Shown: positions 1-64,000 of the stretch, in pieces
Layout: each line of letters opens with the position of its first letter
Numbering within the stretch: the first letter of the stretch is position 1
Source of the DNA: Oscillospiraceae bacterium
Lineage (GTDB): Bacteria > Bacillota > Clostridia > Oscillospirales > CAG-382
Length of the DNA stretch: 64,000 bases
Direction of reading: 5' to 3'
Assembly (NCBI GenBank): GCA_015065165.1
Contig: SVQU01000003.1
Span: forward strand, 1-64,000
Program-made: the position numbers and the translations under genes
The notes under the pieces: generated by a model
Database searches by the model: none
Told to the model about the DNA's origin: nothing
The model's input: only the letters and a program-made list of their open reading frames with translations

Positions 1-60
1 TCTTTTTAATCGCATTGACTTTTGAATTTTGAAAAAACGAGAAAAACGGAGAAAAACGAA

Positions 61-87
61 GAAAACTCGAGGAAACCTCGAGTTTTC
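61..87 (-). terminator. Rho-independent terminator after the tRNA pair
   Basis: A perfect inverted repeat (GAAAACTCGAGG / CCTCGAGTTTTC, 3-base loop) lies directly 3' of the fMet tRNA on the minus strand. On that strand it is followed by T-rich sequence. It may act on both strands. Confidence 0.75.
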
Positions 88-116
88 TTGGCGGCATCTT
101 TTTAGGAACCGCTTCT

Positions 117-192
<76 letters not shown>

Positions 193-231
193 ATATTTAT
201 TTTTACGACGGAAAGTCGTTACACACAAACG

Positions 232-320
232 TGGTGCCGGAAACCGGGCTTGAACCGGTACGAGGGTTTAACCTCACTGGATTTTAAGTCCAGGGCGTCT
301 GCCAATTCCGCCACTCCGGC
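232..320 (-). tRNA. tRNA-Leu (TAA anticodon)
   Basis: This is a class II tRNA with a long variable arm, anticodon TAA, acceptor stem GCCGGAG/TTCCGGC, T-arm ACCGG-TTCAAGC-CCGGT, A73 discriminator and encoded CCA. The long variable arm and A73 agree with leucine identity. Confidence 0.95.
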
Positions 321-335
321 ATAGCCAGCTTGATT

Positions 336-364
336 ATATTACCACAAACGGCAGGATATGTCAA
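336..364 (-). promoter_or_regulatory. Sigma-A promoter of the tRNA-Leu/tRNA-fMet unit
   Basis: On the minus strand TTGACA (359-364) and TAATAT (336-341) are separated by 17 bp, placing the start about 10 bases upstream of tRNA-Leu. Confidence 0.75.
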
Positions 365-425
365 CCCCCTATTTTAAAAAAATGCAAGTTTTAAATCGGG
401 GATTTTTGACAAACCTCATCACGAA

Positions 426-971
426 TCAGTTAAGCATAAGGCGGTTCTTTTTAAGCACGTTTACTATAAGGGGGATAGCAATTAATTGCAAAATCAAACC
501 CGAAACGCCGTTGAGAACCGTATTTACCCAGATATAGGACAATGCAATTTCACCCTGTGCCTCGCCAAGGAAGATAAGAAGAAACATCACCGCGCCCCAA
601 ACGATTCTGCCGCAAACCATAGCGGTTATAAGCGCGATATAGTTCATAAAAATATTTTTACCGAGCTTTTTATAAAGCAAGCCCGCAACGAAACCATAGG
701 TTCCAAGCTCGAAGGCCATTGCCACCGCGGTGGGCATAAGGGCAGGCATAGAAAACACAACGCTACGCAAAAGCGGTGTGGCAACACCCACCAACAAGCC
801 CCAAGAGGGACCGCAAACGAAGCCGCAGATAAAAATCGGCAAATGCATAGGCAAAAGTGCCTTGCCGATTTGGGGGATTTGGGCAGTAAGAAAGGGCAAT
901 AAAAGCCCCAACGCCATAAACATAGAGGAATATAGAAGGCGCGCCAACGTCAAGTTTGTTTTTCTGGACAT
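426..971 (-). CDS. ECF transporter S component
   Basis: This 181-residue, very hydrophobic protein has about six membrane segments and matches the substrate-binding (S) subunits of energy-coupling factor vitamin transporters. The central stretch with LPMHLPIFICGF, then GLLVGVATPLLRS and MPTAVAMAFELGTYG is characteristic of the family. S components capture a vitamin or its precursor in the membrane and pair with a shared EcfA/A'/T module, which is not encoded here, so this looks like a group II (solitary) S gene. The substrate cannot be read from the sequence; pantothenate- or thiamine-type relatives are possible. It has its own promoter at 1005-1033. Confidence 0.8.
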   Translation of the reverse strand: MSRKTNLTLARLLYSSMFMALGLLLPFLTAQIPQIGKALLPMHLPIFICGFVCGPSWGLLVGVATPLLRSVVFSMPALMPTAVAMAFELGTYGFVAGLLYKKLGKNIFMNYIALITAMVCGRIVWGAVMFLLIFLGEAQGEIALSYIWVNTVLNGVSGLILQLIAIPLIVNVLKKNRLMLN

Positions 972-1004
972 ATCAATTTATCACTTTCAAAAGTTTCTGA
1001 CAAC

Positions 1005-1033
1005 AGTATACCACACAATACGTGCTTTTTCAA
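1005..1033 (-). promoter_or_regulatory. Sigma-A promoter of the ECF S component gene
   Basis: On the minus strand TTGAAA (1028-1033) is followed after 17 bp by TATACT (1005-1010), 34 bp upstream of the start codon. It is back to back with the plus-strand promoter at 1045-1073. Confidence 0.7.
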
Positions 1034-1044
1034 GTCCTTTTACC

Positions 1045-1073
1045 TTGACAACGGCATTTAGGTTGTATAAAAT
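1045..1073 (+). promoter_or_regulatory. Sigma-A promoter of the GNAT/ABC operon
   Basis: TTGACA (1045-1050), 17 bp spacer, TAAAAT (1068-1073). The GNAT start codon follows 28 bp downstream. Confidence 0.7.
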
Positions 1074-1101
1074 AAGGGTAACGATTTTGCAGGGGAATTT
1101 T

Positions 1102-1587
1102 ATGGTTATAAGAAACGCTACAGCCAAGGATTTAGACAGAATTATGGAAATATATGCCGAAGCGAAGATTTTCATGCAAAGCTACGGCAACAAAAACCAA
1201 TGGTCGGGCGCATACCCCGAAAAAGAGCTTTTGGAAAGGGATATAGCCAACCAAAACTGCTTTGTTTGCGATGACGGCGGTTTTATAAAGGGCGTATTTT
1301 GTCTGTTTAAGGGGCCCGACGTTACCTACGCGAAGATATATGACGGCGAATGGCCCAACGAGAGAGATTATTTTGTGATTCACAGAATTGCAATATCCCA
1401 CCGAGGCGAGGGCATTGCCGAAAGGTGTTATGATTTTGCCCTTGAAAAGACGGGTGTTTTAAGAATTGACACCCACAAAGACAACCTACCTATGCAGAAA
1501 TCACTTTTGAAAAACGGGTTTATTAAATGCGGTATTATCCACCTTTTATCGGGGGACGAGAGAATAGCGTTTTGCAAAACCATTTAA
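1102..1587 (+). CDS. GNAT family N-acetyltransferase
   Basis: This 161-residue protein has the GNAT fold. The N-terminal strand (MVIRNATAKDLDRIMEIY) is typical of the family, the core IHRIAISHRGEGIAERCYDFA is a weakened version of the acetyl-CoA pyrophosphate loop, and RIDTHKDNLPMQKSLLKNGF is the classic C-terminal GNAT segment. It should transfer an acetyl group to an amine, but the substrate is unknown. I chose the ATG at 1102 because AGGGG lies just upstream and residue 1 then begins the domain; the frame stays open much further upstream. It is the first gene of a four-gene plus-strand operon. Confidence 0.85.
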   Translation: MVIRNATAKDLDRIMEIYAEAKIFMQSYGNKNQWSGAYPEKELLERDIANQNCFVCDDGGFIKGVFCLFKGPDVTYAKIYDGEWPNERDYFVIHRIAISHRGEGIAERCYDFALEKTGVLRIDTHKDNLPMQKSLLKNGFIKCGIIHLLSGDERIAFCKTI

Positions 1588-1611
1588 ACCATCGCGGTTC
1601 GGAGAAAAAAT

Positions 1612-3390
1612 ATGTTATTCGGTAAACACATAAACAAATATTATATTAAATACGGTCCGCTGTTGTTATTGGGTATTCTTTCGCTGGTTTTGGTTGACTA
1701 TATGCAGCTTATTGTGCCCGAATTATACAGAACCGTTATAAACGGTATCAACGACGGATATGTAATACAGGACGGCGTAAGCCGCGCCTTTGACATTGCA
1801 TTTTTGCTTGACGAAATATGCCGTCCGCTGATTTTTGTTATTTTGTGTATGGTGTTCGGCAGATTTTTATGGCGAATATGCTTCTTCGGTGCGGGAATAA
1901 GAATCGAAACTGCATTGAGAAGCCGTATGTTCGACAGATGCAGAGAGCTTTCGCAAAACTACTATCAGCGCAACAAGGTGGGCAACCTTATGTCGCTGTT
2001 CACCAACGACCTTGAAACCGTGCAGGATTGCTTCGGAATGGGCATTATGATGTTTTGCGATGCCCTTTTGCTGGGTGCGCTTGCCGTTATTAAAATGGCG
2101 AGAATGAACCTGCTTCTCACCTTCCTTTCGATGATACCTATGGCAATAATGCTTGCAAGCGGTTTGATTCTGGGCAAATATATGACCTTAAGGTGGGAAA
2201 AAAGGCAGGAAGCCTTCTCATCCCTATCCGACTTTTCGCAGGAAAGCTTTGCGGGAATATCGGTAATAAAAGCTTTTGTGAAGGAATCCAAGGAGCTTAT
2301 CGCTTTTCGTTGGCTGAACCGCAAAAACGAGGATGCAAATATCCAATATACCAGGCTTTCGGTTATGATGAACATAAGCGTAACCCTGCTTGTGGAATCG
2401 GTTATATGTGTTATTTTGGGATACGGCGGATATTTGGTTTACGGCGGTATTTTCGATGCGGGACAGTTGGTGGAATTTATCGGTTATTTCAGCACTATCG
2501 TTTGGCCGGTTATGGCGGTTTCTCAGCTTATAGAAATGAATTCACGCGGAAAGGCATCGCTGAACCGTATTGGTGAATTGTTGGATTCACTGCCCGAGGT
2601 AATCGACAAAGAGGGGGTAACTGCGCCCGAATCTATAAACGGCGCAATCGAATTCAGGAACCTCACCTTTAGATATCCCGACGGCGATTACGACGTGCTT
2701 TCCAACGCCTCTTTCAAAATAAATGCAGGAGAAAACGTAGGTATAGTAGGAAGAACCGGCGCAGGCAAAACCACCATAGCCGACCTTATTCTGCGAACCT
2801 ACAACGTACCCGACGGCACCGTGTTTATCGATGGGCTTGATATCAATTCCATTCCCATTAAATTTTTAAGAGAAAATGCGGCGTACGTACCTCAGGACAA
2901 TTTCCTGTTCAGCGACACCATCGCAAACAATATTGCTTTCGCTTCGGATTGTGCCGATGCCGACAAAATCGAAAATGCAGCAGTGTTATCCGATATTCAC
3001 GAAAACATTTCCGATTTTCCCCAAAAATACGAAACGGTTTTGGGTGAACGAGGCGTTACCGTTTCGGGCGGACAAAAGCAGAGAATTTCTATCGCCCGTG
3101 CGCTTATGAAGGATGCGAAGATACTTATTCTTGACGACTCGGTATCGGCAGTTGACGTAAAAACCGAAAAGGTAATTTTACAAAACCTAAAAAATACAAG
3201 AAAAGGCAAAACAACAATTCTCGTTGCCCACAGAATAACCACCATTGAGGACATGGACAAGATTATTTTCCTCGACGAGGGTAGGATTCTTGACGTAGGC
3301 ACCCATAACGAGCTTTATGCACGCTGTAATGACTATAGAAACATGGTTGAATTACAGCGATTAAACGATTTGGAATCGAAAATGAGTTAG
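1612..3390 (+). CDS. Heterodimeric ABC exporter, degenerate-site subunit
   Basis: This is a 592-residue half transporter with six membrane segments in the first 310 residues and a C-terminal ATPase domain. Walker A is GRTGAGKTT (380-388), the signature is VSGGQ (484-488), the Walker B region is LILDD (505-509) and the switch histidine is H540. Residue 509 is Asp where active ABC ATPases have the catalytic Glu. That is the mark of the BmrC/TM287-type subunit of heterodimeric multidrug exporters, whose own ATP site hydrolyses poorly. The next gene, 10 bp downstream, supplies the partner. A GGAG precedes the ATG. The exported substrate is unknown. Confidence 0.9.
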   Translation: MLFGKHINKYYIKYGPLLLLGILSLVLVDYMQLIVPELYRTVINGINDGYVIQDGVSRAFDIAFLLDEICRPLIFVILCMVFGRFLWRICFFGAGIRIETALRSRMFDRCRELSQNYYQRNKVGNLMSLFTNDLETVQDCFGMGIMMFCDALLLGALAVIKMARMNLLLTFLSMIPMAIMLASGLILGKYMTLRWEKRQEAFSSLSDFSQESFAGISVIKAFVKESKELIAFRWLNRKNEDANIQYTRLSVMMNISVTLLVESVICVILGYGGYLVYGGIFDAGQLVEFIGYFSTIVWPVMAVSQLIEMNSRGKASLNRIGELLDSLPEVIDKEGVTAPESINGAIEFRNLTFRYPDGDYDVLSNASFKINAGENVGIVGRTGAGKTTIADLILRTYNVPDGTVFIDGLDINSIPIKFLRENAAYVPQDNFLFSDTIANNIAFASDCADADKIENAAVLSDIHENISDFPQKYETVLGERGVTVSGGQKQRISIARALMKDAKILILDDSVSAVDVKTEKVILQNLKNTRKGKTTILVAHRITTIEDMDKIIFLDEGRILDVGTHNELYARCNDYRNMVELQRLNDLESKMS

Positions 3391-3400
3391 GTGTAAAAAT

Positions 3401-5284
3401 ATGTACGAATACTTCCCTTTACTTATTGTGGGCGCGGTTATCGGTTTGGCATCGGTTATATTTATCATTGCTTACGCCATGATAAAGGACAAAAAAGAAG
3501 CCATCGGATTTGACCGAAATATGAAAGACGGCGAAATTACAAAGCGACTTTTGAAATATGCTCGCCCTTATACGAAAAATTTCGTTTTCGTGTTGGTTAT
3601 AATGCTTTTTTCCATTTCTTACGATATTATTGCCCCCACACTTGTGGGAAACATCGAGGAAATGATAAAGTCCGATTTTCAATTGAACGCCCTTTGGTCA
3701 TACGTAGCAATTTATGCGGGAATCCTTGCGGTTTCATTAATATGCACCTACGTTCAGGCGATAGTTTTACAAAAAACCGGTCAAAAAATTCTTTCTTCTT
3801 TGCGAGAGGATTTATTTTCTCACATAGAAAGCCTTTCCCATAATCAGTTGAACCAAACACCCGTGGGCAAATTGGTAACCCGTGTAACCAACGACACCAA
3901 CGCAATTTCGATGATGTTCACCAACATTTTGGTTAACCTTGCGAAGAACGTTTTTATAATCTTCGGTGTTATCGGAGCAATGCTGTGTCTTAACTATATG
4001 CTCACGCTTATGGTCCTCTGCTTTGCCCCCTTTATCGTTATTTTTACGGTTATATTCCGCAAGTTCTCGCGCAAGGCATACCGCGAGGTAAAAGACGGAA
4101 CAACAGATATAAACACCTTTTTGTCCGAGCATCTTTCGGGTATGAAAATTATACAAATCTTCAATCGCGAAGAGAAAAAATCCAAAGAATTCAACGAGAA
4201 AAACAACCGTTTGGGCAAGGCTAAGCACAGACAGATTTTTGTTTTCGGCATATTCCGTCCTATGGTTTATATGCTTTATATCTCATCGGTTTTATGTCTT
4301 TTTTATCTTGGCGGACGAGGATATATCAACGATATAACCTTTCTTGGGCAAAAGATTACCGGCGGTGTTATCGTTTCCTTTTATATGTACATAAACAAAT
4401 TCTTCAACCCTATACAGAGCCTTGCCGAGCAATTCAACTGGCTTCAATCGGCATTTGCTTCGGCAGAGAAAATTTTCACCGTTTTTGACATCAAACCCGA
4501 GGTTGTAGACAGCGAGAATGCCATTGAACTGGAAAACGTAAAGGGCGATATCGAATTCCGCAACGTATGGTTTGCATACAAAGACGAGGATTGGGTTTTA
4601 AAGGACGTTTCCTTTAAGGTCAGCGCAGGACAGACCGTAGCGTTTTGCGGTTCTACCGGTTCGGGTAAAACAACTATTCTTTCGCTTATATGCCGTAATT
4701 ACGATATTCAGCGAGGCGAAATTTTCATTGACGGAATTGAAATCAGAAAAATCAAAATCGCATCTCTCAGAAAACATTTTGGGCAAATGCTTCAAGACGT
4801 ATTTCTGTTTTCGGGAACCATACGCTCGAACATTCTTCTGAGAGAAGAAGGCATTGGCGACGACCAAGTTATGGAAGCATGCAGATATGTAAATGCCGAC
4901 AAGCTTATCGCCAAGCTTCCGAAAGGGCTTGACGAAGAAGTAAGAGAACGGGGAAGCAATTTCTCGGCAGGTCAAAGACAGCTTATTTCCTTTGCAAGAA
5001 CCATTATACACAAGCCCGAAATTATGATTCTTGACGAGGCTACGGCAAACATCGACACCGAAACCGAGGTATTGATTCAGGACAGCCTTGAAAAGCTTAT
5101 GAATATCGGCACCCTGCTTATAGTCGCCCACAGACTTTCCACAATACGCCACGCAGACAACATTATATATTTGTCTCACGGCGAAATTATCGAACTGGGT
5201 TCTCATACCGAACTGCTTGAGAAAAAAGGCAGATATTACGAATTATACAAGCTTCAGCAGGACAAAGCACTGCTAAAAAAATAA
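3401..5284 (+). CDS. Heterodimeric ABC exporter, catalytic subunit
   Basis: This 627-residue half transporter pairs with the preceding gene. It has six membrane segments up to about residue 345, Walker A GSTGSGKTT (417-425), signature FSAGQ (521-525) and Walker B IMILDE (541-546) with the catalytic Glu546 intact. The atypical signature SAGQ and canonical Glu are what is expected of the BmrD/TM288-type partner: together the two subunits form one active and one degenerate nucleotide site. Its N-terminus has an extra hydrophobic segment (residues 5-28) before the usual transmembrane domain. Confidence 0.9.
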   Translation: MYEYFPLLIVGAVIGLASVIFIIAYAMIKDKKEAIGFDRNMKDGEITKRLLKYARPYTKNFVFVLVIMLFSISYDIIAPTLVGNIEEMIKSDFQLNALWSYVAIYAGILAVSLICTYVQAIVLQKTGQKILSSLREDLFSHIESLSHNQLNQTPVGKLVTRVTNDTNAISMMFTNILVNLAKNVFIIFGVIGAMLCLNYMLTLMVLCFAPFIVIFTVIFRKFSRKAYREVKDGTTDINTFLSEHLSGMKIIQIFNREEKKSKEFNEKNNRLGKAKHRQIFVFGIFRPMVYMLYISSVLCLFYLGGRGYINDITFLGQKITGGVIVSFYMYINKFFNPIQSLAEQFNWLQSAFASAEKIFTVFDIKPEVVDSENAIELENVKGDIEFRNVWFAYKDEDWVLKDVSFKVSAGQTVAFCGSTGSGKTTILSLICRNYDIQRGEIFIDGIEIRKIKIASLRKHFGQMLQDVFLFSGTIRSNILLREEGIGDDQVMEACRYVNADKLIAKLPKGLDEEVRERGSNFSAGQRQLISFARTIIHKPEIMILDEATANIDTETEVLIQDSLEKLMNIGTLLIVAHRLSTIRHADNIIYLSHGEIIELGSHTELLEKKGRYYELYKLQQDKALLKK

Positions 5285-5300
5285 AAAAGGAGACAGGACA

Positions 5301-6428
5301 GTGAACACAACCGAATTGATGTTTAATGCAATAAAATCGCAATTCCCTTGGGCGGACTGTCCTTTGGCTGACGCAGAGGAAATTTCCGCAGACCTTATTT
5401 CGGAAGCGTATAATATTGCGGTAAAGCAGGATTTGGGGCATTTAGTTGCATCTGCCTGCGAAAAAATCGCTGATGAAAGCACAAAAAAGGAATTTTCAAA
5501 AAAGAAATTAACGGCAATTTTCAGGCGCGAACAGATTAGCTTTGAAGAAAAAAAGATTTTTAATCTTTTTGATACGAACGAAATAGACTATATTCCTTTA
5601 AAGGGCAGTGTTATAAAGAAATTCTACCCCGAGGAATGGATGCGTACAAGCAGCGACACGGACATTTTAATTCGCCCCGAGAACGGCGAAAGGGCGTTAT
5701 CCCTCTTAACCGAGGCTTTGGGGTATAAATACGAGGGAAAAAGCGCAAAGGATTACCAATTATTTTCGGAAAACGGTGTGCATATAGAATTGCACTATTC
5801 ACCCGAAAGCGGAAACCCGAAAACCGACAAGGTGTTATCGCAAATTTGGGACTATGCCGTTAAGGGTGAAAATACCCACCGATATGACCTAACCCCCGAA
5901 TTTTTGTTGTTTTATACCGTCGCCCACGCTTTGTATCATTTTTTAGGCGGCGGGTGCGGAGTTAAGCCCTTTTTGGACGTTTGGGTTATGGAATCCAAAA
6001 TGGAATATGATATAAACAAGCTTTCGGCGCTTATAAATGAATGTGGGATTGAAAAATTTTATATTTCCTTTAAGGCACTTTCCGAGGTTTGGTTTGGAAA
6101 AGCAGAGCACACCGACATCACCCGTAATATGGAAGATTATATTTTTATGGGCGGTGTTTACGGCAACCGCGAGAATTTGGGCAAGGCAAGTTTACACAAA
6201 AATGGCAGCAAGCTTAAATATTTGTATTCCCGTATTTTCAAGCCAAGAAAATATTTAGAGCTTCAATATCCCAACCTTGAAAATCACCCTATGTTACTTC
6301 CCTATTATCAGATAAAGCGTTGGTTCAACCTTTTCAACGGCAACCGTCGAAGGGACGTAACGGCAGAGCTTCAGGGAAGCTTAAAAAACGACGAAACGGC
6401 AAAATTATTTGATATTCTTGAAATATAA
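5301..6428 (+). CDS. Nucleotidyltransferase-fold protein (NTP_transf_5 family)
   Basis: This 375-residue protein carries the hallmarks of the uncharacterised NTP_transf_5 nucleotidyltransferases: IPLKGSVIKKFYP (98-110) followed by RTSSDTDILI, whose D119-x-D121 pair would bind the metal-nucleotide. Members often sit with surface polysaccharide or ABC export genes, and no reaction is established for this one. The start is GTG at 5301 because AAGGAGA is spaced correctly upstream. It is 16 bp after the ABC pair and presumably cotranscribed. Confidence 0.7.
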   Translation: MNTTELMFNAIKSQFPWADCPLADAEEISADLISEAYNIAVKQDLGHLVASACEKIADESTKKEFSKKKLTAIFRREQISFEEKKIFNLFDTNEIDYIPLKGSVIKKFYPEEWMRTSSDTDILIRPENGERALSLLTEALGYKYEGKSAKDYQLFSENGVHIELHYSPESGNPKTDKVLSQIWDYAVKGENTHRYDLTPEFLLFYTVAHALYHFLGGGCGVKPFLDVWVMESKMEYDINKLSALINECGIEKFYISFKALSEVWFGKAEHTDITRNMEDYIFMGGVYGNRENLGKASLHKNGSKLKYLYSRIFKPRKYLELQYPNLENHPMLLPYYQIKRWFNLFNGNRRRDVTAELQGSLKNDETAKLFDILEI

Positions 6429-6450
6429 GACGGAATATAATAAAAACAAC

Positions 6451-6477
6451 AAACCCTCGATGATTCATCGAGGGTTT
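6451..6477. terminator. Bidirectional terminator between convergent genes
   Basis: A near-perfect palindrome AAACCCTCGATGA / TCATCGAGGGTTT, flanked by A-rich sequence on the left and T-rich on the right, lies between the convergent genes ending at 6428 and 6492. Confidence 0.8.
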
Positions 6478-6491
6478 TGCTTTTATGCTTG

Positions 6492-7493
6492 TTATTCGGT
6501 TGTTTTCTCGCCGTAGAATTCGGCATACCAAAGAAGCTCGGCTTGTTTTATTTCCTTAAGAAAATCCATATATTCGTTCAAATAAGCTTCTGCCTCGTCC
6601 TCGGTTACGCCGTGGGCAGGCTTTATATAAGACATTTCATAGGCGTGGGTTTCCATATTAAAATCGGTTATGCGCTTCATTCTGGAAGCATCATCGGTAT
6701 AAACCCACAAAACACTCCAGGCAAACCCATTTTCGGACTCACCGGTAACACGGAAAACCCGACCGTCATCGAGATAAAACTCTTTCCACTCGTTGTCCTC
6801 TTTGCCCGAATATACTCTGCGTAAAAGCTTCATATCCTTGCCGTAGGTATCTCTGCACAGAACACCGTCCTTGATATAGGAGGTTTCGTATTCCACCATT
6901 TCGCTGTTTATATAGGTTTTTTGGTGGAATTCACTTCCGTCTATAAGTTTGATTTGGAATGTGTCGATATCCTTTGCGTAAAAGTGCTGTTGCACCTGTC
7001 CTTCTTCGGTATATATAATGGTTTGATAAGGGTTGCTGTAATTACACTCCACCGCTTCAACGCACAAGCCGTCCTCATAGGAGGAATATAGCTTTTTCTC
7101 CAATTCGCCGTTTGCTTTGAAATATTCGTAGGATTCGTAAACCTGATATCCGTCCTTAAATACGTCTATGGTAACAGATTCGATTTTCTTCAAAGCTTCA
7201 TCATAATAACGATGGGAATACACAACCACCACACCGTTGGAATATTCTGTGGTTTCATTTACAACCACGCCCTCTACAATTTTCGAATGGTCAACGATTG
7301 TTACGGACGTACCTATTAACGGGTCTGCATCCTTGGATTCATCGTTACTTTCTTCACTATTCGCTCTTTCTGCAACTGAACTTTCTATCACGTCGGATGT
7401 TTGCACAGAGGTATTAGTCTTTTCTTCATCGGGTGCGCAAGCAGAAGAAAGCACCAAAAGCAAACACAATGCGGTTAGAAAAAGTTTTTTCAT
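6492..7493 (-). CDS. Secreted lipoprotein of unknown function
   Basis: This 333-residue protein begins with a lipoprotein signal peptide (MKKLFLTALCLLLVLSSAC) whose lipobox is LSSAC, followed by a Ser/Glu-rich linker. The rest is rich in short beta-strand repeats with alternating Tyr and acidic residues (VVYSHRYYDEALKK, YESYEYFKANGELEKK), somewhat like YwqK/MORN-variant repeats, but I do not recognise a family. An upstream in-frame ATG exists, but the start at 7493 has a good GAGGTGA and puts the signal peptide first. It is probably membrane-anchored on the outer face. Confidence 0.75.
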   Translation of the reverse strand: MKKLFLTALCLLLVLSSACAPDEEKTNTSVQTSDVIESSVAERANSEESNDESKDADPLIGTSVTIVDHSKIVEGVVVNETTEYSNGVVVVYSHRYYDEALKKIESVTIDVFKDGYQVYESYEYFKANGELEKKLYSSYEDGLCVEAVECNYSNPYQTIIYTEEGQVQQHFYAKDIDTFQIKLIDGSEFHQKTYINSEMVEYETSYIKDGVLCRDTYGKDMKLLRRVYSGKEDNEWKEFYLDDGRVFRVTGESENGFAWSVLWVYTDDASRMKRITDFNMETHAYEMSYIKPAHGVTEDEAEAYLNEYMDFLKEIKQAELLWYAEFYGEKTTE

Positions 7494-7718
7494 AACGTTC
7501 ACCTCTTTAATTTTTTGTTCCCATTTCATTTTAACACCCGTACCGTCAAAACACAACATCCGCCTTAGATTCTCCGTATTTTCAATTTTATGCACAAATA
7601 TACAAAAAAATTTTATGCAATATGCCATAGATATATATGAACTTTTTATTGTTTTTATTTATCCAAAGGCCGTGCCCTCTCATATAATGTAACAAGAATA
7701 CATATAAGGGTGATGATT

Positions 7719-10040
7719 ATGCCGACAGGTAGAATTAATTTTTTGTTACGCACCGCAAACAACGCCTTGCCCATAAACAACGGCTCGATAACCGTTATAA
7801 ACGAACAGGGCGCAACGGTATTTTACGAATTTTTAAATGCCGCAAGCGGCGGCATAAGCCGCGAGGCAGTTTTGGAAACGCCCCCAAAAAGCCTATCGCT
7901 TGACAGCGGCGACACTATAAAGCCCTATTCCACCTACACCGTTAACGTACGCGCCGAGGGAAACTATCGAATGCAGATAACGGGGGTACAGTTGTTTGAG
8001 GACAGCAAAACCCAGCTTCCCATTGAGCTTATACCCCTGCCCCAAGGGACGGCTTCCCCCGAGGATGCGGACGTTATCATTATCGCCATACCCGAGCATA
8101 TTTTAAGGTCGGCGGTTCTGCCCGATAACTCCAACCCCGACGTACCATTTCCCACCGTGAACATAGGCGAGGGAGTTTATATCCCCGAAACAATAACGGT
8201 ACATCTGGGTGCGCCCGACGATAACAGCGTGCCAAACGTTACGGTTTCCTTTATCGATTATATTAAAAACGTGGCAAGCAGTGAGGTTTACCCAACCTGG
8301 CCGAAGGATGCCTTAGAGGCTAACATTTTGGCACAAATTTCGCTTACCTTAAACCGTATTTACACAGAATGGTACCCCAGCCGAGGTTATAATTTCGATA
8401 TAACCAACACAACCGCCTTTGACCAAGCCTTTGTTTACGGCAGAAATATTTTTGATGAAATGAGCGTTATCGTTGATGAAATTTTCAACAGATATTTAAG
8501 CCGCCCAAACAGTATCGAACCATTGTTTGCATCCTATTGTAACGGCACCACCACTACCTGCGCGGGGCTTTCCCAATGGGGGACGGTTGCCCTTGCCGAG
8601 GGCGGGCAGAACAGCGAAGATATTTTGGGGTTCTATTACGGCGACATAACTATTAACGAAACCGACGATATACGTTCCCCCGAGGAATCCTACCCCGGCG
8701 AACCACTTTCAAGCGGGGACAGCGGAGAAGACGTAAGGATTATTCAAGAGCAGTTAAACCGCATTGCAATTAATTTCCCGCTTTTGCCCTTAATCGAGGT
8801 TAACGGAATTTACGATACCTCTACGGTAGAAACAGTACGGGAATTTCAACGGCTTTTCGTTTTGCCCATAACGGGAATAACCGACAGAGCTACCTGGTAT
8901 AGAATTTCGCAAATTTATTCCTCGGTGAAACGCTTGGCAGAGCTTACCAGCGAGGGTCAAAGGGCGGTTTACAACCAACAGCTTTACCCAGGCACGCCCA
9001 TAACACTTAATTCAAGAGGCTCGGAGGTTCAGGAGGTTCAGTTTTATTTGCAAAGAATTGCTGAATTTAACCCCCTTGTGCAACGTCCCGAGTTAGACGG
9101 AATTTACGGGAGAGATACTCAAAACGCTGTTATAAGCTTTCAAAGAGCATACGGCTTGAACCCAAGCGGAATTATCGCCGAAGCCGATTGGAATCGATTG
9201 GTAGGGGTTTACAACGGCACGATAAGCAACGTTGACGAACCGCAAAACGGCATTTTGCCTCTGCCCTATCCGGGGTATGTTATCGCGCCAAACAGCCAAA
9301 ACGAATACGTAAGATATATCCAACAGGTTTTAAATATTATCAACAACGTGTTTTTAACCATTCCCGAGCTTGAGGAGGACGGGATTTTCGGCACAGCCAC
9401 CCAACAAAGCGTTAACGCCTTTGCCGAGCTTTTCGGTTATCCCCAAAACGGCACTGTTGACGAGGCTTTATGGGATAAAATCAATCGTATTTACCAAACG
9501 GTACAAAGAGAATGTATATTCGCAAGCGGCGAAAGCGAAGGGGCGAGAGATTTCCCCGGCACGACTATAACCATAGGAGGCGCGGGAGAAAACGTAACCT
9601 ATATACAAAACCGACTTAACACAATTGCATCTGCAATACCTTACGTGGGATTTTTGTCGGTAGACGGACAGTACGGGCGCTTAACCGCCGAAAGCGTGGG
9701 AAGGCTTCAGCGTATTTTCGGCTTGACCGAAAATAACGAAGTGAATGACCGCACCTGGCTTTTGATAAATTACGTTTACACGGCATCCACCAACGGATGT
9801 CTGCCCACCGACACGAGAAATAACACACAGCCCACCTTTTCGGAATTCACCGCCGAGGACGTAAAAATATATAATTTAAAGGAGCTTATGAGAGAAAACG
9901 GCATAAACGTGGGTTCGGGACCATTGTTTGGAATTAAAAGCCGACGGGCACTTGCCCAATGGCAGGCAGAGCACGGAATTGCCCCAACAGGTTTGCCCGA
10001 CCTTGAAACCCGAAAAAAACTGTTAAACCCACCCGATTAA
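7719..10040 (+). CDS. SpoIID-like protein with four to five peptidoglycan-binding repeats
   Basis: This protein has about 773 residues. The N-terminal 140 residues look like a beta-sandwich (YSTYTVNVRAEGNYRMQITGVQ). A central part ending in CAGLSQWGTVALAEGGQ and ILGFYYG resembles the C-terminal end of SpoIID/LytB amidase-enhancer domains. Then come four PG_binding_1 units of about 85-90 residues (each with a DGIYG-type core: NGIYD, DGIYG, DGIFG, DGQYG) and a shorter fifth ending at the C-terminus. There is no signal peptide, odd for a cell-wall protein; a mother-cell spore-cortex or coat role would fit. Start codons at 7710 (GTG), 7713 and 7719 are possible; 7719 has the best spacing to AAGGGTGA. 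Confidence 0.75.
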   Translation: MPTGRINFLLRTANNALPINNGSITVINEQGATVFYEFLNAASGGISREAVLETPPKSLSLDSGDTIKPYSTYTVNVRAEGNYRMQITGVQLFEDSKTQLPIELIPLPQGTASPEDADVIIIAIPEHILRSAVLPDNSNPDVPFPTVNIGEGVYIPETITVHLGAPDDNSVPNVTVSFIDYIKNVASSEVYPTWPKDALEANILAQISLTLNRIYTEWYPSRGYNFDITNTTAFDQAFVYGRNIFDEMSVIVDEIFNRYLSRPNSIEPLFASYCNGTTTTCAGLSQWGTVALAEGGQNSEDILGFYYGDITINETDDIRSPEESYPGEPLSSGDSGEDVRIIQEQLNRIAINFPLLPLIEVNGIYDTSTVETVREFQRLFVLPITGITDRATWYRISQIYSSVKRLAELTSEGQRAVYNQQLYPGTPITLNSRGSEVQEVQFYLQRIAEFNPLVQRPELDGIYGRDTQNAVISFQRAYGLNPSGIIAEADWNRLVGVYNGTISNVDEPQNGILPLPYPGYVIAPNSQNEYVRYIQQVLNIINNVFLTIPELEEDGIFGTATQQSVNAFAELFGYPQNGTVDEALWDKINRIYQTVQRECIFASGESEGARDFPGTTITIGGAGENVTYIQNRLNTIASAIPYVGFLSVDGQYGRLTAESVGRLQRIFGLTENNEVNDRTWLLINYVYTASTNGCLPTDTRNNTQPTFSEFTAEDVKIYNLKELMRENGINVGSGPLFGIKSRRALAQWQAEHGIAPTGLPDLETRKKLLNPPD

Positions 10041-10062
10041 ACGCTTTTTTATCGGCATATTG

Positions 10063-10091
10063 TTGACAAATAGGGGAACTAATAGTATACT
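10063..10091 (+). promoter_or_regulatory. Sigma-A promoter of the TVP38/asnA/cysK/pdx operon
   Basis: TTGACA (10063-10068), 17 bp, TATACT (10086-10091), 35 bp before the ATG at 10127, which has AGAGGGAG as its ribosome binding site. Confidence 0.85.
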
Positions 10092-10126
10092 GAACAAATA
10101 GGTTATTACTGCAGAGGGAGAAACTT

Positions 10127-10927
10127 ATGGACTCTAAAAACAACGAAAATAAGCTTCACCCCGTCGGCGGTGATAACAATATGAATAACGATTTCGAAGC
10201 AAAGCGCAAGCTTCGCAACAAACGCATAGTTGCGATTTTTTCGGCAATAGTAATTATTCTGCTGGTTATATGGATAGTTCAGGTCGCTACGAAATTGATA
10301 GAAAGCGACGGCGGTATAAAAAAAGCCGCAGAAAATTTCCGCGATCTTATTTTATCCTACGGAAGCTTCGGAATATTGATGGCTTTGGTTATACAGGTGC
10401 TTCAGGTTATCGTATCCCCCATTCCCGGTCAGGTTGTGGAAATCGGTATGGGTATGGCATATGGGGAATTTGTGGGAAGCTTGCTGTGTCTGTTGGGCAG
10501 TGCCATCGCATCCTTTTTTATAATGACGTTTGTTAAAAAATTCGGCGTTAAGTTTATAGAGCTTTTTGTTTCTATCGACAGAATTAACGATATAAAGCTT
10601 ATCAACAGCGAAAAGAAGCTTGAAACAGCGGCATTTATACTGTTTTTTATCCCCGGTACGCCCAAGGACCCTTTGATATTCTTCTTTGGGGTTACCAAAA
10701 TTAAAACCCTGCGTTTCGTTATTATTCAAACCATAGCCAGAGCACCCGGGATTTTTGCCACCACCTTTGGCGGAAAGCTGCTTGCAGAAGGTAAATACGA
10801 AGCAGCTGTTATTACCTTTATAATTATCGGAGCTTTAGCGATTGCGGGTATGCTTTGTTACAACAAGATTTTAAAAATATTCCACAAAAGAAAAGAACAC
10901 AAAAACCAAGAAAACAGAGGAAAATAA
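10127..10927 (+). CDS. TVP38/TMEM64 family (VTT domain) membrane protein
   Basis: This 266-residue integral membrane protein has a short charged N-terminus, a first membrane helix around residues 34-52 and a VTT/DedA-like core. The family motif region is QVLQVIVSPIPGQVVEIGMGMAYGEFVGSLLCLLGSAIASF, followed by FFIPGTPKDPLIFFFGVTKI. Family members act in lipid flipping or membrane homeostasis; no specific role is visible here. It is the first gene of the operon and ends 1 bp before asnA. Confidence 0.85.
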   Translation: MDSKNNENKLHPVGGDNNMNNDFEAKRKLRNKRIVAIFSAIVIILLVIWIVQVATKLIESDGGIKKAAENFRDLILSYGSFGILMALVIQVLQVIVSPIPGQVVEIGMGMAYGEFVGSLLCLLGSAIASFFIMTFVKKFGVKFIELFVSIDRINDIKLINSEKKLETAAFILFFIPGTPKDPLIFFFGVTKIKTLRFVIIQTIARAPGIFATTFGGKLLAEGKYEAAVITFIIIGALAIAGMLCYNKILKIFHKRKEHKNQENRGK

Positions 10928-10928
10928 T

Positions 10929-11933
10929 ATGGCAGTTACAGTTCCAAAGGGTTATTCAACCAACTTAAACATACGCCAGACAGAGGTTGCAATTAAAAAG
11001 GTTAAGGACTTTTTCGAAAGAGATTTGGCGATACAATTAAATCTAACCCGTGTTTCTGCACCTCTTTTCGTAGATGCGGCAAGCGGTCTTAACGATAACC
11101 TTAACGGTATTGAACGTCCCGTTGCCTTTGATATTAAAGGTATCGAGGGCAATAACGAAATTGTTCAGTCCTTGGCTAAATGGAAGAGAATGGCTCTTGA
11201 CGAATACGGATTTCTCCCCGGCGAAGGTCTTTATACCGATATGAACGCTATCCGACGCGATGAGGATACCGACAACATCCATTCGGTTTTTGTCGACCAG
11301 TGGGACTGGGAAAAGGTTATCACTCCCGAGCAACGCTGTGTTGATACTTTAAAGCGCGCAGTGAAGCAGATTTACACTTCTCTGCTTCATACCGAAATTT
11401 ACATCGCTTACGATTATCCCTTCCTGGGCAGATTACTTCCCGAAAAGATAACCTTTGTTACCTCGCAGGAATTAGAGGACGAATATCCCGACCTCACCCC
11501 CAAGGAAAGAGAATATGCCGTTGCAAAAAAATACGGCGCGGTATTCTTGATGCAGATCGGCGGCAAGCTTAAATCGGGCAACAAGCACGACGGCAGAGCG
11601 CCCGACTATGACGATTGGTCCTTAAACGGCGACATTCTTGTTTATTACCCCGTTTTGGACATCGCTTTGGAATTGTCATCGATGGGTATTCGCGTTGATG
11701 CCGAAACTCTAAAATCCCAGCTTGAAATTTCGGGCTGTGAGGACAGAGCATCCCTCCCCTTCCACAAGGCTTTGCTTGAAAACAAGCTTCCCCTTACAAT
11801 GGGCGGAGGTATCGGTCAATCGAGAATGTGTATGTTCTTCCTCCGCAAGGCGCACATCGGAGAGGTTCAATCCTCCCGCTGGACAACGGAAGACATTAAA
11901 ACCTGCAAAGAAAACGGCATTAATCTTTTATAA
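10929..11933 (+). CDS. asnA: Aspartate--ammonia ligase
   Basis: This 334-residue protein is a full-length AsnA, which makes asparagine from aspartate, ammonia and ATP. It shows the class II aminoacyl-tRNA-synthetase-like fold and typical segments: TRVSAPLFVDAASGLNDNLNG near the N-terminus, SVFVDQWDWEKVI in the middle and GGGIGQSRMCMFFLRKAHIGEVQ near the C-terminus. It is in an operon with cysteine synthase and pyridoxamine kinase, a small amino-acid/PLP grouping. Confidence 0.97.
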   Translation: MAVTVPKGYSTNLNIRQTEVAIKKVKDFFERDLAIQLNLTRVSAPLFVDAASGLNDNLNGIERPVAFDIKGIEGNNEIVQSLAKWKRMALDEYGFLPGEGLYTDMNAIRRDEDTDNIHSVFVDQWDWEKVITPEQRCVDTLKRAVKQIYTSLLHTEIYIAYDYPFLGRLLPEKITFVTSQELEDEYPDLTPKEREYAVAKKYGAVFLMQIGGKLKSGNKHDGRAPDYDDWSLNGDILVYYPVLDIALELSSMGIRVDAETLKSQLEISGCEDRASLPFHKALLENKLPLTMGGGIGQSRMCMFFLRKAHIGEVQSSRWTTEDIKTCKENGINLL

Positions 11934-11950
11934 TCAATACGGTTAATTTT

Positions 11951-12874
11951 ATGAAAATTTTTGGTTGCGGAAGCGAAGTTATCGGGAACACCCCGTTAAT
12001 AAGGCTTTTGAACATAGAAAAAGAATATAATTTAAAGGCAAAGCTTTTTGCCAAAGCCGAGTTTTTCAACCCCACGGGCTCGGCAAAGGACAGGGCGGCA
12101 AAATTTATGGTTGACGATGCCGAAGAAAGAGGAATTATCTCCAAGGGCGCAACCATTATCGAGCCAACAAGCGGTAACACGGGCATTGGTCTTGCGGCAT
12201 ATGCTGTGCCCAAGGGCTATAAGGTTGTTATCGTTATGCCCGATACAATGTCTGCCGAAAGAATCACACTTATGCGTGCTTACGGCGCAGAAGTGGTTTT
12301 AACCCAGGGCAAATTGGGTATGTCAGGGGCAATTGCAAAGGCAGAAGAGCTAAAAAACGAAACGCCAAACAGCTTTATCCCCGACCAATTCGGCAACCCC
12401 GCCAACGCAAAGGCTCATTATGAAACCACTGGCCCCGAAATTTGGTATGATACCGACGGTAACGTTGATGTCTTCGTAGCAGGCGTGGGCACGGGCGGTA
12501 CAATTACGGGTACGGGTAGATTCTTAAAGGAAATGAAACCCAACACCGAAATTATTGCCGTTGAACCCGCAAATTCGGCGGTATTGTCGGGAAAATCCGC
12601 TTCTTCCCACGGGTTGCAGGGTATAGGCGCAGGGTTTATACCCAAGGTTTTAGACGTTAATATTATTGATAAAATAGAAACGGTTGAAGATAACGAAGCC
12701 TTTGAAGCATGCAGAAAATTGGCATCTTTAGAAGGCTTGCTCGCGGGAATTTCCTCGGGTGCGGCATTGGTTGCCGCCATTAAAACCGCCAAGCTTTCGG
12801 AAAACGAGGGCAAAAACATTGTGGTTTTACTTCCCGACAGCGGTTCGCGCTATCTTTCATCAGGTTTGTTTTAA
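11951..12874 (+). CDS. cysK: Cysteine synthase (O-acetylserine sulfhydrylase)
   Basis: This 307-residue PLP enzyme makes cysteine from O-acetylserine and sulfide. NPTGSAKDRAA contains the PLP-binding lysine, EPTSGNTGIGLA is the substrate loop and GVGTGGTITGTGRF is the phosphate-binding glycine loop. The C-terminal LLPDSGSRYLSSGLF is the family end. It follows asnA by 17 bp. Its length is the usual CysK size, with no CBS-domain extension. Confidence 0.95.
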   Translation: MKIFGCGSEVIGNTPLIRLLNIEKEYNLKAKLFAKAEFFNPTGSAKDRAAKFMVDDAEERGIISKGATIIEPTSGNTGIGLAAYAVPKGYKVVIVMPDTMSAERITLMRAYGAEVVLTQGKLGMSGAIAKAEELKNETPNSFIPDQFGNPANAKAHYETTGPEIWYDTDGNVDVFVAGVGTGGTITGTGRFLKEMKPNTEIIAVEPANSAVLSGKSASSHGLQGIGAGFIPKVLDVNIIDKIETVEDNEAFEACRKLASLEGLLAGISSGAALVAAIKTAKLSENEGKNIVVLLPDSGSRYLSSGLF

Positions 12875-12893
12875 AAAAGGACGGTAGTTTATT

Positions 12894-13727
12894 ATGGATT
12901 ACAAAAGAATTTTAACTGTGCAGGACATTTCCTGCTTTGGACAATGCTCGCTTACGGTTGCATTGCCTATTCTTTCGGCTTGCGGTGTGGAAACGGTTAT
13001 AATCCCCTCGGCAGTGCTTTCTACCCACACAGGCGGTTTCACCGACTTTACCTTCCGCGACCTTTCGGACGATATCCCCAAGATTAAAGACCATTGGGTT
13101 AAAGAGGGCATTGATTTTGATGCTATCTACACGGGATATTTGGGCAGTGAAAAGCAGATAAATATGATTAAGGATTTATTTAACAGCCTTTCCCGCCCCA
13201 ATTGTATTAAGATTGTTGACCCCGCAATGGCAGACAACGGCAAGCTTTATTACGGCTTTGACCAAGCCTATGCCGATTCTATGGCAACCCTTTGCAGCGA
13301 AGCGGATTTGGTATTACCCAACATAACCGAGGCTTGCTTTATGACAGGCTTTGAATATAAAGAGGTTTACGACGAAGAATACGTTTTGTCCCTTTTGAAG
13401 GCTCTTGAAGATAAGGGTATGGAAAATATAATCCTCACGGGGGTTTCTTATTCTCCCGAAACAACCGGCGTTTTGGTTAAAACAAAGGGCAATATCCAAT
13501 ATTATTGCCACAAACGCATTCCCGTTGGCAGCCACGGTACGGGCGACGTATTTGCCAGCGCGTTCTCGGGCGCATTGTTAAGCGGCAAGACGGAATTCGA
13601 TGCTGCCAAGGTTGCGGCTGAATATACATTAAGATGTATTGAAAACACCCAAGGGGACGAAAACCACCGCTATGGCGTTAAGTTCGAAACCGCTATTCCC
13701 TATTTGATAGAATTGCTGGGCAAATAA
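12894..13727 (+). CDS. Pyridoxamine/pyridoxal kinase
   Basis: This 277-residue ribokinase-fold enzyme phosphorylates B6 vitamers. It opens with RILTVQDISCFGQCSLTVALPIL, typical of the PdxK/PdxY (Phos_pyr_kin) group, and has the catalytic anion-hole loop GSHGTGDVFASAFSGALL near residues 209-226. Its placement directly after the PLP-dependent CysK suggests cofactor salvage for that enzyme. A good AAAGGACGG ribosome binding site precedes the ATG. Whether it prefers pyridoxal or pyridoxamine cannot be told. Confidence 0.9.
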   Translation: MDYKRILTVQDISCFGQCSLTVALPILSACGVETVIIPSAVLSTHTGGFTDFTFRDLSDDIPKIKDHWVKEGIDFDAIYTGYLGSEKQINMIKDLFNSLSRPNCIKIVDPAMADNGKLYYGFDQAYADSMATLCSEADLVLPNITEACFMTGFEYKEVYDEEYVLSLLKALEDKGMENIILTGVSYSPETTGVLVKTKGNIQYYCHKRIPVGSHGTGDVFASAFSGALLSGKTEFDAAKVAAEYTLRCIENTQGDENHRYGVKFETAIPYLIELLGK

Positions 13728-13739
13728 GCATATAAAGTA

Positions 13740-13772
13740 AAAACTCGACAGATTTAAAAACTGTCGAGTTTT
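13740..13772. terminator. Bidirectional terminator
   Basis: A 12 bp perfect stem AAAACTCGACAG / CTGTCGAGTTTT with a 9-base loop lies between the convergent genes ending at 13727 and 13778 and is followed by a T-run on the plus strand. Confidence 0.85.
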
Positions 13773-13777
13773 ATTTT

Positions 13778-14863
13778 TTATTCTTGACTATCGGCAGAAA
13801 CTTCGCAATTAATACAAAATTCGCCTAACCTATGTGTTTTTTGAAGTTGGGTTGCAAGGTCGATAAGCTTTGTAACCGTGGTATATCTAACGCTGTCGTC
13901 GGGACAGCAATCGGCAACGGCGATATATCTTACGCCTTCGATTTCAAACACAGCCACAAGGCAGGAACCCGCAAGGTCGGTTGAGCCTGTTTTGCCGCCG
14001 ATTACGCAAGGGTTATAATAAGCACTGCTTTTTTTAATAAGCTTGTTGGAATTGGTGATATTAAAGGTTTCGCCCGAATTTACAAGGAATTTTATTTGGG
14101 GTGTAGCCATTATTTTGGCAATAGTTTCGTTTTCCAACGCCTTTGAGGTAATCAATGCCAAATCCTCAACGGTGGTGTATTGATAAGGGTCGTCCCAACC
14201 CTCGGGATTGGTGAAATTGCTGTTATGCGCGCCGATTTCACTGCAAAAATCGTTCATCAAGCCGCAGAAATATTCCACCGCCTCGGTATCGCTCAAAGAG
14301 GGGTTGCCCGAATGCTTACGGGCGATATTCACGGCAATAGTATATGCCGCATCGTTCCCCGAGGGAAGCATTAAGCCGTAAAGCATTTGCTCCAAGGTCA
14401 TAGACATACCCTGTCTAATACCGAAAAGGCTTGAATGAGGTTGAACCAAATTCAATTCACTGCCCACGTATATAATCTCGTTCAAATCGCCGTATTTTGC
14501 CGCAACCTGCGCCGTAACAAGCTTCGTTTGGCTGGCGGGATATAAATTGTCGGTGGCTTTTTCGGTGTAATAGGGCTCTAACGTATCTGCATTATACAAG
14601 CCAACGTAGGGCACGTTTTCGAAATAATCATCTACAGCCACGCATTTATGTACGGTTGGGTCTTCCTCCGAAGCCGAGCTTTCGATACTTTCCACGGAAA
14701 TTTCGGAAGAATCGGTTTGAGAAGAAGCCGTCTGTGAAGAAGCGATTTCGGAGGAAGCGGAAGAATCCCCCGTTTGTTCCATTTCGTAAGTGCAAGCAGA
14801 AAGGCAGGTTAACGCCATAATCAGCGCTAACAAAAGCGAAGATATATTTTTAAAAGAAAACAT
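13778..14863 (-). CDS. D-alanyl-D-alanine carboxypeptidase (S11), lipoprotein
   Basis: This 361-residue penicillin-binding-protein-like serine carboxypeptidase trims pentapeptide stems of peptidoglycan. All three catalytic motifs are present: SQTK (111-114), SGN (168-170) and KTG (291-293). It is exported and lipid-anchored: the signal peptide ends in the lipobox LSAC with Cys24, followed by a Ser/Glu-rich linker to about residue 70. It lacks the C-terminal amphipathic helix typical of DacA, consistent with lipid anchoring at the other end. Confidence 0.92.
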   Translation of the reverse strand: MFSFKNISSLLLALIMALTCLSACTYEMEQTGDSSASSEIASSQTASSQTDSSEISVESIESSASEEDPTVHKCVAVDDYFENVPYVGLYNADTLEPYYTEKATDNLYPASQTKLVTAQVAAKYGDLNEIIYVGSELNLVQPHSSLFGIRQGMSMTLEQMLYGLMLPSGNDAAYTIAVNIARKHSGNPSLSDTEAVEYFCGLMNDFCSEIGAHNSNFTNPEGWDDPYQYTTVEDLALITSKALENETIAKIMATPQIKFLVNSGETFNITNSNKLIKKSSAYYNPCVIGGKTGSTDLAGSCLVAVFEIEGVRYIAVADCCPDDSVRYTTVTKLIDLATQLQKTHRLGEFCINCEVSADSQE

Positions 14864-14882
14864 AAAAACCTCACTAATCTAT

Positions 14883-14917
14883 AAAAAAACCTGCGGAAAG
14901 GTTGGCTTTCCGCAGGT
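14883..14917 (-). terminator. Terminator of the aldolase gene
   Basis: A 12 bp stem ACCTGCGGAAAG / CTTTCCGCAGGT with a 5-base loop, followed on the minus strand by seven T residues, lies 15 bp after the aldolase stop codon. Confidence 0.88.
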
Positions 14918-14931
14918 GGAAACACAAAGAT

Positions 14932-15867
14932 TTACGCTTTGTTGTTGCAGCCGAGAACGTTAACGAGCTTGTGTTTAACAAGTTCCTTAATGTTAGCGCG
15001 TGCAGGGCTGAGGTACTGTCTGGGGTCGAAATGCTCGGGAGACTGAGCGAAGTGTTCGCGGATAGCAGCAGTCATAGCAAGACGAAGGTCAGAGTCGATG
15101 TTGATCTTACATACAGCCATGGAAGCAGCCTTACGAAGCATTTCTTCGGGAATACCGATAGCATCGGGCATTCTACCGCCGTTTGCGTTGATGATATCAA
15201 CGTACTTGGGAATTACGGAAGAAGCGCCGTGGAGAACGATGGGGAAGCCGGGAAGTCTCTTTTCAACTTCTTCGAGGATGTCGAAGCGAAGCTGGGGCTT
15301 CTGACCGGGCTTGAATTTATATGCACCGTGAGAAGTACCGATAGCGATTGCGAGAGAGTCAACGCCGGTCTTTTCTACGAATTCCTGAACCTGATCGGGA
15401 TCGGTGTAGGAAGCGTCCTTTTCGGAAACGTTAACTGCATCTTCGATACCTGCAAGTCTGCCAAGTTCGCCTTCAACGGTAACGCCGTGAGCGTGTGCAT
15501 ATTCAACAACCTGACGAGTAAGAGCGATGTTATCTTCGAAGCTGTGGTGAGAACCGTCGATCATAACGGAGGTAAAGCCGCCGTCGATGCAGGACTTACA
15601 AAGTTCGAAGGTGTCGCCGTGGTCAAGGTGAAGTGCGATGGGAAGACCGGTTTCCTGAATTGCAGCTTCAACGAGCTTTACAAGGTAGGTATGGTTAGCA
15701 TACTTTCTTGCGCCGGAGGAAACCTGAAGAATAAGGGGTGCGTTTTCTTCTTTAGCTGCTTCGGTGATACCCTGGATAATTTCCATGTTGTTTACGTTGA
15801 ATGCACCGATAGCATAGCCGCCTTTATAGGCTTTTTCAAACATTTCTTTTGTTGATACGAGAGGCAT
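14932..15867 (-). CDS. fba: Fructose-bisphosphate aldolase, class II
   Basis: This 311-residue zinc-dependent aldolase cleaves fructose-1,6-bisphosphate in glycolysis. Characteristic features are GAFNVNNMEIIQGI at the N-terminus, LHLDHGDTFE with the first zinc histidine, GELGRLAGIED and LAIAIGTSHGAYK, and LHGASSVIPKYVDIINANGG. The codon choice is strongly biased, as in highly expressed genes, and this produces a 317-codon open frame on the opposite strand that is not a gene. It has a strong ribosome binding site (AAAAGGAGA) and promoter. Confidence 0.97.
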   Translation of the reverse strand: MPLVSTKEMFEKAYKGGYAIGAFNVNNMEIIQGITEAAKEENAPLILQVSSGARKYANHTYLVKLVEAAIQETGLPIALHLDHGDTFELCKSCIDGGFTSVMIDGSHHSFEDNIALTRQVVEYAHAHGVTVEGELGRLAGIEDAVNVSEKDASYTDPDQVQEFVEKTGVDSLAIAIGTSHGAYKFKPGQKPQLRFDILEEVEKRLPGFPIVLHGASSVIPKYVDIINANGGRMPDAIGIPEEMLRKAASMAVCKINIDSDLRLAMTAAIREHFAQSPEHFDPRQYLSPARANIKELVKHKLVNVLGCNNKA

Positions 15868-15906
15868 ATTTAAAATCTCCTTTTGTAATAATTTTTACAC
15901 GCATTT

Positions 15907-15935
15907 AGTTTACCTTTTTTTACCCTAAATGTCAA
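15907..15935 (-). promoter_or_regulatory. Sigma-A promoter of fba
   Basis: TTGACA (15930-15935) and TAAACT (15907-15912) on the minus strand are separated by 17 bp. The region 15868-16022 holds nothing else that I can see. Confidence 0.8.
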
Positions 15936-16022
15936 TAACATTTTCAAATCTTACCTTACATTTTTGCTAAAAACTGCATTATTTTTGTATTTTATCTAAT
16001 CCAAAGACATAAACGATACACA

Positions 16023-16056
16023 AAAAATGCTTTCCGTTTGCGCGGAAAGCATTTTT
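16023..16056 (-). terminator. Terminator of the glucosaminidase gene
   Basis: A 14 bp stem AAAAATGCTTTCCG / CGGAAAGCATTTTT with a 6-base loop lies directly after the stop codon at 16059. Confidence 0.88.
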
Positions 16057-16058
16057 AA

Positions 16059-18764
16059 TCAACTAAGAGGATATTGACCGTAATAAGCGCGTTTTATCAT
16101 AACGTAATCGAGAACTGTAAGCTTTGATTCTCCGCTTACCATAGCCGCTTGGAGATAAATTCCGTTTAAATCGTATTCCTTAAAGAACGAGCGTTTTATA
16201 TAGCCGTAGTCCATAGAATCGATTTTACCGTTTCCGTTTACGTCCCCTGCGATTCTGACAATTGCAACCACCGAGGTTTTGCCGTTTTGGGTCGCCATGA
16301 TTCTGTTGCCCGTTGCCACAACGGCGGTAGAAGCAAGCGCTTTGCCGTTTTTATCGGTAATCGAAACATTGCCATTAAACTTCTTAAGCAAGGTAGCCAC
16401 TTCAGTGTTGGTGCCCACGCCGTAGAGCATACCGTTTTTAATCGAAATGCTGCTGTCGGTTATGGCAAACTTTTCTTCGGTATCGGTGTCGGGAGGTGTT
16501 ACGGGCTTGTCAGAGGGGATATCCACCTTTACGGTGATTTTACCCGTAATTTTAATATAATCCGCAGAGCAATAGCCTGTGATATCATCGGTTTCTATAT
16601 TATACCAATTGTTCAGAGCATCGCCCACAACGGTAAGCTTTGTTCCGTTTTTAAGCTTGCCCACAATTTCGCCGGAGGTTGAAGGTTGAGCGCGAACGTT
16701 TAGGTTATCGTCGATATTGATAACCTCGCCGTTATAAAGCACGGCCACGTAATCGGCAGAAACGTAGCCAACCACGTTGGTACCGCTTGTGGCTTCGCCC
16801 TTCATTTTATACCAATTGCCTTCTTCGGCAAAAATAACAATTTCTGTGCCCGAATCCAATTCGCCGAGAATTGCGCCCGAGGTGGAGGCTTTATCTCTTA
16901 TATTTAAAGTGCCGCTTGTGGTAACACGGCCGTACCAGCCCGTAACGTTTTCGGTAGAGCTTGAGTCGTTATCTACATCGGGAGGGGTGCCTATTTCTCC
17001 GCTGCCGTCTAACCTGACGTAGCCGTAGATAGCATCGCCCGATGCGCTTTTGCCCAAAACGAAGCTCCAGCCATCCGATTCTTTACCGATAACCGCAGCC
17101 TTACTGCCTGTTTTAAGCGCGCCTAACTTTTTGGAATCTAAATCCTTCGCCTCATAAACCGAAAGAGTGGAGGAATTATCGAAATAGGTAACTGTATCAT
17201 TATCGGCAAGAAGCTTTACGTAGGTAGAAAACACGTAACCCGTAATTTCTTTACCGCGGTTTGAAGTACCCTTTACCTCATACCAATAACCCTTGGGCTC
17301 GCCGATTACCTTTATTTCCGAAAGGAAATCTACAGAACCGACACTGCTGCCACTCCAAGAAGCGGAGCTGCGTACGCGCAAGGAGTCGGTTACCGAAACC
17401 ATCGCCCTATATTCCTTGGATTTTGCCGCAACCGTAACCTTTAAGGTTACCGTTGCGCCGCCCGATGCCTTTGCGGTGATTGTGGCGGTGCCCGCCGCCT
17501 TTGCGGTAACCACGCCCTCTGCACTTACGGTTGCCACAGCGGTATTACTGCTTGTCCAGGTAAGTTTTGCATCCTTTGCATCTATGGGCGCGATAGCCGT
17601 TACGACAGTATATTTTTCCTTGGGAACAAGGGTTATATTATCCTTAACCAAGGTTATGGAAGAAACGTTACGCTTATTTTTGTAAACATATTCCGCAAGC
17701 ACGTAGCCTTTAACGATTTCGCCCTTGCTGTTACATCCCTTTATGTAAATAAATTCGTTACCCTGACTGTCTACGTGGATGGTCTGAGAAGCGATTTTAA
17801 CAGCACATCCGCGGTATATTTTACCCAGAGATTCTGCATTAACCGATGGTGTTTCGCGCACGTTTACGTTTTGGTCCATAATGGTGGCGTTACAGTCTAC
17901 GTAAACGATACAGCAAGCCTCTCTGCCGTTTTTAAGGGTTGCGGTGATAAGAGCAGTACCATGAGAAACGGCGGTAATATTACCCTTTGCATCGACGGTT
18001 GCCACCTTGGGGTTATCGCTGGCGAAGGTAATTTTCGAAGGCTTTTTATTTGAGGGATAGTAGGTTATATTAAGCTGATGCTTTTCGCCGTTAACAAGAA
18101 ATACTCGTTCGGTATCGGCGGTAAGGGCAACTATACCGTCGGAATCGGGCTTGATATCATCATAGGCAGTGAGCCCGTATTGTTCAAGTATATCAATACA
18201 ATTCTCCACATAGCCGTTATCGTTACAGTAACCGCCGTCTACAATTGCCTGAAAAGCCGTTTTATAATTTTTTTCGCCCACAACGGGAGCATAGCTGTCG
18301 TTTTGGGTAAAAAGTTGGCTATGTACGTTTACGCTTTCGCCCCAGCTGTCGTGGGCGCGCCAAGCAGAAACCTCGTTAGAGCGAATAGGACCGAGAGCAA
18401 GAAGAAAATCCGAATAGGAATCGTAAAGCATAGATCGTGTTTGGTCGTAAACCTTACCCGTCCAAGAGCTATACGCCTTTATACCAAACAGATTATTACC
18501 GCCGATGGGCAGAGAATAGGACGCCCAACCGCCCTCGTAAATAGCCTGTGTCAGTGTTACCGATGCAAGAACGTCGGTTTTATAATAATCTGCACGGGCA
18601 AGAGAACCCACCAGTCTTAAGTAATACTCTTGATTTTTATTCAAACCCGAATAATTAACCTCGGCATTTGCGGAAATGGGCACAGCCACCGCCGAAAAAA
18701 CCAAGAAAAACGCAAGAAGAAGCGAGATAAATCCCGAACGTTTCAAAAAACCGCCGCCTTTCAT
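16059..18764 (-). CDS. Secreted glucosaminidase with Big_2, SH3 and dockerin domains
   Basis: This protein of about 900 residues has a signal peptide (to about residue 34), then a GH73-type glucosaminidase domain (40-195) with the likely catalytic Glu77 in TQAIYEGGW. It is followed by a Big_2 domain, an SH3_3 domain, a second Big_2, and four more SH3-like repeats marked by VRSSASW, VYEAKD, IRDKAST and VRAQPST. A dockerin closes it (838-901): the first calcium loop DVNGNGKIDSMD is intact, the second (SGESKLTVLD) has lost its acidic ligands. It should cut cell-wall glycan. The ATG at 18764 has no ribosome binding site; a TTG at 18746, preceded by AAAGGCGGCGG, may be the true start. Confidence 0.88.
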   Translation of the reverse strand: MKGGGFLKRSGFISLLLAFFLVFSAVAVPISANAEVNYSGLNKNQEYYLRLVGSLARADYYKTDVLASVTLTQAIYEGGWASYSLPIGGNNLFGIKAYSSWTGKVYDQTRSMLYDSYSDFLLALGPIRSNEVSAWRAHDSWGESVNVHSQLFTQNDSYAPVVGEKNYKTAFQAIVDGGYCNDNGYVENCIDILEQYGLTAYDDIKPDSDGIVALTADTERVFLVNGEKHQLNITYYPSNKKPSKITFASDNPKVATVDAKGNITAVSHGTALITATLKNGREACCIVYVDCNATIMDQNVNVRETPSVNAESLGKIYRGCAVKIASQTIHVDSQGNEFIYIKGCNSKGEIVKGYVLAEYVYKNKRNVSSITLVKDNITLVPKEKYTVVTAIAPIDAKDAKLTWTSSNTAVATVSAEGVVTAKAAGTATITAKASGGATVTLKVTVAAKSKEYRAMVSVTDSLRVRSSASWSGSSVGSVDFLSEIKVIGEPKGYWYEVKGTSNRGKEITGYVFSTYVKLLADNDTVTYFDNSSTLSVYEAKDLDSKKLGALKTGSKAAVIGKESDGWSFVLGKSASGDAIYGYVRLDGSGEIGTPPDVDNDSSSTENVTGWYGRVTTSGTLNIRDKASTSGAILGELDSGTEIVIFAEEGNWYKMKGEATSGTNVVGYVSADYVAVLYNGEVINIDDNLNVRAQPSTSGEIVGKLKNGTKLTVVGDALNNWYNIETDDITGYCSADYIKITGKITVKVDIPSDKPVTPPDTDTEEKFAITDSSISIKNGMLYGVGTNTEVATLLKKFNGNVSITDKNGKALASTAVVATGNRIMATQNGKTSVVAIVRIAGDVNGNGKIDSMDYGYIKRSFFKEYDLNGIYLQAAMVSGESKLTVLDYVMIKRAYYGQYPLS

Positions 18765-18802
18765 AATTTATGGCATAACCGAAAATTCGGCCATACGGGT
18801 TT

Positions 18803-18831
18803 ATATTAACACATTGCGCGAAAAATGTCAA
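18803..18831 (-). promoter_or_regulatory. Sigma-A promoter of the glucosaminidase gene
   Basis: TTGACA (18826-18831), 17 bp, TAATAT (18803-18808) on the minus strand. Confidence 0.8.
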
Positions 18832-18856
18832 CAACCGCCGAATTCCGAAGACAAAA

Positions 18857-18891
18857 CAAACACCCGAGATTGTTAAAATCTCGGGTGTTTG
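18857..18891 (-). terminator. Terminator of the leucine-rich-repeat gene
   Basis: A stem of about 15 bp built on CAAACACCCGAGAT / ATCTCGGGTGTTTG lies 19 bp after the stop codon of the 18910-20553 gene. Confidence 0.82.
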
Positions 18892-18909
18892 AAAACCGTT
18901 AAGTTGTAA

Positions 18910-20553
18910 TTACTGTAGGTTGAAAATGCCGAAATATGCGCGCTTAATGTTGATATAATCCATAGTCTGGATTTCGCCGTTTTTATTGATATCGCCCGCC
19001 TTCATAGCAATGTCGGACAAATTGTAAATACCAAAATAGAAGCGCTTAAGAACAAAATAGTCCATAGTGTCAAACTCGCCGTTAAGGTTTACGTCGCCCA
19101 ACATATATTCGGGTTCGGGTTCGGGTTCAACAATTGCCTCTGTACCGTAAACAGCAATTTCGTTAAGGAAAGCGAAGGAACCATTAAGAACAAACTCGAT
19201 TTTAACGAATCTGCCTGTTGCTTCAGCAGCCAATTCTGCCCAAGCAACGTTATTTACGGCTTCACCGATAGTTAAATCGCCAACGCGGGTGAATTCGCCA
19301 TCTGCGGAATCGGAAACGTAAGCGGTGATTTTTGCAGCGCCGTTTACGCCGGATTCTTCAATGTTTGTACCAACAGCGGTATTTACCTTGATAGAGGTGA
19401 TATCGTATGCGCCCTCGAGGTCGATGGTAACGGTACCAACACCGTTGGGAGCGTTAACGCCGTTTTTACCCTCGGAAGTGCAGAATGCAAACCAAGAGTT
19501 ATCGAAGTTAACGGTTCTTGCAGCCTTACCGTCGGTAAGGTCGGCAGTATAATCTGCAGCCCACTGACCGTCGGTAGCATAGCCCAGAGCATCATATTTT
19601 TTGCCCAACGCAACGTTACCGTTGGTGTTGTAGGAATCGTCGGTAACAGCATCATAACCGAGGTGAATTTCGGTTTCGATTTCTTCACTTACCCAGCCTG
19701 TGCCCATATCCTCGGGGAGGGTTTCTGCTTCGAAGTATACGTCGGTAAGAGCAGGACATTCGTCAAAAGCATAAGCGCCGATAGAGGTTACGCTTTCGGG
19801 GATAACTACCGAGGGAAGCACGTCGCAATAGCTGAAGCTGCCTCTGCCGATAGTTTCAAGACCGTCGCCCAAATCCAGAGATTCGAGAACGTAGCAGAAC
19901 TGGAATGCATAGCTGTCGATTTTAACAACAGAATCGGGAAGCTCGATAGATTTGAGGTTGTAGCAAAGAACGAAAGCATCTCTGCCGATGGTGGTAATGT
20001 TAGAGGGAATATAAAGCGCGCCCGCTTCGTTGGTGGGTTGGCTTACGAGCTTGGTGATACCCGCACAGCTGTCAAAGGCATGATCGCCGATAGTGGTAAC
20101 CTTAGAATCGGTAGGAATCACGCTGGCTTTACAGCCTACAACCAAAACGTTGGTATCTTTTTCGAGAATACAGTTGCCTTGGCTGTAATAAGCCTCGTTT
20201 GCGCTGTCAACGGTAAGCTGAACAATCGATGAGCAAGCCGCGATAGCCGCGCCTTTAATGGAAGTGATGGATTTGGGAATGTAAATGCTTACGATAGAAT
20301 CGCAGCCTGCAAAAGCATCACTTTTAATTTCGGTAACGGGGATGCCGTTAAGGCTTTCGGGAATAGTAACGATGATTGCATCGTTGGGGCAATCCGCAAA
20401 GACATAATATTCGTTGCCCAAATAATCGGCCTTTTTTTCATAAAGGGCGCCGTTTGCATCGGTAGTGGTTTCCACAGCTGTACCGAGCACGGTAACGGGG
20501 AGCAACATAAAAATCATTGCTGCCACGAGAAAAACAGATAAAGCTTTTTTCAT
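18910..20553 (-). CDS. Secreted LRR_5 (BspA-like) protein with F5/8C and dockerin
   Basis: This 547-residue exported protein starts with a signal peptide (MKKALSVFLVAAMIFMLLP). Residues about 40-280 are BspA-type leucine-rich repeats (IPSNITTIGRDAFVLCYNLK, LPDSVVKIDSYAFQFCYVLE and similar). A discoidin/F5/8 type C-like module follows (NVALGKKYDALGYATDG to FLNEIAVYGTE), then a dockerin with two calcium loops (DVNLNGEFDTMD and DINKNGEIQTMD), each followed by a KRFYFGIY/KRAYFGIF helix. It probably binds glycans or proteins outside the cell. I chose the start at 20553 because GAGGTG precedes it and it begins the signal peptide. Confidence 0.88.
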   Translation of the reverse strand: MKKALSVFLVAAMIFMLLPVTVLGTAVETTTDANGALYEKKADYLGNEYYVFADCPNDAIIVTIPESLNGIPVTEIKSDAFAGCDSIVSIYIPKSITSIKGAAIAACSSIVQLTVDSANEAYYSQGNCILEKDTNVLVVGCKASVIPTDSKVTTIGDHAFDSCAGITKLVSQPTNEAGALYIPSNITTIGRDAFVLCYNLKSIELPDSVVKIDSYAFQFCYVLESLDLGDGLETIGRGSFSYCDVLPSVVIPESVTSIGAYAFDECPALTDVYFEAETLPEDMGTGWVSEEIETEIHLGYDAVTDDSYNTNGNVALGKKYDALGYATDGQWAADYTADLTDGKAARTVNFDNSWFAFCTSEGKNGVNAPNGVGTVTIDLEGAYDITSIKVNTAVGTNIEESGVNGAAKITAYVSDSADGEFTRVGDLTIGEAVNNVAWAELAAEATGRFVKIEFVLNGSFAFLNEIAVYGTEAIVEPEPEPEYMLGDVNLNGEFDTMDYFVLKRFYFGIYNLSDIAMKAGDINKNGEIQTMDYINIKRAYFGIFNLQ

Positions 20554-20589
20554 AAAAAAACACCTCGAGAATAACATAATACATAATAC

Positions 20590-20618
20590 ATTATACTCGA
20601 GATGTTTTATAGCTTCAA
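20590..20618 (-). promoter_or_regulatory. Sigma-A promoter of the leucine-rich-repeat gene
   Basis: TTGAAG (20613-20618), 17 bp, TATAAT (20590-20595) on the minus strand. CTCGAG occurs both just upstream of the -10 and near the ribosome binding site, so the leader could fold on itself. Confidence 0.65.
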
Positions 20619-20695
20619 TTGGCATTAAGCCGTTTTTTTATTAAAGATATGAATTTTTTTATAGAGAATGTAAGAAGTATCAATAAAAATTATTA

Positions 20696-21763
20696 TTAAA
20701 GACCTTCTTTTAACTTTTCGGCGCGGTCGGCGGCAATAAGAGCATCTATCATTTCGTCGATTCTGCCGTTTAGGAAGTTTTCCAAAGAATGTATGGTAAG
20801 ACCGATTCTATGGTCGGTAATTCTACCCTGAGGATAGTTATAGGTACGGATACGTTCGCTTCTATCCCCCGTACCAACCTGAGAACGGCGTTCGCTGGCA
20901 ACCGCTTGTTCCTTTTCGCGGTTATACATATCCGCAAGGCGGCTTTTCATAATCTTCAAAGCCTTTTCCTTGTTCTTTATCTGGGAACGCTCGTCCTGAC
21001 AGTCTACTGTTAAGCCTGTGGGGATATGGATGATTCTAACCGCAGATTCGGTTTTATTTACGTGCTGTCCGCCTGCGCCCGCAGAACGGTGGCGGGTGAT
21101 TTCAAGTTCTTCCATATTAAGCTCGAAGTCTACGTCCTCAACCTCGGGAAGCACCGCTACGGTTGCAGTGGAGGTTTGAATTCTGCCCTGCGCCTCGGTT
21201 TCGGGAACGCGCTGAACACGGTGAACACCGCTTTCGAACTTAAAGCGGGAATATGCGCCTTCGCCCTCTACCATAAAGGAAACCTCTTTAAAGCCGCCAA
21301 GCTCGGTTTCGTTTGCGCTTAGCAATTCTACCTTAAAGCCTGCCGATTCGGCATACATAGTATACATTCTGTAAAGCACCGCCGAGAAAAGCGCCGCCTC
21401 TTCACCGCCTGCACCGCCGCGGATTTCGATAATAACGTTTTTATCGTCGTTAGGGTCCTTGGGGAGAAGAAGGATTTTAAGCTCGTCCATGGTAGGCTCC
21501 AACAAAGCGCGCGCGTTATCCTTTTGTTCCTCGGCAAGGGAACGAAGCTCGGGGTCGGTCTCCTCGGAAAGAATCATTTCCGCATCGGATATATCGGCTT
21601 CCAGGCCCTTGTATTCGCGGTATTTTTCAACCACGGGCTGAAGGTTTTTATATTCCTTCATATATTTTTTATAGCTCTCCATATCCGAAACAACCTCGGG
21701 CGAGGAGAGAGATTCTTCGATATCCAAAAATCTTTTTTCAATTTGAGCCAATTTTGTTAGCAT
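20696..21763 (-). CDS. prfA: Peptide chain release factor 1
   Basis: This 355-residue class I release factor recognises UAA/UAG and triggers peptide release. The GGQ catalytic motif is at 231-233 within RSAGAGGQHVNKTESAVRI. The codon-recognition loop is VPETEAQGRIQTS (PET at 187-189, the RF1 type; RF2 would have SPF). The length is normal. It appears monocistronic here: no prmC (glutamine methyltransferase) follows on this strand. Confidence 0.96.
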   Translation of the reverse strand: MLTKLAQIEKRFLDIEESLSSPEVVSDMESYKKYMKEYKNLQPVVEKYREYKGLEADISDAEMILSEETDPELRSLAEEQKDNARALLEPTMDELKILLLPKDPNDDKNVIIEIRGGAGGEEAALFSAVLYRMYTMYAESAGFKVELLSANETELGGFKEVSFMVEGEGAYSRFKFESGVHRVQRVPETEAQGRIQTSTATVAVLPEVEDVDFELNMEELEITRHRSAGAGGQHVNKTESAVRIIHIPTGLTVDCQDERSQIKNKEKALKIMKSRLADMYNREKEQAVASERRSQVGTGDRSERIRTYNYPQGRITDHRIGLTIHSLENFLNGRIDEMIDALIAADRAEKLKEGL

Positions 21764-21834
21764 AGTTTTACCTCATATATTCATATATTCATATAAAACG
21801 AATATGGAATTTAAGTTTAAGGAGCGATTATTTT

Positions 21835-22773
21835 ATGAAATACCAATATTGCTACGAAGGAAAGCTTTTAAAAACCGAACAAAACAGGTATTACACCCAA
21901 AATTCCGATACACTTGCGGAAGCAATGGAAAGAGAAATTATTTTAGAGGGCATAAGCTATCTTTGCGACCACGACCGCCATTTACATATACGCTTGGGCG
22001 ATATGGAGGGAATAATTCCCCGCAGTGAATGTGTTTATACCCAAAGCGGATTGCCCGAAAAGGATATTGCAATTATCTCCCGCGTGGGCAAACCCGTTTG
22101 CTTTAAGGTTATGGGGATAGAAAAGGACGAAAACGGCAACGTGAAAGCCATTTGTTCCCGCCGGGAAGCGCAAATGGATTGTATGCGCAACAAGATTGAA
22201 TTTCTCGAAACAGGGGACGTTATCGAAGCCCGCATTACGAGATTAGACCCATTTGGGGCGTTTTGCGACATCGGTTGCGGTGTAATTTCCCTTTTGCCTA
22301 TCGATTGTATGTCGGTTTCAAGAATATCCCACCCACGGGACCGTTTTAGAAACGGACAGGTGATTAAAGTGGTTGTAAAAAACAAAGCAGACGATTTTGG
22401 AAGGATAACCCTTACCCACCGTGAGCTTTTGGGCACTTGGGAGGAGAACGCGGCACGATTCACATCGGGACAGACCGCGGCGGGAATTATAAGGTCTATC
22501 GAGGATTACGGCGTATTTGTAGAGCTTGCCCCCAACCTTGCAGGACTTGCGGAATGCCGAAGCGACGTTGCTGTTGGGCAAAGCGCGGCGGTTTTTATAA
22601 AAAACATTATTCCCGACAGAATGAAGGTTAAGTTAGCCATAATCGATTGTATGGACAGCGAAACCACCGTTCCCGATTATGAATACCCCGACATTTCTCA
22701 CATCGACCGTTGGAAATATTCCCCCGAGGGATGCGAGAAGGTAATCGAAAGCATTTTCAATAGCGGTGAATAA
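21835..22773 (+). CDS. S1 RNA-binding domain protein
   Basis: This 312-residue protein has the layout of the short S1-like proteins of Clostridia. It has a degenerate N-terminal S1-like domain (about 30-90), a clear S1 domain (125-197: GDVIEARITRLDPFGAFCDI) and a second (207-275: GQTAAGIIRSIEDYGVFVEL). It probably binds mRNA at the ribosome or acts as a related RNA-binding factor; it is shorter than canonical ribosomal protein S1. AAGGAGCGA precedes the ATG. It diverges from prfA, and its 3' side runs into the palindromic repeat array. Confidence 0.82.
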   Translation: MKYQYCYEGKLLKTEQNRYYTQNSDTLAEAMEREIILEGISYLCDHDRHLHIRLGDMEGIIPRSECVYTQSGLPEKDIAIISRVGKPVCFKVMGIEKDENGNVKAICSRREAQMDCMRNKIEFLETGDVIEARITRLDPFGAFCDIGCGVISLLPIDCMSVSRISHPRDRFRNGQVIKVVVKNKADDFGRITLTHRELLGTWEENAARFTSGQTAAGIIRSIEDYGVFVELAPNLAGLAECRSDVAVGQSAAVFIKNIIPDRMKVKLAIIDCMDSETTVPDYEYPDISHIDRWKYSPEGCEKVIESIFNSGE

Positions 22774-22820
22774 AAATAGCCGAAGAATATAAAAACAAAA
22801 GAAAGATATTCGTGTTTGTT

Positions 22821-22865
22821 GCACGGCGGGTCGTCGAGGACGCCGACCCCTACAATTATAATTGT
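22821..22865. repeat. Short palindromic intergenic repeats
   Basis: Two adjacent inverted repeats lie here: GGGTCG (22828-22833) with CGACCC (22844-22849), and a perfect 14 bp palindrome ACAATTATAATTGT (22852-22865). They precede the tandem array. From memory, the GGGTCGTCGAGGACGCCGAC type of repeat is common between genes in gut Clostridia, but that was not checked. Confidence 0.5.
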
Positions 22866-22880
22866 ATCGTTTCCATATAA

Positions 22881-23769
22881 AATCCGATGAAAATGCTCAT
22901 CATTTTCATTGAAAGCGAAGCGCCAAATACAATAAATTTTCATAAAAATCAAGGACATGCGCCTTGATTTTTATACCTATGGCGTTCGCAAGTTTGGACA
23001 AGGCGTATTTGCGCCGCGCACAAACTTGACGCGAGTGAACGAACGCCCAAACCCATTGAAAACCGTGTGTTTTCAATGGAGAGCGAAGCTCTAAATTTTC
23101 ATAAAAATCGGCGACAAGCGCGTCGATTTTTATTCCTATGGCGTTCGCAAGTTTGGACAAGGCGCTTTTGCGCCGCGCACAAACTTGACGCGAGTGAACG
23201 AACGCCCCAAGCCCATTGAAAACCGTGTGTTTTCAATGGAGAGCGAAGCTCTAAATTTTCATAAAAATCGGCGACAAGCGCGTCGATTTTTATACCTATG
23301 GCGTTCGCAAGTTTGGACAAGGCATATTTGCGCCGCGCACAAACTTGACGCGAGTGAACGAACGCCCAAACCCATTGAAAACCGTGTGTTTTCAATGGAG
23401 AGCGAAGCGAAAGCGAAGCGCCAAATACAATAAATTTTCATAAAAATCGGCGACAAGTGCGTCGATTTTTATACCTATGGCGTTCGCAAGTTTGGACAAG
23501 GCGCTTTTGCGCCGCGCACAAACTTGACGCGAGGGAACGAACGCCCAAACCCATTGAAAACCGTGTGTTTTCAATGGAGAGCGAAGCGAAAGCGAAGCGC
23601 CAAATACAATAAATTTTCATAAAAATCGGCGACAAGCGCGTCGATTTTTATACCTATGGCGTTCGCAAGTTTGGACAAGGCGTATTTGCGCCGCGCACAA
23701 ACTTGACGCGAGTGAACGAACGCCCCAAGCCCATTGAAAACCGTGTGTTTTCAATGGAGAGCGAAGCGC
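22881..23769. repeat. Tandem array of a three-hairpin palindromic repeat
   Basis: Five near-identical units start at 22942, 23101, 23261, 23440 and 23619, after a diverged half unit (hairpin at 22887-22909). Each unit holds hairpin A (about 13 bp stem, 7-base loop), hairpin B (16 bp stem built from GGCGTTCGCAAGTTTG with an 11-base bulge and an inner GGCG/CGCC hairpin) and hairpin C (CCATTGAAAAC / GTTTTCAATGG). Unit spacing is 159, 160, 179 and 179 bp because two linker versions exist. The overlapping open frames in this stretch are artefacts of the repetition. Hairpin C of the last unit ends 12 bases from the obgE stop codon. Confidence 0.9.
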
Positions 23770-23771
23770 CC

Positions 23772-25034
23772 TTAATAATAGAACTCAAATTCTACACCGT
23801 AAATATCTACGGTTTGCCCCTCTTGAATTCCCGCATCCTCAAGAGCCTTTATAACGCCCTTATCACGAAGAACACGCTGGAAATATTGCAGGGATTCGTA
23901 ATCGTCAAAATTGATATCGTTGCAAAGGCGCACAAGCCATTCGCCGATAACCTTATAAATGCCGTCAACAATTTCAACGGTAACGGACATATCGTAATCG
24001 GTAGGTGTTTCAACGTATTCTTCCTCGTAATAGGTCATAGGAGGGAGCTCGGCAAGTTTTTGGGAAACCGCCTTCATCAATTCGGGTACACCCTCGGAAA
24101 GACCGCCGGAAATAAGGAAAAGCTCACATCCGTTCGCATCGGCATATTCCTTAACGCGGGCAAGATGCTCATCGGAATAGCCCATATCAATTTTATTACC
24201 AACAAGAATCTGCGGTCTCGAAGCTAATTCGGGACTGTATTTTCTTAATTCGGCATTAATGCTTAATATATCTGAAAGAGGATCTTCTCTTTCACTGGCG
24301 GAAATATCAAAAATATGAAGAATAAGACGGCATCTGTCGATATGACGCAAAAAGTCGTGGCCCAAGCCCAAGCCGTCGCTTGCGCCCTCGATAAGACCGG
24401 GGATATCCGCCATAACAAAGCTTTTGCCGTAAACGGTAACCACGCCCAAATTGGGGGCAAGAGTTGTAAAATGATAGTTTGCGATTTTAGGTCTTGCGGC
24501 TGTAACCTCGGAAAGAAGTGTGGATTTGCCCACGTTGGGGAATCCCACCAAGCCAACGTCCGCAAGCATTTTAAGCTCTAAAACAACGTTACGCTCGCCG
24601 CCCTTTGTACCGCTTTTTGCAAAACGGGGCACTTGGCGTGTAGGGGTTGCGAAATGGGTGTTACCCCAACCGCCTTTACCGCCCTTTGCCGCAATAAAGG
24701 GCAAGCCGTCGGACATATCGTGAATAACAAGACCGCTTTCGGGGTCGCGAATAATCGTTCCTTGGGGTACGGGAATAACCAAATCCTCCCCGCCCTTGCC
24801 GTGGAATTTCTTCGCCATACCGTCGCCGCCGTTTTGGGCAACGAATTTACGGCGGTATTTAAAGTTAAGCAGAGTATTTTCGCCCTCGTCAACAACAAAA
24901 ACGATATTACCGCCTCTGCCGCCGTCGCCGCCGTCGGGACCGCCCTTGGCAACGTATTTTTCGCGACGGAAAGAAACGCAACCGTTACCGCCGTCGCCTG
25001 CTTTTATAAATATTTGCACCTTATCTATAAACAT
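23772..25034 (-). CDS. obgE: GTPase ObgE/CgtA
   Basis: This 420-residue protein is a complete Obg GTPase involved in large ribosomal subunit assembly and stress control. The glycine-rich Obg domain (1-158, with GGPDGGDGGRGGN) is followed by the G domain with GFPNVGKS (164-171), DIPG (210-213) and NKID, and a C-terminal OCT domain (about 345-420) as found in Firmicutes. A ribosome binding site AAAGGAG precedes the ATG. It follows rplU-prp-rpmA as in most bacteria, but an intervening terminator suggests it is also transcribed on its own. Confidence 0.96.
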   Translation of the reverse strand: MFIDKVQIFIKAGDGGNGCVSFRREKYVAKGGPDGGDGGRGGNIVFVVDEGENTLLNFKYRRKFVAQNGGDGMAKKFHGKGGEDLVIPVPQGTIIRDPESGLVIHDMSDGLPFIAAKGGKGGWGNTHFATPTRQVPRFAKSGTKGGERNVVLELKMLADVGLVGFPNVGKSTLLSEVTAARPKIANYHFTTLAPNLGVVTVYGKSFVMADIPGLIEGASDGLGLGHDFLRHIDRCRLILHIFDISASEREDPLSDILSINAELRKYSPELASRPQILVGNKIDMGYSDEHLARVKEYADANGCELFLISGGLSEGVPELMKAVSQKLAELPPMTYYEEEYVETPTDYDMSVTVEIVDGIYKVIGEWLVRLCNDINFDDYESLQYFQRVLRDKGVIKALEDAGIQEGQTVDIYGVEFEFYY

Positions 25035-25152
25035 TGCCCTGTCTCCTTTTAAAACAAAAATTCGCTTTCGGGGTTTTAATTCACCGCGGAAACAAAAAAG
25101 GTCCCCGACAAATTAAAATCTCGAAAATCAAAAATACAAATAAATAAAAAAG

Positions 25153-25193
25153 AAAGAGCAGTCAGGTATCCAAGGACACCCGACATACTCTTT
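25153..25193 (-). terminator. Terminator of the rplU-prp-rpmA operon
   Basis: An imperfect stem (AAAGAG...GTC.GGT with ACC.GAC...CTCTTT) is followed on the minus strand by a T-rich run, 14 bp after the rpmA stop. Confidence 0.65.
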
Positions 25194-25206
25194 ACAGTTG
25201 CAAAAA

Positions 25207-25494
25207 TTACTCTGCTTCTACAGCGTATACGCTGACTTTCTTTCTACCGCCTGCCATGGGTTCGAACTTAACTTTGCCGTCAACAAGCGCGAAAAGTGTG
25301 TCGTCGGAGCCGCGGCCGACATTTACGCCGGGATGGATCTTGGTGCCTCTCTGACGCATAAGAATGTTGCCGGCAGTAACAAACTGACCGTCCTGTCTCT
25401 TAACGCCAAGACGCTTGGATTCACTATCACGACCGTTCTTGGTAGAACCAACACCTTTTTTATGTGCAAAGAACTGAATAGACAATCTGAGCAT
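25207..25494 (-). CDS. rpmA: 50S ribosomal protein L27
   Basis: This 95-residue protein is L27, which reaches toward the peptidyl transferase centre. It starts with [10 protein letters not shown] followed by [14 protein letters not shown], so the Firmicutes N-terminal extension, normally removed after FFA by the Prp protease, is present. The protease gene lies 26 bp upstream. The rest ([22 protein letters not shown]) is standard. Confidence 0.97.
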
Positions 25495-25520
25495 GGTTTT
25501 AAGCTCCTTTCGATAAAATA

Positions 25521-25835
25521 TTATTTAACGATAACCCTAATATACTTTGGATAATCGTCAACAAGGTTGCATAATTCGTTATACAAGCCTGTTATCAGCA
25601 AAACTCCGCGTTCATCATCGGTTTTAAGACAACAGGTAACAGTTGCGCTTTCTTCCTCAACCGAAACGTCGGCAGGAAGTGAAAAGCTGTTTGTGATGTT
25701 GTTCACAGTCAACATAACCATAGAGCTGACTGCGGCACACACAATATCACTGCCCTCTGAAGCATAACCCGAATGACCGCTTATGCTGAATTTCTTGAAT
25801 TTACCGTTCTCTTTAAAGAACGATGCGGTAGTCAT
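25521..25835 (-). CDS. prp: Ribosomal-processing cysteine protease Prp
   Basis: This 104-residue protein of the YsxB/Prp family cleaves the N-terminal extension of L27. The catalytic histidine (H21 in SGHSGYA) and cysteine (C33 in [10 protein letters not shown]) are in place. It lies between rplU and rpmA, the conserved gene order, with only 3 bp between it and rplU. Confidence 0.95.
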
Positions 25836-25838
25836 CGC

Positions 25839-26147
25839 TTATTTCGCGATGCTGAGGATCTGAAGCTTGGTATAAGGCTGTCTGTGGCCGATGTGCTTCT
25901 TGGAATCCTTTTTGGGCTTGTATCTGATCACGTGGATCTTCTTGCCCTTGCCGTTTTTAACAACGTTAGCGGTAACGGTAGCATTTACGGTAGGAGTACC
26001 TGCAACGAAACCGTCTTCGCCGCCAATGGCAAGAACCTTTTCGAAGGTGTAGGTTGCGCCTTCTTCAACGTTGAGCTTTTCAACGAAAATGATGTCGCCT
26101 TCGCTAACTTTGTACTGCTTTCCGCCTGTTTCCACAATTGCAAACAT
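25839..26147 (-). CDS. rplU: 50S ribosomal protein L21
   Basis: This 102-residue protein is L21, with [17 protein letters not shown] at the N-terminus and [24 protein letters not shown] at the C-terminus. It is first in the rplU-prp-rpmA operon, with a promoter at 26236-26264 and a long leader. Confidence 0.97.
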
Positions 26148-26229
26148 TTGTAAGCACCAATCCTTTCTTTAGACTCGCTGCTTAGAGGGTGTGCATTTAC
26201 GCAACTTTAAAAACCCCATACATGCGGCA
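26148..26229 (-). promoter_or_regulatory. Probable L21 leader (autoregulatory 5' UTR)
   Basis: The mRNA leader between the promoter and rplU is about 80 nt and structured, with GCGTAAATGCACACCCTCTAAGC before the ribosome binding site AAAGGA. Its position, length and sequence style fit the L21 leader RNA of low-GC Gram-positives; I could not score it against the covariance model. Confidence 0.5.
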
Positions 26230-26235
26230 AGTGGT

Positions 26236-26264
26236 AGTCTACCACAAATATTGCCGCTTGTCAA
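26236..26264 (-). promoter_or_regulatory. Sigma-A promoter of rplU-prp-rpmA
   Basis: TTGACA (26259-26264), 17 bp, TAGACT (26236-26241) on the minus strand. Confidence 0.8.
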
Positions 26265-26356
26265 GGGTTTTTAAGGAAATATAGGATTTTTGTTGCCGAC
26301 GTTACGAAAAGCGTGTTTTATAGCAAAATTATAGTTATTCTCACCACAAAGCAGAG

Positions 26357-26536
26357 TTAAAATTTATCTACCAATCGGTTGACGTATTGGCGCATTTCCT
26401 CGCGGGATGTAATGCTGTTTGCCTTCTCGACGAATTCCCATTGTTCTTTTTCGGTAAGGGCGCAAAATGCCTGCATACCGCCGGGGCGTTGTGTTAAAGC
26501 CATTCCCAACCCCAAGGGGATATCAACGTATTTCAA
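26357..26536 (-). CDS. Small conserved-looking protein, TTG start
   Basis: A 59-codon frame begins with TTG at 26536, preceded by GAGGTGA at ideal distance, and encodes a protein opening MKYVDIPLGLGMALTQRPGG and ending RQYVNRLVDKF. From memory, short proteins with an N-terminal LGxGMAL and a C-terminal Lys/Glu-rich helix occur widely in Clostridia as hypothetical proteins. It lies between spo0A and rplU on the same strand. The function is unknown. Confidence 0.7.
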   Translation of the reverse strand: MKYVDIPLGLGMALTQRPGGMQAFCALTEKEQWEFVEKANSITSREEMRQYVNRLVDKF

Positions 26537-26608
26537 AAAAAATCACCTCGTTGCTTTTGAACTGCTTATATTGTCGCCATATTTTAAAATAAATATTCTA
26601 AAAACAAA

Positions 26609-26634
26609 CAACGCTTCCCTTTCGAAAAGCGTTG
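26609..26634 (-). terminator. Terminator of spo0A
   Basis: The stem CAACGCTT / AAGCGTTG, with a 10-base loop, followed on the minus strand by TTTGTTTTT, lies 10 bp after the spo0A stop. Confidence 0.8.
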
Positions 26635-26644
26635 ATTGACGTTA

Positions 26645-27421
26645 TTATACGTTAGCGTAGGATTTATTTTTAAGACGAAGGTTATCGGCTATCATAGCGA
26701 TAAATTCCGAATTGGTAGGCTTCCCGCGGGAATTCTGAACGGTATATCCGAAAAAGGAATTAAGCACGTCCAAATCTCCTCTGTCCCAAGCCACCTCGAT
26801 TGCGTGGCGTATTGCACGTTCAACACGCGAGCTTGTGGTGTTATATTGCTTCGCCACGGTAGGATAAAGAATTTTCGTTACCGAATTTATCACGTCGGTA
26901 TTATTAATGGTCATAATAATTGCAGTACGCAAATATTGATAACCCTTGATATGTGCGGGCACACCGATTTGATGTATGATTTTTGTAACCTGCGCCTCTA
27001 AATCGGCTTCCTCCTTGCCGGGGATTTTCGCACTGCCGCGCTTTCTGCCCTTATCGGCAAGACGGCGGACTCTGTCGGCAAGCGCCCCAAAGTCTAAAGG
27101 CTTAAGCATACAGTATGCCGCCCCTGCCTCGCAGCATTCCTCAAAAAGGTTTTGACTCGCAAAGGATGCCAGCATTATAAATGACGGAAACTCATCCGGC
27201 ATTTGCTTTTTTGCCGTGCGTATCAACCCCACACCGTCTATCTTACCCAAATACAAATCGGATATGACTATGTTGGGTTTCGTTCTCGCCATTTTAGAAA
27301 AGGCTTCCTGTCCGTCCGACGCCTCTGCCACTATCTCTATATCTAAGCTGCGCAGACTGCGGACGCATTGATTTCTGAATTCGCTGTCGCTGTCTGCGAC
27401 AAGTACCCTCGGTTTTTCCAT
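26645..27421 (-). CDS. spo0A: Sporulation master regulator Spo0A
   Basis: This 258-residue response regulator starts sporulation once phosphorylated. The receiver domain (1-120) has the phospho-acceptor D55 (VISDLYL) and the conserved K107. The acidic pocket reads ADSD (9-12), so one of the usual adjacent aspartates is Ser. The C-terminal DNA-binding domain is well conserved: [16 protein letters not shown] and [19 protein letters not shown], which includes the recognition helix. spoIVB, which normally precedes spo0A in Clostridia, is not adjacent here. Two 0A boxes lie about 190 bp upstream. Confidence 0.97.
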
Positions 27422-27604
27422 ATTCTTGTTACTCCTTGATTGTTTATTTTCTGTAAAAGTATTTTAGCACACAAAATATCAAATAAGCAATAGATTTGCA
27501 TTGAAAATACTTGGTTTTTGGCAACTTTCGGTTGATATTTTTCGACGGCAAAACTTTACTTTTGGGCACTATTTCCAATGTTTGACGGCAAAACACGCAA
27601 AATT

Positions 27605-27621
27605 TGTCGAATTTTGTCGAA
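27605..27621 (+). promoter_or_regulatory. Tandem Spo0A boxes
   Basis: Two copies of TGTCGAA (27605-27611 and 27615-27621) lie one helical turn apart within TTTGTCGAATTTTGTCGAAT. They match the core 0A box and sit upstream of spo0A itself, so autoregulation is plausible. Confidence 0.6.
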
Positions 27622-27840
27622 TTTTGTATTTTGCCATTTATTTAAGATTTTTGGTTGTTATTGTTTTTTATAGTCGAAGTTTATGGTTTAAAGAAAACGG
27701 GAAACAAAAAAGCCCTCTCTGTGGAGAAGGCGTTATTGCAGTTCCGCATCTTTTAATAGTGATGTGCTATGCCCTCACTATATAATGTCGAAAAATGCGA
27801 TTTCGTCTATAAAATAATTAATATTTTTAGCCACCAGCAA

Positions 27841-27870
27841 ACAAGACCGCAGTTTAAACCGCGGTCTTGT
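27841..27870 (-). terminator. Terminator of the 27913-28629 lipoprotein gene
   Basis: A 10 bp stem ACAAGACCGC / GCGGTCTTGT around a loop containing GTTTAAAC. An identical hairpin occurs at 28898-28927, so this one belongs to a duplicated 43 bp segment (27837-27879). Confidence 0.7.
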
Positions 27871-27912
27871 TATAAATTACGCCTGTGAAGTCGGTAACGT
27901 CTAACCCCGAAC

Positions 27913-28629
27913 TCAATTGATCATTGTGAAATCAAAAATATCAAAGTTGATATCGTTTTGTTCCTGTGTATATACCGCTACAGCAATTGCTGTTGTTTTG
28001 TCCATAATAGTTCCGAGATAACAGTCGTCCACCTGATATAAATCGATTTTTTGCGCACCGATAGAAACATCATTCAATACCGATTTTCCTTCATAAATAT
28101 GCTTTCCTTCGAAATCATATAAGTATGTAAAACGATATCGAATTCCATTAACCCTATACACCAAGTCAAGTTCATTGCGTTCATAAGTAAAAGTCCCACC
28201 AAAGCCTTCAAGAATACCATCCTTAACCTCAGGAATCGGCGCGCTATTTAAACCATGCACCAAATTTTGGCTCATATTATACTCAAATATAACGCCATGC
28301 ATATACTCGTCTATGAACTTATCGAACTCTTCCTCTGTGCCCGAAGCAGCGGATTTAAATCTCTTAATTCCTTCAAGGTCATCAAACGATACTGCGTGCG
28401 GAGTATCATGCGAAAAAGAAGAGCCCTCGTTTGAAAACTGTTCTTCGCTTGAATGATTTTCAACGTTTGATATAACTTCTTCGGTCTTAAGAATGTTTTC
28501 TTCTTCATTATCCACTTCACTTAATCCCAATGAACTATAATCATCATAAACCGATACATTCCCATAATTGGCACAAGACATCAAAAATAAGCTAATCGCT
28601 ACGCATAAAAGCACAAATGATTTTTTCAT
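27913..28629 (-). CDS. Secreted lipoprotein of unknown function
   Basis: This 238-residue protein has a lipoprotein signal peptide (MKKSFVLLCVAISLFLMSC, lipobox LMSC) and an acidic linker. The C-terminal part is beta-rich (FGGTFTYERNELDLVYRVNGIRYRFTYLYDFEGKHIYEGK), like small solute- or partner-binding lipoproteins. I do not recognise a family. The start at 28629 has AAAGGAGA. It is flanked by two copies of the same terminator segment, which suggests duplication or insertion of this block. Confidence 0.75.
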   Translation of the reverse strand: MKKSFVLLCVAISLFLMSCANYGNVSVYDDYSSLGLSEVDNEEENILKTEEVISNVENHSSEEQFSNEGSSFSHDTPHAVSFDDLEGIKRFKSAASGTEEEFDKFIDEYMHGVIFEYNMSQNLVHGLNSAPIPEVKDGILEGFGGTFTYERNELDLVYRVNGIRYRFTYLYDFEGKHIYEGKSVLNDVSIGAQKIDLYQVDDCYLGTIMDKTTAIAVAVYTQEQNDINFDIFDFTMIN

Positions 28630-28698
28630 AAATTTCTCCTTTCTCAATCATATTCGCTTTGAATACAACGTTCGCGAATCAATACTTTCCCCTCTTTT

Positions 28699-28727
28699 AT
28701 TATACAACCCCAAACAATCTGTGTCAA
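28699..28727 (-). promoter_or_regulatory. Sigma-A promoter of the 27913-28629 lipoprotein gene
   Basis: TTGACA (28722-28727), 17 bp, TATAAT (28699-28704) on the minus strand. The remaining intergenic sequence to 28897 is AT-rich and holds only the duplicated segment starting near 28785. Confidence 0.82.
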
Positions 28728-28897
28728 TAATACCTCTTTCACCGAAAGCGTGCTTAAAAACATCGTCGCCGCCCTGGTTATTGACCCCTCACTATATATA
28801 CGTCGAAAAAGGCGAAAAATGTCCATAAAAAATTGAAAAATTTTCAAAAATTTTTTTCGCAAGGAAAAATTGTTAAAGTTTTATTCCCAACAAGCAA

Positions 28898-28927
28898 ACA
28901 AGACCGCAGTTTAAACCGCGGTCTTGT
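28898..28927 (-). terminator. Terminator of the LytM-like gene (duplicate of 27841-27870)
   Basis: The same hairpin as at 27841-27870, inside the second copy of the 43 bp repeat (28894-28936). It lies 7 bp after the stop codon at 28934. Confidence 0.72.
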
Positions 28928-28933
28928 TATAAA

Positions 28934-30571
28934 TTATTCGGAAATAAACCATTGGGGGTTTACAAACACACCGTCGATGCTCATAGCGAAATTCAAAATA
29001 TTTTTTCCGCCAGTATAGCCCGAAGTGCCTGCAATGCCCACTGTTTCGTTTTTGTTATAAATTCTGCCTTCGCGGATATCGTTTAACTCCGCAAGGTGGA
29101 AATAATAGCTATATACACCGTAGCCATGATAAATAACAACCGTATTACCCGTGGGGGCAAGCTCGCCGCTGAAAACAACCTCGCCGGATTGCACCGCGCG
29201 GACGGTTGTGCCCTCGCCAAGCTCGTATATAAGCCCCTCGGAGGTTCTTTCGCCCGTGTCGCCCTTTACGGCATCCACAACGCCCAAATTCACCCGTCCG
29301 CCGAAATTAACCGCAGGGTCGCCGTTTACAGGCTTTGCAAATTCATCCTCGCCGTAAACGAAATAATCGGTTTCGGGGCGGTTTTCGGTAAGACCTGCCA
29401 GATATTCGTGGAAGGTCTTTATCTTCTCGGGGGTTAGTCTTGCTTTGTATTCATCCGTGGGAACCTCGACGGTTTTCCATTCGCCGTTCCCTACGGGAGA
29501 GATAACAAGCTCTTCGGTGATACTGTTTCCGCTGTTGGAAAGTTTAACGGTATGCTTACCCGGTGAGGAGGACAGACCGATAGGCAATAAGGCAACGCCC
29601 TTATCCTCGCCAACCATACCGAATTCTACGCGGGGGATATCCAAAAGCGAATCGAAATTAACCTTTTCGTCGGGGTTAAGGTGGGATGCATTAACAACGA
29701 TAACGTCGCCAATGGTATAATCACCGCCCTCAAACTCCAAGGTTGCGGGGATATCGTACATTATCTTAAAATTATATTTCGCCTCGCCGTATGCACGAGC
29801 GCCGCTACGGCTGCTCCAATTTGCGGTTAGCGAAACGGTTATAATCGTATCGGTGGAAAGGTCAAGCTCGGAAATGTCGGTTATATTATATTCGGTGCCG
29901 TTTTCGGCAACAAAGGAAAGATTTGTAATTTCGGGGTCGGAATCGTCCTCGGGAATATGATTGAAAACCAAGGCGTTTTCCATACCCTTGAAAACGGTGT
30001 AGATTTCATCTCCCGTGCCGTATTCGGGGGTATAGCTGTATTCCACCCCGTCGGATTTAAAATAGGTCCAGGTGGATTCGAAGGGCTTTGCCGCAACCGA
30101 GCTGTTACCGCTAACGACGTTTAATGCGGGAAGGAAATATGCAGAATATAAATAATCAAACTCGGGGCGAAGCAAAAGATTTTTCGCATTTTCGTTTTCT
30201 AAAACGTAAAGCTTGCCGTCGGGGGCAACCAAAAGACAGCCCGAAAGGTTCAGCGAGGGATAAAGCTTGTATTCCACCGATTTATCCGCGCGGTCAAAAA
30301 CGATGCTTACAGGCTTTTCACCCGAAACGTCGCGCATTTCTTTATTAATAGAAAGACAGCTTTTAAGCATATTCACGTAAAACTCGACGTCGTCCTGGCT
30401 GTCGAGAGAAACCCTGTCCCTTTCGGGGGCAGTAAGCGAAACCCTTGTAACGTTATCTATAACAATAGTCTGAGAAGAATATTTAAAAGCAAAAATAATT
30501 ATCGCAATAAGGGGCAAAAGGAAAATAAACGCGAGAATTCCCGTCCCTTTGCTTTTTCTGCCGTTTGACAT
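28934..30571 (-). CDS. Membrane-anchored protein with degenerate LytM (M23) domain
   Basis: This 545-residue protein has one N-terminal membrane helix (about 11-30), a long extracellular beta-rich region and a C-terminal LytM/M23 fold (about 410-545). The fold is recognisable from GEGTTVRAVQSGEVVFSG, GNTVVIYHGYGVYSYYFHL and NETVGIAGTSGYTGG. Most zinc ligands are missing: the HxGxD histidine is Asn428 and the HxH motif reads ILN (525-527). Only H492 and an aspartate remain. It is therefore probably a non-catalytic LytM protein that binds or activates another factor, as SpoIIQ or EnvC do. Its promoter is sigma-A-like, not forespore-type. Confidence 0.82.
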   Translation of the reverse strand: MSNGRKSKGTGILAFIFLLPLIAIIIFAFKYSSQTIVIDNVTRVSLTAPERDRVSLDSQDDVEFYVNMLKSCLSINKEMRDVSGEKPVSIVFDRADKSVEYKLYPSLNLSGCLLVAPDGKLYVLENENAKNLLLRPEFDYLYSAYFLPALNVVSGNSSVAAKPFESTWTYFKSDGVEYSYTPEYGTGDEIYTVFKGMENALVFNHIPEDDSDPEITNLSFVAENGTEYNITDISELDLSTDTIITVSLTANWSSRSGARAYGEAKYNFKIMYDIPATLEFEGGDYTIGDVIVVNASHLNPDEKVNFDSLLDIPRVEFGMVGEDKGVALLPIGLSSSPGKHTVKLSNSGNSITEELVISPVGNGEWKTVEVPTDEYKARLTPEKIKTFHEYLAGLTENRPETDYFVYGEDEFAKPVNGDPAVNFGGRVNLGVVDAVKGDTGERTSEGLIYELGEGTTVRAVQSGEVVFSGELAPTGNTVVIYHGYGVYSYYFHLAELNDIREGRIYNKNETVGIAGTSGYTGGKNILNFAMSIDGVFVNPQWFISE

Positions 30572-30609
30572 GTTTTCACTCCTTAGAAATTAAAAGCACT
30601 TTGAACATT

Positions 30610-30638
30610 ATTTTATACCATCCCAATAATTATGTCAA
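30610..30638 (-). promoter_or_regulatory. Sigma-A promoter of the LytM-like gene
   Basis: TTGACA (30633-30638), 17 bp, TAAAAT (30610-30615) on the minus strand. Confidence 0.72.
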
Positions 30639-30694
30639 TAATATTCTTCCCTTGGGGAAAAATATTTACAATATTAAGAAATTCGGAGATTAAA

Positions 30695-32101
30695 ATGACA
30701 GAATTTGAAAAATACAGCCAATACGTTTCTGATGCCTTTAAAAACTGCGACGATTTTTGTTGCAGGGGCGGTGAATTAGATGGCGGAAGGTTTGCGGTGT
30801 TCTTTATATTAGGCATAACCTCGCGGGATTTTATTGCCGAGCGTATTATCCGCCCGATTTTAAAAGCCGATTTGTCAAATTTTCGGGGAGATTTTAACAA
30901 TCTGTTGGAAACACCCTCGATTACAATGCCCAAAAGCGCGGAAAATGCCACCGAAATGATTGCCAAGGGCGAAGCCTTGATTATTGCGGAAAACAAAAAG
31001 GGGGATTTGTTTGTTGCTCTCGCAAATGCACAGTTCACCTTGGGAAGAAGCATAGACGAGCCGGACAGCGACGTAACCGTCAGAGGGCCGAAAACGGGGT
31101 TTGTAGAAAATTCCGAAAGAAATACCACCCTTTTAAGGCAATATATCCGCACGCCCGACCTTAAAATCCGCCGTTTTACCCTTGGCAACGTTTCCTCCAC
31201 AACCTTGCTTATGTGTTACGTAGAGGGCAGAGCCGACGAAAAATTGGTTAAGGAAACGGCAAGTCGAATTTCGAAAATCAATGCAAACGTTATTACCGAC
31301 AGCGCAAACGTAGCAATGCTTTTAAGCGAAAAAAGAAACGGGATTTTTCCCGATTGCGGAAGCAGTGAAAAGGTAGACAAGGTTGCATCGAAGCTCATGT
31401 CGGGGCGAATTGCAATTATCGTTGACGGAAGCCCCTTTGTGTTAACAATCCCCTTTTTGTTTATCGAGGGATTGCAGGCGTCGGACGATTATCTGCACAC
31501 CCCCTTTTATGCCACCTTTATACGCATTTTACGTCTTACAGCCTTTATATCGGCGATTTTCGCCCCTGCAATTCTTTGCGCCGTGATAAATTACGATTTT
31601 GAAATTATGCCACCACAGCTTTACGGATTGATTTACGATGCGCGAAAGGACATTCCCCTTTCTTTCTTTTGGGAGATAACCGCCATTTTAATACTTTTCG
31701 AGGTGCTTCGGGAGGTGGGCGTGAGAATGCCCCGAACCGTGGGAGATGCGGTGGGCATCGTAGGCTCGATCATTTTGGGTAACACGGCGGTAGAGGCGGG
31801 CATTGTTTCGTCGGTGGGGGTAATAACCGTTGCCTTTTCGGCGGTATGCGCCTTTATCACTCCCGCTTATATGTACGTTATAGTTCTTTTTCGTATTGCC
31901 GTTTTGGTAATTTCCGAGATTTTCGGGATTTGGGGACTTATTGGGTCGGCGGTAGGCTTATTTATTATAATTGCATCGAAAAAAAGCTTCGGAACGCATT
32001 ATCTGTTCCCTATTATCCCTTTCGACAAAAAAGGAATTATGGACAGTATTTTTTGTTATCCCAAAAAGGTTTTGGGCCGACAGGAGCATTTGAAAAAATA
32101 A
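30695..32101 (+). CDS. Spore germination receptor subunit A (GerA family)
   Basis: This 468-residue protein is the A subunit of a germinant receptor, which sits in the spore inner membrane. The N-terminal cytosolic part ends with the family hallmark DVTVRGPKTGFVE, and RNTTLLRQYIRTPDLKIRRF and SSTTLLMCYVEGRAD follow. The C-terminal part has about five membrane segments and LREVGVRMPRTVGDAVGIVGSIILG. No B (permease) or C (lipoprotein) subunit gene follows, unlike typical gerA operons. I chose the ATG at 30695 because CGGAGAT precedes it and the family N-terminus begins there. Confidence 0.93.
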   Translation: MTEFEKYSQYVSDAFKNCDDFCCRGGELDGGRFAVFFILGITSRDFIAERIIRPILKADLSNFRGDFNNLLETPSITMPKSAENATEMIAKGEALIIAENKKGDLFVALANAQFTLGRSIDEPDSDVTVRGPKTGFVENSERNTTLLRQYIRTPDLKIRRFTLGNVSSTTLLMCYVEGRADEKLVKETASRISKINANVITDSANVAMLLSEKRNGIFPDCGSSEKVDKVASKLMSGRIAIIVDGSPFVLTIPFLFIEGLQASDDYLHTPFYATFIRILRLTAFISAIFAPAILCAVINYDFEIMPPQLYGLIYDARKDIPLSFFWEITAILILFEVLREVGVRMPRTVGDAVGIVGSIILGNTAVEAGIVSSVGVITVAFSAVCAFITPAYMYVIVLFRIAVLVISEIFGIWGLIGSAVGLFIIIASKKSFGTHYLFPIIPFDKKGIMDSIFCYPKKVLGRQEHLKK

Positions 32102-32147
32102 GCATTTTAACGTTTTTTCGGGAATAAACTATTCTCGGTGATTAATT

Positions 32148-32726
32148 ATGCTGTTTACAAAAAGAAAACGGTTTGAAATAACCGAAAAGCAAATTAAAGA
32201 AGAGCTTTTTTCCGAAAACAAAACGACGGTTTTGAAAATCAACCTGAAATATCCCCACATTGAATGTCCCAAGGGGGACAAATTAAGCATTAACGCAAAG
32301 CCTCTTTACGAAAAAATCGCCTACAACTTTGCGGAATATGCAAAAACCGACCTTTACAAAAAGGCGTTGGATTTATATAATGCCGACCCAAATGGGTTTA
32401 TTCCCCTATCGGCGGTAATGGTTTGGGAAAACACGTTTTTAAGCGAGGATTATCTTTCGGTTTTGCTGGACGTTTCCATTAGCGATTCCCACGGGAACAA
32501 ATCCTTACAAAGGAAAACTCAGGTTTGGGACAGAAAAAGGGGTACGAAATGCAGTTTTGACGATTTTATTACCACCGACAGGCTTAAAGAATTGAAAAAA
32601 TCACAAGACTTGCAGGAAAAGGGCGGATTTTTTCACAAGGATTTGTTTGTGTTAAGAGAAAACGAAATTGAATTTTACGTGATGAAAAACGGCGGATATT
32701 ATCCCATTACGTTGTCAATATCCTAA
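32148..32726 (+). CDS. Uncharacterised protein, DUF3298-like C-terminus
   Basis: This 192-residue soluble protein has no signal peptide. The segment KINLKYPHIECP and the later LSVLLDVSISDSHGNKSLQRKTQVWDRKRGTKCSFDDFI resemble the DUF4163/DUF3298 region found in PdaC and RsiV-type proteins, but the match is by eye only. It lies 46 bp after the gerA-like gene, where a GerB or GerC subunit would be expected, and is neither. Confidence 0.6.
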   Translation: MLFTKRKRFEITEKQIKEELFSENKTTVLKINLKYPHIECPKGDKLSINAKPLYEKIAYNFAEYAKTDLYKKALDLYNADPNGFIPLSAVMVWENTFLSEDYLSVLLDVSISDSHGNKSLQRKTQVWDRKRGTKCSFDDFITTDRLKELKKSQDLQEKGGFFHKDLFVLRENEIEFYVMKNGGYYPITLSIS

Positions 32727-32737
32727 ATCAATAATTC

Positions 32738-32768
32738 CGCATAGAATATTAAAGATTAAAACATAATA
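32738..32768 (+). promoter_or_regulatory. Possible forespore sigma-G/F-type promoter
   Basis: CGCATA (32738-32743) and CATAATA (32762-32768) are separated by 18 bp, similar to the sigma-G pattern (GNATR and CATNNTA). It lies 18 bp before the ATG at 32787. Confidence 0.4.
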
Positions 32769-32786
32769 TTCAACGGGGTGATTACT

Positions 32787-33818
32787 ATGGAATTCTTTGC
32801 AGGCGCAAACACAAAGCAAGGATTTTTTTCGTTGTTTGACGAGGTTTTCAGGGATTCGCAAAGGTTATATATATTAAAAGGCTCCAGCGGTTGCGGAAAA
32901 TCCACTTTTATGAAGCGTATAGCAAAAAAAGCTGAAGAAAAAAAGCTTGATTATCATCTTATTTTTTGTTCTGCCGACCCAAGTTCTCTTGACGGGATTA
33001 TTATACCCCGTCTTGGGGTTGCAATTGCCGACGGAACACACCCGCACGTTTTGGACGTTAAATACCCCTGCGTGCGGGAAAGCATTATAAATTTAGGGCA
33101 GTTTTGGGAGAAAAGCAAGCTTTTGTCCCGTCGGGCGGAAATTATGGGTTTAACCGACCTTAAAGGCTGTCATTACAAAAACGCATACCGCGCCCTTTCG
33201 GCGGCAGGCACTGTGGAGGCATTGGAGGACGAGATTTTCAACCAAAGCTTGGACAGAAAGAGGCTTGACAATTTCGCCTTTAAGTTTGCCGAAAAGCTTT
33301 TTGTTTCCCACGGGGAAAGAAAAAACATTTTCCCATCGGCTTTCACTTGTGAGGGAGAGAAAAGCATTTGTGTTTCAAAGGAAATTAAAACCCTTTATAC
33401 CGCAAACGGAAAGGGCGGAAAGGCGTTTTTGCGTGCATTGCAGGAAATTGCCGCCGAAAAGAATCTAAGCGCGATAATCGGATTAAATTGGTTAGACCCG
33501 AGGCTTGCCGATTTGATATATATTCCCGAAACCCAAACGGCGGTAAGTTGCATTTCGGATTATCGTTGCGAGGGCAGTACAAAAATCCACACCGTTTCTA
33601 TCGACAGGTTTATAAACAAAAACTCTCTTTCTTTGGCGAAAAACCGACTTAAAGGCCTTGGAAAACTGAAAAAACAGTTGCTTGAAGAAGCTCGGGGAGA
33701 ATTATTCAGCGCAAAGGAAACCCACAACGAGATAGAAAACATTTATATCCCCGCAATGAATTTTGATTTGATGAACGAATTTACAGATTCATTTATCAAA
33801 AACCTTTTCGGGGAATAA
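32787..33818 (+). CDS. P-loop ATPase of the PRK06851 family
   Basis: This 343-residue protein belongs to an uncharacterised Firmicutes ATPase family. It begins EFFAGANTKQGFFSLFD, has Walker A LKGSSGCGKSTFMK at about residues 33-46, and then the family pattern HLIFCSADPSSLDGIIIPRLGVAIADGTHPHVLD. The C-terminal half mirrors the first half but lacks a P-loop. Family members are mostly in spore-formers; the possible sigma-G promoter upstream would fit sporulation expression. I chose the ATG at 32787 over the GTG at 32778 because GGGGTGA lies at the right distance. Confidence 0.78.
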   Translation: MEFFAGANTKQGFFSLFDEVFRDSQRLYILKGSSGCGKSTFMKRIAKKAEEKKLDYHLIFCSADPSSLDGIIIPRLGVAIADGTHPHVLDVKYPCVRESIINLGQFWEKSKLLSRRAEIMGLTDLKGCHYKNAYRALSAAGTVEALEDEIFNQSLDRKRLDNFAFKFAEKLFVSHGERKNIFPSAFTCEGEKSICVSKEIKTLYTANGKGGKAFLRALQEIAAEKNLSAIIGLNWLDPRLADLIYIPETQTAVSCISDYRCEGSTKIHTVSIDRFINKNSLSLAKNRLKGLGKLKKQLLEEARGELFSAKETHNEIENIYIPAMNFDLMNEFTDSFIKNLFGE

Positions 33819-33867
33819 AGCAACACAAAAACGCATATATATCTTTCGAAAGGATGGGAAGATATAT

Positions 33868-34311
33868 ATGGACAAAACCAAGAAAAGACAAATAGGGGGA
33901 CAAAGCGAAAGCCTTTGGTTAAACTCGCTTATGGGCGGATTAATCGGCATAGGAGTGATGCTGATTTCGGCTTTGCTTTTGCCCTTGATTATCATTAACA
34001 CCGATAACCCCAACAGCCTTTTGTTGCCCGCCGCAATAATTTGTACGGCTTTGGGAAGCTTTGCGGGCGGGTTTGTTTCGGCAAGAAAAGCCAAGGGAGA
34101 AGAACTGATTTCGGGCATTATAACCGCTTTAACCATTTTGTTGCCCTTGGCGCTTATATCGTTTATATACGGAAAAGGCTTTTCTTTAATAAACTTCGGG
34201 ATTATCGCCGCGGTTATTATCGGCTTGTCGGTTTTCGCTTCGTATTTGGTGGCTAAAGCGGGCACAAACAAAAAGCAAAATATGAAAAAGCTTATGAAAA
34301 AGCCAAGATAA
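33868..34311 (+). CDS. TIGR04086 family four-helix membrane protein
   Basis: This 147-residue protein has four membrane segments, with small-residue motifs in SLMGGLIGIGVMLISALLL, IICTALGSFAGGFVSARKAKGEE and GIITALTILLPLALISF. This layout matches the TIGR04086/YrzE family of unknown function, common in Firmicutes. GGAAAGGATGGG provides a ribosome binding site. Much of it is covered by an open frame on the other strand that is only a shadow. Confidence 0.75.
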   Translation: MDKTKKRQIGGQSESLWLNSLMGGLIGIGVMLISALLLPLIIINTDNPNSLLLPAAIICTALGSFAGGFVSARKAKGEELISGIITALTILLPLALISFIYGKGFSLINFGIIAAVIIGLSVFASYLVAKAGTNKKQNMKKLMKKPR

Positions 34312-34320
34312 TTCACAGAC

Positions 34321-34361
34321 TTGATTTTTAAACCCTTTCGTGGTATGATATAGAATATACC
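34321..34361 (+). promoter_or_regulatory. Promoter and possible operator of the DtxR-family gene
   Basis: TTGATT (34321-34326), 17 bp, TATGAT (34344-34349). An imperfect palindrome with half-sites GGTAT and ATACC (34342-34361) overlaps the -10, a likely autoregulatory operator. Confidence 0.55.
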
Positions 34362-34380
34362 AACCGAAAGGAGAAAGAAT

Positions 34381-34737
34381 ATGTCTTTGCAGGAATCGGG
34401 CGAAATGTATCTTGAAACCATATACGTTCTGTCAAAGGAGCTTCCCGTTGTGCGCGCCATTGATATTTGCGACCATCGCGGTGTTTCGAAACCAAGTGTT
34501 TCCCGCGCAGTGGGTATTTTGAAGAAGGACGGATATATTCTTTGCGAAAAAAACGGTAATTTGGTTTTAACCGAATCGGGCAAGGCTGTTGCCGAAAAGA
34601 TTTATGAACGCCACACGGTTTTAACAAAGTATCTTTTAAAAATCGGTGTTAATGAGGAAATCGCATCGGAGGATGCGTGTAAAATAGAACATATTATAAG
34701 CGACGATACCTTTAATGCTATAAAAGCACAGTTATAA
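34381..34737 (+). CDS. DtxR/MntR-family metal-dependent repressor
   Basis: This 118-residue regulator has a winged helix (about 18-62, with SKPSVSRAVGILKKDGYI as recognition helix and wing) and a short dimerisation/metal domain. Probable ligands are the acidic residues in ESGEMYLETIY, the His of ERHTVL and the Cys/His of DACKIEH, which is close to MntR. There is no C-terminal SH3 domain. It likely senses manganese or iron. No metal transporter is adjacent, so its targets, apart from its own promoter, are not visible here. Confidence 0.87.
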   Translation: MSLQESGEMYLETIYVLSKELPVVRAIDICDHRGVSKPSVSRAVGILKKDGYILCEKNGNLVLTESGKAVAEKIYERHTVLTKYLLKIGVNEEIASEDACKIEHIISDDTFNAIKAQL

Positions 34738-34740
34738 AAC

Positions 34741-34770
34741 AAGACCGAGCATAATGAGCTCGGTCTTTTT
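34741..34770 (+). terminator. Terminator of the DtxR-family gene
   Basis: A 10 bp stem AAGACCGAGC / GCTCGGTCTT followed by TTTTCT. Confidence 0.88.
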
Positions 34771-34823
34771 CTATTCAAACAGTAAATAATAATCGTTTGA
34801 TTTGTTAAAAGAATATGACATCC

Positions 34824-34852
34824 TTGAAATTACATAACGTGTATGTTAGAAT
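34824..34852 (+). promoter_or_regulatory. Sigma-A promoter of the 34905 gene cluster
   Basis: TTGAAA (34824-34829), 17 bp, TAGAAT (34847-34852), 53 bp before the chosen ATG. Confidence 0.65.
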
Positions 34853-34904
34853 AAGCATAAGAAGTATACGAAGAACGTTGTCGAACAAGGGGGGCAAAAT
34901 ATTC

Positions 34905-36005
34905 ATGAAATCTATACTTAATTCTGTTGAAATCAATTACAATGCTGAAGCTATTAATTTCATCGTAGCATCCAAGGGTAGTGTGAAAGAAACACACGAA
35001 TTAATAGAATTTTTGGGCGACAAATATTCTAAATTCATCGAGGATAATTCCGCAAATATATATAATGTCGAAAAAGTATCCCGCGCTGAAAACAATCTAA
35101 AATATTTCAACAGAAAAACGAAGTTTTCACTTATCCCCGACAAGAGAGATATGTCGAAAAAATATATTGGTGTATTTGACGCAAACAATAAAGAGCGACT
35201 TCACGAATTATTGTTTTCAAGTTTACCTCGCGTTAGACCACACCATTTTAAAGAATTCACCTATTACAGCAAAAACAATCTTTTAGAGGTTTTAAAACAA
35301 GAAGCAGTTAAGTCTAACGAAATCATTTTCGACTTTGAAATTTCCTGTTTTTGCATTCCCACACTTGATAACGACGTGTGTTCATATGTAACCTTTTCTT
35401 TAAACAGAGATTGTATTGAAACCGATGATGAATTAAACTCTGTTTTGCTTTGGTTTAAATCTATTATCAATGAACTTGATTTACAGTTTTATAATATATT
35501 TAAATCTGCATATATTTCTGTTGGCGATACCATAAATCCTATCGAGCACTTGAAGTTATACTGCAACTTTGATCATGAAGACATCGACAACTATATCATG
35601 GGGACAGAATGGTTGGTTTATATTTCAAAATCAATCAGCGAGAGAATTCAAAAATCTCAAATCGACGAACTGTCAAAAATCGCTCATGTGGAAAATCTCA
35701 ACAACGGTATCGTGTATTGCTATAATTCGGATATTAAAGATTGTAATAACAACATACGTGCAAAACTAAACGAAATTTTAGAACCTATTGTAATGCCCGC
35801 ATATAACATTCACTGGTGGAATTTCATTTGCGAATACGGCGTGCCCCACGTTCCAAAATGTATTCTGGTTCACCGCAATAGACTCGATACTTTGAATCAC
35901 GAATTAGTTTTTTCTTATAATATCGATTATGAAAAAATCTACCAAAGATGCTGTTCCGCCAAGGAAGATTTGATAGAAATCATACGCTTTAAAAATTATA
36001 TATAA
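34905..36005 (+). CDS. Uncharacterised cytosolic protein, possibly immunity-like
   Basis: This 366-residue AT-rich gene encodes a soluble protein without a signal peptide. I do not recognise it with confidence. The stretch GTEWLVYISKSISERI, followed by VENLNNGIVYCYNSDI and LNEILEPI, is reminiscent of DUF3396-type immunity proteins of polymorphic toxin systems, but this is a resemblance by eye and no toxin is adjacent. The ATG at 34905 has AAGGGGGG upstream; the frame is open 30 codons further back. It starts the run of AT-rich plus-strand genes. Confidence 0.6.
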   Translation: MKSILNSVEINYNAEAINFIVASKGSVKETHELIEFLGDKYSKFIEDNSANIYNVEKVSRAENNLKYFNRKTKFSLIPDKRDMSKKYIGVFDANNKERLHELLFSSLPRVRPHHFKEFTYYSKNNLLEVLKQEAVKSNEIIFDFEISCFCIPTLDNDVCSYVTFSLNRDCIETDDELNSVLLWFKSIINELDLQFYNIFKSAYISVGDTINPIEHLKLYCNFDHEDIDNYIMGTEWLVYISKSISERIQKSQIDELSKIAHVENLNNGIVYCYNSDIKDCNNNIRAKLNEILEPIVMPAYNIHWWNFICEYGVPHVPKCILVHRNRLDTLNHELVFSYNIDYEKIYQRCCSAKEDLIEIIRFKNYI

Positions 36006-36032
36006 TTAAATCAAACTTATTTTGAGATAAAT

Positions 36033-36617
36033 ATGAAAAAGAAGAATCAATATTACGATATAGACGAGAATTTTGCCAGATTCAGCAAAAGGGCTACGAA
36101 GATTTTAACTCTATCCATAATAAGTTTCGGGGTATTTTTAATATCCTTTTGTCTGTTTGCAAAAGTCATATTTAAAGAGCCTCGCTTTGACAAATACACC
36201 TCTGTAATCGTTTCCCAATTTTTGTGGTGGGACGCGGCTATGCTGATAACCTTTTCGGTGATAACCGTGTTTTTGGCAATACTTATTTTCCGCACTGTCA
36301 AAGAAAAGGACAACCCCAAATGGGCGCATATTATTTGGATTGTCTGTGCGGTTATATGCGTTTTTCAGGTGAAAAACGTTTCGGAGGTTGTTTTGGATAT
36401 AACAAACGAATCCTACGTTGTATATCAAGGCGAGTTCACACAAGACAACGGCGGTTACTCCGCGCGATTTCGAAGCCAAACCACAAGATTAATGCCCGAG
36501 GATATTCGATTAAAAAGCCGTTCATCGCTGATTGACAGCGGAGATTACGTGGGCACAGTGGTTTATACAGAGCGTTCGAGAATAGCCCTTGAGGTTAAAG
36601 ACGCAGACTCTAAATAA
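36033..36617 (+). CDS. Uncharacterised membrane protein with extracytoplasmic tail
   Basis: This 194-residue protein has about three hydrophobic segments (about 24-45, 63-90 and 100-112) and a C-terminal soluble tail of about 75 residues beginning near NVSEVVLDITNESYVVYQG. No family is recognised. It is 27 bp after the preceding gene and 11 bp before the next, so it is part of the same probable operon. Confidence 0.6.
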   Translation: MKKKNQYYDIDENFARFSKRATKILTLSIISFGVFLISFCLFAKVIFKEPRFDKYTSVIVSQFLWWDAAMLITFSVITVFLAILIFRTVKEKDNPKWAHIIWIVCAVICVFQVKNVSEVVLDITNESYVVYQGEFTQDNGGYSARFRSQTTRLMPEDIRLKSRSSLIDSGDYVGTVVYTERSRIALEVKDADSK

Positions 36618-36628
36618 AGGAGACCAAC

Positions 36629-37960
36629 ATGACCAAAACACAGAAAACGGTTATAAATATCATAACGGTACTATTGCTTAACGTTGCTTTTTGGATATGT
36701 AACGATTATCCGCGCCATCTTTTGGAATTTGGCGAGGTAACGTCGGGCTTGTCGATTTTTCTTAATCTGTTGTATTTCGCCTTTTTCTATTACTTTGTGA
36801 TTTTGGCGTTTGAACGCAACGAAACCCTGTTTTCCAACAGTTTTTGGGACGAAAAAACGGCAATAAAGTTTCTTCCCCTTTTGCTTATTATCCAGCTCGT
36901 TTTTGACGGTGCGAATATCGCCTTGGACAACGCAGGAGTAAAGCTAAACTTTATCGGCACGGGCGTTTTAACGGTTGTTCAATGGATATTAATTTATTTT
37001 ATACTTACCATAGGCAAGGAAAACATTTTTAAAAACCGCGAAGCACTTTTAACAACGGCTGTTTCTTTAGCGATTATTATCGGGTTAAGTGTATTTTTCG
37101 ATTTCGTTATTTTCAAAGAATATGACGGCGCTTTGATGAAATACGAGCCTCAATCCCAAATATTAAAAGCTATTAAAACCAATGCACAATTCTTCAACAG
37201 CATAAAGCTGTTGGTTTTGGATTCTATAACTGCAATATTGCTTTTTGTAATGCACAGCAAGTCTGTTAGTACAACAAACGAAGAAGACGGTTGTAGTTTT
37301 TCGGTATGCTTTACTCGCGTTTTCGTTTTGGTTATCGGCATTATTATCGCAGGTGTGTTGAAATCTCACTTTTTGCCATTCGGTGCAATAATCGGTTCTC
37401 ACACGCACAACGGAAGTCGTCCCAATGAAGAGCACCTTGATGAATTCGCCAGAGAACTCCACGACTTTACGCTTTACCGTTTCAGAGGAGAACAAACACC
37501 TTGTTATTCCAAACACACCGTTTCTTTATCGAAAGGCGGTGGCGAATTATTGTCCCTCAAAATGCCCGTTAAAGAAAATTTATACATCCATAATATCGGC
37601 GACAACACCTTTGAGAAATTTATCGTAAAGGGTACTTCCGCCTATATTTATAACAGTCAAGCTATTTGTTATTATGAGGGCGAGGGAGAAATACCCCGCG
37701 TTGCAGATTTAAAAGCATTAAACACCTACCCACGCGATGACACTGTTATAGAAGTTTGCAAACAAGAGCTTCGCGACGGAAATATATATATTTTTGAATA
37801 TTGTTGCGATTACCTTTTGAAATACGACGAGGAATTTATTCAAGCTTATATAGAGCGTTATGCCGAAGGCGATTTCTCGGCACTTGAAGAGCGCTGGATG
37901 GCGAGAAATTATTACAAAAGTGAATTTGTAACAGATATTGCCAAATCGAAATTAGTATAA
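36629..37960 (+). CDS. Uncharacterised polytopic membrane protein
   Basis: This 443-residue protein has about seven membrane segments in its first 260 residues and a C-terminal soluble region of about 185 residues that starts at GSHTHNGSRPNEEH and is rich in Tyr and acidic residues. No catalytic motif is recognised. A strong AAAGGAGA site precedes the ATG. Confidence 0.62.
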   Translation: MTKTQKTVINIITVLLLNVAFWICNDYPRHLLEFGEVTSGLSIFLNLLYFAFFYYFVILAFERNETLFSNSFWDEKTAIKFLPLLLIIQLVFDGANIALDNAGVKLNFIGTGVLTVVQWILIYFILTIGKENIFKNREALLTTAVSLAIIIGLSVFFDFVIFKEYDGALMKYEPQSQILKAIKTNAQFFNSIKLLVLDSITAILLFVMHSKSVSTTNEEDGCSFSVCFTRVFVLVIGIIIAGVLKSHFLPFGAIIGSHTHNGSRPNEEHLDEFARELHDFTLYRFRGEQTPCYSKHTVSLSKGGGELLSLKMPVKENLYIHNIGDNTFEKFIVKGTSAYIYNSQAICYYEGEGEIPRVADLKALNTYPRDDTVIEVCKQELRDGNIYIFEYCCDYLLKYDEEFIQAYIERYAEGDFSALEERWMARNYYKSEFVTDIAKSKLV

Positions 37961-37977
37961 TTTAAAAGGAGAAAATT

Positions 37978-38442
37978 ATGAAAAAGAATGTTAAAACTAT
38001 TGTATTTGTAGCTATCACATTGGTTGCTTTAATAATAGTAAATGTGATTCTCCACGAACCCCCATCTCTTACAAAGGAATATATAAACGATAATGTTCTC
38101 ACAGAACATTATATAGAAGATATTTTATATTCAGAAATAGGCGATAATTATATTTTCTGTCTTTGCAGTGTAGATGACAACGAATTGATGGCGTTGGTTT
38201 TGAAAGATAACAAATCATATTATGGTATGCAATCCCGATATTCATTCACATTGAATAGCCTAACTGAAAATGCAACCGAAATTATAGATGATAAAACCCC
38301 TTTCACCGATGTACACGTTTTGTACAACGTTTTCCTTAACCCAACCGAAGATAAGGTTGTTATAGACGGCGCAAGCTATGATGTAAATACGCTTACCTAC
38401 AATGGCTATAAATTGGGTTTTTGGTGGATCGAATGTGAATGA
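37978..38442 (+). CDS. Uncharacterised single-pass exported protein
   Basis: This 154-residue protein has an N-terminal membrane anchor (KTIVFVAITLVALIIVNVIL) and an acidic extracytoplasmic domain of about 120 residues. It has no recognised family. AAAAGGAGA precedes the ATG, and the gene is 17 bp after the previous one. Confidence 0.6.
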   Translation: MKKNVKTIVFVAITLVALIIVNVILHEPPSLTKEYINDNVLTEHYIEDILYSEIGDNYIFCLCSVDDNELMALVLKDNKSYYGMQSRYSFTLNSLTENATEIIDDKTPFTDVHVLYNVFLNPTEDKVVIDGASYDVNTLTYNGYKLGFWWIECE

Positions 38443-38488
38443 ATAACGAGCAAACATATAAAAACGATGAACAAACAAAAGGAATAAT

Positions 38489-39127
38489 ATGAATTACACG
38501 AAAATTGATTTAAACAATTGGAAACGTGCGGATATTTTTAAATTCTTTATAGAACAGCGCAGAATTGTAACAAGTCTGACGGTAGATATTGACGTTACAT
38601 CTTTGGTGGAATACGCCAAGAAAAACGGTTTGCGTTTTTATCCCACAATGATTTGGGCGGTTTCTGTGGTTATAAACCGCCACGACGAATTTAAATATTC
38701 CTTTAACGAAAACGACGAGCTTATTAAATGGGATTACGTTTCGCCATATTATGCGGATTTCCACAAGGAGGACGAGAATTTTTCAAAGGTGTTAACCGAA
38801 TATTCACCCGATTTATTTGAGTTTCACCAAAGGTTTGTTAATGACTGTGAAAAATACAAGGACTTACGCGGATTTTGCGAAGATGCCCCGAAAAACTTTT
38901 TTGACGTTTCCTGCCTGCCCTGGGTTAGATACAACCACGTGGACGCACACGTTTTTGACGAAGGGAAATTCTTAGCGCCCGTAATTGTTTGGGGCAAGTT
39001 CGAGCCGATAAATGGCAGACTTTTAATGCCCTTAACAATGAACATACACCACGCCGTTGCCGACGGATTTCATATTTCTCGCTTTTTTAACGAGCTTCAG
39101 GAATTGATAAACGGTTTATCCGATTAG
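38489..39127 (+). CDS. Chloramphenicol acetyltransferase family protein
   Basis: This 212-residue protein has the length and motifs of classical (type A) CATs. MNIHHAVADGFHISRFFNEL (184-203) contains the catalytic histidine, H188, and the structural Asp of HHxxxDG. FYPTMIWAVSVVINRHDEFKYSF and WVRYNHVDAHV are the other conserved stretches. It acetylates a hydroxyl acceptor using acetyl-CoA; chloramphenicol resistance should not be assumed because many gut Clostridia carry chromosomal CAT-like genes of unknown substrate. Confidence 0.88.
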   Translation: MNYTKIDLNNWKRADIFKFFIEQRRIVTSLTVDIDVTSLVEYAKKNGLRFYPTMIWAVSVVINRHDEFKYSFNENDELIKWDYVSPYYADFHKEDENFSKVLTEYSPDLFEFHQRFVNDCEKYKDLRGFCEDAPKNFFDVSCLPWVRYNHVDAHVFDEGKFLAPVIVWGKFEPINGRLLMPLTMNIHHAVADGFHISRFFNELQELINGLSD

Positions 39128-39148
39128 CAAAAATTCAAAAGAGGTTTT

Positions 39149-39778
39149 ATGAAAAAAACAATTGCTCTATTAATCACAATTTTCGTCAGTTTTTCTTTAT
39201 GTTCTTGCTACAAAGTAACCGATTGGGCATTGAAGCAAATTACAGAGGCTAAACGATATGAACTTGTAATTGAATTTGATTGTGAAAAGGAAAGCGACTT
39301 TGAAATCATCGAAAAGCGATTGGAGTTGTTCGATTTTAGAATTATATCCAAGGACGAAAGCACTTATAAATTGAGTTGCCCCTTTTGGATAACCACAGAC
39401 TTTTGGAATATTTTATGCTCAAATTCTGATATAAGGTTTATTGATGAAGAAGGCAATGATGTTATTAATTCACCTGATGTATTATCCAGTACGTGCAGTT
39501 TCCTCGAGTTGAAATTCCGTATTTCCGAAACACTATACAATAAATGCCACGAGGAGTTTCTTAATATAGAATATTATCTAACTAACGGCACGGACAAATA
39601 CGATGTTTATTGGTGTCCCTCTCAAGAAAAGGAAGGGTATTTTCTTCAAATATCGCTTAAAGATGCCGACCTTAGTACAACTCATTTTTCTGATGAAATG
39701 AAGGCTTTGTTTCATTATGCAATGAATATTACAAGCTCGCCCCTTGAGGGAGAAGTGAATTTTACTGTAAAGGATTAA
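39149..39778 (+). CDS. Lipoprotein resembling the first periplasmic domain of SecD
   Basis: This 209-residue protein has a lipoprotein signal (MKKTIALLITIFVSFSLCSC; lipobox SLCSC). The mature part lines up by eye with the extracytoplasmic P1 region of SecD: an opening VIEFDCEKESDFEIIEKRLEL strand-helix, then SDIRFIDEEGNDVINSPDVL, which matches the SecD pattern LEFRDxDGNVVLxGxDV. The SecD membrane segments are absent. A lipid-anchored orphan of this type is not something I can name; the alignment needs profile testing. Confidence 0.6.
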   Translation: MKKTIALLITIFVSFSLCSCYKVTDWALKQITEAKRYELVIEFDCEKESDFEIIEKRLELFDFRIISKDESTYKLSCPFWITTDFWNILCSNSDIRFIDEEGNDVINSPDVLSSTCSFLELKFRISETLYNKCHEEFLNIEYYLTNGTDKYDVYWCPSQEKEGYFLQISLKDADLSTTHFSDEMKALFHYAMNITSSPLEGEVNFTVKD

Positions 39779-39801
39779 GCTTGGTTCTCGCCTTGATAAA
39801 A

Positions 39802-39837
39802 AACACACCCGACACGTAAATTCGTATCGGGTGTGTT
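39802..39837. terminator. Bidirectional terminator
   Basis: The stem AACACACCCGA / TCGGGTGTGTT, with an inner ACG/CGT pair, lies between convergent genes ending at 39778 and 39855. Confidence 0.8.
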
Positions 39838-39854
39838 ATTTTATTCTGCTTTAA

Positions 39855-40724
39855 TTATTCTTCCCAAGAGAAGTTGCTTACGGTATATTTCTTTTCGAAA
39901 TTACCGTTGACGGTTTTTACGGTGGAAATGGAAATTTCCAAATTCATATAAGAAGTTCCCTCTCCGCCGTCTTTGTCGGTATGAATCTTTAATTTAACAA
40001 AGTCTGCGCCGGTAGGTCTGTCGTCGTATTCTACATATTCGATAGCGAAGATATTTTTATCCTTAAACGAGCCCTTTACGGTATTAAAATTCTCTATACA
40101 AGGATTATCCAAGGTGTTGATATTGGCAAGCATATTGTGGTTATCCGCCAAAACGTAAGCGCGGAAGAACTTAAAGGCTACGTTCTGAATTTTGCCGTAA
40201 TGCTTTATAACAAATTCGCTATCGTTGCCCACGGTGTTTCTATAAAGGGTGTCGGTATATTTCAAATCGGTAAGAACCCAGGTTTTCACATCGCCCACGT
40301 AGGTATAGTTGTAAGAAAGTGTAAGATGTTTGTTTTCGCCATCCTTAACGCAGGGAACCTGAACGGTGGCGGATTGGGTAGATGCGTCGTAGGAAAGGCT
40401 TTCGAAATAATAATCGGCTGTGGTTTCTATATCGTCAAGGCTTTCTTTATAGGTTTTGAAAACCTCTTTCATAAGCTGGATATAGCCTGTGCTGTTAAAG
40501 AACTTATCGTCGGTTTCGATGGTATATTTGAAGCTTTCGGGTTCTTCGGGTTGGCTGCTTACAACAGGCGCCTTGCTCGAAGACGTAGCCACCGAAGTAG
40601 GTCGGCTGGTTGAGGGTGCAACGGTATTCTCGGCGGAGGATTCGTTGGGGACGCTGTCGGTGCAGGCAACCAAGGAGGAAGCGAGCGTTACAACAGCCAA
40701 AAGGATAAGAAGGATTTTTTTCAT
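39855..40724 (-). CDS. Secreted lipoprotein of unknown function
   Basis: This 289-residue protein has a lipoprotein signal ending in SLVAC, then a Ser/Thr/Pro-rich linker to about residue 62 and a globular domain with many aromatic residues. The composition suggests an NTF2-like or similar small binding fold, but I cannot assign one. The gene is 31 bp downstream of the HELSH lipoprotein gene on the same strand and may be cotranscribed. Confidence 0.72.
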   Translation of the reverse strand: MKKILLILLAVVTLASSLVACTDSVPNESSAENTVAPSTSRPTSVATSSSKAPVVSSQPEEPESFKYTIETDDKFFNSTGYIQLMKEVFKTYKESLDDIETTADYYFESLSYDASTQSATVQVPCVKDGENKHLTLSYNYTYVGDVKTWVLTDLKYTDTLYRNTVGNDSEFVIKHYGKIQNVAFKFFRAYVLADNHNMLANINTLDNPCIENFNTVKGSFKDKNIFAIEYVEYDDRPTGADFVKLKIHTDKDGGEGTSYMNLEISISTVKTVNGNFEKKYTVSNFSWEE

Positions 40725-40755
40725 AATTAATCTCCGTTATTTTAATAGGTTTTAT

Positions 40756-42789
40756 TTATCCCACAGGAACAGGGGATTCTACATCGGGAACCACAGAAGA
40801 ATCGATAACTCCAAGTTTGGTTTCCCAATAATTAACTTCATCGGTGTTACAGGACGGGAAGCATTGACGAAGGATATAAGAATAGAGCTTTGCTTTATTT
40901 ACAAGGTTTTCATAAGCGTAAAAATCGCTTTCTTCAACCGCTGATTGAGTTAAAAACAAATTTTCCATTATACACGCGCGGTCCTCTGTGGGGAAGGTGC
41001 GGGCATAGCCCTCGGTAAACCAAACGTCCTTGGGGTTGTTTTCGTTATATAAAGTGAAATCGGTATTGTTTATATAGTCGTCATAGCTATAGGTATATGC
41101 GTTATCCATAGGCATAAAGGTTTCCCAAATAAACATCCAATCGGTTTCACCGTTATTGCTCATTTCCTGAATACGGTTATCAAAGGCGTGGGACAGCTCG
41201 TGGGGGATAACCGACCAAAGGTTTTGGTTTATATCCAAGGCTATAACCAGATATCCGTCCACTTCGGCAGTTACGCCGCCTGCGGAATCTATGGAGCCTT
41301 GCTGAACGCCATAGATGTCGCCGCAAAGGTAAAGCTTTAAGCCTTTGTTCGTTTCGGAATAAACTTCCTTCAGCATACCTTGGGGATACTTTTCAAAAAT
41401 ATCATCGATAAGATTTATCGAGTTATAAACCTTAAAAAGGTCTAATTCGGCAACGCCCACGTAATCGCAAATATCAAAATCGTTACCCTGCGAGCCGTAA
41501 AGAAGCTCGACACCCGTTTCGGCATAAACCGATTCAGCAGTTTCATCCACAAGGCGTTTTATCTCACCCTCGGTAAAAACAAGAGCTTCAATTTGGGTTG
41601 CCTCGTTTTCATCCCTTAAAGCAGAGGCGAGGTCATAAAAGTGAGCCGAATTTCCCTTGTCGGAAAAGTCGATTATAAGCGCCCATCCGTTTTCTAAAAG
41701 CGTGGAAAACAAACCGTAAGCTTCTTCGGTGGCGGAAACCTCAACAGATACGCCTGCGCGCAAATCCGAAAAGGTTACGTTGCTTGTGAAAGTGTCGGAA
41801 ATAGCCGCAACACCGTATTTAAGGTCCTGTAAATGGCCGTTTACTCCCGACGCGGCATAAAACTGTTCGTCGCTGAAAATCGAGCCTAAATTAATGTAAC
41901 CGTCGGAAGAAATTTCACATATATCATCGAAAAATCTGTTGATGTTAAAATTTGGTTCTATAACCTGAGATTCGCCGCTTTCGATATTATAGATAAAGCC
42001 CGAACCCACAGAGTCGCCGAAATAAATACCGTTTGAAAGCTCGTCTATTTCCCAAGAATCAAGATTTGTGGGAGTTGTAGGCTTAGTAACCTCGCCGCTT
42101 TCAAGATTGTATATCTCCACACGCGCGCCATCGGAATGAGTGGATACTAAATATTTGCCGTCATCGGTAACGTACATCGTGTTGGGGGTACGCTCCGGGG
42201 CAATTTCTTTGCCCTCCTTTACAACGGTTTCGTTACCTTGGATATCGTAAAACTTAACCTCTAAATTGAAGTAGTCTGCCACCCAAAAGCCGCCGTTTTT
42301 AAACTGACCGAATTGAACGTTGCCTCCCACGGGAATGGATTTTATAAGCTTGCCCGTTTCCAAGGAAACCATATCGCAAAATTGAGAATCTTCATCCCAA
42401 TAGATAAAGAGCAAAACACCGTTGGCGGTATAAATGCTGAAGCCTCCCGCATCGGGAATATGCACGCCGCTTTTGTATAAATATTTCGTATCTGTGGCAG
42501 TACAATAAGCGGGGATTTGAGATGGCTCGGGAAGATTTCCCTGACCGTGCTTTGTGAAGAAATCGGGTTCTTCAATTTCGGGAGGGTCTATCGGTTCGTC
42601 GGGGTTAGATTCAACGTTGGGAAAACTTTCGCCGCTTGAATCGATCACCGAGCTTTCGCCGCTTATTTCTTCGCCCTTGGAAGGAATTTCGGAAGAACCG
42701 CCGTTTATTTTATCCATATTAACACAGCCCGAAAGCAGGGTTAATAACAGCACAAGACATATTAAAGCCGAAGTGATTTTGATTTTCAT
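40756..42789 (-). CDS. Lipoprotein with beta-propeller-like region and HExxH zinc peptidase motif
   Basis: This 677-residue lipoprotein (lipobox LLSGC) has an acidic Ser-rich linker to about residue 75. A middle region (about 95-390) with repeated short strands looks propeller-like (IYTANGVLLFIYWDED, MYVTDDGKYLVSTHSDG). The C-terminal part contains HELSHAFD (H530, E531, H534), followed 60 residues later by FTEGYARTFPTEDRA, where a glutamate could be the third zinc ligand. This is the layout of gluzincin-type putative metallopeptidases. The substrate is unknown. Confidence 0.78.
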   Translation of the reverse strand: MKIKITSALICLVLLLTLLSGCVNMDKINGGSSEIPSKGEEISGESSVIDSSGESFPNVESNPDEPIDPPEIEEPDFFTKHGQGNLPEPSQIPAYCTATDTKYLYKSGVHIPDAGGFSIYTANGVLLFIYWDEDSQFCDMVSLETGKLIKSIPVGGNVQFGQFKNGGFWVADYFNLEVKFYDIQGNETVVKEGKEIAPERTPNTMYVTDDGKYLVSTHSDGARVEIYNLESGEVTKPTTPTNLDSWEIDELSNGIYFGDSVGSGFIYNIESGESQVIEPNFNINRFFDDICEISSDGYINLGSIFSDEQFYAASGVNGHLQDLKYGVAAISDTFTSNVTFSDLRAGVSVEVSATEEAYGLFSTLLENGWALIIDFSDKGNSAHFYDLASALRDENEATQIEALVFTEGEIKRLVDETAESVYAETGVELLYGSQGNDFDICDYVGVAELDLFKVYNSINLIDDIFEKYPQGMLKEVYSETNKGLKLYLCGDIYGVQQGSIDSAGGVTAEVDGYLVIALDINQNLWSVIPHELSHAFDNRIQEMSNNGETDWMFIWETFMPMDNAYTYSYDDYINNTDFTLYNENNPKDVWFTEGYARTFPTEDRACIMENLFLTQSAVEESDFYAYENLVNKAKLYSYILRQCFPSCNTDEVNYWETKLGVIDSSVVPDVESPVPVG

Positions 42790-42888
42790 AATGCAACCTC
42801 CGTAAAAAATATGTATTACCTATTTATTATAATCCTATATACACTGATATGTCAAGTTATAAATTGTTTCGAGAGTATAAATATACTA

Positions 42889-42917
42889 TTGAAATATGGC
42901 AAAAAACGGGGTATAAT
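42889..42917 (+). promoter_or_regulatory. Sigma-A promoter of trxA-trxB
   Basis: TTGAAA (42889-42894), 17 bp, TATAAT (42912-42917), 41 bp before the trxA ATG; AGAAAGGAAG is the ribosome binding site. Confidence 0.85.
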
Positions 42918-42958
42918 ATTTATGTAAAATCTATATAACACAGAAAGGAAGTTTATAT

Positions 42959-43267
42959 ATGTCTGTTTTAATGGTTACAAAGGATAATTTCAACGAGGTT
43001 AAGGAGAGCGAAAAAAGAGTTTTGCTTGATTTCTTTGCCGCTTGGTGTGGACCTTGCCGTATGTTAGGTCCCGTTATCGACCAAATTGCCGAGGAAAATC
43101 CCGAATATCTTATATGCAAAATCAACGTGGACGAAGAGCCCGAACTGGCACAGGCATTCGGTGTTACCAGCATTCCCTCTCTTTTCGTTATGGAAAAGGG
43201 CGAAATCATTGCCAACTCCCTTGGCGCAAAGCCCAAGGACCAAATTTTAAAAATGCTGAAAGGTTGA
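42959..43267 (+). CDS. trxA: Thioredoxin
   Basis: This 102-residue protein has the thioredoxin fold and active site WCGPC (C30, C33), with the cis-proline loop TSIPSLFVME. It reduces disulfides in the cytosol. The reductase gene follows after 9 bp, so the pair makes a complete NADPH-dependent disulfide-reducing system. Confidence 0.95.
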   Translation: MSVLMVTKDNFNEVKESEKRVLLDFFAAWCGPCRMLGPVIDQIAEENPEYLICKINVDEEPELAQAFGVTSIPSLFVMEKGEIIANSLGAKPKDQILKMLKG

Positions 43268-43276
43268 TTTTTCTCT

Positions 43277-44200
43277 ATGGAAAATCTATATGATATTATA
43301 ATCATCGGCGGAGGACCTGCGGGATATTCCGCCGCCCTTTATTCTGCCCGCGCAGGGTTTAAAACCCTTGTTATCGAAAAAATGGGCGCAGGCGGACAAA
43401 TGGCGCTTACCGATATTATCGACAACTATCCCGGCTTTGAAAACGGTATCGATGGCTTTACCCTTGGTATGAATATGCAAAAGGGCGCAGAACGCTTTGG
43501 CGCAAAAACCGAATATTGCGAGGTTGTGTCGGTTGACCTTACTGCAAAAATCAAAAAGGTGGTTTGCGACAGTAACGAATTTTACGGCAAGGCTTTGATT
43601 ATCGCCACAGGGGCAAGCCCCAAAAATTTGGGGATAGACCGCGAAGACGAGCTTTTGGGCAGAGGTGTGCATTATTGCGCCCATTGCGACGGCGGTTTTT
43701 ACAGAAACAAAACCGTGGTTGTGGTTGGGGGCGGTAATTCTGCCGTAGCAGACGCGCTGTATATCACCCACGTGGCAAAGCAGGTTTATATGGTTCACCG
43801 CCGCGACAAATTAAGGGCAACAAAGATATATCACGAACCCCTTATGCAGGCGCAGAATTTGGATATTATTTGGGATTCTGCGGTAAGCAAGCTTTTAGGC
43901 GAGGACAGAATTTCGGGGGTTAAGATTAAAAACCTTAAGGACGAAATTGTCAGAGAATTGGAATGTGATGCGGTTTTTGTAAGCATAGGCAGAACACCCG
44001 CCACCGACTTTTTAAAGGGCAGGGTGAATTTGGACGAAAACGGATATATAATTGCCGACGAAACCACCAAAACCAATATCAATGGTGTTTATGCCGTTGG
44101 GGACGTACGTACAAAGGCGCTACGACAGGTGGTTACCGCTGTTGCAGACGGCGCAACGGCAGTACATTTTGCCGAAGAATATATTTCCGCATTATTTTAA
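43277..44200 (+). CDS. trxB: Thioredoxin reductase (NADPH)
   Basis: This 307-residue flavoprotein has the N-terminal FAD loop IIIGGGPAGYSAALYSARAG, the redox-active CAHC (134-137) followed by DGG, the NADPH loop VVVGGGNSAVADALY and the C-terminal GVYAVGDVRTKALRQVVTAVADGA. It recharges thioredoxin. It is cotranscribed with trxA. Confidence 0.95.
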   Translation: MENLYDIIIIGGGPAGYSAALYSARAGFKTLVIEKMGAGGQMALTDIIDNYPGFENGIDGFTLGMNMQKGAERFGAKTEYCEVVSVDLTAKIKKVVCDSNEFYGKALIIATGASPKNLGIDREDELLGRGVHYCAHCDGGFYRNKTVVVVGGGNSAVADALYITHVAKQVYMVHRRDKLRATKIYHEPLMQAQNLDIIWDSAVSKLLGEDRISGVKIKNLKDEIVRELECDAVFVSIGRTPATDFLKGRVNLDENGYIIADETTKTNINGVYAVGDVRTKALRQVVTAVADGATAVHFAEEYISALF

Positions 44201-44215
44201 TTTTAAAAGTGTGTT

Positions 44216-45607
44216 ATGAAAAAATTCATCAGTATTATTTTAATTTTATCATTTTTTGTATGTTTTTCGGGTTGTAACGGTACAGATAATCAGGAATCGG
44301 CAGTTTCAAGTGAAAGCTCTTCCAATGAAAGCGTTAGCTTGGAGGCTTCCTCGAAACCCGAGGCTTCCCAAGAAAACACCTCTATGCCCGAAAGCGGTGC
44401 TTCGGCGGAGGAATCATTCCCTATGGTAGAGCCCACACCCGAGGACGTTGTAGTTAGCTTTATCGCCTGCGCCGACAATTTGGTGCATCATTCTATGTAT
44501 TACGATGCACTAGAACGCGCGGCAGAGAGGGACGGCGTAACCCCTGAATATACCGACTTACACAACAACACTTACGATTTTTCACCCATTTACAGCCTTA
44601 TTGCAGAGGACGTTAAAAACGCGGACATTTCCTACATAAACCAAGAATCCCTTATCGGAGGCGACAGCAAGCCCATAAGCGCATACCCGCGCTTTAACAC
44701 CCCCGTTCCCATGGCTAACGCCGTTAAAGACGTGGGCTTTGACGTGGTAAACGTTGCCCACAACCATATGCTGGATTCGGGCAATACGGATTTTCTTAAA
44801 TATTCTTACAATCTGTTTGAAAATCTCGGCGTTAAGGTTTTGGGATATTACCCCGACGAAAAATCCACCGAGGATATACTTATTATCGAGCGCCAAGGTA
44901 TTAAGGTTGCATTTTTGACCTATACCTACGATACAAACGGAATTAAAAACAAGGACGATTTCGTTATCCCTTATTTCGAAAGGGAGCTTATGGAAAAGCA
45001 GGTTGCCTTGGCAAAGGAAAAGGCGGATATCGTTATCGCTTCCTGCCATTGGGGTAATGAATATAGCTTTAACCCCAACAAAATGCAAAAGGAAAACGCA
45101 AAGCTTTTGTGTGAGCTTGGCGTTGACGTTATTGTGGGAATGCACCCCCACTGTATTCAGCCGATGGAATGGTTAACCGCCGAAAACGGGCACAAAACCT
45201 TGGTTACCTATTCCTTGGGAACAATGGTTTCGGGTATTCGTAAGGGTATGAGCACCCTTGCGGGGATGCTTTCCTTTGACATAATCCGCGACGGCATAAG
45301 CGGAGAGGTTTATATCGATTCGCCACTGTTTATCCCCACAGTTGCCCATTATACACGCGGAAAATCCGTTGCGGATAACGATTCGGGTTCCCGCAATTTC
45401 ACGGTTTATCCATTGGCGGATTACACACAGGATATTGCCAAAGAGCATTCTCTTGTACGTGCCGAGAAAAAAGACGGAACAACCCTTGTGGGCGGCGGAT
45501 TTTCAAGAGAAACACTTTTGAAAACAGTTAGAAAATATATCCCCGAGGAATTCTTGCCCGAATTGGGTGATAAAAAAGAAGGAGTATTAAACAATGAAAT
45601 ACAATGA
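44216..45607 (+). CDS. CapA/PGA synthesis family lipoprotein
   Basis: This 463-residue protein has a lipoprotein signal (lipobox CFSGC) and a Ser/Glu-rich linker to about residue 75. A PGA_cap (CapA) domain follows, with FIACADNLVHHSMYYDA, the conserved SYINQESLIGGD, NVAHNHMLDSGN and IVGMHPHCIQPMEW. The domain has a metallophosphoesterase-like fold, and CapA proteins act in poly-gamma-glutamate capsule handling; no pgsB/C genes are nearby, so the function here is open. The ribosome binding site is weak. The end overlaps the next gene by 14 bases. Confidence 0.88.
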   Translation: MKKFISIILILSFFVCFSGCNGTDNQESAVSSESSSNESVSLEASSKPEASQENTSMPESGASAEESFPMVEPTPEDVVVSFIACADNLVHHSMYYDALERAAERDGVTPEYTDLHNNTYDFSPIYSLIAEDVKNADISYINQESLIGGDSKPISAYPRFNTPVPMANAVKDVGFDVVNVAHNHMLDSGNTDFLKYSYNLFENLGVKVLGYYPDEKSTEDILIIERQGIKVAFLTYTYDTNGIKNKDDFVIPYFERELMEKQVALAKEKADIVIASCHWGNEYSFNPNKMQKENAKLLCELGVDVIVGMHPHCIQPMEWLTAENGHKTLVTYSLGTMVSGIRKGMSTLAGMLSFDIIRDGISGEVYIDSPLFIPTVAHYTRGKSVADNDSGSRNFTVYPLADYTQDIAKEHSLVRAEKKDGTTLVGGGFSRETLLKTVRKYIPEEFLPELGDKKEGVLNNEIQ

Positions 45608-46724
45608 ATTTAAAGGATTAAAGCTTTCGGCATTGGGTATGGGATGTATGCGTTTGCCCACAAAAAACGGGTTTGACGATATTGACGTAGATGCCGTAAA
45701 AAATATGGTTGCCCACGCTATGGAAAAGGGTGTTAATTATTATGACACCGCTTGGGGTTATCACAACGGCAAATCCGAGCTTGTTATGGGCGAGGTGTTA
45801 AAGGAATACCCCAGAGAAAGCTTTTATTTGGCAGATAAGTTTCCCGGATATGACCTTAACAATATCGACAAGGTTGAAGAAATTTTCGAAAAACAGCTTG
45901 AAAAATGCCAAACCGACTATTTCGATTTTTATATGTTCCACAACCTTTGCGAGCTTAACGTGGAACAATATTTAGACCCTAAATACCGCATTTTCGAATA
46001 TCTTATTAAGCAAAAGGAAAACGGAAGAATTAAGCATTTGGGCGTTTCCGCCCACGGAAACCTCGACACAATGAAAAGGTTTTTGGAAAAATACGGCGAA
46101 CATATGGAATTTTGCCAGCTTCAGATTAACTGGCTGGATTGGGAGTTTCAAAACGCAAAGGCAAAGGTAGAATTACTTAACGAATACAACATCCCCGTTT
46201 GGGTTATGGAGCCTTTGCGCGGGGGCAGTCTTGTAAACCTTAACCCCAAGCAGGAGGCACAGTTGAGGGCAATTTTCCCCAAAAAGAATAATCTTGAGGT
46301 TGCTTTCGGTTTTATTCAAAATCTCCCCGAGGTTAAGGTTACCCTTTCGGGTATGTCCAATTTTGAGCAAATGCAGGAAAACGTTGAAATTTTCGCCAAG
46401 GGCGAAGGATTGACAGACGGCGAATTTGATAATCTTTTAGCTCTCGCAAGAGCGATGACCTCCGAAAACACACTTCCCTGCACCGCTTGTAAATATTGTG
46501 TAACACATTGTCCTTTAGAGCTTGACATTCCCTGGTTTATCGAGCTTTTCAACGAACATATCTATTCCGGCGGCGGATTTATCGCGCCCATGGCTTTGGA
46601 TGCGGTTAGTGAAGATAAACGCCCCTCGGCTTGCTTGGGATGTCAGGCTTGCGAGGCGGTTTGCCCCCAGAATATAAAGATAAGTCAAATGATGAAGGAC
46701 TTTACCGAAAAGGTGAAATATTGA
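45594..46724 (+). CDS. Aldo/keto reductase with two C-terminal 4Fe-4S motifs
   Basis: This 376-residue protein has an aldo/keto reductase barrel with the tetrad D51, Y56, K82 and H116. The C-terminal tail carries two ferredoxin-like cysteine clusters: C296-C299-C302-C306 and C347-C350-C353-C357. This fused form is common in anaerobic Clostridia and probably links NAD(P)H oxidoreduction to iron-sulfur electron transfer; the substrate is unknown. AAGGAG precedes the ATG, which lies inside the end of the CapA-like gene. Confidence 0.9.
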   Translation: MKYNEFKGLKLSALGMGCMRLPTKNGFDDIDVDAVKNMVAHAMEKGVNYYDTAWGYHNGKSELVMGEVLKEYPRESFYLADKFPGYDLNNIDKVEEIFEKQLEKCQTDYFDFYMFHNLCELNVEQYLDPKYRIFEYLIKQKENGRIKHLGVSAHGNLDTMKRFLEKYGEHMEFCQLQINWLDWEFQNAKAKVELLNEYNIPVWVMEPLRGGSLVNLNPKQEAQLRAIFPKKNNLEVAFGFIQNLPEVKVTLSGMSNFEQMQENVEIFAKGEGLTDGEFDNLLALARAMTSENTLPCTACKYCVTHCPLELDIPWFIELFNEHIYSGGGFIAPMALDAVSEDKRPSACLGCQACEAVCPQNIKISQMMKDFTEKVKY

Positions 46725-46733
46725 AAAAACAAA

Positions 46734-46768
46734 AAACGGTTGTGTATTTCTACACAGCCGTTTGTTTT
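46734..46768. terminator. Bidirectional terminator
   Basis: The stem AAACGG-T-TGTGTA / TACACA-G-CCGTTT with loop TTTC and a following T-run lies between convergent genes. Confidence 0.85.
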
Positions 46769-46773
46769 TATGG

Positions 46774-48267
46774 TTAAAGTGTGGATACAAATCGCAAAAA
46801 TGCTTCTTTTCCCTCTTGATTACGCTTATATACGCCCGCGTCCTCAAGAACGTTAAGGAACACCTTACCGATTTCCTGTTCTATAATATTTCTAACGTTA
46901 TCCTTGTTGATATCCTGATATTTTTCGGACAATTCCTTAAGCCATTCCAAATGAGATACAAGGCTTTCATCAGATGTATCAAAGGCTTTATTAAGCAAAG
47001 CCTCTTCCATCAAGGGGATTTCCTTGGAAAGTCTTGCGGGAAGCACCGCCAAGCCCATAACCTCGATAAGACCTATGTTTTCCTTTTTTATATGGTGAAG
47101 GGAGGGATTGGGGTGGAACACACCCAAAGGACGGGATTCCGACGTGATATTGTTACGAAGAACAAGGTCGCATTCGTACATATCGCCGTTCATTCGGGAA
47201 ATGGGGGTGATTGTGTTGTGAGGTGTGCCGTTTGTTTCGGCGAAGATGCCCGCCTTTTCGTCGGTATAGGCGCGCCATTTTGCAAGGATATCGGCACAGC
47301 ATTTTTGAAGACTCTCGCGGTTTTCGGAAGCAACGCGAATTACCGACAAGGGCCATTTAACTATGCCTGCCTTAACGTCCTTATATTTTTCCAAAACAAA
47401 TTCGGTTTCAACTTCGGCTTTTGCCATAGCAAAGGTATAATTACCGCCCTGAAAATGCTCGTGGGAAAGAATAGAACCGCCAACGATAGGCAAATCTGCA
47501 TTAGAGCCAACGAAATAATGGGGCAGATAATCGATAATATCAAACATTTTGCCGAACACTGCAGAGTCGATTGTCATAGGAATATGCTTTGTATTAAAGG
47601 CAATGCAATGCTCGTTATAATAGCCGTAGGGGGAATATTGAAGCTGCCATTCCTCGCCGTTTACCGCAATGGGCACAGGGCGAAGGTTTTGTCTTGCGGG
47701 GTGGTTTGCATGGCCCGCAAATCCTGCGTTTTCGGCACAAAGCTGACATTTGGGATAAGCCGACGCCTTTGCGGTTTTCGCGGCGGCGATATCGCGGGGG
47801 TCTTTTTCGGGCTTCGAGCAATTTATGGTTATATCAAGTGCGCCGTATTCACAGTTATAAACCCATTTTAAATCCTTTGCGATTCTGCCCGCGCGGACAT
47901 AATTGGTTTTTTTACTGAAATCGTAATACCAATCGGTCGCCTGTTTTGGGTTGAAGTTTCTGAAACGTGAAAAAGCAAAGGTTATTTCACGGGGGAGAGG
48001 TGTGAATATACCCATTAATTTTGTATCAAAAAGGTCGCGGGAGTTGGTTGTATCAGCAATTATGCCCTTTTCGCAAGCATAGTTAACCAAAGGGGACAAT
48101 ATATCGTCGATGCTTTCTTCGGGAGAAAAGTTCGATAGAGTTTCCTCCCAATCGGTAAGCTGTAAAGCCTCCATAAGCTGGTTACGGACAACGTAAATAT
48201 CCAAGGGAGAAATAAGCTGGTTATGCAAGGCATAATCCAAAAGTTTTTGGGCAGATTGATAAATCAT
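46774..48267 (-). CDS. galT: UDP-glucose--hexose-1-phosphate uridylyltransferase (class II GalT)
   Basis: This 497-residue protein is the Firmicutes-type GalT, which exchanges galactose-1-phosphate and UDP-glucose in the Leloir pathway. Family features include FNPKQATDWYYDFSKKTNYVRA, CQLCAENAGFAGHANHPARQNLRPVP and GGSILSHEHFQGGNY. The start at 48267 has AAGAGGTG upstream; an in-frame ATG 27 bases earlier is less likely. No galK or galE is adjacent. Confidence 0.93.
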   Translation of the reverse strand: MIYQSAQKLLDYALHNQLISPLDIYVVRNQLMEALQLTDWEETLSNFSPEESIDDILSPLVNYACEKGIIADTTNSRDLFDTKLMGIFTPLPREITFAFSRFRNFNPKQATDWYYDFSKKTNYVRAGRIAKDLKWVYNCEYGALDITINCSKPEKDPRDIAAAKTAKASAYPKCQLCAENAGFAGHANHPARQNLRPVPIAVNGEEWQLQYSPYGYYNEHCIAFNTKHIPMTIDSAVFGKMFDIIDYLPHYFVGSNADLPIVGGSILSHEHFQGGNYTFAMAKAEVETEFVLEKYKDVKAGIVKWPLSVIRVASENRESLQKCCADILAKWRAYTDEKAGIFAETNGTPHNTITPISRMNGDMYECDLVLRNNITSESRPLGVFHPNPSLHHIKKENIGLIEVMGLAVLPARLSKEIPLMEEALLNKAFDTSDESLVSHLEWLKELSEKYQDINKDNVRNIIEQEIGKVFLNVLEDAGVYKRNQEGKEAFLRFVSTL

Positions 48268-48296
48268 AAAAACACCTCTTTTTCGAGAATACACCT

Positions 48297-48324
48297 ATTT
48301 TAACACAATTTTCGCAGTTATCAA
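48297..48324 (-). promoter_or_regulatory. Sigma-A promoter of galT
   Basis: TTGATA (48319-48324), 16 bp, TAAAAT (48297-48302) on the minus strand. Confidence 0.55.
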
Positions 48325-48347
48325 CAATTTTTTATGATTTTTGTTTG

Positions 48348-48376
48348 TTGAAATGAAAAAATTTTTATGGTAGAAT
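48348..48376 (+). promoter_or_regulatory. Sigma-A promoter of the serine hydrolase gene
   Basis: TTGAAA (48348-48353), 17 bp, TAGAAT (48371-48376), 31 bp before the ATG. Confidence 0.7.
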
Positions 48377-48407
48377 GAATCAAGTTGATTTTTAAAGGAA
48401 TTTTTAT

Positions 48408-49478
48408 ATGAAAACTATTTGCGCCCTTTTGGGCTTTGTTTTGATTTTTTCGCTTTTGGCAGGATGTGTGCCAAAGGAAAGTCCGCTTTCACAGTCCTCC
48501 GAAACAGAAAGTAATTTATCGGCAGAGGAAAAAGTTGATTCTACTTCAATTGCGGAAAGCGAAGTTACCTCTGACACAGTTGAATCCTCGGAAGTTTCAG
48601 ATATTACTCCCCCGCCCGAATCCTCGGAAATAATTGACGATACACCGAAAGAGGATTTACTTTCTTATATAAACAGCCACGGCAGGGACATTTATTTTTA
48701 CGGTGATTTAGGGAAAGCCGAATATGACAGCGCTATTGCAGACCTTGAAAATGTTTTGGACGGATATGACAAAAACGTTTCTATGGTTGCATATTCCTTG
48801 GACGGAAAGAAGGCGTTATCCTATAACACCGAAGAAAGAATTTTCCCCGCAAGTATGATAAAGGTAGCTTATGCTTTTTATTGCTTTTTGGAAATGGAAA
48901 AGGGGGCGGCTACCCTTGCCACCGAAATGGTTTATGAGGAAAAGCATTACGAAATCGGCACGGGAGATATGCAATATTCCCCCATCGGCACAAGCTTTGA
49001 TATGGCGACGATTATAAGCAAAACCCTTAGCATCAGCGACAACGTGGGTTATTTAATGATGGTTGACTATTTCGGCAGAGATGGATATAACAAATGGATT
49101 TCCGACCTTGGCGCGCCGTCATTACAGATAAAGCCCACGGTTTGGTGTCTTTCGGCAAGCGCAAAGGATTGGGCGGTTGTTTGGAGAGAGATTAATAATT
49201 ATTTCGAGAAGGACGGACTTTACGCAGAATTCTTTTATAATTGCTGTACCGACACAGCGGGGAATTTCGCCACCGCTTGTATTGAAAACGCAAACTATTC
49301 CCACAAGCAAGGGCACCAAAGAAGCGGTGATTGGCATTCCTACAGCGACAGCGGTATTTTGTGGAAGAAGAATTCTTATATATACGTTATCCTTACCGAT
49401 GCCCCAGGACCTTCTTCGTACGAAGAAAAGTTTTTTGCGGATGTTATGACCATTGTTGACAAGCAATTGTTTGAATGA
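48408..49478 (+). CDS. Beta-lactamase-fold serine hydrolase, lipoprotein
   Basis: This 356-residue lipoprotein (lipobox LLAGC) has a Ser/Glu-rich linker to about residue 85 and a class A beta-lactamase-like domain. SxxK is present as SMIK (PASMIKVAYAFY), and SDN follows in LSISDNVGYLMM. The KTG box appears to be RSG in GHQRSGDWHSYSDSGIL. It may be a cell-wall-linked hydrolase rather than a true beta-lactamase; the omega-loop glutamate is not obvious. Confidence 0.75.
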   Translation: MKTICALLGFVLIFSLLAGCVPKESPLSQSSETESNLSAEEKVDSTSIAESEVTSDTVESSEVSDITPPPESSEIIDDTPKEDLLSYINSHGRDIYFYGDLGKAEYDSAIADLENVLDGYDKNVSMVAYSLDGKKALSYNTEERIFPASMIKVAYAFYCFLEMEKGAATLATEMVYEEKHYEIGTGDMQYSPIGTSFDMATIISKTLSISDNVGYLMMVDYFGRDGYNKWISDLGAPSLQIKPTVWCLSASAKDWAVVWREINNYFEKDGLYAEFFYNCCTDTAGNFATACIENANYSHKQGHQRSGDWHSYSDSGILWKKNSYIYVILTDAPGPSSYEEKFFADVMTIVDKQLFE

Positions 49479-49482
49479 TTGG

Positions 49483-49511
49483 TTGCAAAAAGCGTTATTT
49501 AATGATATAAT
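49483..49511 (+). promoter_or_regulatory. Sigma-A promoter of trmL-pth-nitroreductase
   Basis: TTGCAA (49483-49488), 17 bp, TATAAT (49506-49511), 29 bp before the ATG. Confidence 0.75.
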
Positions 49512-49540
49512 CCTTTGGAAAGTGAATTCACGAGGTAATT

Positions 49541-50035
49541 ATGATACACATTGTTCTTTACGAACCCGAAATACCCCAAAACACGGGGAACATTTCCCGC
49601 ACCTGCGCGGTTACGGGTTGTCATTTACATTTAATCGAGCCCTTGGGGTTCGAGCTTAGCGACCGCACCATTAAGCGGGCGGGGTTGGATTATTGGCAAT
49701 ATTTAACGGTGAATACATATAAAAGCTGGCAGGAATTTACCGAGAAAAACAGCGGTGAGTTTTATTATTGCACCACAAAGGCGCAAAAATGCCATTCCGA
49801 GGTGGAATATCCCGCGGATAAGGATTTGTATTTTATCTTCGGAAAGGAAAGTCAAGGACTTCCCGAACCCCTTTTGGAAAGCAATTACAACAGATGTATA
49901 AGAATCCCCATGAGAGGTTTTGTAAGGTCGCTTAACCTTTCAAACGCCGTGGCTGTGGTTTGCTACGAGGCGTTAAGGCAATTGGGATATCCCGATTTAA
50001 CCGACCAAGGACATTTAACAGGCAGAGGTTATTAA
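49541..50035 (+). CDS. trmL: tRNA (cytidine(34)-2'-O)-methyltransferase
   Basis: This 164-residue SPOUT-family enzyme 2'-O-methylates the wobble base of tRNA-Leu. Motifs are IHIVLYEPEIPQNTGNISRTC at the N-terminus, the SAM-knot stretch DLYFIFGKESQGLPE and IPMRGFVRSLNLSNAVAVVCYEALRQ at the end. Its stop overlaps the pth start by one base. A suitable target, tRNA-Leu(TAA), is encoded at 232-320. Confidence 0.95.
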   Translation: MIHIVLYEPEIPQNTGNISRTCAVTGCHLHLIEPLGFELSDRTIKRAGLDYWQYLTVNTYKSWQEFTEKNSGEFYYCTTKAQKCHSEVEYPADKDLYFIFGKESQGLPEPLLESNYNRCIRIPMRGFVRSLNLSNAVAVVCYEALRQLGYPDLTDQGHLTGRGY

Positions 50036-50637
50036 TGAGTTTCAGAAGAGCATTTAACAAAAAAGACGTTTCAGAGGTAGATTGGCTTATCGTTGGCTTG
50101 GGCAACCCCGGCGTAAGCTATGAAATAACAAGACACAACGCGGGTTTTATGTGTATCGACGCTCTTGCGGAAAAATACCGCGCAAGCGTTAGCCTTAAGA
50201 AGTTTAATGCCCTTTGCGGGGAATGTGAAATTAACGGCAAAAAGTGTCTTTTGGTAAAACCCCAAACATATATGAACAACAGCGGTGCTTCGGTTGCGGT
50301 ATTCGCCAAGCATTACGGCATCGAACCGAAAAACGTTTTGGTTATATCCGATGACGTTTCCTTTGACGTGGGCAAAATAAGAGTTCGCCGAAACGGCAGC
50401 TCGGGCGGACAAAACGGGCTTAACAGCATTATCGCCAAGCTTCAAAGCAAGGAATTCCCCCGTATAAAGATCGGCGTGGGCAAAAAGCCCGAGGGTTGGG
50501 ATATGGCAGATTGGGTTTTAAGCAACTTTAAGCTTGACGAATTGGACAACCTTAAGCCTGTTTTGGAAAAGGCTGTTGAGGCTGTTCCCTACGTTCTCGA
50601 GGATGATATCGACACTGCGATGCAAAAATTCAATTGA
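50035..50637 (+). CDS. pth: Peptidyl-tRNA hydrolase
   Basis: This 200-residue enzyme recycles peptidyl-tRNA dropped from ribosomes. Conserved stretches are LIVGLGNPGVSYEITRHNAGFM (with the catalytic histidine), LVKPQTYMNNSGASV, SDDVSFDVGKIRVRRNGSSGGQNGLNSI and RIKIGVGKKP. I chose the ATG at 50035, which overlaps the trmL stop and has GCAGAGGTT upstream. The short N-terminal extension of about 15 residues before the core is unusual but modest. Confidence 0.95.
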   Translation: MSFRRAFNKKDVSEVDWLIVGLGNPGVSYEITRHNAGFMCIDALAEKYRASVSLKKFNALCGECEINGKKCLLVKPQTYMNNSGASVAVFAKHYGIEPKNVLVISDDVSFDVGKIRVRRNGSSGGQNGLNSIIAKLQSKEFPRIKIGVGKKPEGWDMADWVLSNFKLDELDNLKPVLEKAVEAVPYVLEDDIDTAMQKFN

Positions 50638-50644
50638 GGTATTT

Positions 50645-51163
50645 ATGGATTTTATAACACTTGCCTCCGAAAGATATTCGGTTAGGAAATTCAAGGATAA
50701 AAGGTTAGAAAAAGAAGTTATCGAAAAGATACTTAAAGCAGGCCATATTGCCCCCACCGGTTGCAATTATCAACCCCAGCGGATTTTGGTTTTGGAAAGC
50801 GACGAGGCTTTGGAAAAGCTTAAAGTTTGCACCAAATGCCATTTCGATGCACCAAACGCTATGCTCGTTTGCTATAATCGGGATGAATGCTGGACGCGTA
50901 AATACGACGGCGCACAAAGCGGAAGTATTGATGCTTCAATTGTTGCAACCCATATGATGCTGGCGGCATTCGAGCTGGGTGTGGGAAGCTGTTGGGTTAT
51001 GCATTTCGACCCTGCGGCTATGAAGCGCGAGTTTTCTATCCCCGATAATATCGAGCCCGTGGCTTTATTGGTAATGGGATATCCCGCCGATGATGCCAAG
51101 CCCTTGAATTTACATTCGCAATACAGAGATATCAACGAGGTTGTAAAATATAACCGTTTTTGA
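50645..51163 (+). CDS. Nitroreductase family protein
   Basis: This 172-residue FMN-dependent protein starts FITLASERYSVRKFKDK, the usual nitroreductase opening with the FMN phosphate-binding arginines. It continues with LKAGHIAPTGCNYQPQRI and ASIVATHMMLAAFELGVGSCWV. It likely reduces nitro compounds or quinones with NAD(P)H. I chose the ATG at 50645 (TGAGGT upstream); the frame is open further back over the end of pth. Confidence 0.9.
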   Translation: MDFITLASERYSVRKFKDKRLEKEVIEKILKAGHIAPTGCNYQPQRILVLESDEALEKLKVCTKCHFDAPNAMLVCYNRDECWTRKYDGAQSGSIDASIVATHMMLAAFELGVGSCWVMHFDPAAMKREFSIPDNIEPVALLVMGYPADDAKPLNLHSQYRDINEVVKYNRF

Positions 51164-51187
51164 AGATTTACACCAAATATACAAAAA

Positions 51188-51550
51188 GGCTGTGGCAAAA
51201 GAACGGGTTTCCTAAGGACAGTTACCTTTAATAAAAACGGAATTTGGCACACAAATTCCCTGCTTGTAACAGTATAAGACAAAAAACTACCCGAAGAAAG
51301 AAAACAAAACTCTTTTTCGGGTAGTACTTTTTATATCGTGATATTCTGTGCTTTTCGCACAGAGTGATATTTCCCTTTCGGGAAGTGCTATTGAAATCTT
51401 ACGATTTCAGTGATATTTTATTCGCCATAAACTGCCGAAGGCAATATCACTTGAACGAAGTTCAAATATCACTGCGTAGCAATAGAGCTCGCCGTAAGGC
51501 GAATAAAACTGCCCAAGTGTCCTTTGGAACACTTGGGCAATGCCACAGCC
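51188..51550. mobile_element. Hairpin-rich element with perfect 10 bp terminal inverted repeats
   Basis: GGCTGTGGCA (51188-51197) and TGCCACAGCC (51541-51550) enclose 363 bp without a gene. Inside are at least nine hairpins: 51239-51259, 51286-51325, 51346-51362, 51371-51384, 51392-51409, 51433-51443, 51451-51465, 51489-51502 and 51510-51539. The linkers are GTGATAT in the left half (51338, 51364, 51410, plus a variant near 51385) and ATATCAC in the right half (51444, 51466), so the two halves mirror each other. No target-site duplication is evident. The inverted ends recall IS1182-like ends from memory, so a MITE-like origin is possible but unproven. Confidence 0.6.
51286..51331 (+). terminator. 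Hairpin within the element that may terminate the nitroreductase operon
   Basis: ACTACCCGAA / TTCGGGTAGT, a 10 bp perfect stem with a 20-base loop, followed by ACTTTTTAT. Confidence 0.55.
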
Positions 51551-51570
51551 GATTTTATTTAGTTTTATTT

Positions 51571-52995
51571 CTATTTCTTTTTAGCGCCAATGCGATATAA
51601 GGTTAAACCGCCGATTATAAGAACTATGCCGATTATAATCCAAACCATACCGCCGTTACCGCCTTCGGTTTCGTCGGAGGAAGCGGAAGCTTTGGAGGAT
51701 TCTTCGGAAACTTCTTCGGAGGATTCAACAGAAGATACGGAAGAAGATTCTGCTTCGGAAGATTCTGCTTCAGAGGATTCAACGGGTGCGCTTGATTCGG
51801 GCGCGGTGGTGGGTTCTTCATACTTTATGCTGTCCTTTTTAACAACAAGAAGCACGTCGCAAACCTGACGGGTGGAATTCATAACGAAATCCTCGCCATC
51901 AACGTACATACTGGTAGATCCGCCGCCGTCAAGACGGATAACGTTTTTACAACCCAATTTTACCATTTCGTCGGCAACGTCCTTAAGGGTAAGACCGTAT
52001 TCCTCGCTTACCCAATAAACGTAAGAGCCGTCCTCTTTAACGCCAAAAGCTGTCCAAGCGCGTGCAAGGGATGTATCGTGGATAATGGTTGTGGAGGTAT
52101 CGGTTAAATCAACGCCATCTTTAACAAGATAGTAAGCACTGCTTATTGCGGAAACTGCATTTTTCATAACCGATTCTGCCGCAGGGATGCTTTCTTTGGG
52201 GGTGATTTCGATTTTATCCCCCGCCTTCATAACAGAGGCGCGTTTGAAATATAAGCCATCGGTTTTAACGAAAAGAACAAACTGTGTTTCGTCGGTAACC
52301 TTGGTTGCGCCGTAGGTGGAATCGGTTTTGATTTCGGTTACGGTTGCTTTAAGAGTTTTGCCCACAGCCAACTGACCGCCGTCGGTGATTTCGCAAATAA
52401 TTTCGATACCCGTAACGGAGGTGTCGGCAAGGTCGCCTGCATCTATATCGTAATATTGGAAATGGCCCGTGATATCTCTTTTAGACATACTTGTTGCGCC
52501 GAAAAGCTTATTTACCAAGCCGATGCCGCCATCGTAGGATTGACCGTTGAGGCTTAATCCCATAATGATTTTACTGGTAACAACGCTTAATTTACCGTCT
52601 TTATCGAAAGCGGCAATAGATTCGCCACGTTCGTTATGGGTGAAAACAAGCTTGCCGTCGGAAATAAGAGTTCCGCAGGGGGCGCCGGAAGACATATCGA
52701 AGAAAGAGCCGTTAATTGCGCCTACAACCTCATAGCCCTTGGCTTGGGCATCGGCAACGTGGTCCTTCGCAAGGCAAACCGAACCGCTGTTACCCGTGTA
52801 TGCAAAGGGAATAAGACCGTCGGCAGGGTTAAATTCCAAAACGTTAACCTGTGCGTTAACCCCCGAAACAACGCCGTTGACCTTATAGTGGTCGCACTTC
52901 AAGCCGTTTTCCGCCACGTGAGGTTCTGCAGCAACGGTAAGACAAAGTGAACAAAGCAGGGCAAAAGCCAATGCTATTGCAAAAATGCGTTTCAT
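51571..52995 (-). CDS. Exported phosphodiester glycosidase (NAGPA) domain protein
   Basis: This 474-residue protein has a signal peptide (MKRIFAIALAFALLCSLCLTVAA) and a NAGPA/phosphodiester glycosidase domain, recognised by VVGAINGSFFDMSSGAPCGTLI, ARAWTAFGVKEDGSYVYWV and CKNVIRLDGGGSTSMYVDG. A long Ser/Glu-rich linker and a C-terminal membrane helix (MVWIIIGIVLIIGGLTLY) with basic tail anchor it on the cell surface. Family members remove sugars attached by phosphodiester bonds. The start at 52995 has TAGGAGA. Confidence 0.88.
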   Translation of the reverse strand: MKRIFAIALAFALLCSLCLTVAAEPHVAENGLKCDHYKVNGVVSGVNAQVNVLEFNPADGLIPFAYTGNSGSVCLAKDHVADAQAKGYEVVGAINGSFFDMSSGAPCGTLISDGKLVFTHNERGESIAAFDKDGKLSVVTSKIIMGLSLNGQSYDGGIGLVNKLFGATSMSKRDITGHFQYYDIDAGDLADTSVTGIEIICEITDGGQLAVGKTLKATVTEIKTDSTYGATKVTDETQFVLFVKTDGLYFKRASVMKAGDKIEITPKESIPAAESVMKNAVSAISSAYYLVKDGVDLTDTSTTIIHDTSLARAWTAFGVKEDGSYVYWVSEEYGLTLKDVADEMVKLGCKNVIRLDGGGSTSMYVDGEDFVMNSTRQVCDVLLVVKKDSIKYEEPTTAPESSAPVESSEAESSEAESSSVSSVESSEEVSEESSKASASSDETEGGNGGMVWIIIGIVLIIGGLTLYRIGAKKK

Positions 52996-53048
52996 AATTA
53001 AATCTCCTAAAAAACGAAATAGGGAGCAAACAATGCCCCAACATTTGC

Positions 53049-53077
53049 AGTATAACACAAATAAAGCCCGTTGTCAA
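53049..53077 (-). promoter_or_regulatory. Sigma-A promoter of the NAGPA gene
   Basis: TTGACA (53072-53077), 17 bp, TATACT (53049-53054) on the minus strand. Confidence 0.8.
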
Positions 53078-53162
53078 CATATAACGCCTGTAAAAAGTGC
53101 ACCTTGCCCAAGTTTCTGCGTTTTTTACAATTTGGGTTTGTAAAGTTTGTATATATCGCATA

Positions 53163-53191
53163 TTGCATTGGGGGTATATGTATGTTATTAT
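53163..53191 (+). promoter_or_regulatory. Possible promoter of a small repeated transcript
   Basis: TTGCAT (53163-53168), 17 bp, TATTAT (53186-53191). It points to a start near 53198, just before the first of five repeats. Confidence 0.45.
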
Positions 53192-53197
53192 ATAGAC

Positions 53198-53535
53198 ACA
53201 GAAAGGGTAAGCGTGAAACCGATGAACAAGTAGAAAGCCCGTTGAGATTGGGTGGTTCGAACTTAAATAAAAGAAAGTTAAAGGTACAGACCGATGAAAT
53301 AATTAATTTTATCTCACCTATTTAAAGAAAGTAAAGGTAAGGACCGATGAGATAACAAATTTTCTTCAACCCGAAGTTTTAGAAAGTTTAAGGTAAGGAC
53401 CGATGAGATAATTAATTTAAAATAACGTTTTATAGTTTAAGAAAGAGAGGTAACCATAGATGTTGGAGCCTGCAAACAATTCAATAAAATAACCCTTGAT
53501 TGGCGATAAAGAAATCAATCAAGGGTTATTTTTTG
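53198..53535 (+). ncRNA. Putative small transcript with five degenerate repeats
   Basis: Between a possible promoter (53163-53191) and a strong terminator (53488-53535) lie repeats beginning GAAAG at about 53201, 53273, 53327, 53382 and 53442. The core reads AAGGTAAGGACCGATGAGATAA with variation. In copies 2, 3 and 4 the ATG is followed by one codon and a stop (ATG-AAA-TAA at 53294; ATG-AGA-TAA at 53347 and 53403), with AAGG or similar upstream; copy 1 gives ATG-AAC-AAG-TAG (53222), and copy 5 a 10-codon frame (53460-53492). A 47-codon frame from 53182 overlaps the first copies but starts upstream of the predicted transcript. Whether it is an RNA, a leader or decayed sequence is unknown. Confidence 0.4.
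53488..53535 (+). terminator. Strong terminator of the small repeated unit
   Basis: A 15 bp perfect stem AATAACCCTTGATTG / CAATCAAGGGTTATT with a 13-base loop, followed by TTTTTG. No recognised gene on this strand precedes it. Confidence 0.85.
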
Positions 53536-53557
53536 TTCAGACCTATATAAACGGATT

Positions 53558-53788
53558 ATTTACGCCCTTGAAAGATATATAATATATAAGCCACGTTTTC
53601 CAAAAATGGGAAACGTAATATTTTTTTCATAAGGAATTTATTTTTATTGTATTTTCAAGGGCTTTGGCGAAAAGCTCGACTGTCGTACAATCGTACGCCG
53701 ACGCTCGCTTTTCACCAAAACTAATCTCGTTTATCTTGGTCTGCCTCGCGCTAAACGGACTGACACCCCTATTTACGCCCTTGAAAGA
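53558..53788. repeat. Repeat element flanked by 18 bp direct repeats
   Basis: ATTTACGCCCTTGAAAGA occurs at 53558-53575 and 53771-53788. Each copy adjoins a minus-strand terminator hairpin (53593-53616 and 53799-53825), so the glgB 3' region looks duplicated. Between them an imperfect inverted repeat around CTCGACTGTCGTACAATCGTACG (53675-53715) resembles the interspersed palindromic sequences of gut Clostridia; the open frames over it are not gene-like. Confidence 0.6.
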
Positions 53789-53798
53789 ATATAAAAAA

Positions 53799-53830
53799 GC
53801 GATTCCCAAAAGAATTGGGAACCGCATTTT
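53799..53830 (-). terminator. Terminator of glgB
   Basis: The stem GCGATTCCCAA / TTGGGAACCGC (one mismatch), followed on the minus strand by TTTTTTAT, lies 13 bp after the glgB stop. Confidence 0.75.
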
Positions 53831-53838
53831 TTATGAGA

Positions 53839-55827
53839 TTATTTTTCCTTCTTCCAGACAATTGCCGTTCTGGAGGGGAGATAGCAGAAGAAGCCGATTC
53901 TTCCGTCGGGGATTGTTTGAGTTTGGTAAAGATATTCCTTATCTACCCTGCCGAAGCCGCCGAAGGCTTCATCGTCGGTGGTAAGGGTAACCTTATACAC
54001 ACCCTCCTCCTCAACGGGGAAGAAATAATTTTCGAAGGACTGTGTAGGATTGAAGTTAAAGGCAAAGGCGGTTTTACCGAAGGTATACATTATAACCTTG
54101 TCGCCGTTTTGAATCCATTGGCTTTTCGCCGTCTTTTGCATAATACGGTTGCTCTTTAAGGTCTTTAACATAGCCTTGTCAAATTCCTGCAAGCCGCCGT
54201 AGCGAAGGTCATTATTATCCGCCAAGCTCCACTGTCTTCGGCAATAATGATAACTCCAACCGTTGCCCTCGCGGGGGAAATCGATCCATTCGGGATGGCC
54301 GAACTCGTTGCCCATAAAGTTAAGATATCCCTCGCCCACCAAAGAGGCGGTAATAAGGCGAATCATTTTATGCAGGGCAACACCTCTGTCGATAACGGGG
54401 TTTTGGGAGGATTTGTTCATACTCCAATACATATCCGCATCGCAAAGGCGGAACATAATGGTTTTATCGCCCACCAAGGCTTGGTCGTGGGATTCGCAAT
54501 AACCGATAGCCTTTTCGCCCTTACGGCGGTTTGTAAGCTCGTACCACAAATGGAACATATCCCAGCTGTCATCGGTCAGTTCTTTTATAATTTTAATCCA
54601 CAAATCGGGGATACCCATAGAAAGGCGGTAATCAAAGCCTATGCCCCCCTCGGGAATAGGAACGCACATACCCGGCATACCCGACATATCCTCGGCAACA
54701 GTAATTGCCTTGGGGTTAACCGTATGTATAAGCTCGTTGGCTAACTGAAGATAGGTGATAGCCTCGGTATCGGTATTTTCGGAAAAATACATACCGTAGT
54801 TTGTAAAGGCACTGCCCAAGCCGTGGTCGTGATAAAGCATAGAGGTTACGCCGTCGAAACGGAAGCCGTCGAAGTGGTAAACCTCCATCCAATATTTAAG
54901 GTTGGAAAGAAGGAAATGCAAAACCTGATTTTTGCCGTAATTAAACAGCTTTGTATCCCAAGCCTTATGATAACCTCGCTCTCCCTGGTGGAAATATTGA
55001 TATTCTGTGCCGTCGAAGTAATTAAGACCTTCGTTTGTGTTCTTCACCGCGTGGGAATGAACCACGTCCAAAAGCACGGTTATACCCTTTTTGTGGGCGG
55101 TGTTTATAAGCTCTTTTAAATCTTTCGGTGTGCCGTAGCGGGAGGAAACACCGAAAAAGTTTGACACCTGATAACCGAAGGAGCCGTAATAGGGGTGCTC
55201 CATAACCGCCATAATTTGAATGGTGTTATAACCCAATTCTTTAACGCGGGGCAGAATATTTTGGGTGAATTCCTTAAAAGTGCCAACCCTTCCCTCCTCC
55301 TGCGCCATACCAACGTGGCATTCGTATATAAAGGGGGTGGTTGCAGGCTTGAACTTTTCGTCGGTCCACTTAAAATTATCCCACAACGCATCGTTAACCT
55401 CGGCGCACCAAGCATAGGTTTGGTTGTCTTGATGTACGCGGGTGGCATAGCTGGGAACACGGCGCAAAACTTCGCCGTTATGGATAACTATCGCTTGAAC
55501 CTTATCGCCGATTTTAAGGGTATCTTTGCCCTTTAGATGTATTTCGAACACACCGTTTTCAAGCTTTGTCATAGGGTAGGCATAGATATCCCAATTTGCA
55601 AAATCGCCTGTGAAATACATTGCGTCCGCACCGGGCGCCCATTCGCGGTAAACCCAGCCGTTTTTGGTGGGACGTATGCCGTAATAATTATGGCCGTTGG
55701 CAAAATCGGTTAAGCTACCCTCTCCCACAAGCTCATAACGCTTGGAAATATAAGAATCCAAACGGTAATCAAAGGCTTTTTTATAGGGTTTAAGATAAGG
55801 GTCGGTTTTCAGAATTTTATAATCCAT
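53839..55827 (-). CDS. glgB: 1,4-alpha-glucan branching enzyme (GH13, eukaryote-like type)
   Basis: This 662-residue enzyme makes alpha-1,6 branches in glycogen. A CBM48-like N-terminal module (about 50-150) precedes the GH13 barrel: nucleophile D325 in FRFDGVTSMLYHDHG, acid/base E379 in VAEDMSGMP and D448 in ESHDQALVGDKT. FDGVTSMLYHDHG and ESHDQALVGDKT are the signature of the GH13_8 branching enzymes (eukaryotic and some bacterial) rather than the usual bacterial GH13_9. No other glycogen genes are adjacent. The promoter is at 55870-55898. Confidence 0.9.
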   Translation of the reverse strand: MDYKILKTDPYLKPYKKAFDYRLDSYISKRYELVGEGSLTDFANGHNYYGIRPTKNGWVYREWAPGADAMYFTGDFANWDIYAYPMTKLENGVFEIHLKGKDTLKIGDKVQAIVIHNGEVLRRVPSYATRVHQDNQTYAWCAEVNDALWDNFKWTDEKFKPATTPFIYECHVGMAQEEGRVGTFKEFTQNILPRVKELGYNTIQIMAVMEHPYYGSFGYQVSNFFGVSSRYGTPKDLKELINTAHKKGITVLLDVVHSHAVKNTNEGLNYFDGTEYQYFHQGERGYHKAWDTKLFNYGKNQVLHFLLSNLKYWMEVYHFDGFRFDGVTSMLYHDHGLGSAFTNYGMYFSENTDTEAITYLQLANELIHTVNPKAITVAEDMSGMPGMCVPIPEGGIGFDYRLSMGIPDLWIKIIKELTDDSWDMFHLWYELTNRRKGEKAIGYCESHDQALVGDKTIMFRLCDADMYWSMNKSSQNPVIDRGVALHKMIRLITASLVGEGYLNFMGNEFGHPEWIDFPREGNGWSYHYCRRQWSLADNNDLRYGGLQEFDKAMLKTLKSNRIMQKTAKSQWIQNGDKVIMYTFGKTAFAFNFNPTQSFENYFFPVEEEGVYKVTLTTDDEAFGGFGRVDKEYLYQTQTIPDGRIGFFCYLPSRTAIVWKKEK

Positions 55828-55869
55828 AGAGACACCTCGTTTTTAAAAATCCGGAAAGCTCTTTTAATT

Positions 55870-55898
55870 ATTATAAACCTATTTTTTTCAATCGTCAA
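55870..55898 (-). promoter_or_regulatory. Sigma-A promoter of glgB
   Basis: TTGACG (55893-55898), 17 bp, TATAAT (55870-55875) on the minus strand. Confidence 0.8.
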
Positions 55899-55940
55899 CA
55901 GATTTTTGTCGAGATAGTTTGCACATTGCACGGAGATTGA

Positions 55941-55970
55941 AAAAGAGGCGTTTTGAAAACACCTCTTTTG
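55941..55970 (-). terminator. Terminator of the metallophosphoesterase gene
   Basis: AAAAGAGG / CCTCTTTT with an inner GTTT/AAAC pairing, 10 bp after the stop codon. Confidence 0.75.
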
Positions 55971-55979
55971 GTTATAAAA

Positions 55980-58886
55980 TTATTTAATCTGATAAATACC
56001 GAAGTAGGCGCGCTTGAGCATTGCATAGTCGATAGAATCGATTTCTTCGTTGCCGTTTATGTCGCCCACGTTCATTTCCGCACTGTAAATACCGAAGTAG
56101 GCGCGCTTAAGCATCGTATAGTCAACCGAATCGATTTCTTCGTTACCGTTAAGGTCGCCCTTCATAACCTCGGGCTCGACAGTTCCAACGTGCTCTTTGC
56201 CGTAAACCTTAATTTCATCGATAAAGGTGAATACACCTGCCATGCCGTATTCCACCTTGACGTATCTGCCCGTAAGGGTAAGGTCTTGGCTTGCCCAGGC
56301 GATATTATTCACACCGTAAGAGGGAACGGTAATATCCACCGAACTAGAATAGCTTATGCCATCCGAAGAAGCGGAAACGCGTATAAACGAAGGCGCGGTT
56401 ATACCGCTTTCCGAGCCGACGAAAAGGTGGGTTTTTACAGAATCGATATCATATAAACCTTGAAGGTCAATAACAACCGTACCCACGCCGTCCTTTACGT
56501 TGGAAACGCCGTTGTCGCTGGGGTTGGCATTGAAACCATACCAAGAATCGTCATATTTAAGCGTATCGGCAACAACACCGTCGGTAAGATTCGCGCGGTA
56601 GCTTGCGGGCCAATCGCCGCTTTGGGTATAGAATCCGTTGGGCGAGAATGGCTTACCATAAGCGATATTAACCTTGCTTTGGGAATCGCCCTCGCGGGAA
56701 AACTTAAGAATAGTTTCGTCTACAACCGCGTCGCAAAATTCGGTTGCGCCGATTTTAGCCTTTGCGGCGGCATAATTTGCCGAGCTGCGGTTGTTAAAGG
56801 CAGTTGCGATCGCAGAAGCATCTGCGGTTCTTGTACCAACAGCGCCCGTAATTGCGTTACCGTTTGCATCGATAAAGTGGTGGTAAACGTTTTGAGAAAC
56901 AGAGCCGTCAACAGTACCGTTGGAAACGGGATTTTTGTTGGTGCTGTTCATCATACCCGAGGCGTAAACGTTATAAAGATAGGTATAGTTGGAATAAGCA
57001 ATACCGTTGGCAATATGCGCGCTGAGATAGCAATCGAAAATACTGTTAATGATATTACCGCGGTTGGTTCTTATGGGTTGCGCGGTGTAATCCGCAACAA
57101 TATCACCGCGAATTACAAGGTTGGTCAAATTACCGTAAACGTAAGGGAACACCGATCTTTGATCGGGAGCATGAATTGTAACCTTTATTTCATAGCCGTT
57201 ACCGTTATAGTTACCGCCGAAATAGCATCTTGCATCGCCCGTACCGTAAACACCGCCGTTGGCGTGAGTGCCGATATAGGATTCGATGCCTATCATATTA
57301 ATATCTGCTGTTTGTTTAAAATATTTGCCGTCGCCGTATTTATTACTTTCGGAGGTTGCGGCGTTCATTCCGTTGGTTAAAGCGAGGAAATCGCCCTCGT
57401 TCTGAATAAGATATGGGTCGGTTTCGGTACCCGAGCCCTCAAAAACATCGTCGGGCGAAGGGGTTGCGGAACGCTTTGTGGGAACAATCAAGCATCCCTC
57501 GGGGATATATTTGCCCGTAGAAACGTTGTAGCCCATATAAACCACATAATCGGAATAAACCTTTACGATATAAGCCTCGGAACCGTAGGTTTTGTCAGTT
57601 CCCTTTCTTGTATCGTACCACGCGGTATTGGTGCCGTTTTTATAAGCACGGGGCGCAGTGGTGGAGGGAGCGTGAACGGTATGTGCAAAGGTATTGCCCA
57701 TATCAGAATAGTTAAGAGCATCATACAGACTTTGGTGGGTATGTCCCGAAAAAACGGTTACGTCCTTATAGGTTTCCAAAAGATGCTTAAAGCGCATATT
57801 CTGAGGATATTCGTCTTTAAAAGTAAGAAGAGCCGAATAGGTACCGTTGTATTTTTCGCCTGCGCCGTAGTTTCTGAAGGGAGAATGGCAAAGAACAAAA
57901 ACGTTGGTGTTTTCATCGTTGCCGTAGGTGGTAAGAAGGTTTTCGAACCAATCCATTTGTTCCTTGGAGAAGTTATCTACGTTTGCCGATTGGCTTGCCT
58001 TATAGCCGCCCGATGCTGCATCAAGCTCTTGCTGTAAAGCGATAAAAAGGTTATCCTTTGCGCCGTTTTTGCCCTTTAGCAATATATAGTAATATGCCGA
58101 GCCCTCGTAAGGGTGAACCTCGTTTGCACCCGAAGTGTAGGTGGTAAACAAGCCTCTGTCGGCGGTGGTATTACCGTGGTTACCGATGCATTCTATCGCT
58201 GTTTCCTTGGTATAGCCCGCGGCTGTAACCAAGGACATATATTTTTTATATTGGTTTTCAAGGGTGAACTCTTCACCCATAGAATCGCCGTCGCTGGCAT
58301 CACCCGTCATATCGCCTGTAATCACGATATGAGTTGCGCCGTTGTTTTTAAAGAAGCTAAGAGCGTTTGCCCATTTTTGGTGTGCGCCCGCGCCTGTACC
58401 CTCATAGTTCATATGAACGTCGGAGGCAAGACCGAACACAAGCTCTGCCCCCGAAAGGGTTATCTGTTTTGATGCAGGAATATCACATTTTGCCTTAGCG
58501 GTGGAAATTGCGGGAGGGTTGTCTAAATAACTTGTATTGCTTTCGAAAACCGCAATACCCGTTGCGCCCTGAGGAATCATTGTGCCGTCTTTAACTTCTA
58601 TGCGTACGGCACCGCCGGTGATAGGTGCGGACGCAAGTTCGTCATAGCCTGCAAGAAGGCTTGAACCGTTGGTGTAATAAACGAGATAATAACCGCTTTT
58701 TGCCGAGGAATCGGCAGGAGTTATTGTTATAAGACCTTGCGCGAAGCCTGCCAGCTTTGCTTCATCGCCGATGAATTGATATTCAAGGGTAAAATCTTCT
58801 GCGGAAGAAGCAAGCAGAGGTATCGCCGTGAAAATGATAACAAACGCAAGTAAAAATGCATTTGCTTTTAAAATTATTTTTTTCAT
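55980..58886 (-). CDS. Secreted metallophosphoesterase with F5/8C and dockerin
   Basis: This 968-residue exported protein has a signal peptide (to about residue 29) and an N-terminal beta domain. A calcineurin-like phosphoesterase (about 148-460) follows, with metal motifs SDVHMN (D156, H158), GDMTGD (D192), GNHG (N236, H237), H334 and GHTH (382-384). Then comes a GLUG-like beta-helical region (about 485-700), a discoidin/F5/8C-like domain (about 765-905) and a dockerin with two nearly identical halves (DLNGNEEIDSVDYTMLKRAY and DINGNEEIDSIDYAMLKRAY). It would hydrolyse phosphoesters outside the cell, bound to a cohesin partner not present in this window. AGGAGGAGA precedes the ATG. Confidence 0.9.
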   Translation of the reverse strand: MKKIILKANAFLLAFVIIFTAIPLLASSAEDFTLEYQFIGDEAKLAGFAQGLITITPADSSAKSGYYLVYYTNGSSLLAGYDELASAPITGGAVRIEVKDGTMIPQGATGIAVFESNTSYLDNPPAISTAKAKCDIPASKQITLSGAELVFGLASDVHMNYEGTGAGAHQKWANALSFFKNNGATHIVITGDMTGDASDGDSMGEEFTLENQYKKYMSLVTAAGYTKETAIECIGNHGNTTADRGLFTTYTSGANEVHPYEGSAYYYILLKGKNGAKDNLFIALQQELDAASGGYKASQSANVDNFSKEQMDWFENLLTTYGNDENTNVFVLCHSPFRNYGAGEKYNGTYSALLTFKDEYPQNMRFKHLLETYKDVTVFSGHTHQSLYDALNYSDMGNTFAHTVHAPSTTAPRAYKNGTNTAWYDTRKGTDKTYGSEAYIVKVYSDYVVYMGYNVSTGKYIPEGCLIVPTKRSATPSPDDVFEGSGTETDPYLIQNEGDFLALTNGMNAATSESNKYGDGKYFKQTADINMIGIESYIGTHANGGVYGTGDARCYFGGNYNGNGYEIKVTIHAPDQRSVFPYVYGNLTNLVIRGDIVADYTAQPIRTNRGNIINSIFDCYLSAHIANGIAYSNYTYLYNVYASGMMNSTNKNPVSNGTVDGSVSQNVYHHFIDANGNAITGAVGTRTADASAIATAFNNRSSANYAAAKAKIGATEFCDAVVDETILKFSREGDSQSKVNIAYGKPFSPNGFYTQSGDWPASYRANLTDGVVADTLKYDDSWYGFNANPSDNGVSNVKDGVGTVVIDLQGLYDIDSVKTHLFVGSESGITAPSFIRVSASSDGISYSSSVDITVPSYGVNNIAWASQDLTLTGRYVKVEYGMAGVFTFIDEIKVYGKEHVGTVEPEVMKGDLNGNEEIDSVDYTMLKRAYFGIYSAEMNVGDINGNEEIDSIDYAMLKRAYFGIYQIK

Positions 58887-58909
58887 AATTATCTCCTCCT
58901 GTTAATTTC

Positions 58910-58938
58910 ATTTTATCAAATTAACACCGAAAAAGCAA
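58910..58938 (-). promoter_or_regulatory. Sigma-A-like promoter of the metallophosphoesterase gene
   Basis: TTGCTT (58933-58938), 17 bp, TAAAAT (58910-58915) on the minus strand. Confidence 0.55.
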
Positions 58939-58950
58939 GAGCACATACAA

Positions 58951-58990
58951 AAAGATATGCTTTGCCGTGGCGCAAAGCATATCTTTTTTA
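58951..58990 (-). terminator. Terminator of the GT84/GH94 gene
   Basis: A 14 bp perfect stem AAAGATATGCTTTG / CAAAGCATATCTTT with an 8-base loop overlaps the stop codon region of the upstream gene; the minus strand continues with TTTTTG. Confidence 0.85.
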
Positions 58991-61900
58991 AAAAATCGGT
59001 ATTTCTAAATTGTTTTCACCCTTTGGAATTTCCAATGGGAAGGTTACGGCGTTGCCGTTGAATTTCGGAACAGTTACATCCTTTGATGCGGTAATTTTAA
59101 CCGTTCCCCGGCCTATTTTCAGTTGGGCATTATAAGGAACAATCGGGTTTACGGAAAGAATTTGGTTATTTCCAATCCTTATGCCGAAAACGTATTCCAA
59201 CATAATTTTGTAAAACCAAGATGAAGCCCCCGTATACCAGCTCCAACCACCCCTGCCCCCAAATTCGCCGTTGTAAATATCCGCCGAAATAACGTAGGGC
59301 TCGACCTTGTATTTTTTGGCAAGAGCTTTGTCGTTCATCCGTGAGGTTGGGTTAATGCAATCTAAAATTGCCAAGGCTTCGTTATACATCCCTGCCTTTA
59401 TACATCCCAACGCACCCCAAAGTGCGCCGTGGGAATATTGACCGCCGTTTTCTCTTATACCCGCAACGTAGCCGCGGATATAGCCAACCCTTGCTTTTCC
59501 GTTGGCAAAGGGCGGTGAAAAAAGCTTGAATATGCGGTATTTTTCGTCATAAAGCTTTGAAAATGCGGTGGTTAACCCTGTTTTTACCCTTTCCTCATCC
59601 AACCCCGCTATTGCGCCAAGGGCTTGGGAAAGGATATCGATTTTACATTCCTCGCTATCCTCAACACCCAGAATGGTTCCGTCATCACAAAAGGCACGGG
59701 CGTATCTATCCCCGTAAAAAGCGTGAGCCTCCAAGGCGTTCTTTAATTTTTTGCAGGTATCCTTAAGAAATTCTGCGGTTTCGGTATCGCCCATTCTTTC
59801 ACAAATGGGAACAAAGCGGTTTGCGGAAAGGATATAAAGCATACTGCTGAAAACGCTTTCGCCCTCTCCCTTTTCGCCAACCAAGGAAAATGCATCGTTC
59901 CAATCACAGCTGCCCATAAGGATTAAGCCGTGTTTACCAAGCCTTAATCCACCGCGGAAAACCCTTTTACAGTGTTGGTAGACCGTTTCTTTAATTTCGC
60001 TTCTTTGGGGTTGCTCGTATCTTTCGTTTTGGTTCCCCAACGGGGGCGAGGACAAATAGAAAACAGGAATTTCCAACAAGGAAAAATCACTGGTTTTTTC
60101 TAAATAATCGGAAACAACCAAGGGGAGATAAAGCAAATCGTCGGAGCATTTACTTTTTATACCTCGGTTAACCTTATTAAAGTTTCGGGTGTGCCACCAG
60201 TGCATCACCGTTCCGTCCTCGTATTGGTGGGCGCAGCATCTTATTAGATGGGTACGCACCGCCAAGGGGTTTGAAAACACAAGGGCAAGGCAATCCTGCA
60301 ATTGGTCGCGAAAGCCGTATGCCCCGCCGCTTTGATAAAAAGAGCCGCGGGCATAAAAACGGCAAGCCGAAACCTGATAGGGCAGGAAAAAGTTAAACAT
60401 TCTGTCGGAAAGTTGGTTTTCGGTTTCCACCTTAATGGGGGGCAGGAATGAATTTGCAAAATCCACAGCCTTTGTGAATTCGTTTTGGAAGAAACCAAAA
60501 TTCACACAAGCCGCAACGTTTTTCGCCCCCGCTTGGGTTTGACAAGCACCCAGAAAAAAGAGAATTTCGTTGCCCTCTCCGTGAAAAGAGCAATTTTTCG
60601 GGTTCGCTTTACCTCCGCAGACCCCTGCAAAGCCAATACCCTCGGGAAAGGTCATACCAAAGGGATTTTTAAAAAGAAGACATTGGTTGTTTCCCTTTTC
60701 GTAATTTAAAACCTCAATTCCGTTAATAGGCGAAACGCTGTCTCCCATAACCGGCTTTAACAAAAAATCCACCGATATGGGAAAATCGCTTTTTATTTTA
60801 ATAAGCTTTACGGGGTATTTAGGCGGTATTACAACCGTTACCGAAAAGGCGTTGCCCTTTATTTCCCCCTCGTAAACCACAAAACCCTTTTCGTACCTTA
60901 CCTTTTTGGAAACAGCGCAAAGGTCATAGAATTTGTTTTCAAGGGAGAGCAGGAGCCTTTCGCCGTTATCCGAAAAATAGTTATCGCCGTAGAACGAGCA
61001 AATGCGTCTTTCGCGGGCGTTATCGAAAAAGGTATAGCCAAGGCTGTTTTGAGTTACCACCGTAGAAAATCTGTAACCTGTTAGGATAAAGGAATAGGGC
61101 GAATCGAAGATATTGCTTTTATCCACAACGAAGCCCTCGGGGAGGAAATATCCCTTTGGGGCGGAAATACCTTTTTCGGGGACCGCGAGAGGTGTTTTAT
61201 CCCCTAAATCGGTGATTATATTGCCCTTTAACTCACCGTCTCCCTCTTCATCGCTATATTTAAAATCGGTTTCAAAATCCAAATAAAAATGGGATGAATC
61301 CTTTAAGGCAGAATACAAATCGCCGTCGATTTCGCTTTTGGAAAGGAAGAATATCCCCTGCCGTTTGCCGATATAACGTGAAGCGCCCACACGGGCACAG
61401 CAATCTCTTAGAGCCTTCTCCACAGGACGGTTATATTTATCGTTATCGTTGACGATAAACACTAATTCCATCCGAATGCAGGCGTTTGAAAGGGTTAAAA
61501 ACGCCTTTAACAATTCCTCGGTGCGGGTTAGGGCGGGCTTTGAAAGCTCGATAACCGCCAAGGGGTAATCCCCCGAAATGGATTTCGCCCACAGCTTGTT
61601 TATATCGCAAACAGAAAAGGCTTCTTTTGGGCTTACCCCCCTGCCGAATAACAAAGATGGCAATAAGCTTTCAATTGTTTCGTTATAATCGGGCAATTGG
61701 GTTTCGCCCTTATCGTTACGGGCAAGCCGTATATTTCTTTCACATTCACCTTTTGTTTCACCGCAGGTTATTAAAAACGCGCTTTTACCCCCCTCGGCAT
61801 TTTCGCACCTTGCAAGGCAAAGGGGTGTTATACACGCCCCCGTTTTGTTGTCGGTTTCGCAAAAGCCGTAATCCAAGGGAGAATCCGCCTTGGGAATTAC

Positions 61901-64000
61901 TGAATTTTCCTTTGTGGTTAAAAAGGAAAAGGACATATCCTTATATTTCGGCGCGATTGCAAGGGTGAAAATATGGCTTCCGTCATTTCGGCTTCGGCGG
62001 TGGAAATAAAGAATTCTTTTGTTTTTATCATATTCACTTTCGATAAAAAGGCGGGAAAAGGAAATATGAGAAAGAAAATTCTTTGGAGAATCCAAAACGG
62101 GCTCGAAAACAATTGAGATATCATATTTTTTCAAAGCCTCTGCCCTTGTGCTTATAATAAAGCAGTTACAGTTTTTTGCCATACTGTATCTAACTCGGGC
62201 GGAAAAATCACGGCTTGACGCGATATGGGAAACAAAGCTGTTTCCCCTCTCGAAGGTGTAATTTATATCTCCGTCGCAAAGGGGTGTACAGCCGTAAACC
62301 GAATTTCCCTTTTTGAACACTACCCCAAGGCTGAAGCCCAAGGAATATTTATCGAAAACAGTGTTACAAAGGGCACGCTCACCGCAATTTAACCCCACGT
62401 GGCCGTTGCCCGATATAACCGCTGTCATATCCCCCCTGGTTATCAATGCCGCCGATGGGTTGGATAGATTTGTCTTCTCTGTACGCTGGGCAAACCGCTG
62501 TATAGCTTTATATTTACGGGGGCGGGTGTATTCATCCTCGAAAATATGGGCATCCACAGGAATTTTTTCCTGCAACAGCTCGCAGGCGGAGGACAGACGT
62601 ATATCCGAAAGGAAGCGTTTAACGAAAATATTATCCTTAACCGCATTTAACACGGCGATAATGCTCATACCCACGTGATGCGCCATATAGCTTTTAACGC
62701 ATACCCCGCCCGATTGGTTGTTAAAGTCCAATGCTTCATATAAACCGTATTTACCGTACATCCCGCGGGATTCCAACGTGTTAAGGTTTTTAACGGCGGC
62801 GTTACCCAAAAGGCAAAGGGACAAATAAGTTGAATAGGGCGAGCATATATTTTCGTCATTGGAAATGCGCCTTAACGCCAATGCTTGTATACCGTTTGCC
62901 TTATACTGATAATTCATTTCGCTGTCGAAGGAATAAAAACCGCTTTCGCTTATGCCCCAAGGGTCGGATTCTGCCCTTTGTATCATCAAAGCAAAGGCTA
63001 TGCTTTCGAACATAAAGGAATCGCGGTATAAGGGCAAAAACAGCTGGGGCATTAAATATTCAAAGGCTGTGCCCGACCAGCTTAGCATACCCATATATCC
63101 CGATTTGTGTGTTAACGTTCTGCCAAGCTTTTCCCAATGCTTTTTGCTTACCGCAGAGGTGGCAACGGCATAATAACCCGTCATACGGGCTTCGCTCATA
63201 AGCAGGTCATAACAACCGGTTTCGTTGGTTTCGTCGTTAGCGTTTACACCGATTTTAAACAGATTGCGTTTTTTATCATACAAGGGCAAAAGGTCGGTGT
63301 CGGTTATAAGCTTTTTTATACGGCTTACGATTTCGTGCAAACGCGGTTCTTGGTGGGAATAGTCGTTAAGCCCTTCCTTTAAAGCGGAAAGCATAACGAT
63401 AAAGTTACCGCTGTCCACCGTAGAAACAAATCTGTCCCCGATAACCGAAAGGTTAGATATATCATACCAATTGTAAAGATTGCCGTGATATTTTTCTAAC
63501 TTTTCGATAACCGTCAAGGAAGAATCCAACCGCGAAAATAACACCGCAGAATCGATTAATTCAAGGTCGCGGGCGGCAAGAAGTGAAACCAGATAAAAGC
63601 CGATATTCGTGGGCGAGGTTCGCATTGCCACACTGTAAACGGGTGAAAACTGAATATTATCGGGGGGCAGATGGTTGGTTTTTTCCCCCACGTTGTCATA
63701 ATAAAAGGCAAACATATCCTTTGCGTGGGCGGTAAGAGTTTTTTTCTGTTCCTCGGTTAGGTGAGTTTTTGCCAATTCGCCCCCGTCCAACCGTTTAGAA
63801 AGCACTGCCGAAACAAGAGGATAAACAAAATACATCACCCCGCAAAATCTGACAAAGGGCGGGTTTGCGAAAATCAAAATTATAAGTCCCAAAGCCACCG
63901 AGGAAAGGCTGTCCATAACGTATTTACCCAGCCCCGAGGAAAGTTTTTCGGCTTGGGCGGCGGTGGTCCATTCCAAGGTTTTCTGCCGTGTGAACAGTCT
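58988..64000 (-). CDS. GT84/GH94 family protein (cyclic beta-1,2-glucan synthase-like), 5' end outside window
   Basis: The C-terminal 1670 codons of a giant protein are visible; the frame is open to the window edge and the first residues (RLFTRQKTLEWTTAAQAEK) are internal to the family, so the start lies beyond 64000. Two or three membrane helices come first (the end of the GT84/IniGT part), then a glucoamylase-like domain (EARMTGYYAVATSAVSKKHWEKLGRT, MLSWSGTAFEYLMPQLFLP). GH94 carbohydrate-binding and catalytic parts follow, with GSCDWNDAF (about residue 1360 from the TTG at 63976) holding the family's general acid. Homologues in proteobacteria make or process beta-1,2-glucans; here it may instead be a 1,2-beta-oligoglucan enzyme. 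Confidence 0.85.
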   Translation of the reverse strand, partial: RLFTRQKTLEWTTAAQAEKLSSGLGKYVMDSLSSVALGLIILIFANPPFVRFCGVMYFVYPLVSAVLSKRLDGGELAKTHLTEEQKKTLTAHAKDMFAFYYDNVGEKTNHLPPDNIQFSPVYSVAMRTSPTNIGFYLVSLLAARDLELIDSAVLFSRLDSSLTVIEKLEKYHGNLYNWYDISNLSVIGDRFVSTVDSGNFIVMLSALKEGLNDYSHQEPRLHEIVSRIKKLITDTDLLPLYDKKRNLFKIGVNANDETNETGCYDLLMSEARMTGYYAVATSAVSKKHWEKLGRTLTHKSGYMGMLSWSGTAFEYLMPQLFLPLYRDSFMFESIAFALMIQRAESDPWGISESGFYSFDSEMNYQYKANGIQALALRRISNDENICSPYSTYLSLCLLGNAAVKNLNTLESRGMYGKYGLYEALDFNNQSGGVCVKSYMAHHVGMSIIAVLNAVKDNIFVKRFLSDIRLSSACELLQEKIPVDAHIFEDEYTRPRKYKAIQRFAQRTEKTNLSNPSAALITRGDMTAVISGNGHVGLNCGERALCNTVFDKYSLGFSLGVVFKKGNSVYGCTPLCDGDINYTFERGNSFVSHIASSRDFSARVRYSMAKNCNCFIISTRAEALKKYDISIVFEPVLDSPKNFLSHISFSRLFIESEYDKNKRILYFHRRSRNDGSHIFTLAIAPKYKDMSFSFLTTKENSVIPKADSPLDYGFCETDNKTGACITPLCLARCENAEGGKSAFLITCGETKGECERNIRLARNDKGETQLPDYNETIESLLPSLLFGRGVSPKEAFSVCDINKLWAKSISGDYPLAVIELSKPALTRTEELLKAFLTLSNACIRMELVFIVNDNDKYNRPVEKALRDCCARVGASRYIGKRQGIFFLSKSEIDGDLYSALKDSSHFYLDFETDFKYSDEEGDGELKGNIITDLGDKTPLAVPEKGISAPKGYFLPEGFVVDKSNIFDSPYSFILTGYRFSTVVTQNSLGYTFFDNARERRICSFYGDNYFSDNGERLLLSLENKFYDLCAVSKKVRYEKGFVVYEGEIKGNAFSVTVVIPPKYPVKLIKIKSDFPISVDFLLKPVMGDSVSPINGIEVLNYEKGNNQCLLFKNPFGMTFPEGIGFAGVCGGKANPKNCSFHGEGNEILFFLGACQTQAGAKNVAACVNFGFFQNEFTKAVDFANSFLPPIKVETENQLSDRMFNFFLPYQVSACRFYARGSFYQSGGAYGFRDQLQDCLALVFSNPLAVRTHLIRCCAHQYEDGTVMHWWHTRNFNKVNRGIKSKCSDDLLYLPLVVSDYLEKTSDFSLLEIPVFYLSSPPLGNQNERYEQPQRSEIKETVYQHCKRVFRGGLRLGKHGLILMGSCDWNDAFSLVGEKGEGESVFSSMLYILSANRFVPICERMGDTETAEFLKDTCKKLKNALEAHAFYGDRYARAFCDDGTILGVEDSEECKIDILSQALGAIAGLDEERVKTGLTTAFSKLYDEKYRIFKLFSPPFANGKARVGYIRGYVAGIRENGGQYSHGALWGALGCIKAGMYNEALAILDCINPTSRMNDKALAKKYKVEPYVISADIYNGEFGGRGGWSWYTGASSWFYKIMLEYVFGIRIGNNQILSVNPIVPYNAQLKIGRGTVKITASKDVTVPKFNGNAVTFPLEIPKGENNLEIPIF

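Follow-up and report, generated by a model that had tools for sequence, protein, structure and literature searches.

A tandem three-hairpin array behind obg belongs to a dispersed family of gene-end repeats in uncultured gut Clostridia

When both arms of a hairpin stem have changed together between neighbouring repeats, does this record selection on structure or the repeated insertion of related structured elements? The question is raised by a gap between two convergent genes in an Oscillospiraceae genome (contig SVQU01000003.1; "the window" refers to the whole 64,000-nucleotide stretch analysed), which is filled by five tandem units and a half unit and for which a preliminary description, made from the letters alone, had offered both readings. 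The features of the locus are given below with the scores of a covariance model, R1, built from A1, an alignment of 34 copies of the element. Genomes are designated by G numbers (G000 being the source genome) and loci with further copies by L numbers.

21835..22773, plus strand: S1-domain protein gene (PF00575), convergent.
22844..22923, minus strand: half unit consisting of the leader and a hairpin C with a different stem, without B or A (R1 33.4 bits, E 1.4e-6; sequence).
22934..23091, minus strand: unit 1, which carries the other common hairpin A type, CAAGG..CCTTG (R1 match, 172 bits).
23093..23251, minus strand: unit 2 (R1 match, 170.3 bits).
23253..23410, minus strand: unit 3 (R1 match, 174.5 bits).
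23432..23589, minus strand: unit 4 (R1 match, 172.7 bits).
23611..23769, minus strand: unit 5, the first after obg, in the order C-B-A, 2 nt from the obg stop (R1 match, 174.7 bits).
22941..22975, strand-neutral: hairpin A of unit 1 (terminator-like scan on the minus strand, sequence, unit 3 fold); in the other units at about 23100-23134, 23260-23294, 23439-23473 and 23618-23652.
22981..23047: hairpin B of unit 1, with an 8 bp outer stem, an 11-nt bulge, an 8 bp inner stem and a variable apex (unit 3 fold, consensus, sequence); in the other units at 23140-23206, 23300-23366, 23479-23545 and 23658-23724.
23053..23079: hairpin C of unit 1 (inverted-repeat search, unit 3 fold); in the other units at 23213-23239, 23372-23398, 23551-23577 and 23731-23757.
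23758..23769, minus strand: leader CGCTTCGCTCTC of unit 5, separating its hairpin C from the obg stop (sequence; the same leader follows the obg stop in G005, G006, G003 and G004).
23772..25034, minus strand: obg (GTPase; PF01018, PF01926, PF09269), the codirectional gene upstream of the array.

The architecture given in the preliminary description was borne out. The units start at 22933, 23092, 23252, 23431 and 23610, with spacings of 159, 160, 179 and 179 bp that were also returned by TRF and that reproduce the reported alternation of short, short, long and long linkers, and unit 3, the sole unit folded, forms three hairpins (-61.1 kcal/mol and z -6.0 on the plus strand, z -4.9 on the minus strand). 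The natural reading direction of the element is the minus strand, on which each cassette of about 160 bp comprises the leader CGCTTCGCTCTC, hairpin C, hairpin B with its bulge (ACGCGAGTGAA on the plus strand), hairpin A and a tail near TTTATTGTAT; hairpin C begins about 12–15 nt after the obg stop codon. The 16 bp stem reported for hairpin B is an 8+8 bp stem, and the half unit with its different hairpin C stem is real. Array units that were compared are 95–98% alike, and the hairpin A stem differs as had been stated, being AAGG/CCTT in unit 1 and GGCG/CGTC in units 2–5, where one pair is G-T on the plus strand and A-C on the minus strand.

The array was rejected as coding sequence because open reading frames of up to 98 aa keep no common frame across the unequally spaced units, and the leader was rejected as a general terminator of the genome, its pattern occurring within the 64 kb only at the array and at one other site (27382). 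A different palindromic repeat, GGGTCG..CGACCC, lies at 22827-22849 and is followed by a 16-bp perfect palindrome, TACAATTATAATTGTA, at 22851-22866; similar repeats (TGTAGGGGCGATTC..GAATCGCCC) are found near other copies of the element (L008), and this repeat, like REPs, carries a GTAG foot on the other strand, although the source genome is without Y1_Tnp. Elsewhere in the window (16059-20625) two dockerin-bearing proteins are encoded, a glucosaminidase with SH3 and Big domains and a protein with BspA-type leucine-rich repeats.

A plain decayed satellite, produced by local tandem duplications with neither function nor spread, would agree with the likeness of the compared units and with the half unit at the array end. 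R1, however, gave 30 matches in the source genome, 6 of them within the window and about 24 elsewhere, and matches were obtained in 20 of the 24 genomes of the genus and in 24 of 63 genomes (3 of 13 genera) of the family; the array is therefore not a private satellite. A DNA search returned 18 matches in the source genome, 12 of which lie outside the array, and matches in 13 of 60 genomes searched, all belonging to one genus, while a pattern scan of a genome collection comprising, by its own description, 84,980 species yielded at least 28 stretches (a lower bound, as the pattern was narrow), all from Clostridia or Oscillospiraceae metagenome-assembled genomes, most of whose titles name ruminant gut. 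The element was not matched in plasmids, in phages or, with two exact patterns, in viral contigs. The dispersed copies, the genus-wide presence and the covariation described below refute simple decayed duplication as a full account, and we give it practically no chance. Against Rfam the array gave nothing above the gathering score (the best match below it was a Rubella model, with 19 bits and E 0.64), and among the matches listed in searches of CC-licensed PMC papers, by topic and by leader sequence, no literature on the element was found. The three-hairpin element is a genuine family, for which these literature and Rfam searches gave no name.

Pairing in this family is maintained far above control levels. 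In A2 (116 R1 matches from 86 sources, an alignment fitted to R1 that includes most of the sequences from which R1 was built), 95.7% of 4701 cells form standard pairs compared with 69.9% after shuffling, 40 of the 44 pairs have changed on both sides, and the covariation score is 0.551 as opposed to 0.161 in shuffled and at most 0.144 in slid alignments. A3, whose 44 matches (42 distinct, two loci overlapping each other) come from distant genus members and another genus and were likewise fitted to R1, though none was used for building it, gave 91.8% paired cells against 65.4% shuffled, two-sided changes in 35 of the 44 pairs and a score of 0.347 against 0.095. Mean column entropy is 0.95 bits in paired and 0.73 bits in unpaired columns of A2, but 0.91 and 0.93 bits, respectively, in A3, so that the contrast between variable stems and conserved loops is clear only in the closer set. 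The conserved unpaired blocks are the leader, the hairpin B bulge, GTGCGC, CTTGTCC, AGGTATA and the hairpin A loop.

The changes tend to come in blocks. Twenty copy pairs with 90–94% identity in unpaired columns differ, per pair, by 7.9 double, 0.55 breaking, 0.9 wobble and 0.8 other changes, and a unit of the window compared with L100 shows 95% identity in unpaired columns with 19 double changes and no broken pair. The core of hairpin A reads AAAA/TTTT in 58 of the 116 copies and TTTT/AAAA in 45, with few mixed forms, and both states are present together in well-sampled genomes. Such changes, with so few intermediates, are what a purely mutational origin of the covariation would produce, in which one arm is rewritten from the other by intrastrand template switching (quasi-palindrome correction) and pairing is kept without structural selection; according to PMC8794818, template switching can give rise to perfect stems and to compensatory changes of several bases at once. 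As an account of the whole we consider it clearly improbable, since it leaves the conserved loops, the position at gene ends and the spread unexplained, and whole-hairpin exchange between copies accounts for many of the block changes too.

Exchange also bears on the changes within the array itself. Hairpin A of unit 1 is identical letter for letter to that of L009/L053, and to that of L011/L058 but for one end letter, and because it matches a dispersed copy, exchange between copies explains the change better than compensation in place. Judging from these identities, the compensatory-looking change inside the array is probably such an exchange; it exemplifies the family pattern and is no proof of in-place compensation. 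The earlier proposal of selection on structure or repeated insertion therefore stands in so far as pairing is far above controls and the family is dispersed and duplicating, but the array's own changes are poor evidence for in-place compensation, and across the family the covariation shows no G-U excess of the kind that RNA selection should leave.

The copies lie at gene ends in a fixed orientation. Gene neighbours, called with a purpose-made simple gene caller in place of standard annotation, place 82 of 90 first-in-cluster copies after a codirectional gene and 8 in the opposite orientation (binomial p 1.4e-16; 6 copies with no gene in reach and 20 that are not first are left out). Of the 73 copies with both neighbours, 35 start at most 4 nt from the stop codon, few-nt overlaps included, compared with 3.1 expected if each copy were placed uniformly in its own gap; where the A side faces the stop codon, 2 of 23 copies are within 4 nt. 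In two genus members an OLE RNA gene (RF01071; L129 965-1619 and L158 997-1653) shares its last bases with the element directly following it, which hence marks transcript ends and not stop codons only. In G012 (L105, L107, L108, L119, L120, L121), most opposite-orientation copies follow genes including, by eye, dockerin-like repeat proteins, with about 97 nt between gene and element at several loci. A further hairpin module, similar to CCCCAAAAATGCAAGCATTTTCGGGGACCCC, often lies within hairpins or separates the leader from the stop codon (L102, L123, L145, L147, L055).

These positions are among the evidence for a cis-acting structured RNA, i.e., a compound terminator or mRNA 3'-end stabiliser whose fold is needed by the upstream gene and whose spread is a by-product. 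Such an RNA would also be consistent with the covariation in A2 and A3, with the 7 terminator-like sites in the array region (2.1 in shuffles, both strands counted) and with the T run that often follows hairpin C in the aligned copies. Against such an RNA stand the 17 orthologous obg loci listed, where a full element is present in G005, leader and hairpin C in G002, G006, G003 and G004, and remnants in others, nothing being recognisable by eye in G012 and G019. Termination at A is made less likely by the flip of the A stem to TTTT/AAAA, through which many copies lose the U-tract, and A-C mismatches are frequent in hairpin A on the transcribed strand.

Wobble pairs provide another means of separating pairing kept in RNA from pairing kept in DNA. 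Counted under neutral pairing rules, with each distinct arm pair taken once, the element stems hold 1940 Watson-Crick, 8 G-T, 52 A-C and 8 other cells, so that G-T makes up 8 of 2008; 42 of the 52 A-C cells sit in hairpin A, whose consensus has one fixed A-C place. The acceptor and T stems of 31 distinct tRNAs of the source genome, in comparison, hold 333 Watson-Crick, 34 G-T, 2 A-C and 3 other cells (34 of 372 G-T). Among 133 terminator-like hairpins found after 535 gene ends, with the elements masked, 61 are perfect and those with one mismatch have G-T in 36 cases and A-C in 21, a mild wobble excess only, so that the strand test does not clearly set the element apart from ordinary terminators, and we have lowered accordingly the claim that wobble alone excludes an RNA function. 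In the element stems the G-U signature of a selected RNA is missing, but it is faint in terminators as well. With wobble almost absent, pairing would seem to be maintained at the DNA level as much as by RNA selection, and a structured RNA as the explanation of the family appears to us rather unlikely.

With regard to how copies multiply, direct repeats of about 20–106 bp flank 20 of the 116 copies at a score of at least 16, a threshold to be read against 334 cross-genome pairs of which 95% score at most 11 and the maximum is 34; the other 96 copies are without such repeats at this threshold, and the 20 include the array itself as well as cases of other, nested repeats (L120, L156). Examples include 34 bp on both sides of L069, a 51 bp gene end with its stop codon at L160 and 95 bp with the downstream gene start at L116. 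At L160, L064, L067 and L151 another leader with hairpin C, often partial, follows the second flank. Neighbouring copies compared by eye share their stems in five cases (the array, L064, L105, L106 and L151 at 6720) and different stems in three (L151 at 1832, L160 and L067). An insertion reading is supported by the direct repeats of flanking DNA around some copies, and from these comparisons both tandem duplication and insertion or replacement by another copy seem to occur. A separate repeat family, which combines a core of GCAGTAGATTTCTACAGC or similar with variable arms, was seen at L127, L137, L085, L146, L156 and L084, and at L137 its outer arms are an inverted copy of the flanking gene end.

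Palindromes at gene 3' ends recall REP/BIME elements mobilised by a REP-associated tyrosine transposase, and the three-hairpin element shares the 3'-end location of REPs. REP clusters recur together with varying lengths of flanking DNA (PMC3733652), and REP palindromes directly after stop codons affect translation only when they lie less than 16 nt from the stop (PMC12306157). However, our unit of about 160 bp, as opposed to 20–40 bp, has three distinct hairpins in fixed order and almost no G-T, its leader is CGCT..CGCTCTC, and neither a GTAG nor a CGTC foot was seen by eye in the 34 aligned copies. Y1_Tnp (PF01797) gave no match in the source genome G000 or in the element-rich genomes G002, G005, G006, G012 and G018; it occurs in 5 of the 24 genus genomes, G022 being the one element-rich genome among them. 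A REP/BIME system with Y1 transposase is thereby largely refuted in the source genome, and we hold it to be very improbable.

BOX elements of Streptococcus pneumoniae (boxA-boxB-boxC) are similar in being small modular interspersed repeats with three kinds of module, predicted stem-loops and changing copy number, and 36 of them lie at gene 3' ends, BOX elements being enriched between convergent genes (PMC3049150). The three-hairpin element is likewise modular, with the order C-B-A, extra or missing modules and partial copies. It differs in that BOX supplies the stop codon in those 36 cases, whereas our element has native-looking stop codons, hypervariable stems and long flanking repeats of variable length. 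BOX also has terminal inverted repeats; none was noticed by eye between leader and tail of the 34 aligned copies. Target hairpins of diversity-generating retroelements also lie near stop codons and may vary in stem sequence while structure and loop sequence matter (PMC3240598), but the genes upstream of our element are housekeeping genes such as obg, and the reverse transcriptase domain RVT_1, present in 6 of the 24 genus genomes, is absent from G000. Hairpins C and A, with A/T flanks after stop codons, resemble intrinsic (bidirectional) terminators, but the element forms a sequence family that is dispersed and keeps its loops and leader, and many of its A stems have the inverted A/T order. 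The family works like BOX/BIME elements but was identified as neither; of the REP traits, the foot was not noticed by eye in the aligned copies and the Y1 transposase was not found in the source genome. It belongs to a known broad kind, the small modular interspersed palindromic repeats, and its unusual trait is its hypervariable, almost purely Watson-Crick stems.

On balance, we think it somewhat probable that the array represents local amplification at one of the sites occupied by a clade-specific family of 3'-end cassettes that are small, modular and duplicating. The cassettes are dispersed and oriented, lie directly at gene 3' ends, and have conserved loops, interchangeable Watson-Crick-paired stems and, at some copies, direct repeats. 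Duplicative insertion or template switching, at gene ends and beside existing leaders, would generate new copies, arrays would grow by tandem duplication, and hairpins may be exchanged between copies, as is supported by the two A-stem states, AAAA/TTTT and TTTT/AAAA, in the same genomes. Once placed, a cassette is predicted to become the 3' end of the upstream transcript, as terminator and exonuclease block, and hairpin C, at its short distance from the stop codon, could be near enough to act on terminating ribosomes. Pairing at the DNA level might involve single-strand or cruciform hairpins, or one arm being copied from the other by template switching. A more specific version, which we put forward tentatively and with a good deal of doubt, would be a mobile element whose hairpins, as single-stranded DNA (or RNA), are recognised by shape and loops and not by stem sequence. 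It would land at gene 3' ends and duplicate flanks of variable length, and template switching would continually replace its stems with new Watson-Crick blocks, both arms of a hairpin evolving as one unit.

Placed directly after stop codons and OLE RNA, the cassette is a candidate for a portable 3'-end part. It is common to treat covarying stems as strong evidence for RNA function, and the family is a caution in this respect for structured-RNA discovery in metagenomes; with hundreds of paralogous hairpins and paired changes almost without wobble intermediates, it may serve as a natural data set for testing template switching on DNA as a source of covariation.

Follow-up and report, generated by a model that had tools for sequence, protein, structure and literature searches.

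The pneumococcal BOX element is a modular intergenic repeat with variable middle units, and group IIC introns insert beside terminators. The transposons IS1272 and TnSha1, of the IS1182 family, enter terminator hairpins with no primary-sequence specificity and no target duplication (PMC4923244), and the REP superfamilies reported to date are tagged by GTAG or CGTC (PMC3116915, PMC3733652). In the list of Weinberg and colleagues, Gut-1 is a noncoding RNA confined to the human gut (PMC2864571). Against these systems we set a 363-bp block (51188-51550) in a 64,000-nt stretch of DNA, hereafter the window, from contig SVQU01000003.1 of the Oscillospiraceae bacterium (CAG-382) assembly GCA_015065165.1. 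The hairpin array that it contains is real, well conserved, dispersed, modular, palindromic and linked to terminators, and we put the probability at about 0.58 that it represents a mobile element, palindromic, dispersed and non-autonomous, whose copies spread into intrinsic terminators or to sites directly behind them.

The block lies within the 407-bp gap between two convergent genes, a nitroreductase family gene on its left (50645-51163, +) and a phosphodiester glycosidase (NAGPA) gene with a Ser-rich C-terminus on its right (51571-53058, -). It folds far below its shuffled versions, with a minimum free energy of -138.5 kcal/mol compared with -79.5 +/- 5.8 (z -10.1), and 0 of 100 shuffles were as good. 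The original prediction held the block to be bounded by perfect 10-bp repeats and to be mirror-symmetric along its whole 363 bp. The repeats are there: GGCTGTGGCA (51188-51197, +), preceded by AAAAA, and TGCCACAGCC (51541-51550, +), followed by GATTTTATTT, are the perfect left and right arms of an outer stem, apparently the intrinsic terminator of the locus. The symmetry, however, is confined to an array at 51338-51509, with a terminator-like module (51198-51332) before it and the strong T hairpin (51510-51539) after it. The block thus has two layers, an inner hairpin array and an outer terminator layer.

All parts of this copy are given on the + strand. To the left of the array lie a left-end motif, GGGTTTCCTAAGGACAGTTACC (51205-51226), which repeats the T hairpin imperfectly and in inverted orientation (ungapped scores against inverse T of 7-15 in 14 composites, where shuffled T gives a mean of 5.4), a left-module hairpin, GGAATTT-GGCACAC-AAATTCC (51239-51259), and a terminator-like hairpin, AAAAAACTACCCGAAGA...CTTTTTCGGGTAGTACTTTTT (51281-51332), which stands alone at loci L272, L275 and L276. 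The array starts with linker L1, GTGATAT (51338-51344), and hairpin H1, TCTGTGC-TTTTC-GCACAGA (51345-51363), and continues through L2, GTGATAT (51364-51370), H2, TTCCC-TTTC-GGGAA (51371-51384), L3, a degenerate GTGCTAT (51385-51391), H3, TGAAATC-TTAC-GATTTCA (51392-51409), and L4, GTGATAT (51410-51416), to the core strand TTATTCGCC (51418-51426), which forms the 5' side of a long-range stem, P1, and whose first base covaries with 51506. The right half consists of H4, TGCC-GAA-GGCA (51433-51443), R1, ATATCAC (51444-51450), H5, TTGAAC-GAA-GTTCAA (51451-51465), R2, ATATCAC (51466-51472), H6, T-GCGTAGC-A (51473-51481), R3, a degenerate ATAGAGC (51482-51488), and H7, TCGCC-GTAA-GGCGA (51489-51502), the 3' arm of which can alternatively pair with the core; the 3' side of P1 is GGCGAATAA (51498-51506). 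Linker R4, ATAAAAC (51503-51509), ends the array, and the T hairpin, TGCCCAAGTGTCC-TTT-GGAACACTTGGGCA (51510-51539), ends the putative mobile unit. The TTTC, TTAC, GAA and GTAA loops are where they had been placed, and so are the GTGATAT and ATATCAC linkers, apart from the third linker and the last two on the right, which are degenerate. Pairing of linkers across the element, also proposed, is possible but is absent from the minimum-energy fold.

BLAST against the 1.67-Mb source genome gave 19 matches, two of which (L003 and L019) are one place and one of which (L018) is the terminator-like module alone, leaving 17-18 related places. Array matches were found in 44 of 99 related genomes, and the exact core pattern occurs in at least 115 stretches of public genome contigs, nearly all from uncultured ruminant-gut Clostridia/Oscillospiraceae. 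The element is clearly not a single copy with unconserved modules, the outcome against which the original prediction had been set. Several contigs of the source genome end within copies, and the true copy number will therefore be higher; copies of this kind break metagenome assemblies. A phylum-wide scan with the Rfam model RF01706 found matches in 3 of 299 genomes only, under stricter filters and with few close relatives in the set. Arrays had no plasmid match. Four pattern matches fell in viral contigs, of which L280 alone is a genuine array; the remaining three seem to have arisen by chance in sequence of coding type, and those in a Lentisphaerae MAG (L104) and an Alphaproteobacteria MAG (L117) are likewise chance. 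Two loci from other phyla (L207, L208) were left out of the set. MT835815.1, an unannotated human-faecal scaffold deposited as phage, carries an array beside a tRNA at about 5062-5174 (L283); this scaffold is probably bacterial chromosome and not phage.

Across loci we parsed 157 cores, and in 84 both sides were complete. Because the public loci were picked by the exact core motif, the selection itself imposes core conservation, while the hairpins, the R linkers and position N' are independent of the motif; distinct hairpins were counted, since loci share ancestry, and nearly all of the genomes are fragmented MAGs. The common plan is L1 H1 L2 H2 L3 H3 L4 - core - H4 R1 H5 R2 H6 R3 H7 R4 - T, with the 3+4 hairpin count kept in the 84 complete copies and linkers of 7 bases. 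Hairpin sequence varies freely (58, 82 and 72 distinct forms of H1, H2 and H3, and 25, 53 and 20 of H4, H5 and H6) with pairing maintained: in H1-H6 the arms show 88-98% Watson-Crick pairing, compared with 63-74% when arms are swapped between copies. H6 is the weakest of these, its best arm-swap shuffles equalling the observed pairing, and the near-invariant stem of H7 makes the comparison uninformative there. Covariation extends to the base pair that borders the linker, which is T-A, G-C or A-T. In P1, formed across copies by the core strand NTATTCGCC and GGCGAATAN', the covarying pair is Watson-Crick in 102 of 104 copies (T-A 48, A-T 36, C-G 18), with N free in the search pattern and N' outside it. 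It is this pairing that indicates that the 3' arm of H7 can pair either locally or with the core, a three-strand relation that was seen again by eye in families with unrelated stems (L053, L266).

The loops switch strand at the core. Left-half loops are of the form T..C in 101 of 185 distinct hairpins and G..A in 2; right-half loops are G..A in 78 of 120 and T..C in 0, nearly always with a closing C-G. Consequently, the 3' half of either strand shows cGNAg or cGNNAg loops, and H6 is GCGNAGC in 76 of 104 copies. The sequences d(GCGNAGC) and d(cGNNAg) form exceptionally stable DNA hairpins. The GCGAAGC mini-hairpin is used in published work, for example in PMC4686876.

The same plan recurs with other linker pairs: GCGATAT/ATATCGC (L266-L269), ATGAAAT/ATTTCAT (L053, L055), GTGAAAT/ATTTCAC (L146), GTGAAGT/ACTTCAC (L274) and ATGAAGT/ACTTCAT (L095, in a single-contig genome from the same phylum). 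In each of the families GTGATAT, GCGATAT, RTGAAAT and RTGAAGT the opposite half carries the reverse complement, and a blind scan for inverted linker arrays yielded 22 bins, compared with 0 in shuffled sequence. Since the linkers of one element change jointly and its halves match, the pattern points to one partner that would recognise all linkers of an element, rather than to linker-by-linker pairing with mates. Locus L050 (G000:C28, about 27512-27810) holds tandem ATGAAAT-type arrays (n=2), about 220 bp apart, beside a tRNA-Arg gene.

Turning to the outer layer, a stem of the form AAAA-(GC-rich) ... (GC-rich)-TTTT encloses about 19 composites, its sequence differing at every locus, and the terminal stems of 15 of 51 copies lie above the 99th percentile of mismatched pairs. 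These enclosing stems look like intrinsic terminators. We therefore reject the reading of the 10-bp repeats as transposon TIRs: they are not the ends of the element, as had been supposed, but apparently locus-specific terminator arms. G009, a genome of the same genus, supplies the orthologous site without the element for which the original prediction had called. There the same nitroreductase and NAGPA genes (74% and 47% identity) also converge, separated by 35 bp as against the 407 bp of the window, and the gap holds a plain bidirectional terminator, AAAAAGAGCC-TTTTTA-GGCTCTTTTTTT, with a stem sequence differing from the window's. Terminator arms flanking the element and an intact terminator at the empty site are what targeting of the IS1182 type would leave, but gain and loss are indistinguishable at this pair of sites, and loss could explain the difference. 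In relatives, the gene that precedes the copy on contig C16 is closed by a plain terminator or leads straight into the next gene, and among genus members with a resolved gene end only G018 likewise has an array behind it. In about 80% of placed copies (public loci, naive ORF calling) the T side faces the 3' end of a gene or tRNA, while the orientation of the left neighbour is mixed; where the gene is a tRNA, array and terminator are immediate neighbours. In L102 and L177 a fragment resembling a tRNA 3' end (GTTCGAATCCA..) adjoins the array on its left, and a recurrent palindromic block (GCATCGCATTTGTA..TACAAATGC, GGGC..GCCCAAACCC) lies next to many arrays (L007, L009, L114, L163).

The boundaries of the unit can be read from copies on five contigs of the source genome (C12, C16, C26, C25 and C30), which are near-identical from AAG|TTTTATT to the T end and unrelated outside. 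On these unlinked contigs the homology stops precisely at the first linker on one side and at the T hairpin on the other; shared ends were among the features that the original prediction proposed to check. The units on C25 and C30 are truncated where their contigs end and have a longer left flank in common. The copies on C42 and C27 have a common right half and different left halves, from which it follows that modules recombine. Neither the ends of the source-genome copies, inspected by eye, nor the empty site in G009 showed a target-site duplication. Of the three original suggestions (MITE, structured RNA, protein-binding array), the first fares best: the element is short, non-coding and dispersed, with multiple near-identical copies, sharp shared ends and an empty site, but its ends are only imperfectly inverted, the terminal repeats are not its ends, no flanking duplications were seen and no TIRs shared with an autonomous transposon were found. 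Palindromes of ~40 bp (CCCCGCAAAA..TTTTGCGGGGACCCC type) lie within the H7 loop in L083, L087, L260 and L261 and in L011/L061, and are hairpins landing in hairpin loops; a small palindrome, ATACCTCGCC..GGCGAGATAT, occupies the centre of H2 or H3 in L164, L165, L260 and L261.

A search for a mobilising enzyme, one of the checks originally proposed, gave no transposase with matching ends and no recurrent gene beside arrays. The IS1182 transposase was rejected as mobiliser, having 0 matches in the source genome and being depleted in array-bearing relatives (99 genomes, Fisher p 0.04). In relatives, IS1182-family elements at L230, L231, L232 and L234 seem to begin immediately after a terminator hairpin (..CAGACTGTCGAAAAAGTCC) that is itself intact.

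Could the array instead be a structured noncoding RNA, Gut-1 (RF01706), that acts as a transcript, its genomic repeats being a multi-copy sRNA family? The view that the block is no known terminator, riboswitch or attC site does need amending as regards known RNAs, since its left half (51336-51421, +, 41.4 bits) and its right half (51439-51511, -, 40.1 bits) both match the Gut-1 model at E about 1e-6, under the gathering score of 50, and 13 of 26 matches in the source genome exceed that score (51-73 bits). A noncoding RNA was what the authors who described Gut-1 proposed (PMC2864571), and the stability of the fold agrees with it. When RNA parameters are used, the GUGAUAU strand is clearly the more stable in either half (76 of 84 left halves, 83 of 84 right), on our reading of the sequence through G.U pairs of adjacent linkers. 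This difference is predicted by an RNA model and is not required by a DNA model; DNA energy tables did not separate the two strands of whole halves. Against this, the two halves of one element match the model on opposite strands, the loop type switches strand at the core, copies sit behind the terminators of unrelated genes, and a conserved promoter is not established. Nor is an excess of G.U over A.C mismatches clear, single-mismatch stems having G.T 26 and A.C 17 (p 0.22), compared with G.T 60 and A.C 0 in tRNA stems at array loci, a control biased by a tRNA finder that demands pairing. Finally, the third base of GNNA tetraloops is a pyrimidine (T or C) in 34 of 87, which the GNRA rule forbids and which is unlike RNA GNRA selection. 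We favour, without regarding it as proven, a folded form of DNA rather than RNA, and consider an RNA role, though possible for the half-unit, unlikely, and less likely than a mobile element. Given matches on opposite strands and 26 genomic matches, the Gut-1 family itself looks more like a half-element, and hence a spreading repeat, than like an ordinary RNA gene.

The strongest of the alternatives, although still improbable, is that the host maintains the arrays as 3' punctuation, in which hairpins and double terminators serve between genes as a roadblock, an insulator or a stabiliser of mRNA 3' ends, recombination having spread them and selection retaining them. The fixed orientation with T toward gene 3' ends, the terminators on both sides and the pairing that survives sequence turnover would all fit, but most orthologous sites in relatives manage with a plain terminator, and termination has no need of linkers that match between halves in four families. 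Very unlikely, in our estimate, is a REPIN/BIME family dependent on RAYT (TnpA_REP). The source genome does have a RAYT gene (C42:30720-31343; L318:1501-2133), missed by Pfam Y1_Tnp and found by NF047646, and another lies about 200 bp from an array in G052. Both genes, however, contain GTAG-tagged REPs, inserted in frame in the coding sequence of the former, which points to a different cognate repeat, whereas the hairpin feet of the arrays have GTGATAT or related 7-mers and no GTAG or CGTC tag. RAYT genes are about as frequent with arrays (19 of 44 genomes) as without (21 of 55; Fisher p 0.68), Y1 genes are not enriched in array-bearing genomes (99 genomes, Fisher p 0.53), and neither was detected in several array-rich genomes (G009, G012, G018, G020, G083); RAYT/Y1 was accordingly rejected as mobiliser. 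Least probable of all is that the palindromes are kept solely by mutational template switching at quasi-palindromes, with neither recognition nor movement. This would account for perfect hairpins of changing sequence and for small hairpins inserted in hairpin loops, but leaves the fixed linkers, the loop-strand switch, the 3+4 count and the near-identical units at unlinked loci unexplained.

Returning to the mobile element, its movement is suggested by its dispersal and the empty site. Its working part would be the seven hairpins, three with GTGATAT linkers, the core and four with ATATCAC, with the terminator-like T last. Each DNA strand would then present the same recognition face, a 3' half of cGNAg/cGNNAg hairpins followed by ATATCAC, and a structure-specific enzyme acting in trans would recognise the element as folded DNA and insert copies at terminator hairpins with no target duplication. 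In the window, insertion would have split the host's bidirectional terminator, whose two arms now flank the element and came to be mistaken for terminal repeats. More tentatively, and we would call this doubtful, the enzyme may read the folded DNA by a two-part code (the linker 7-mer plus cGNAg/cGNNAg hairpins of free sequence), target terminators and belong outside the known transposase families, with Gut-1 a misread DNA element. The architecture is unusually rigid and sequence-free, and is conserved across several linker families. If the element is mobile, abundant gut Clostridia would harbour an enzyme that recognises tandem DNA hairpins and seeks terminators, of interest to transposition biology and to safe-site targeting.

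Among known systems, BOX would resemble the array in its modular build and group IIC introns in their placing beside terminators; the arrays encode nothing. With REP/BIME/REPIN (PMC3116915, PMC3733652) it shares dispersed intergenic palindromes, a short conserved tag beside variable hairpins and an inverted arrangement, but it differs in its 7-base linkers, fixed 3+4 count, strand-switched loop code and lack of association with RAYT. Its choice of target resembles that of IS1272/TnSha1, which however bear a transposase (TnSha1 is 3022 bp; PMC4923244); the source genome has no match to an IS1182 transposase. The element thus acts like a REP/BIME or a terminator-seeking MITE, without having every defining feature of either. 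As for Gut-1, catalogued as a noncoding RNA since 2010, either half-array aligns over its whole length with the RF01706 model, but here the family may be recast as one half of a dispersed inverted-pair element, found on both strands and in many copies behind the terminators of ruminant-gut Clostridia.
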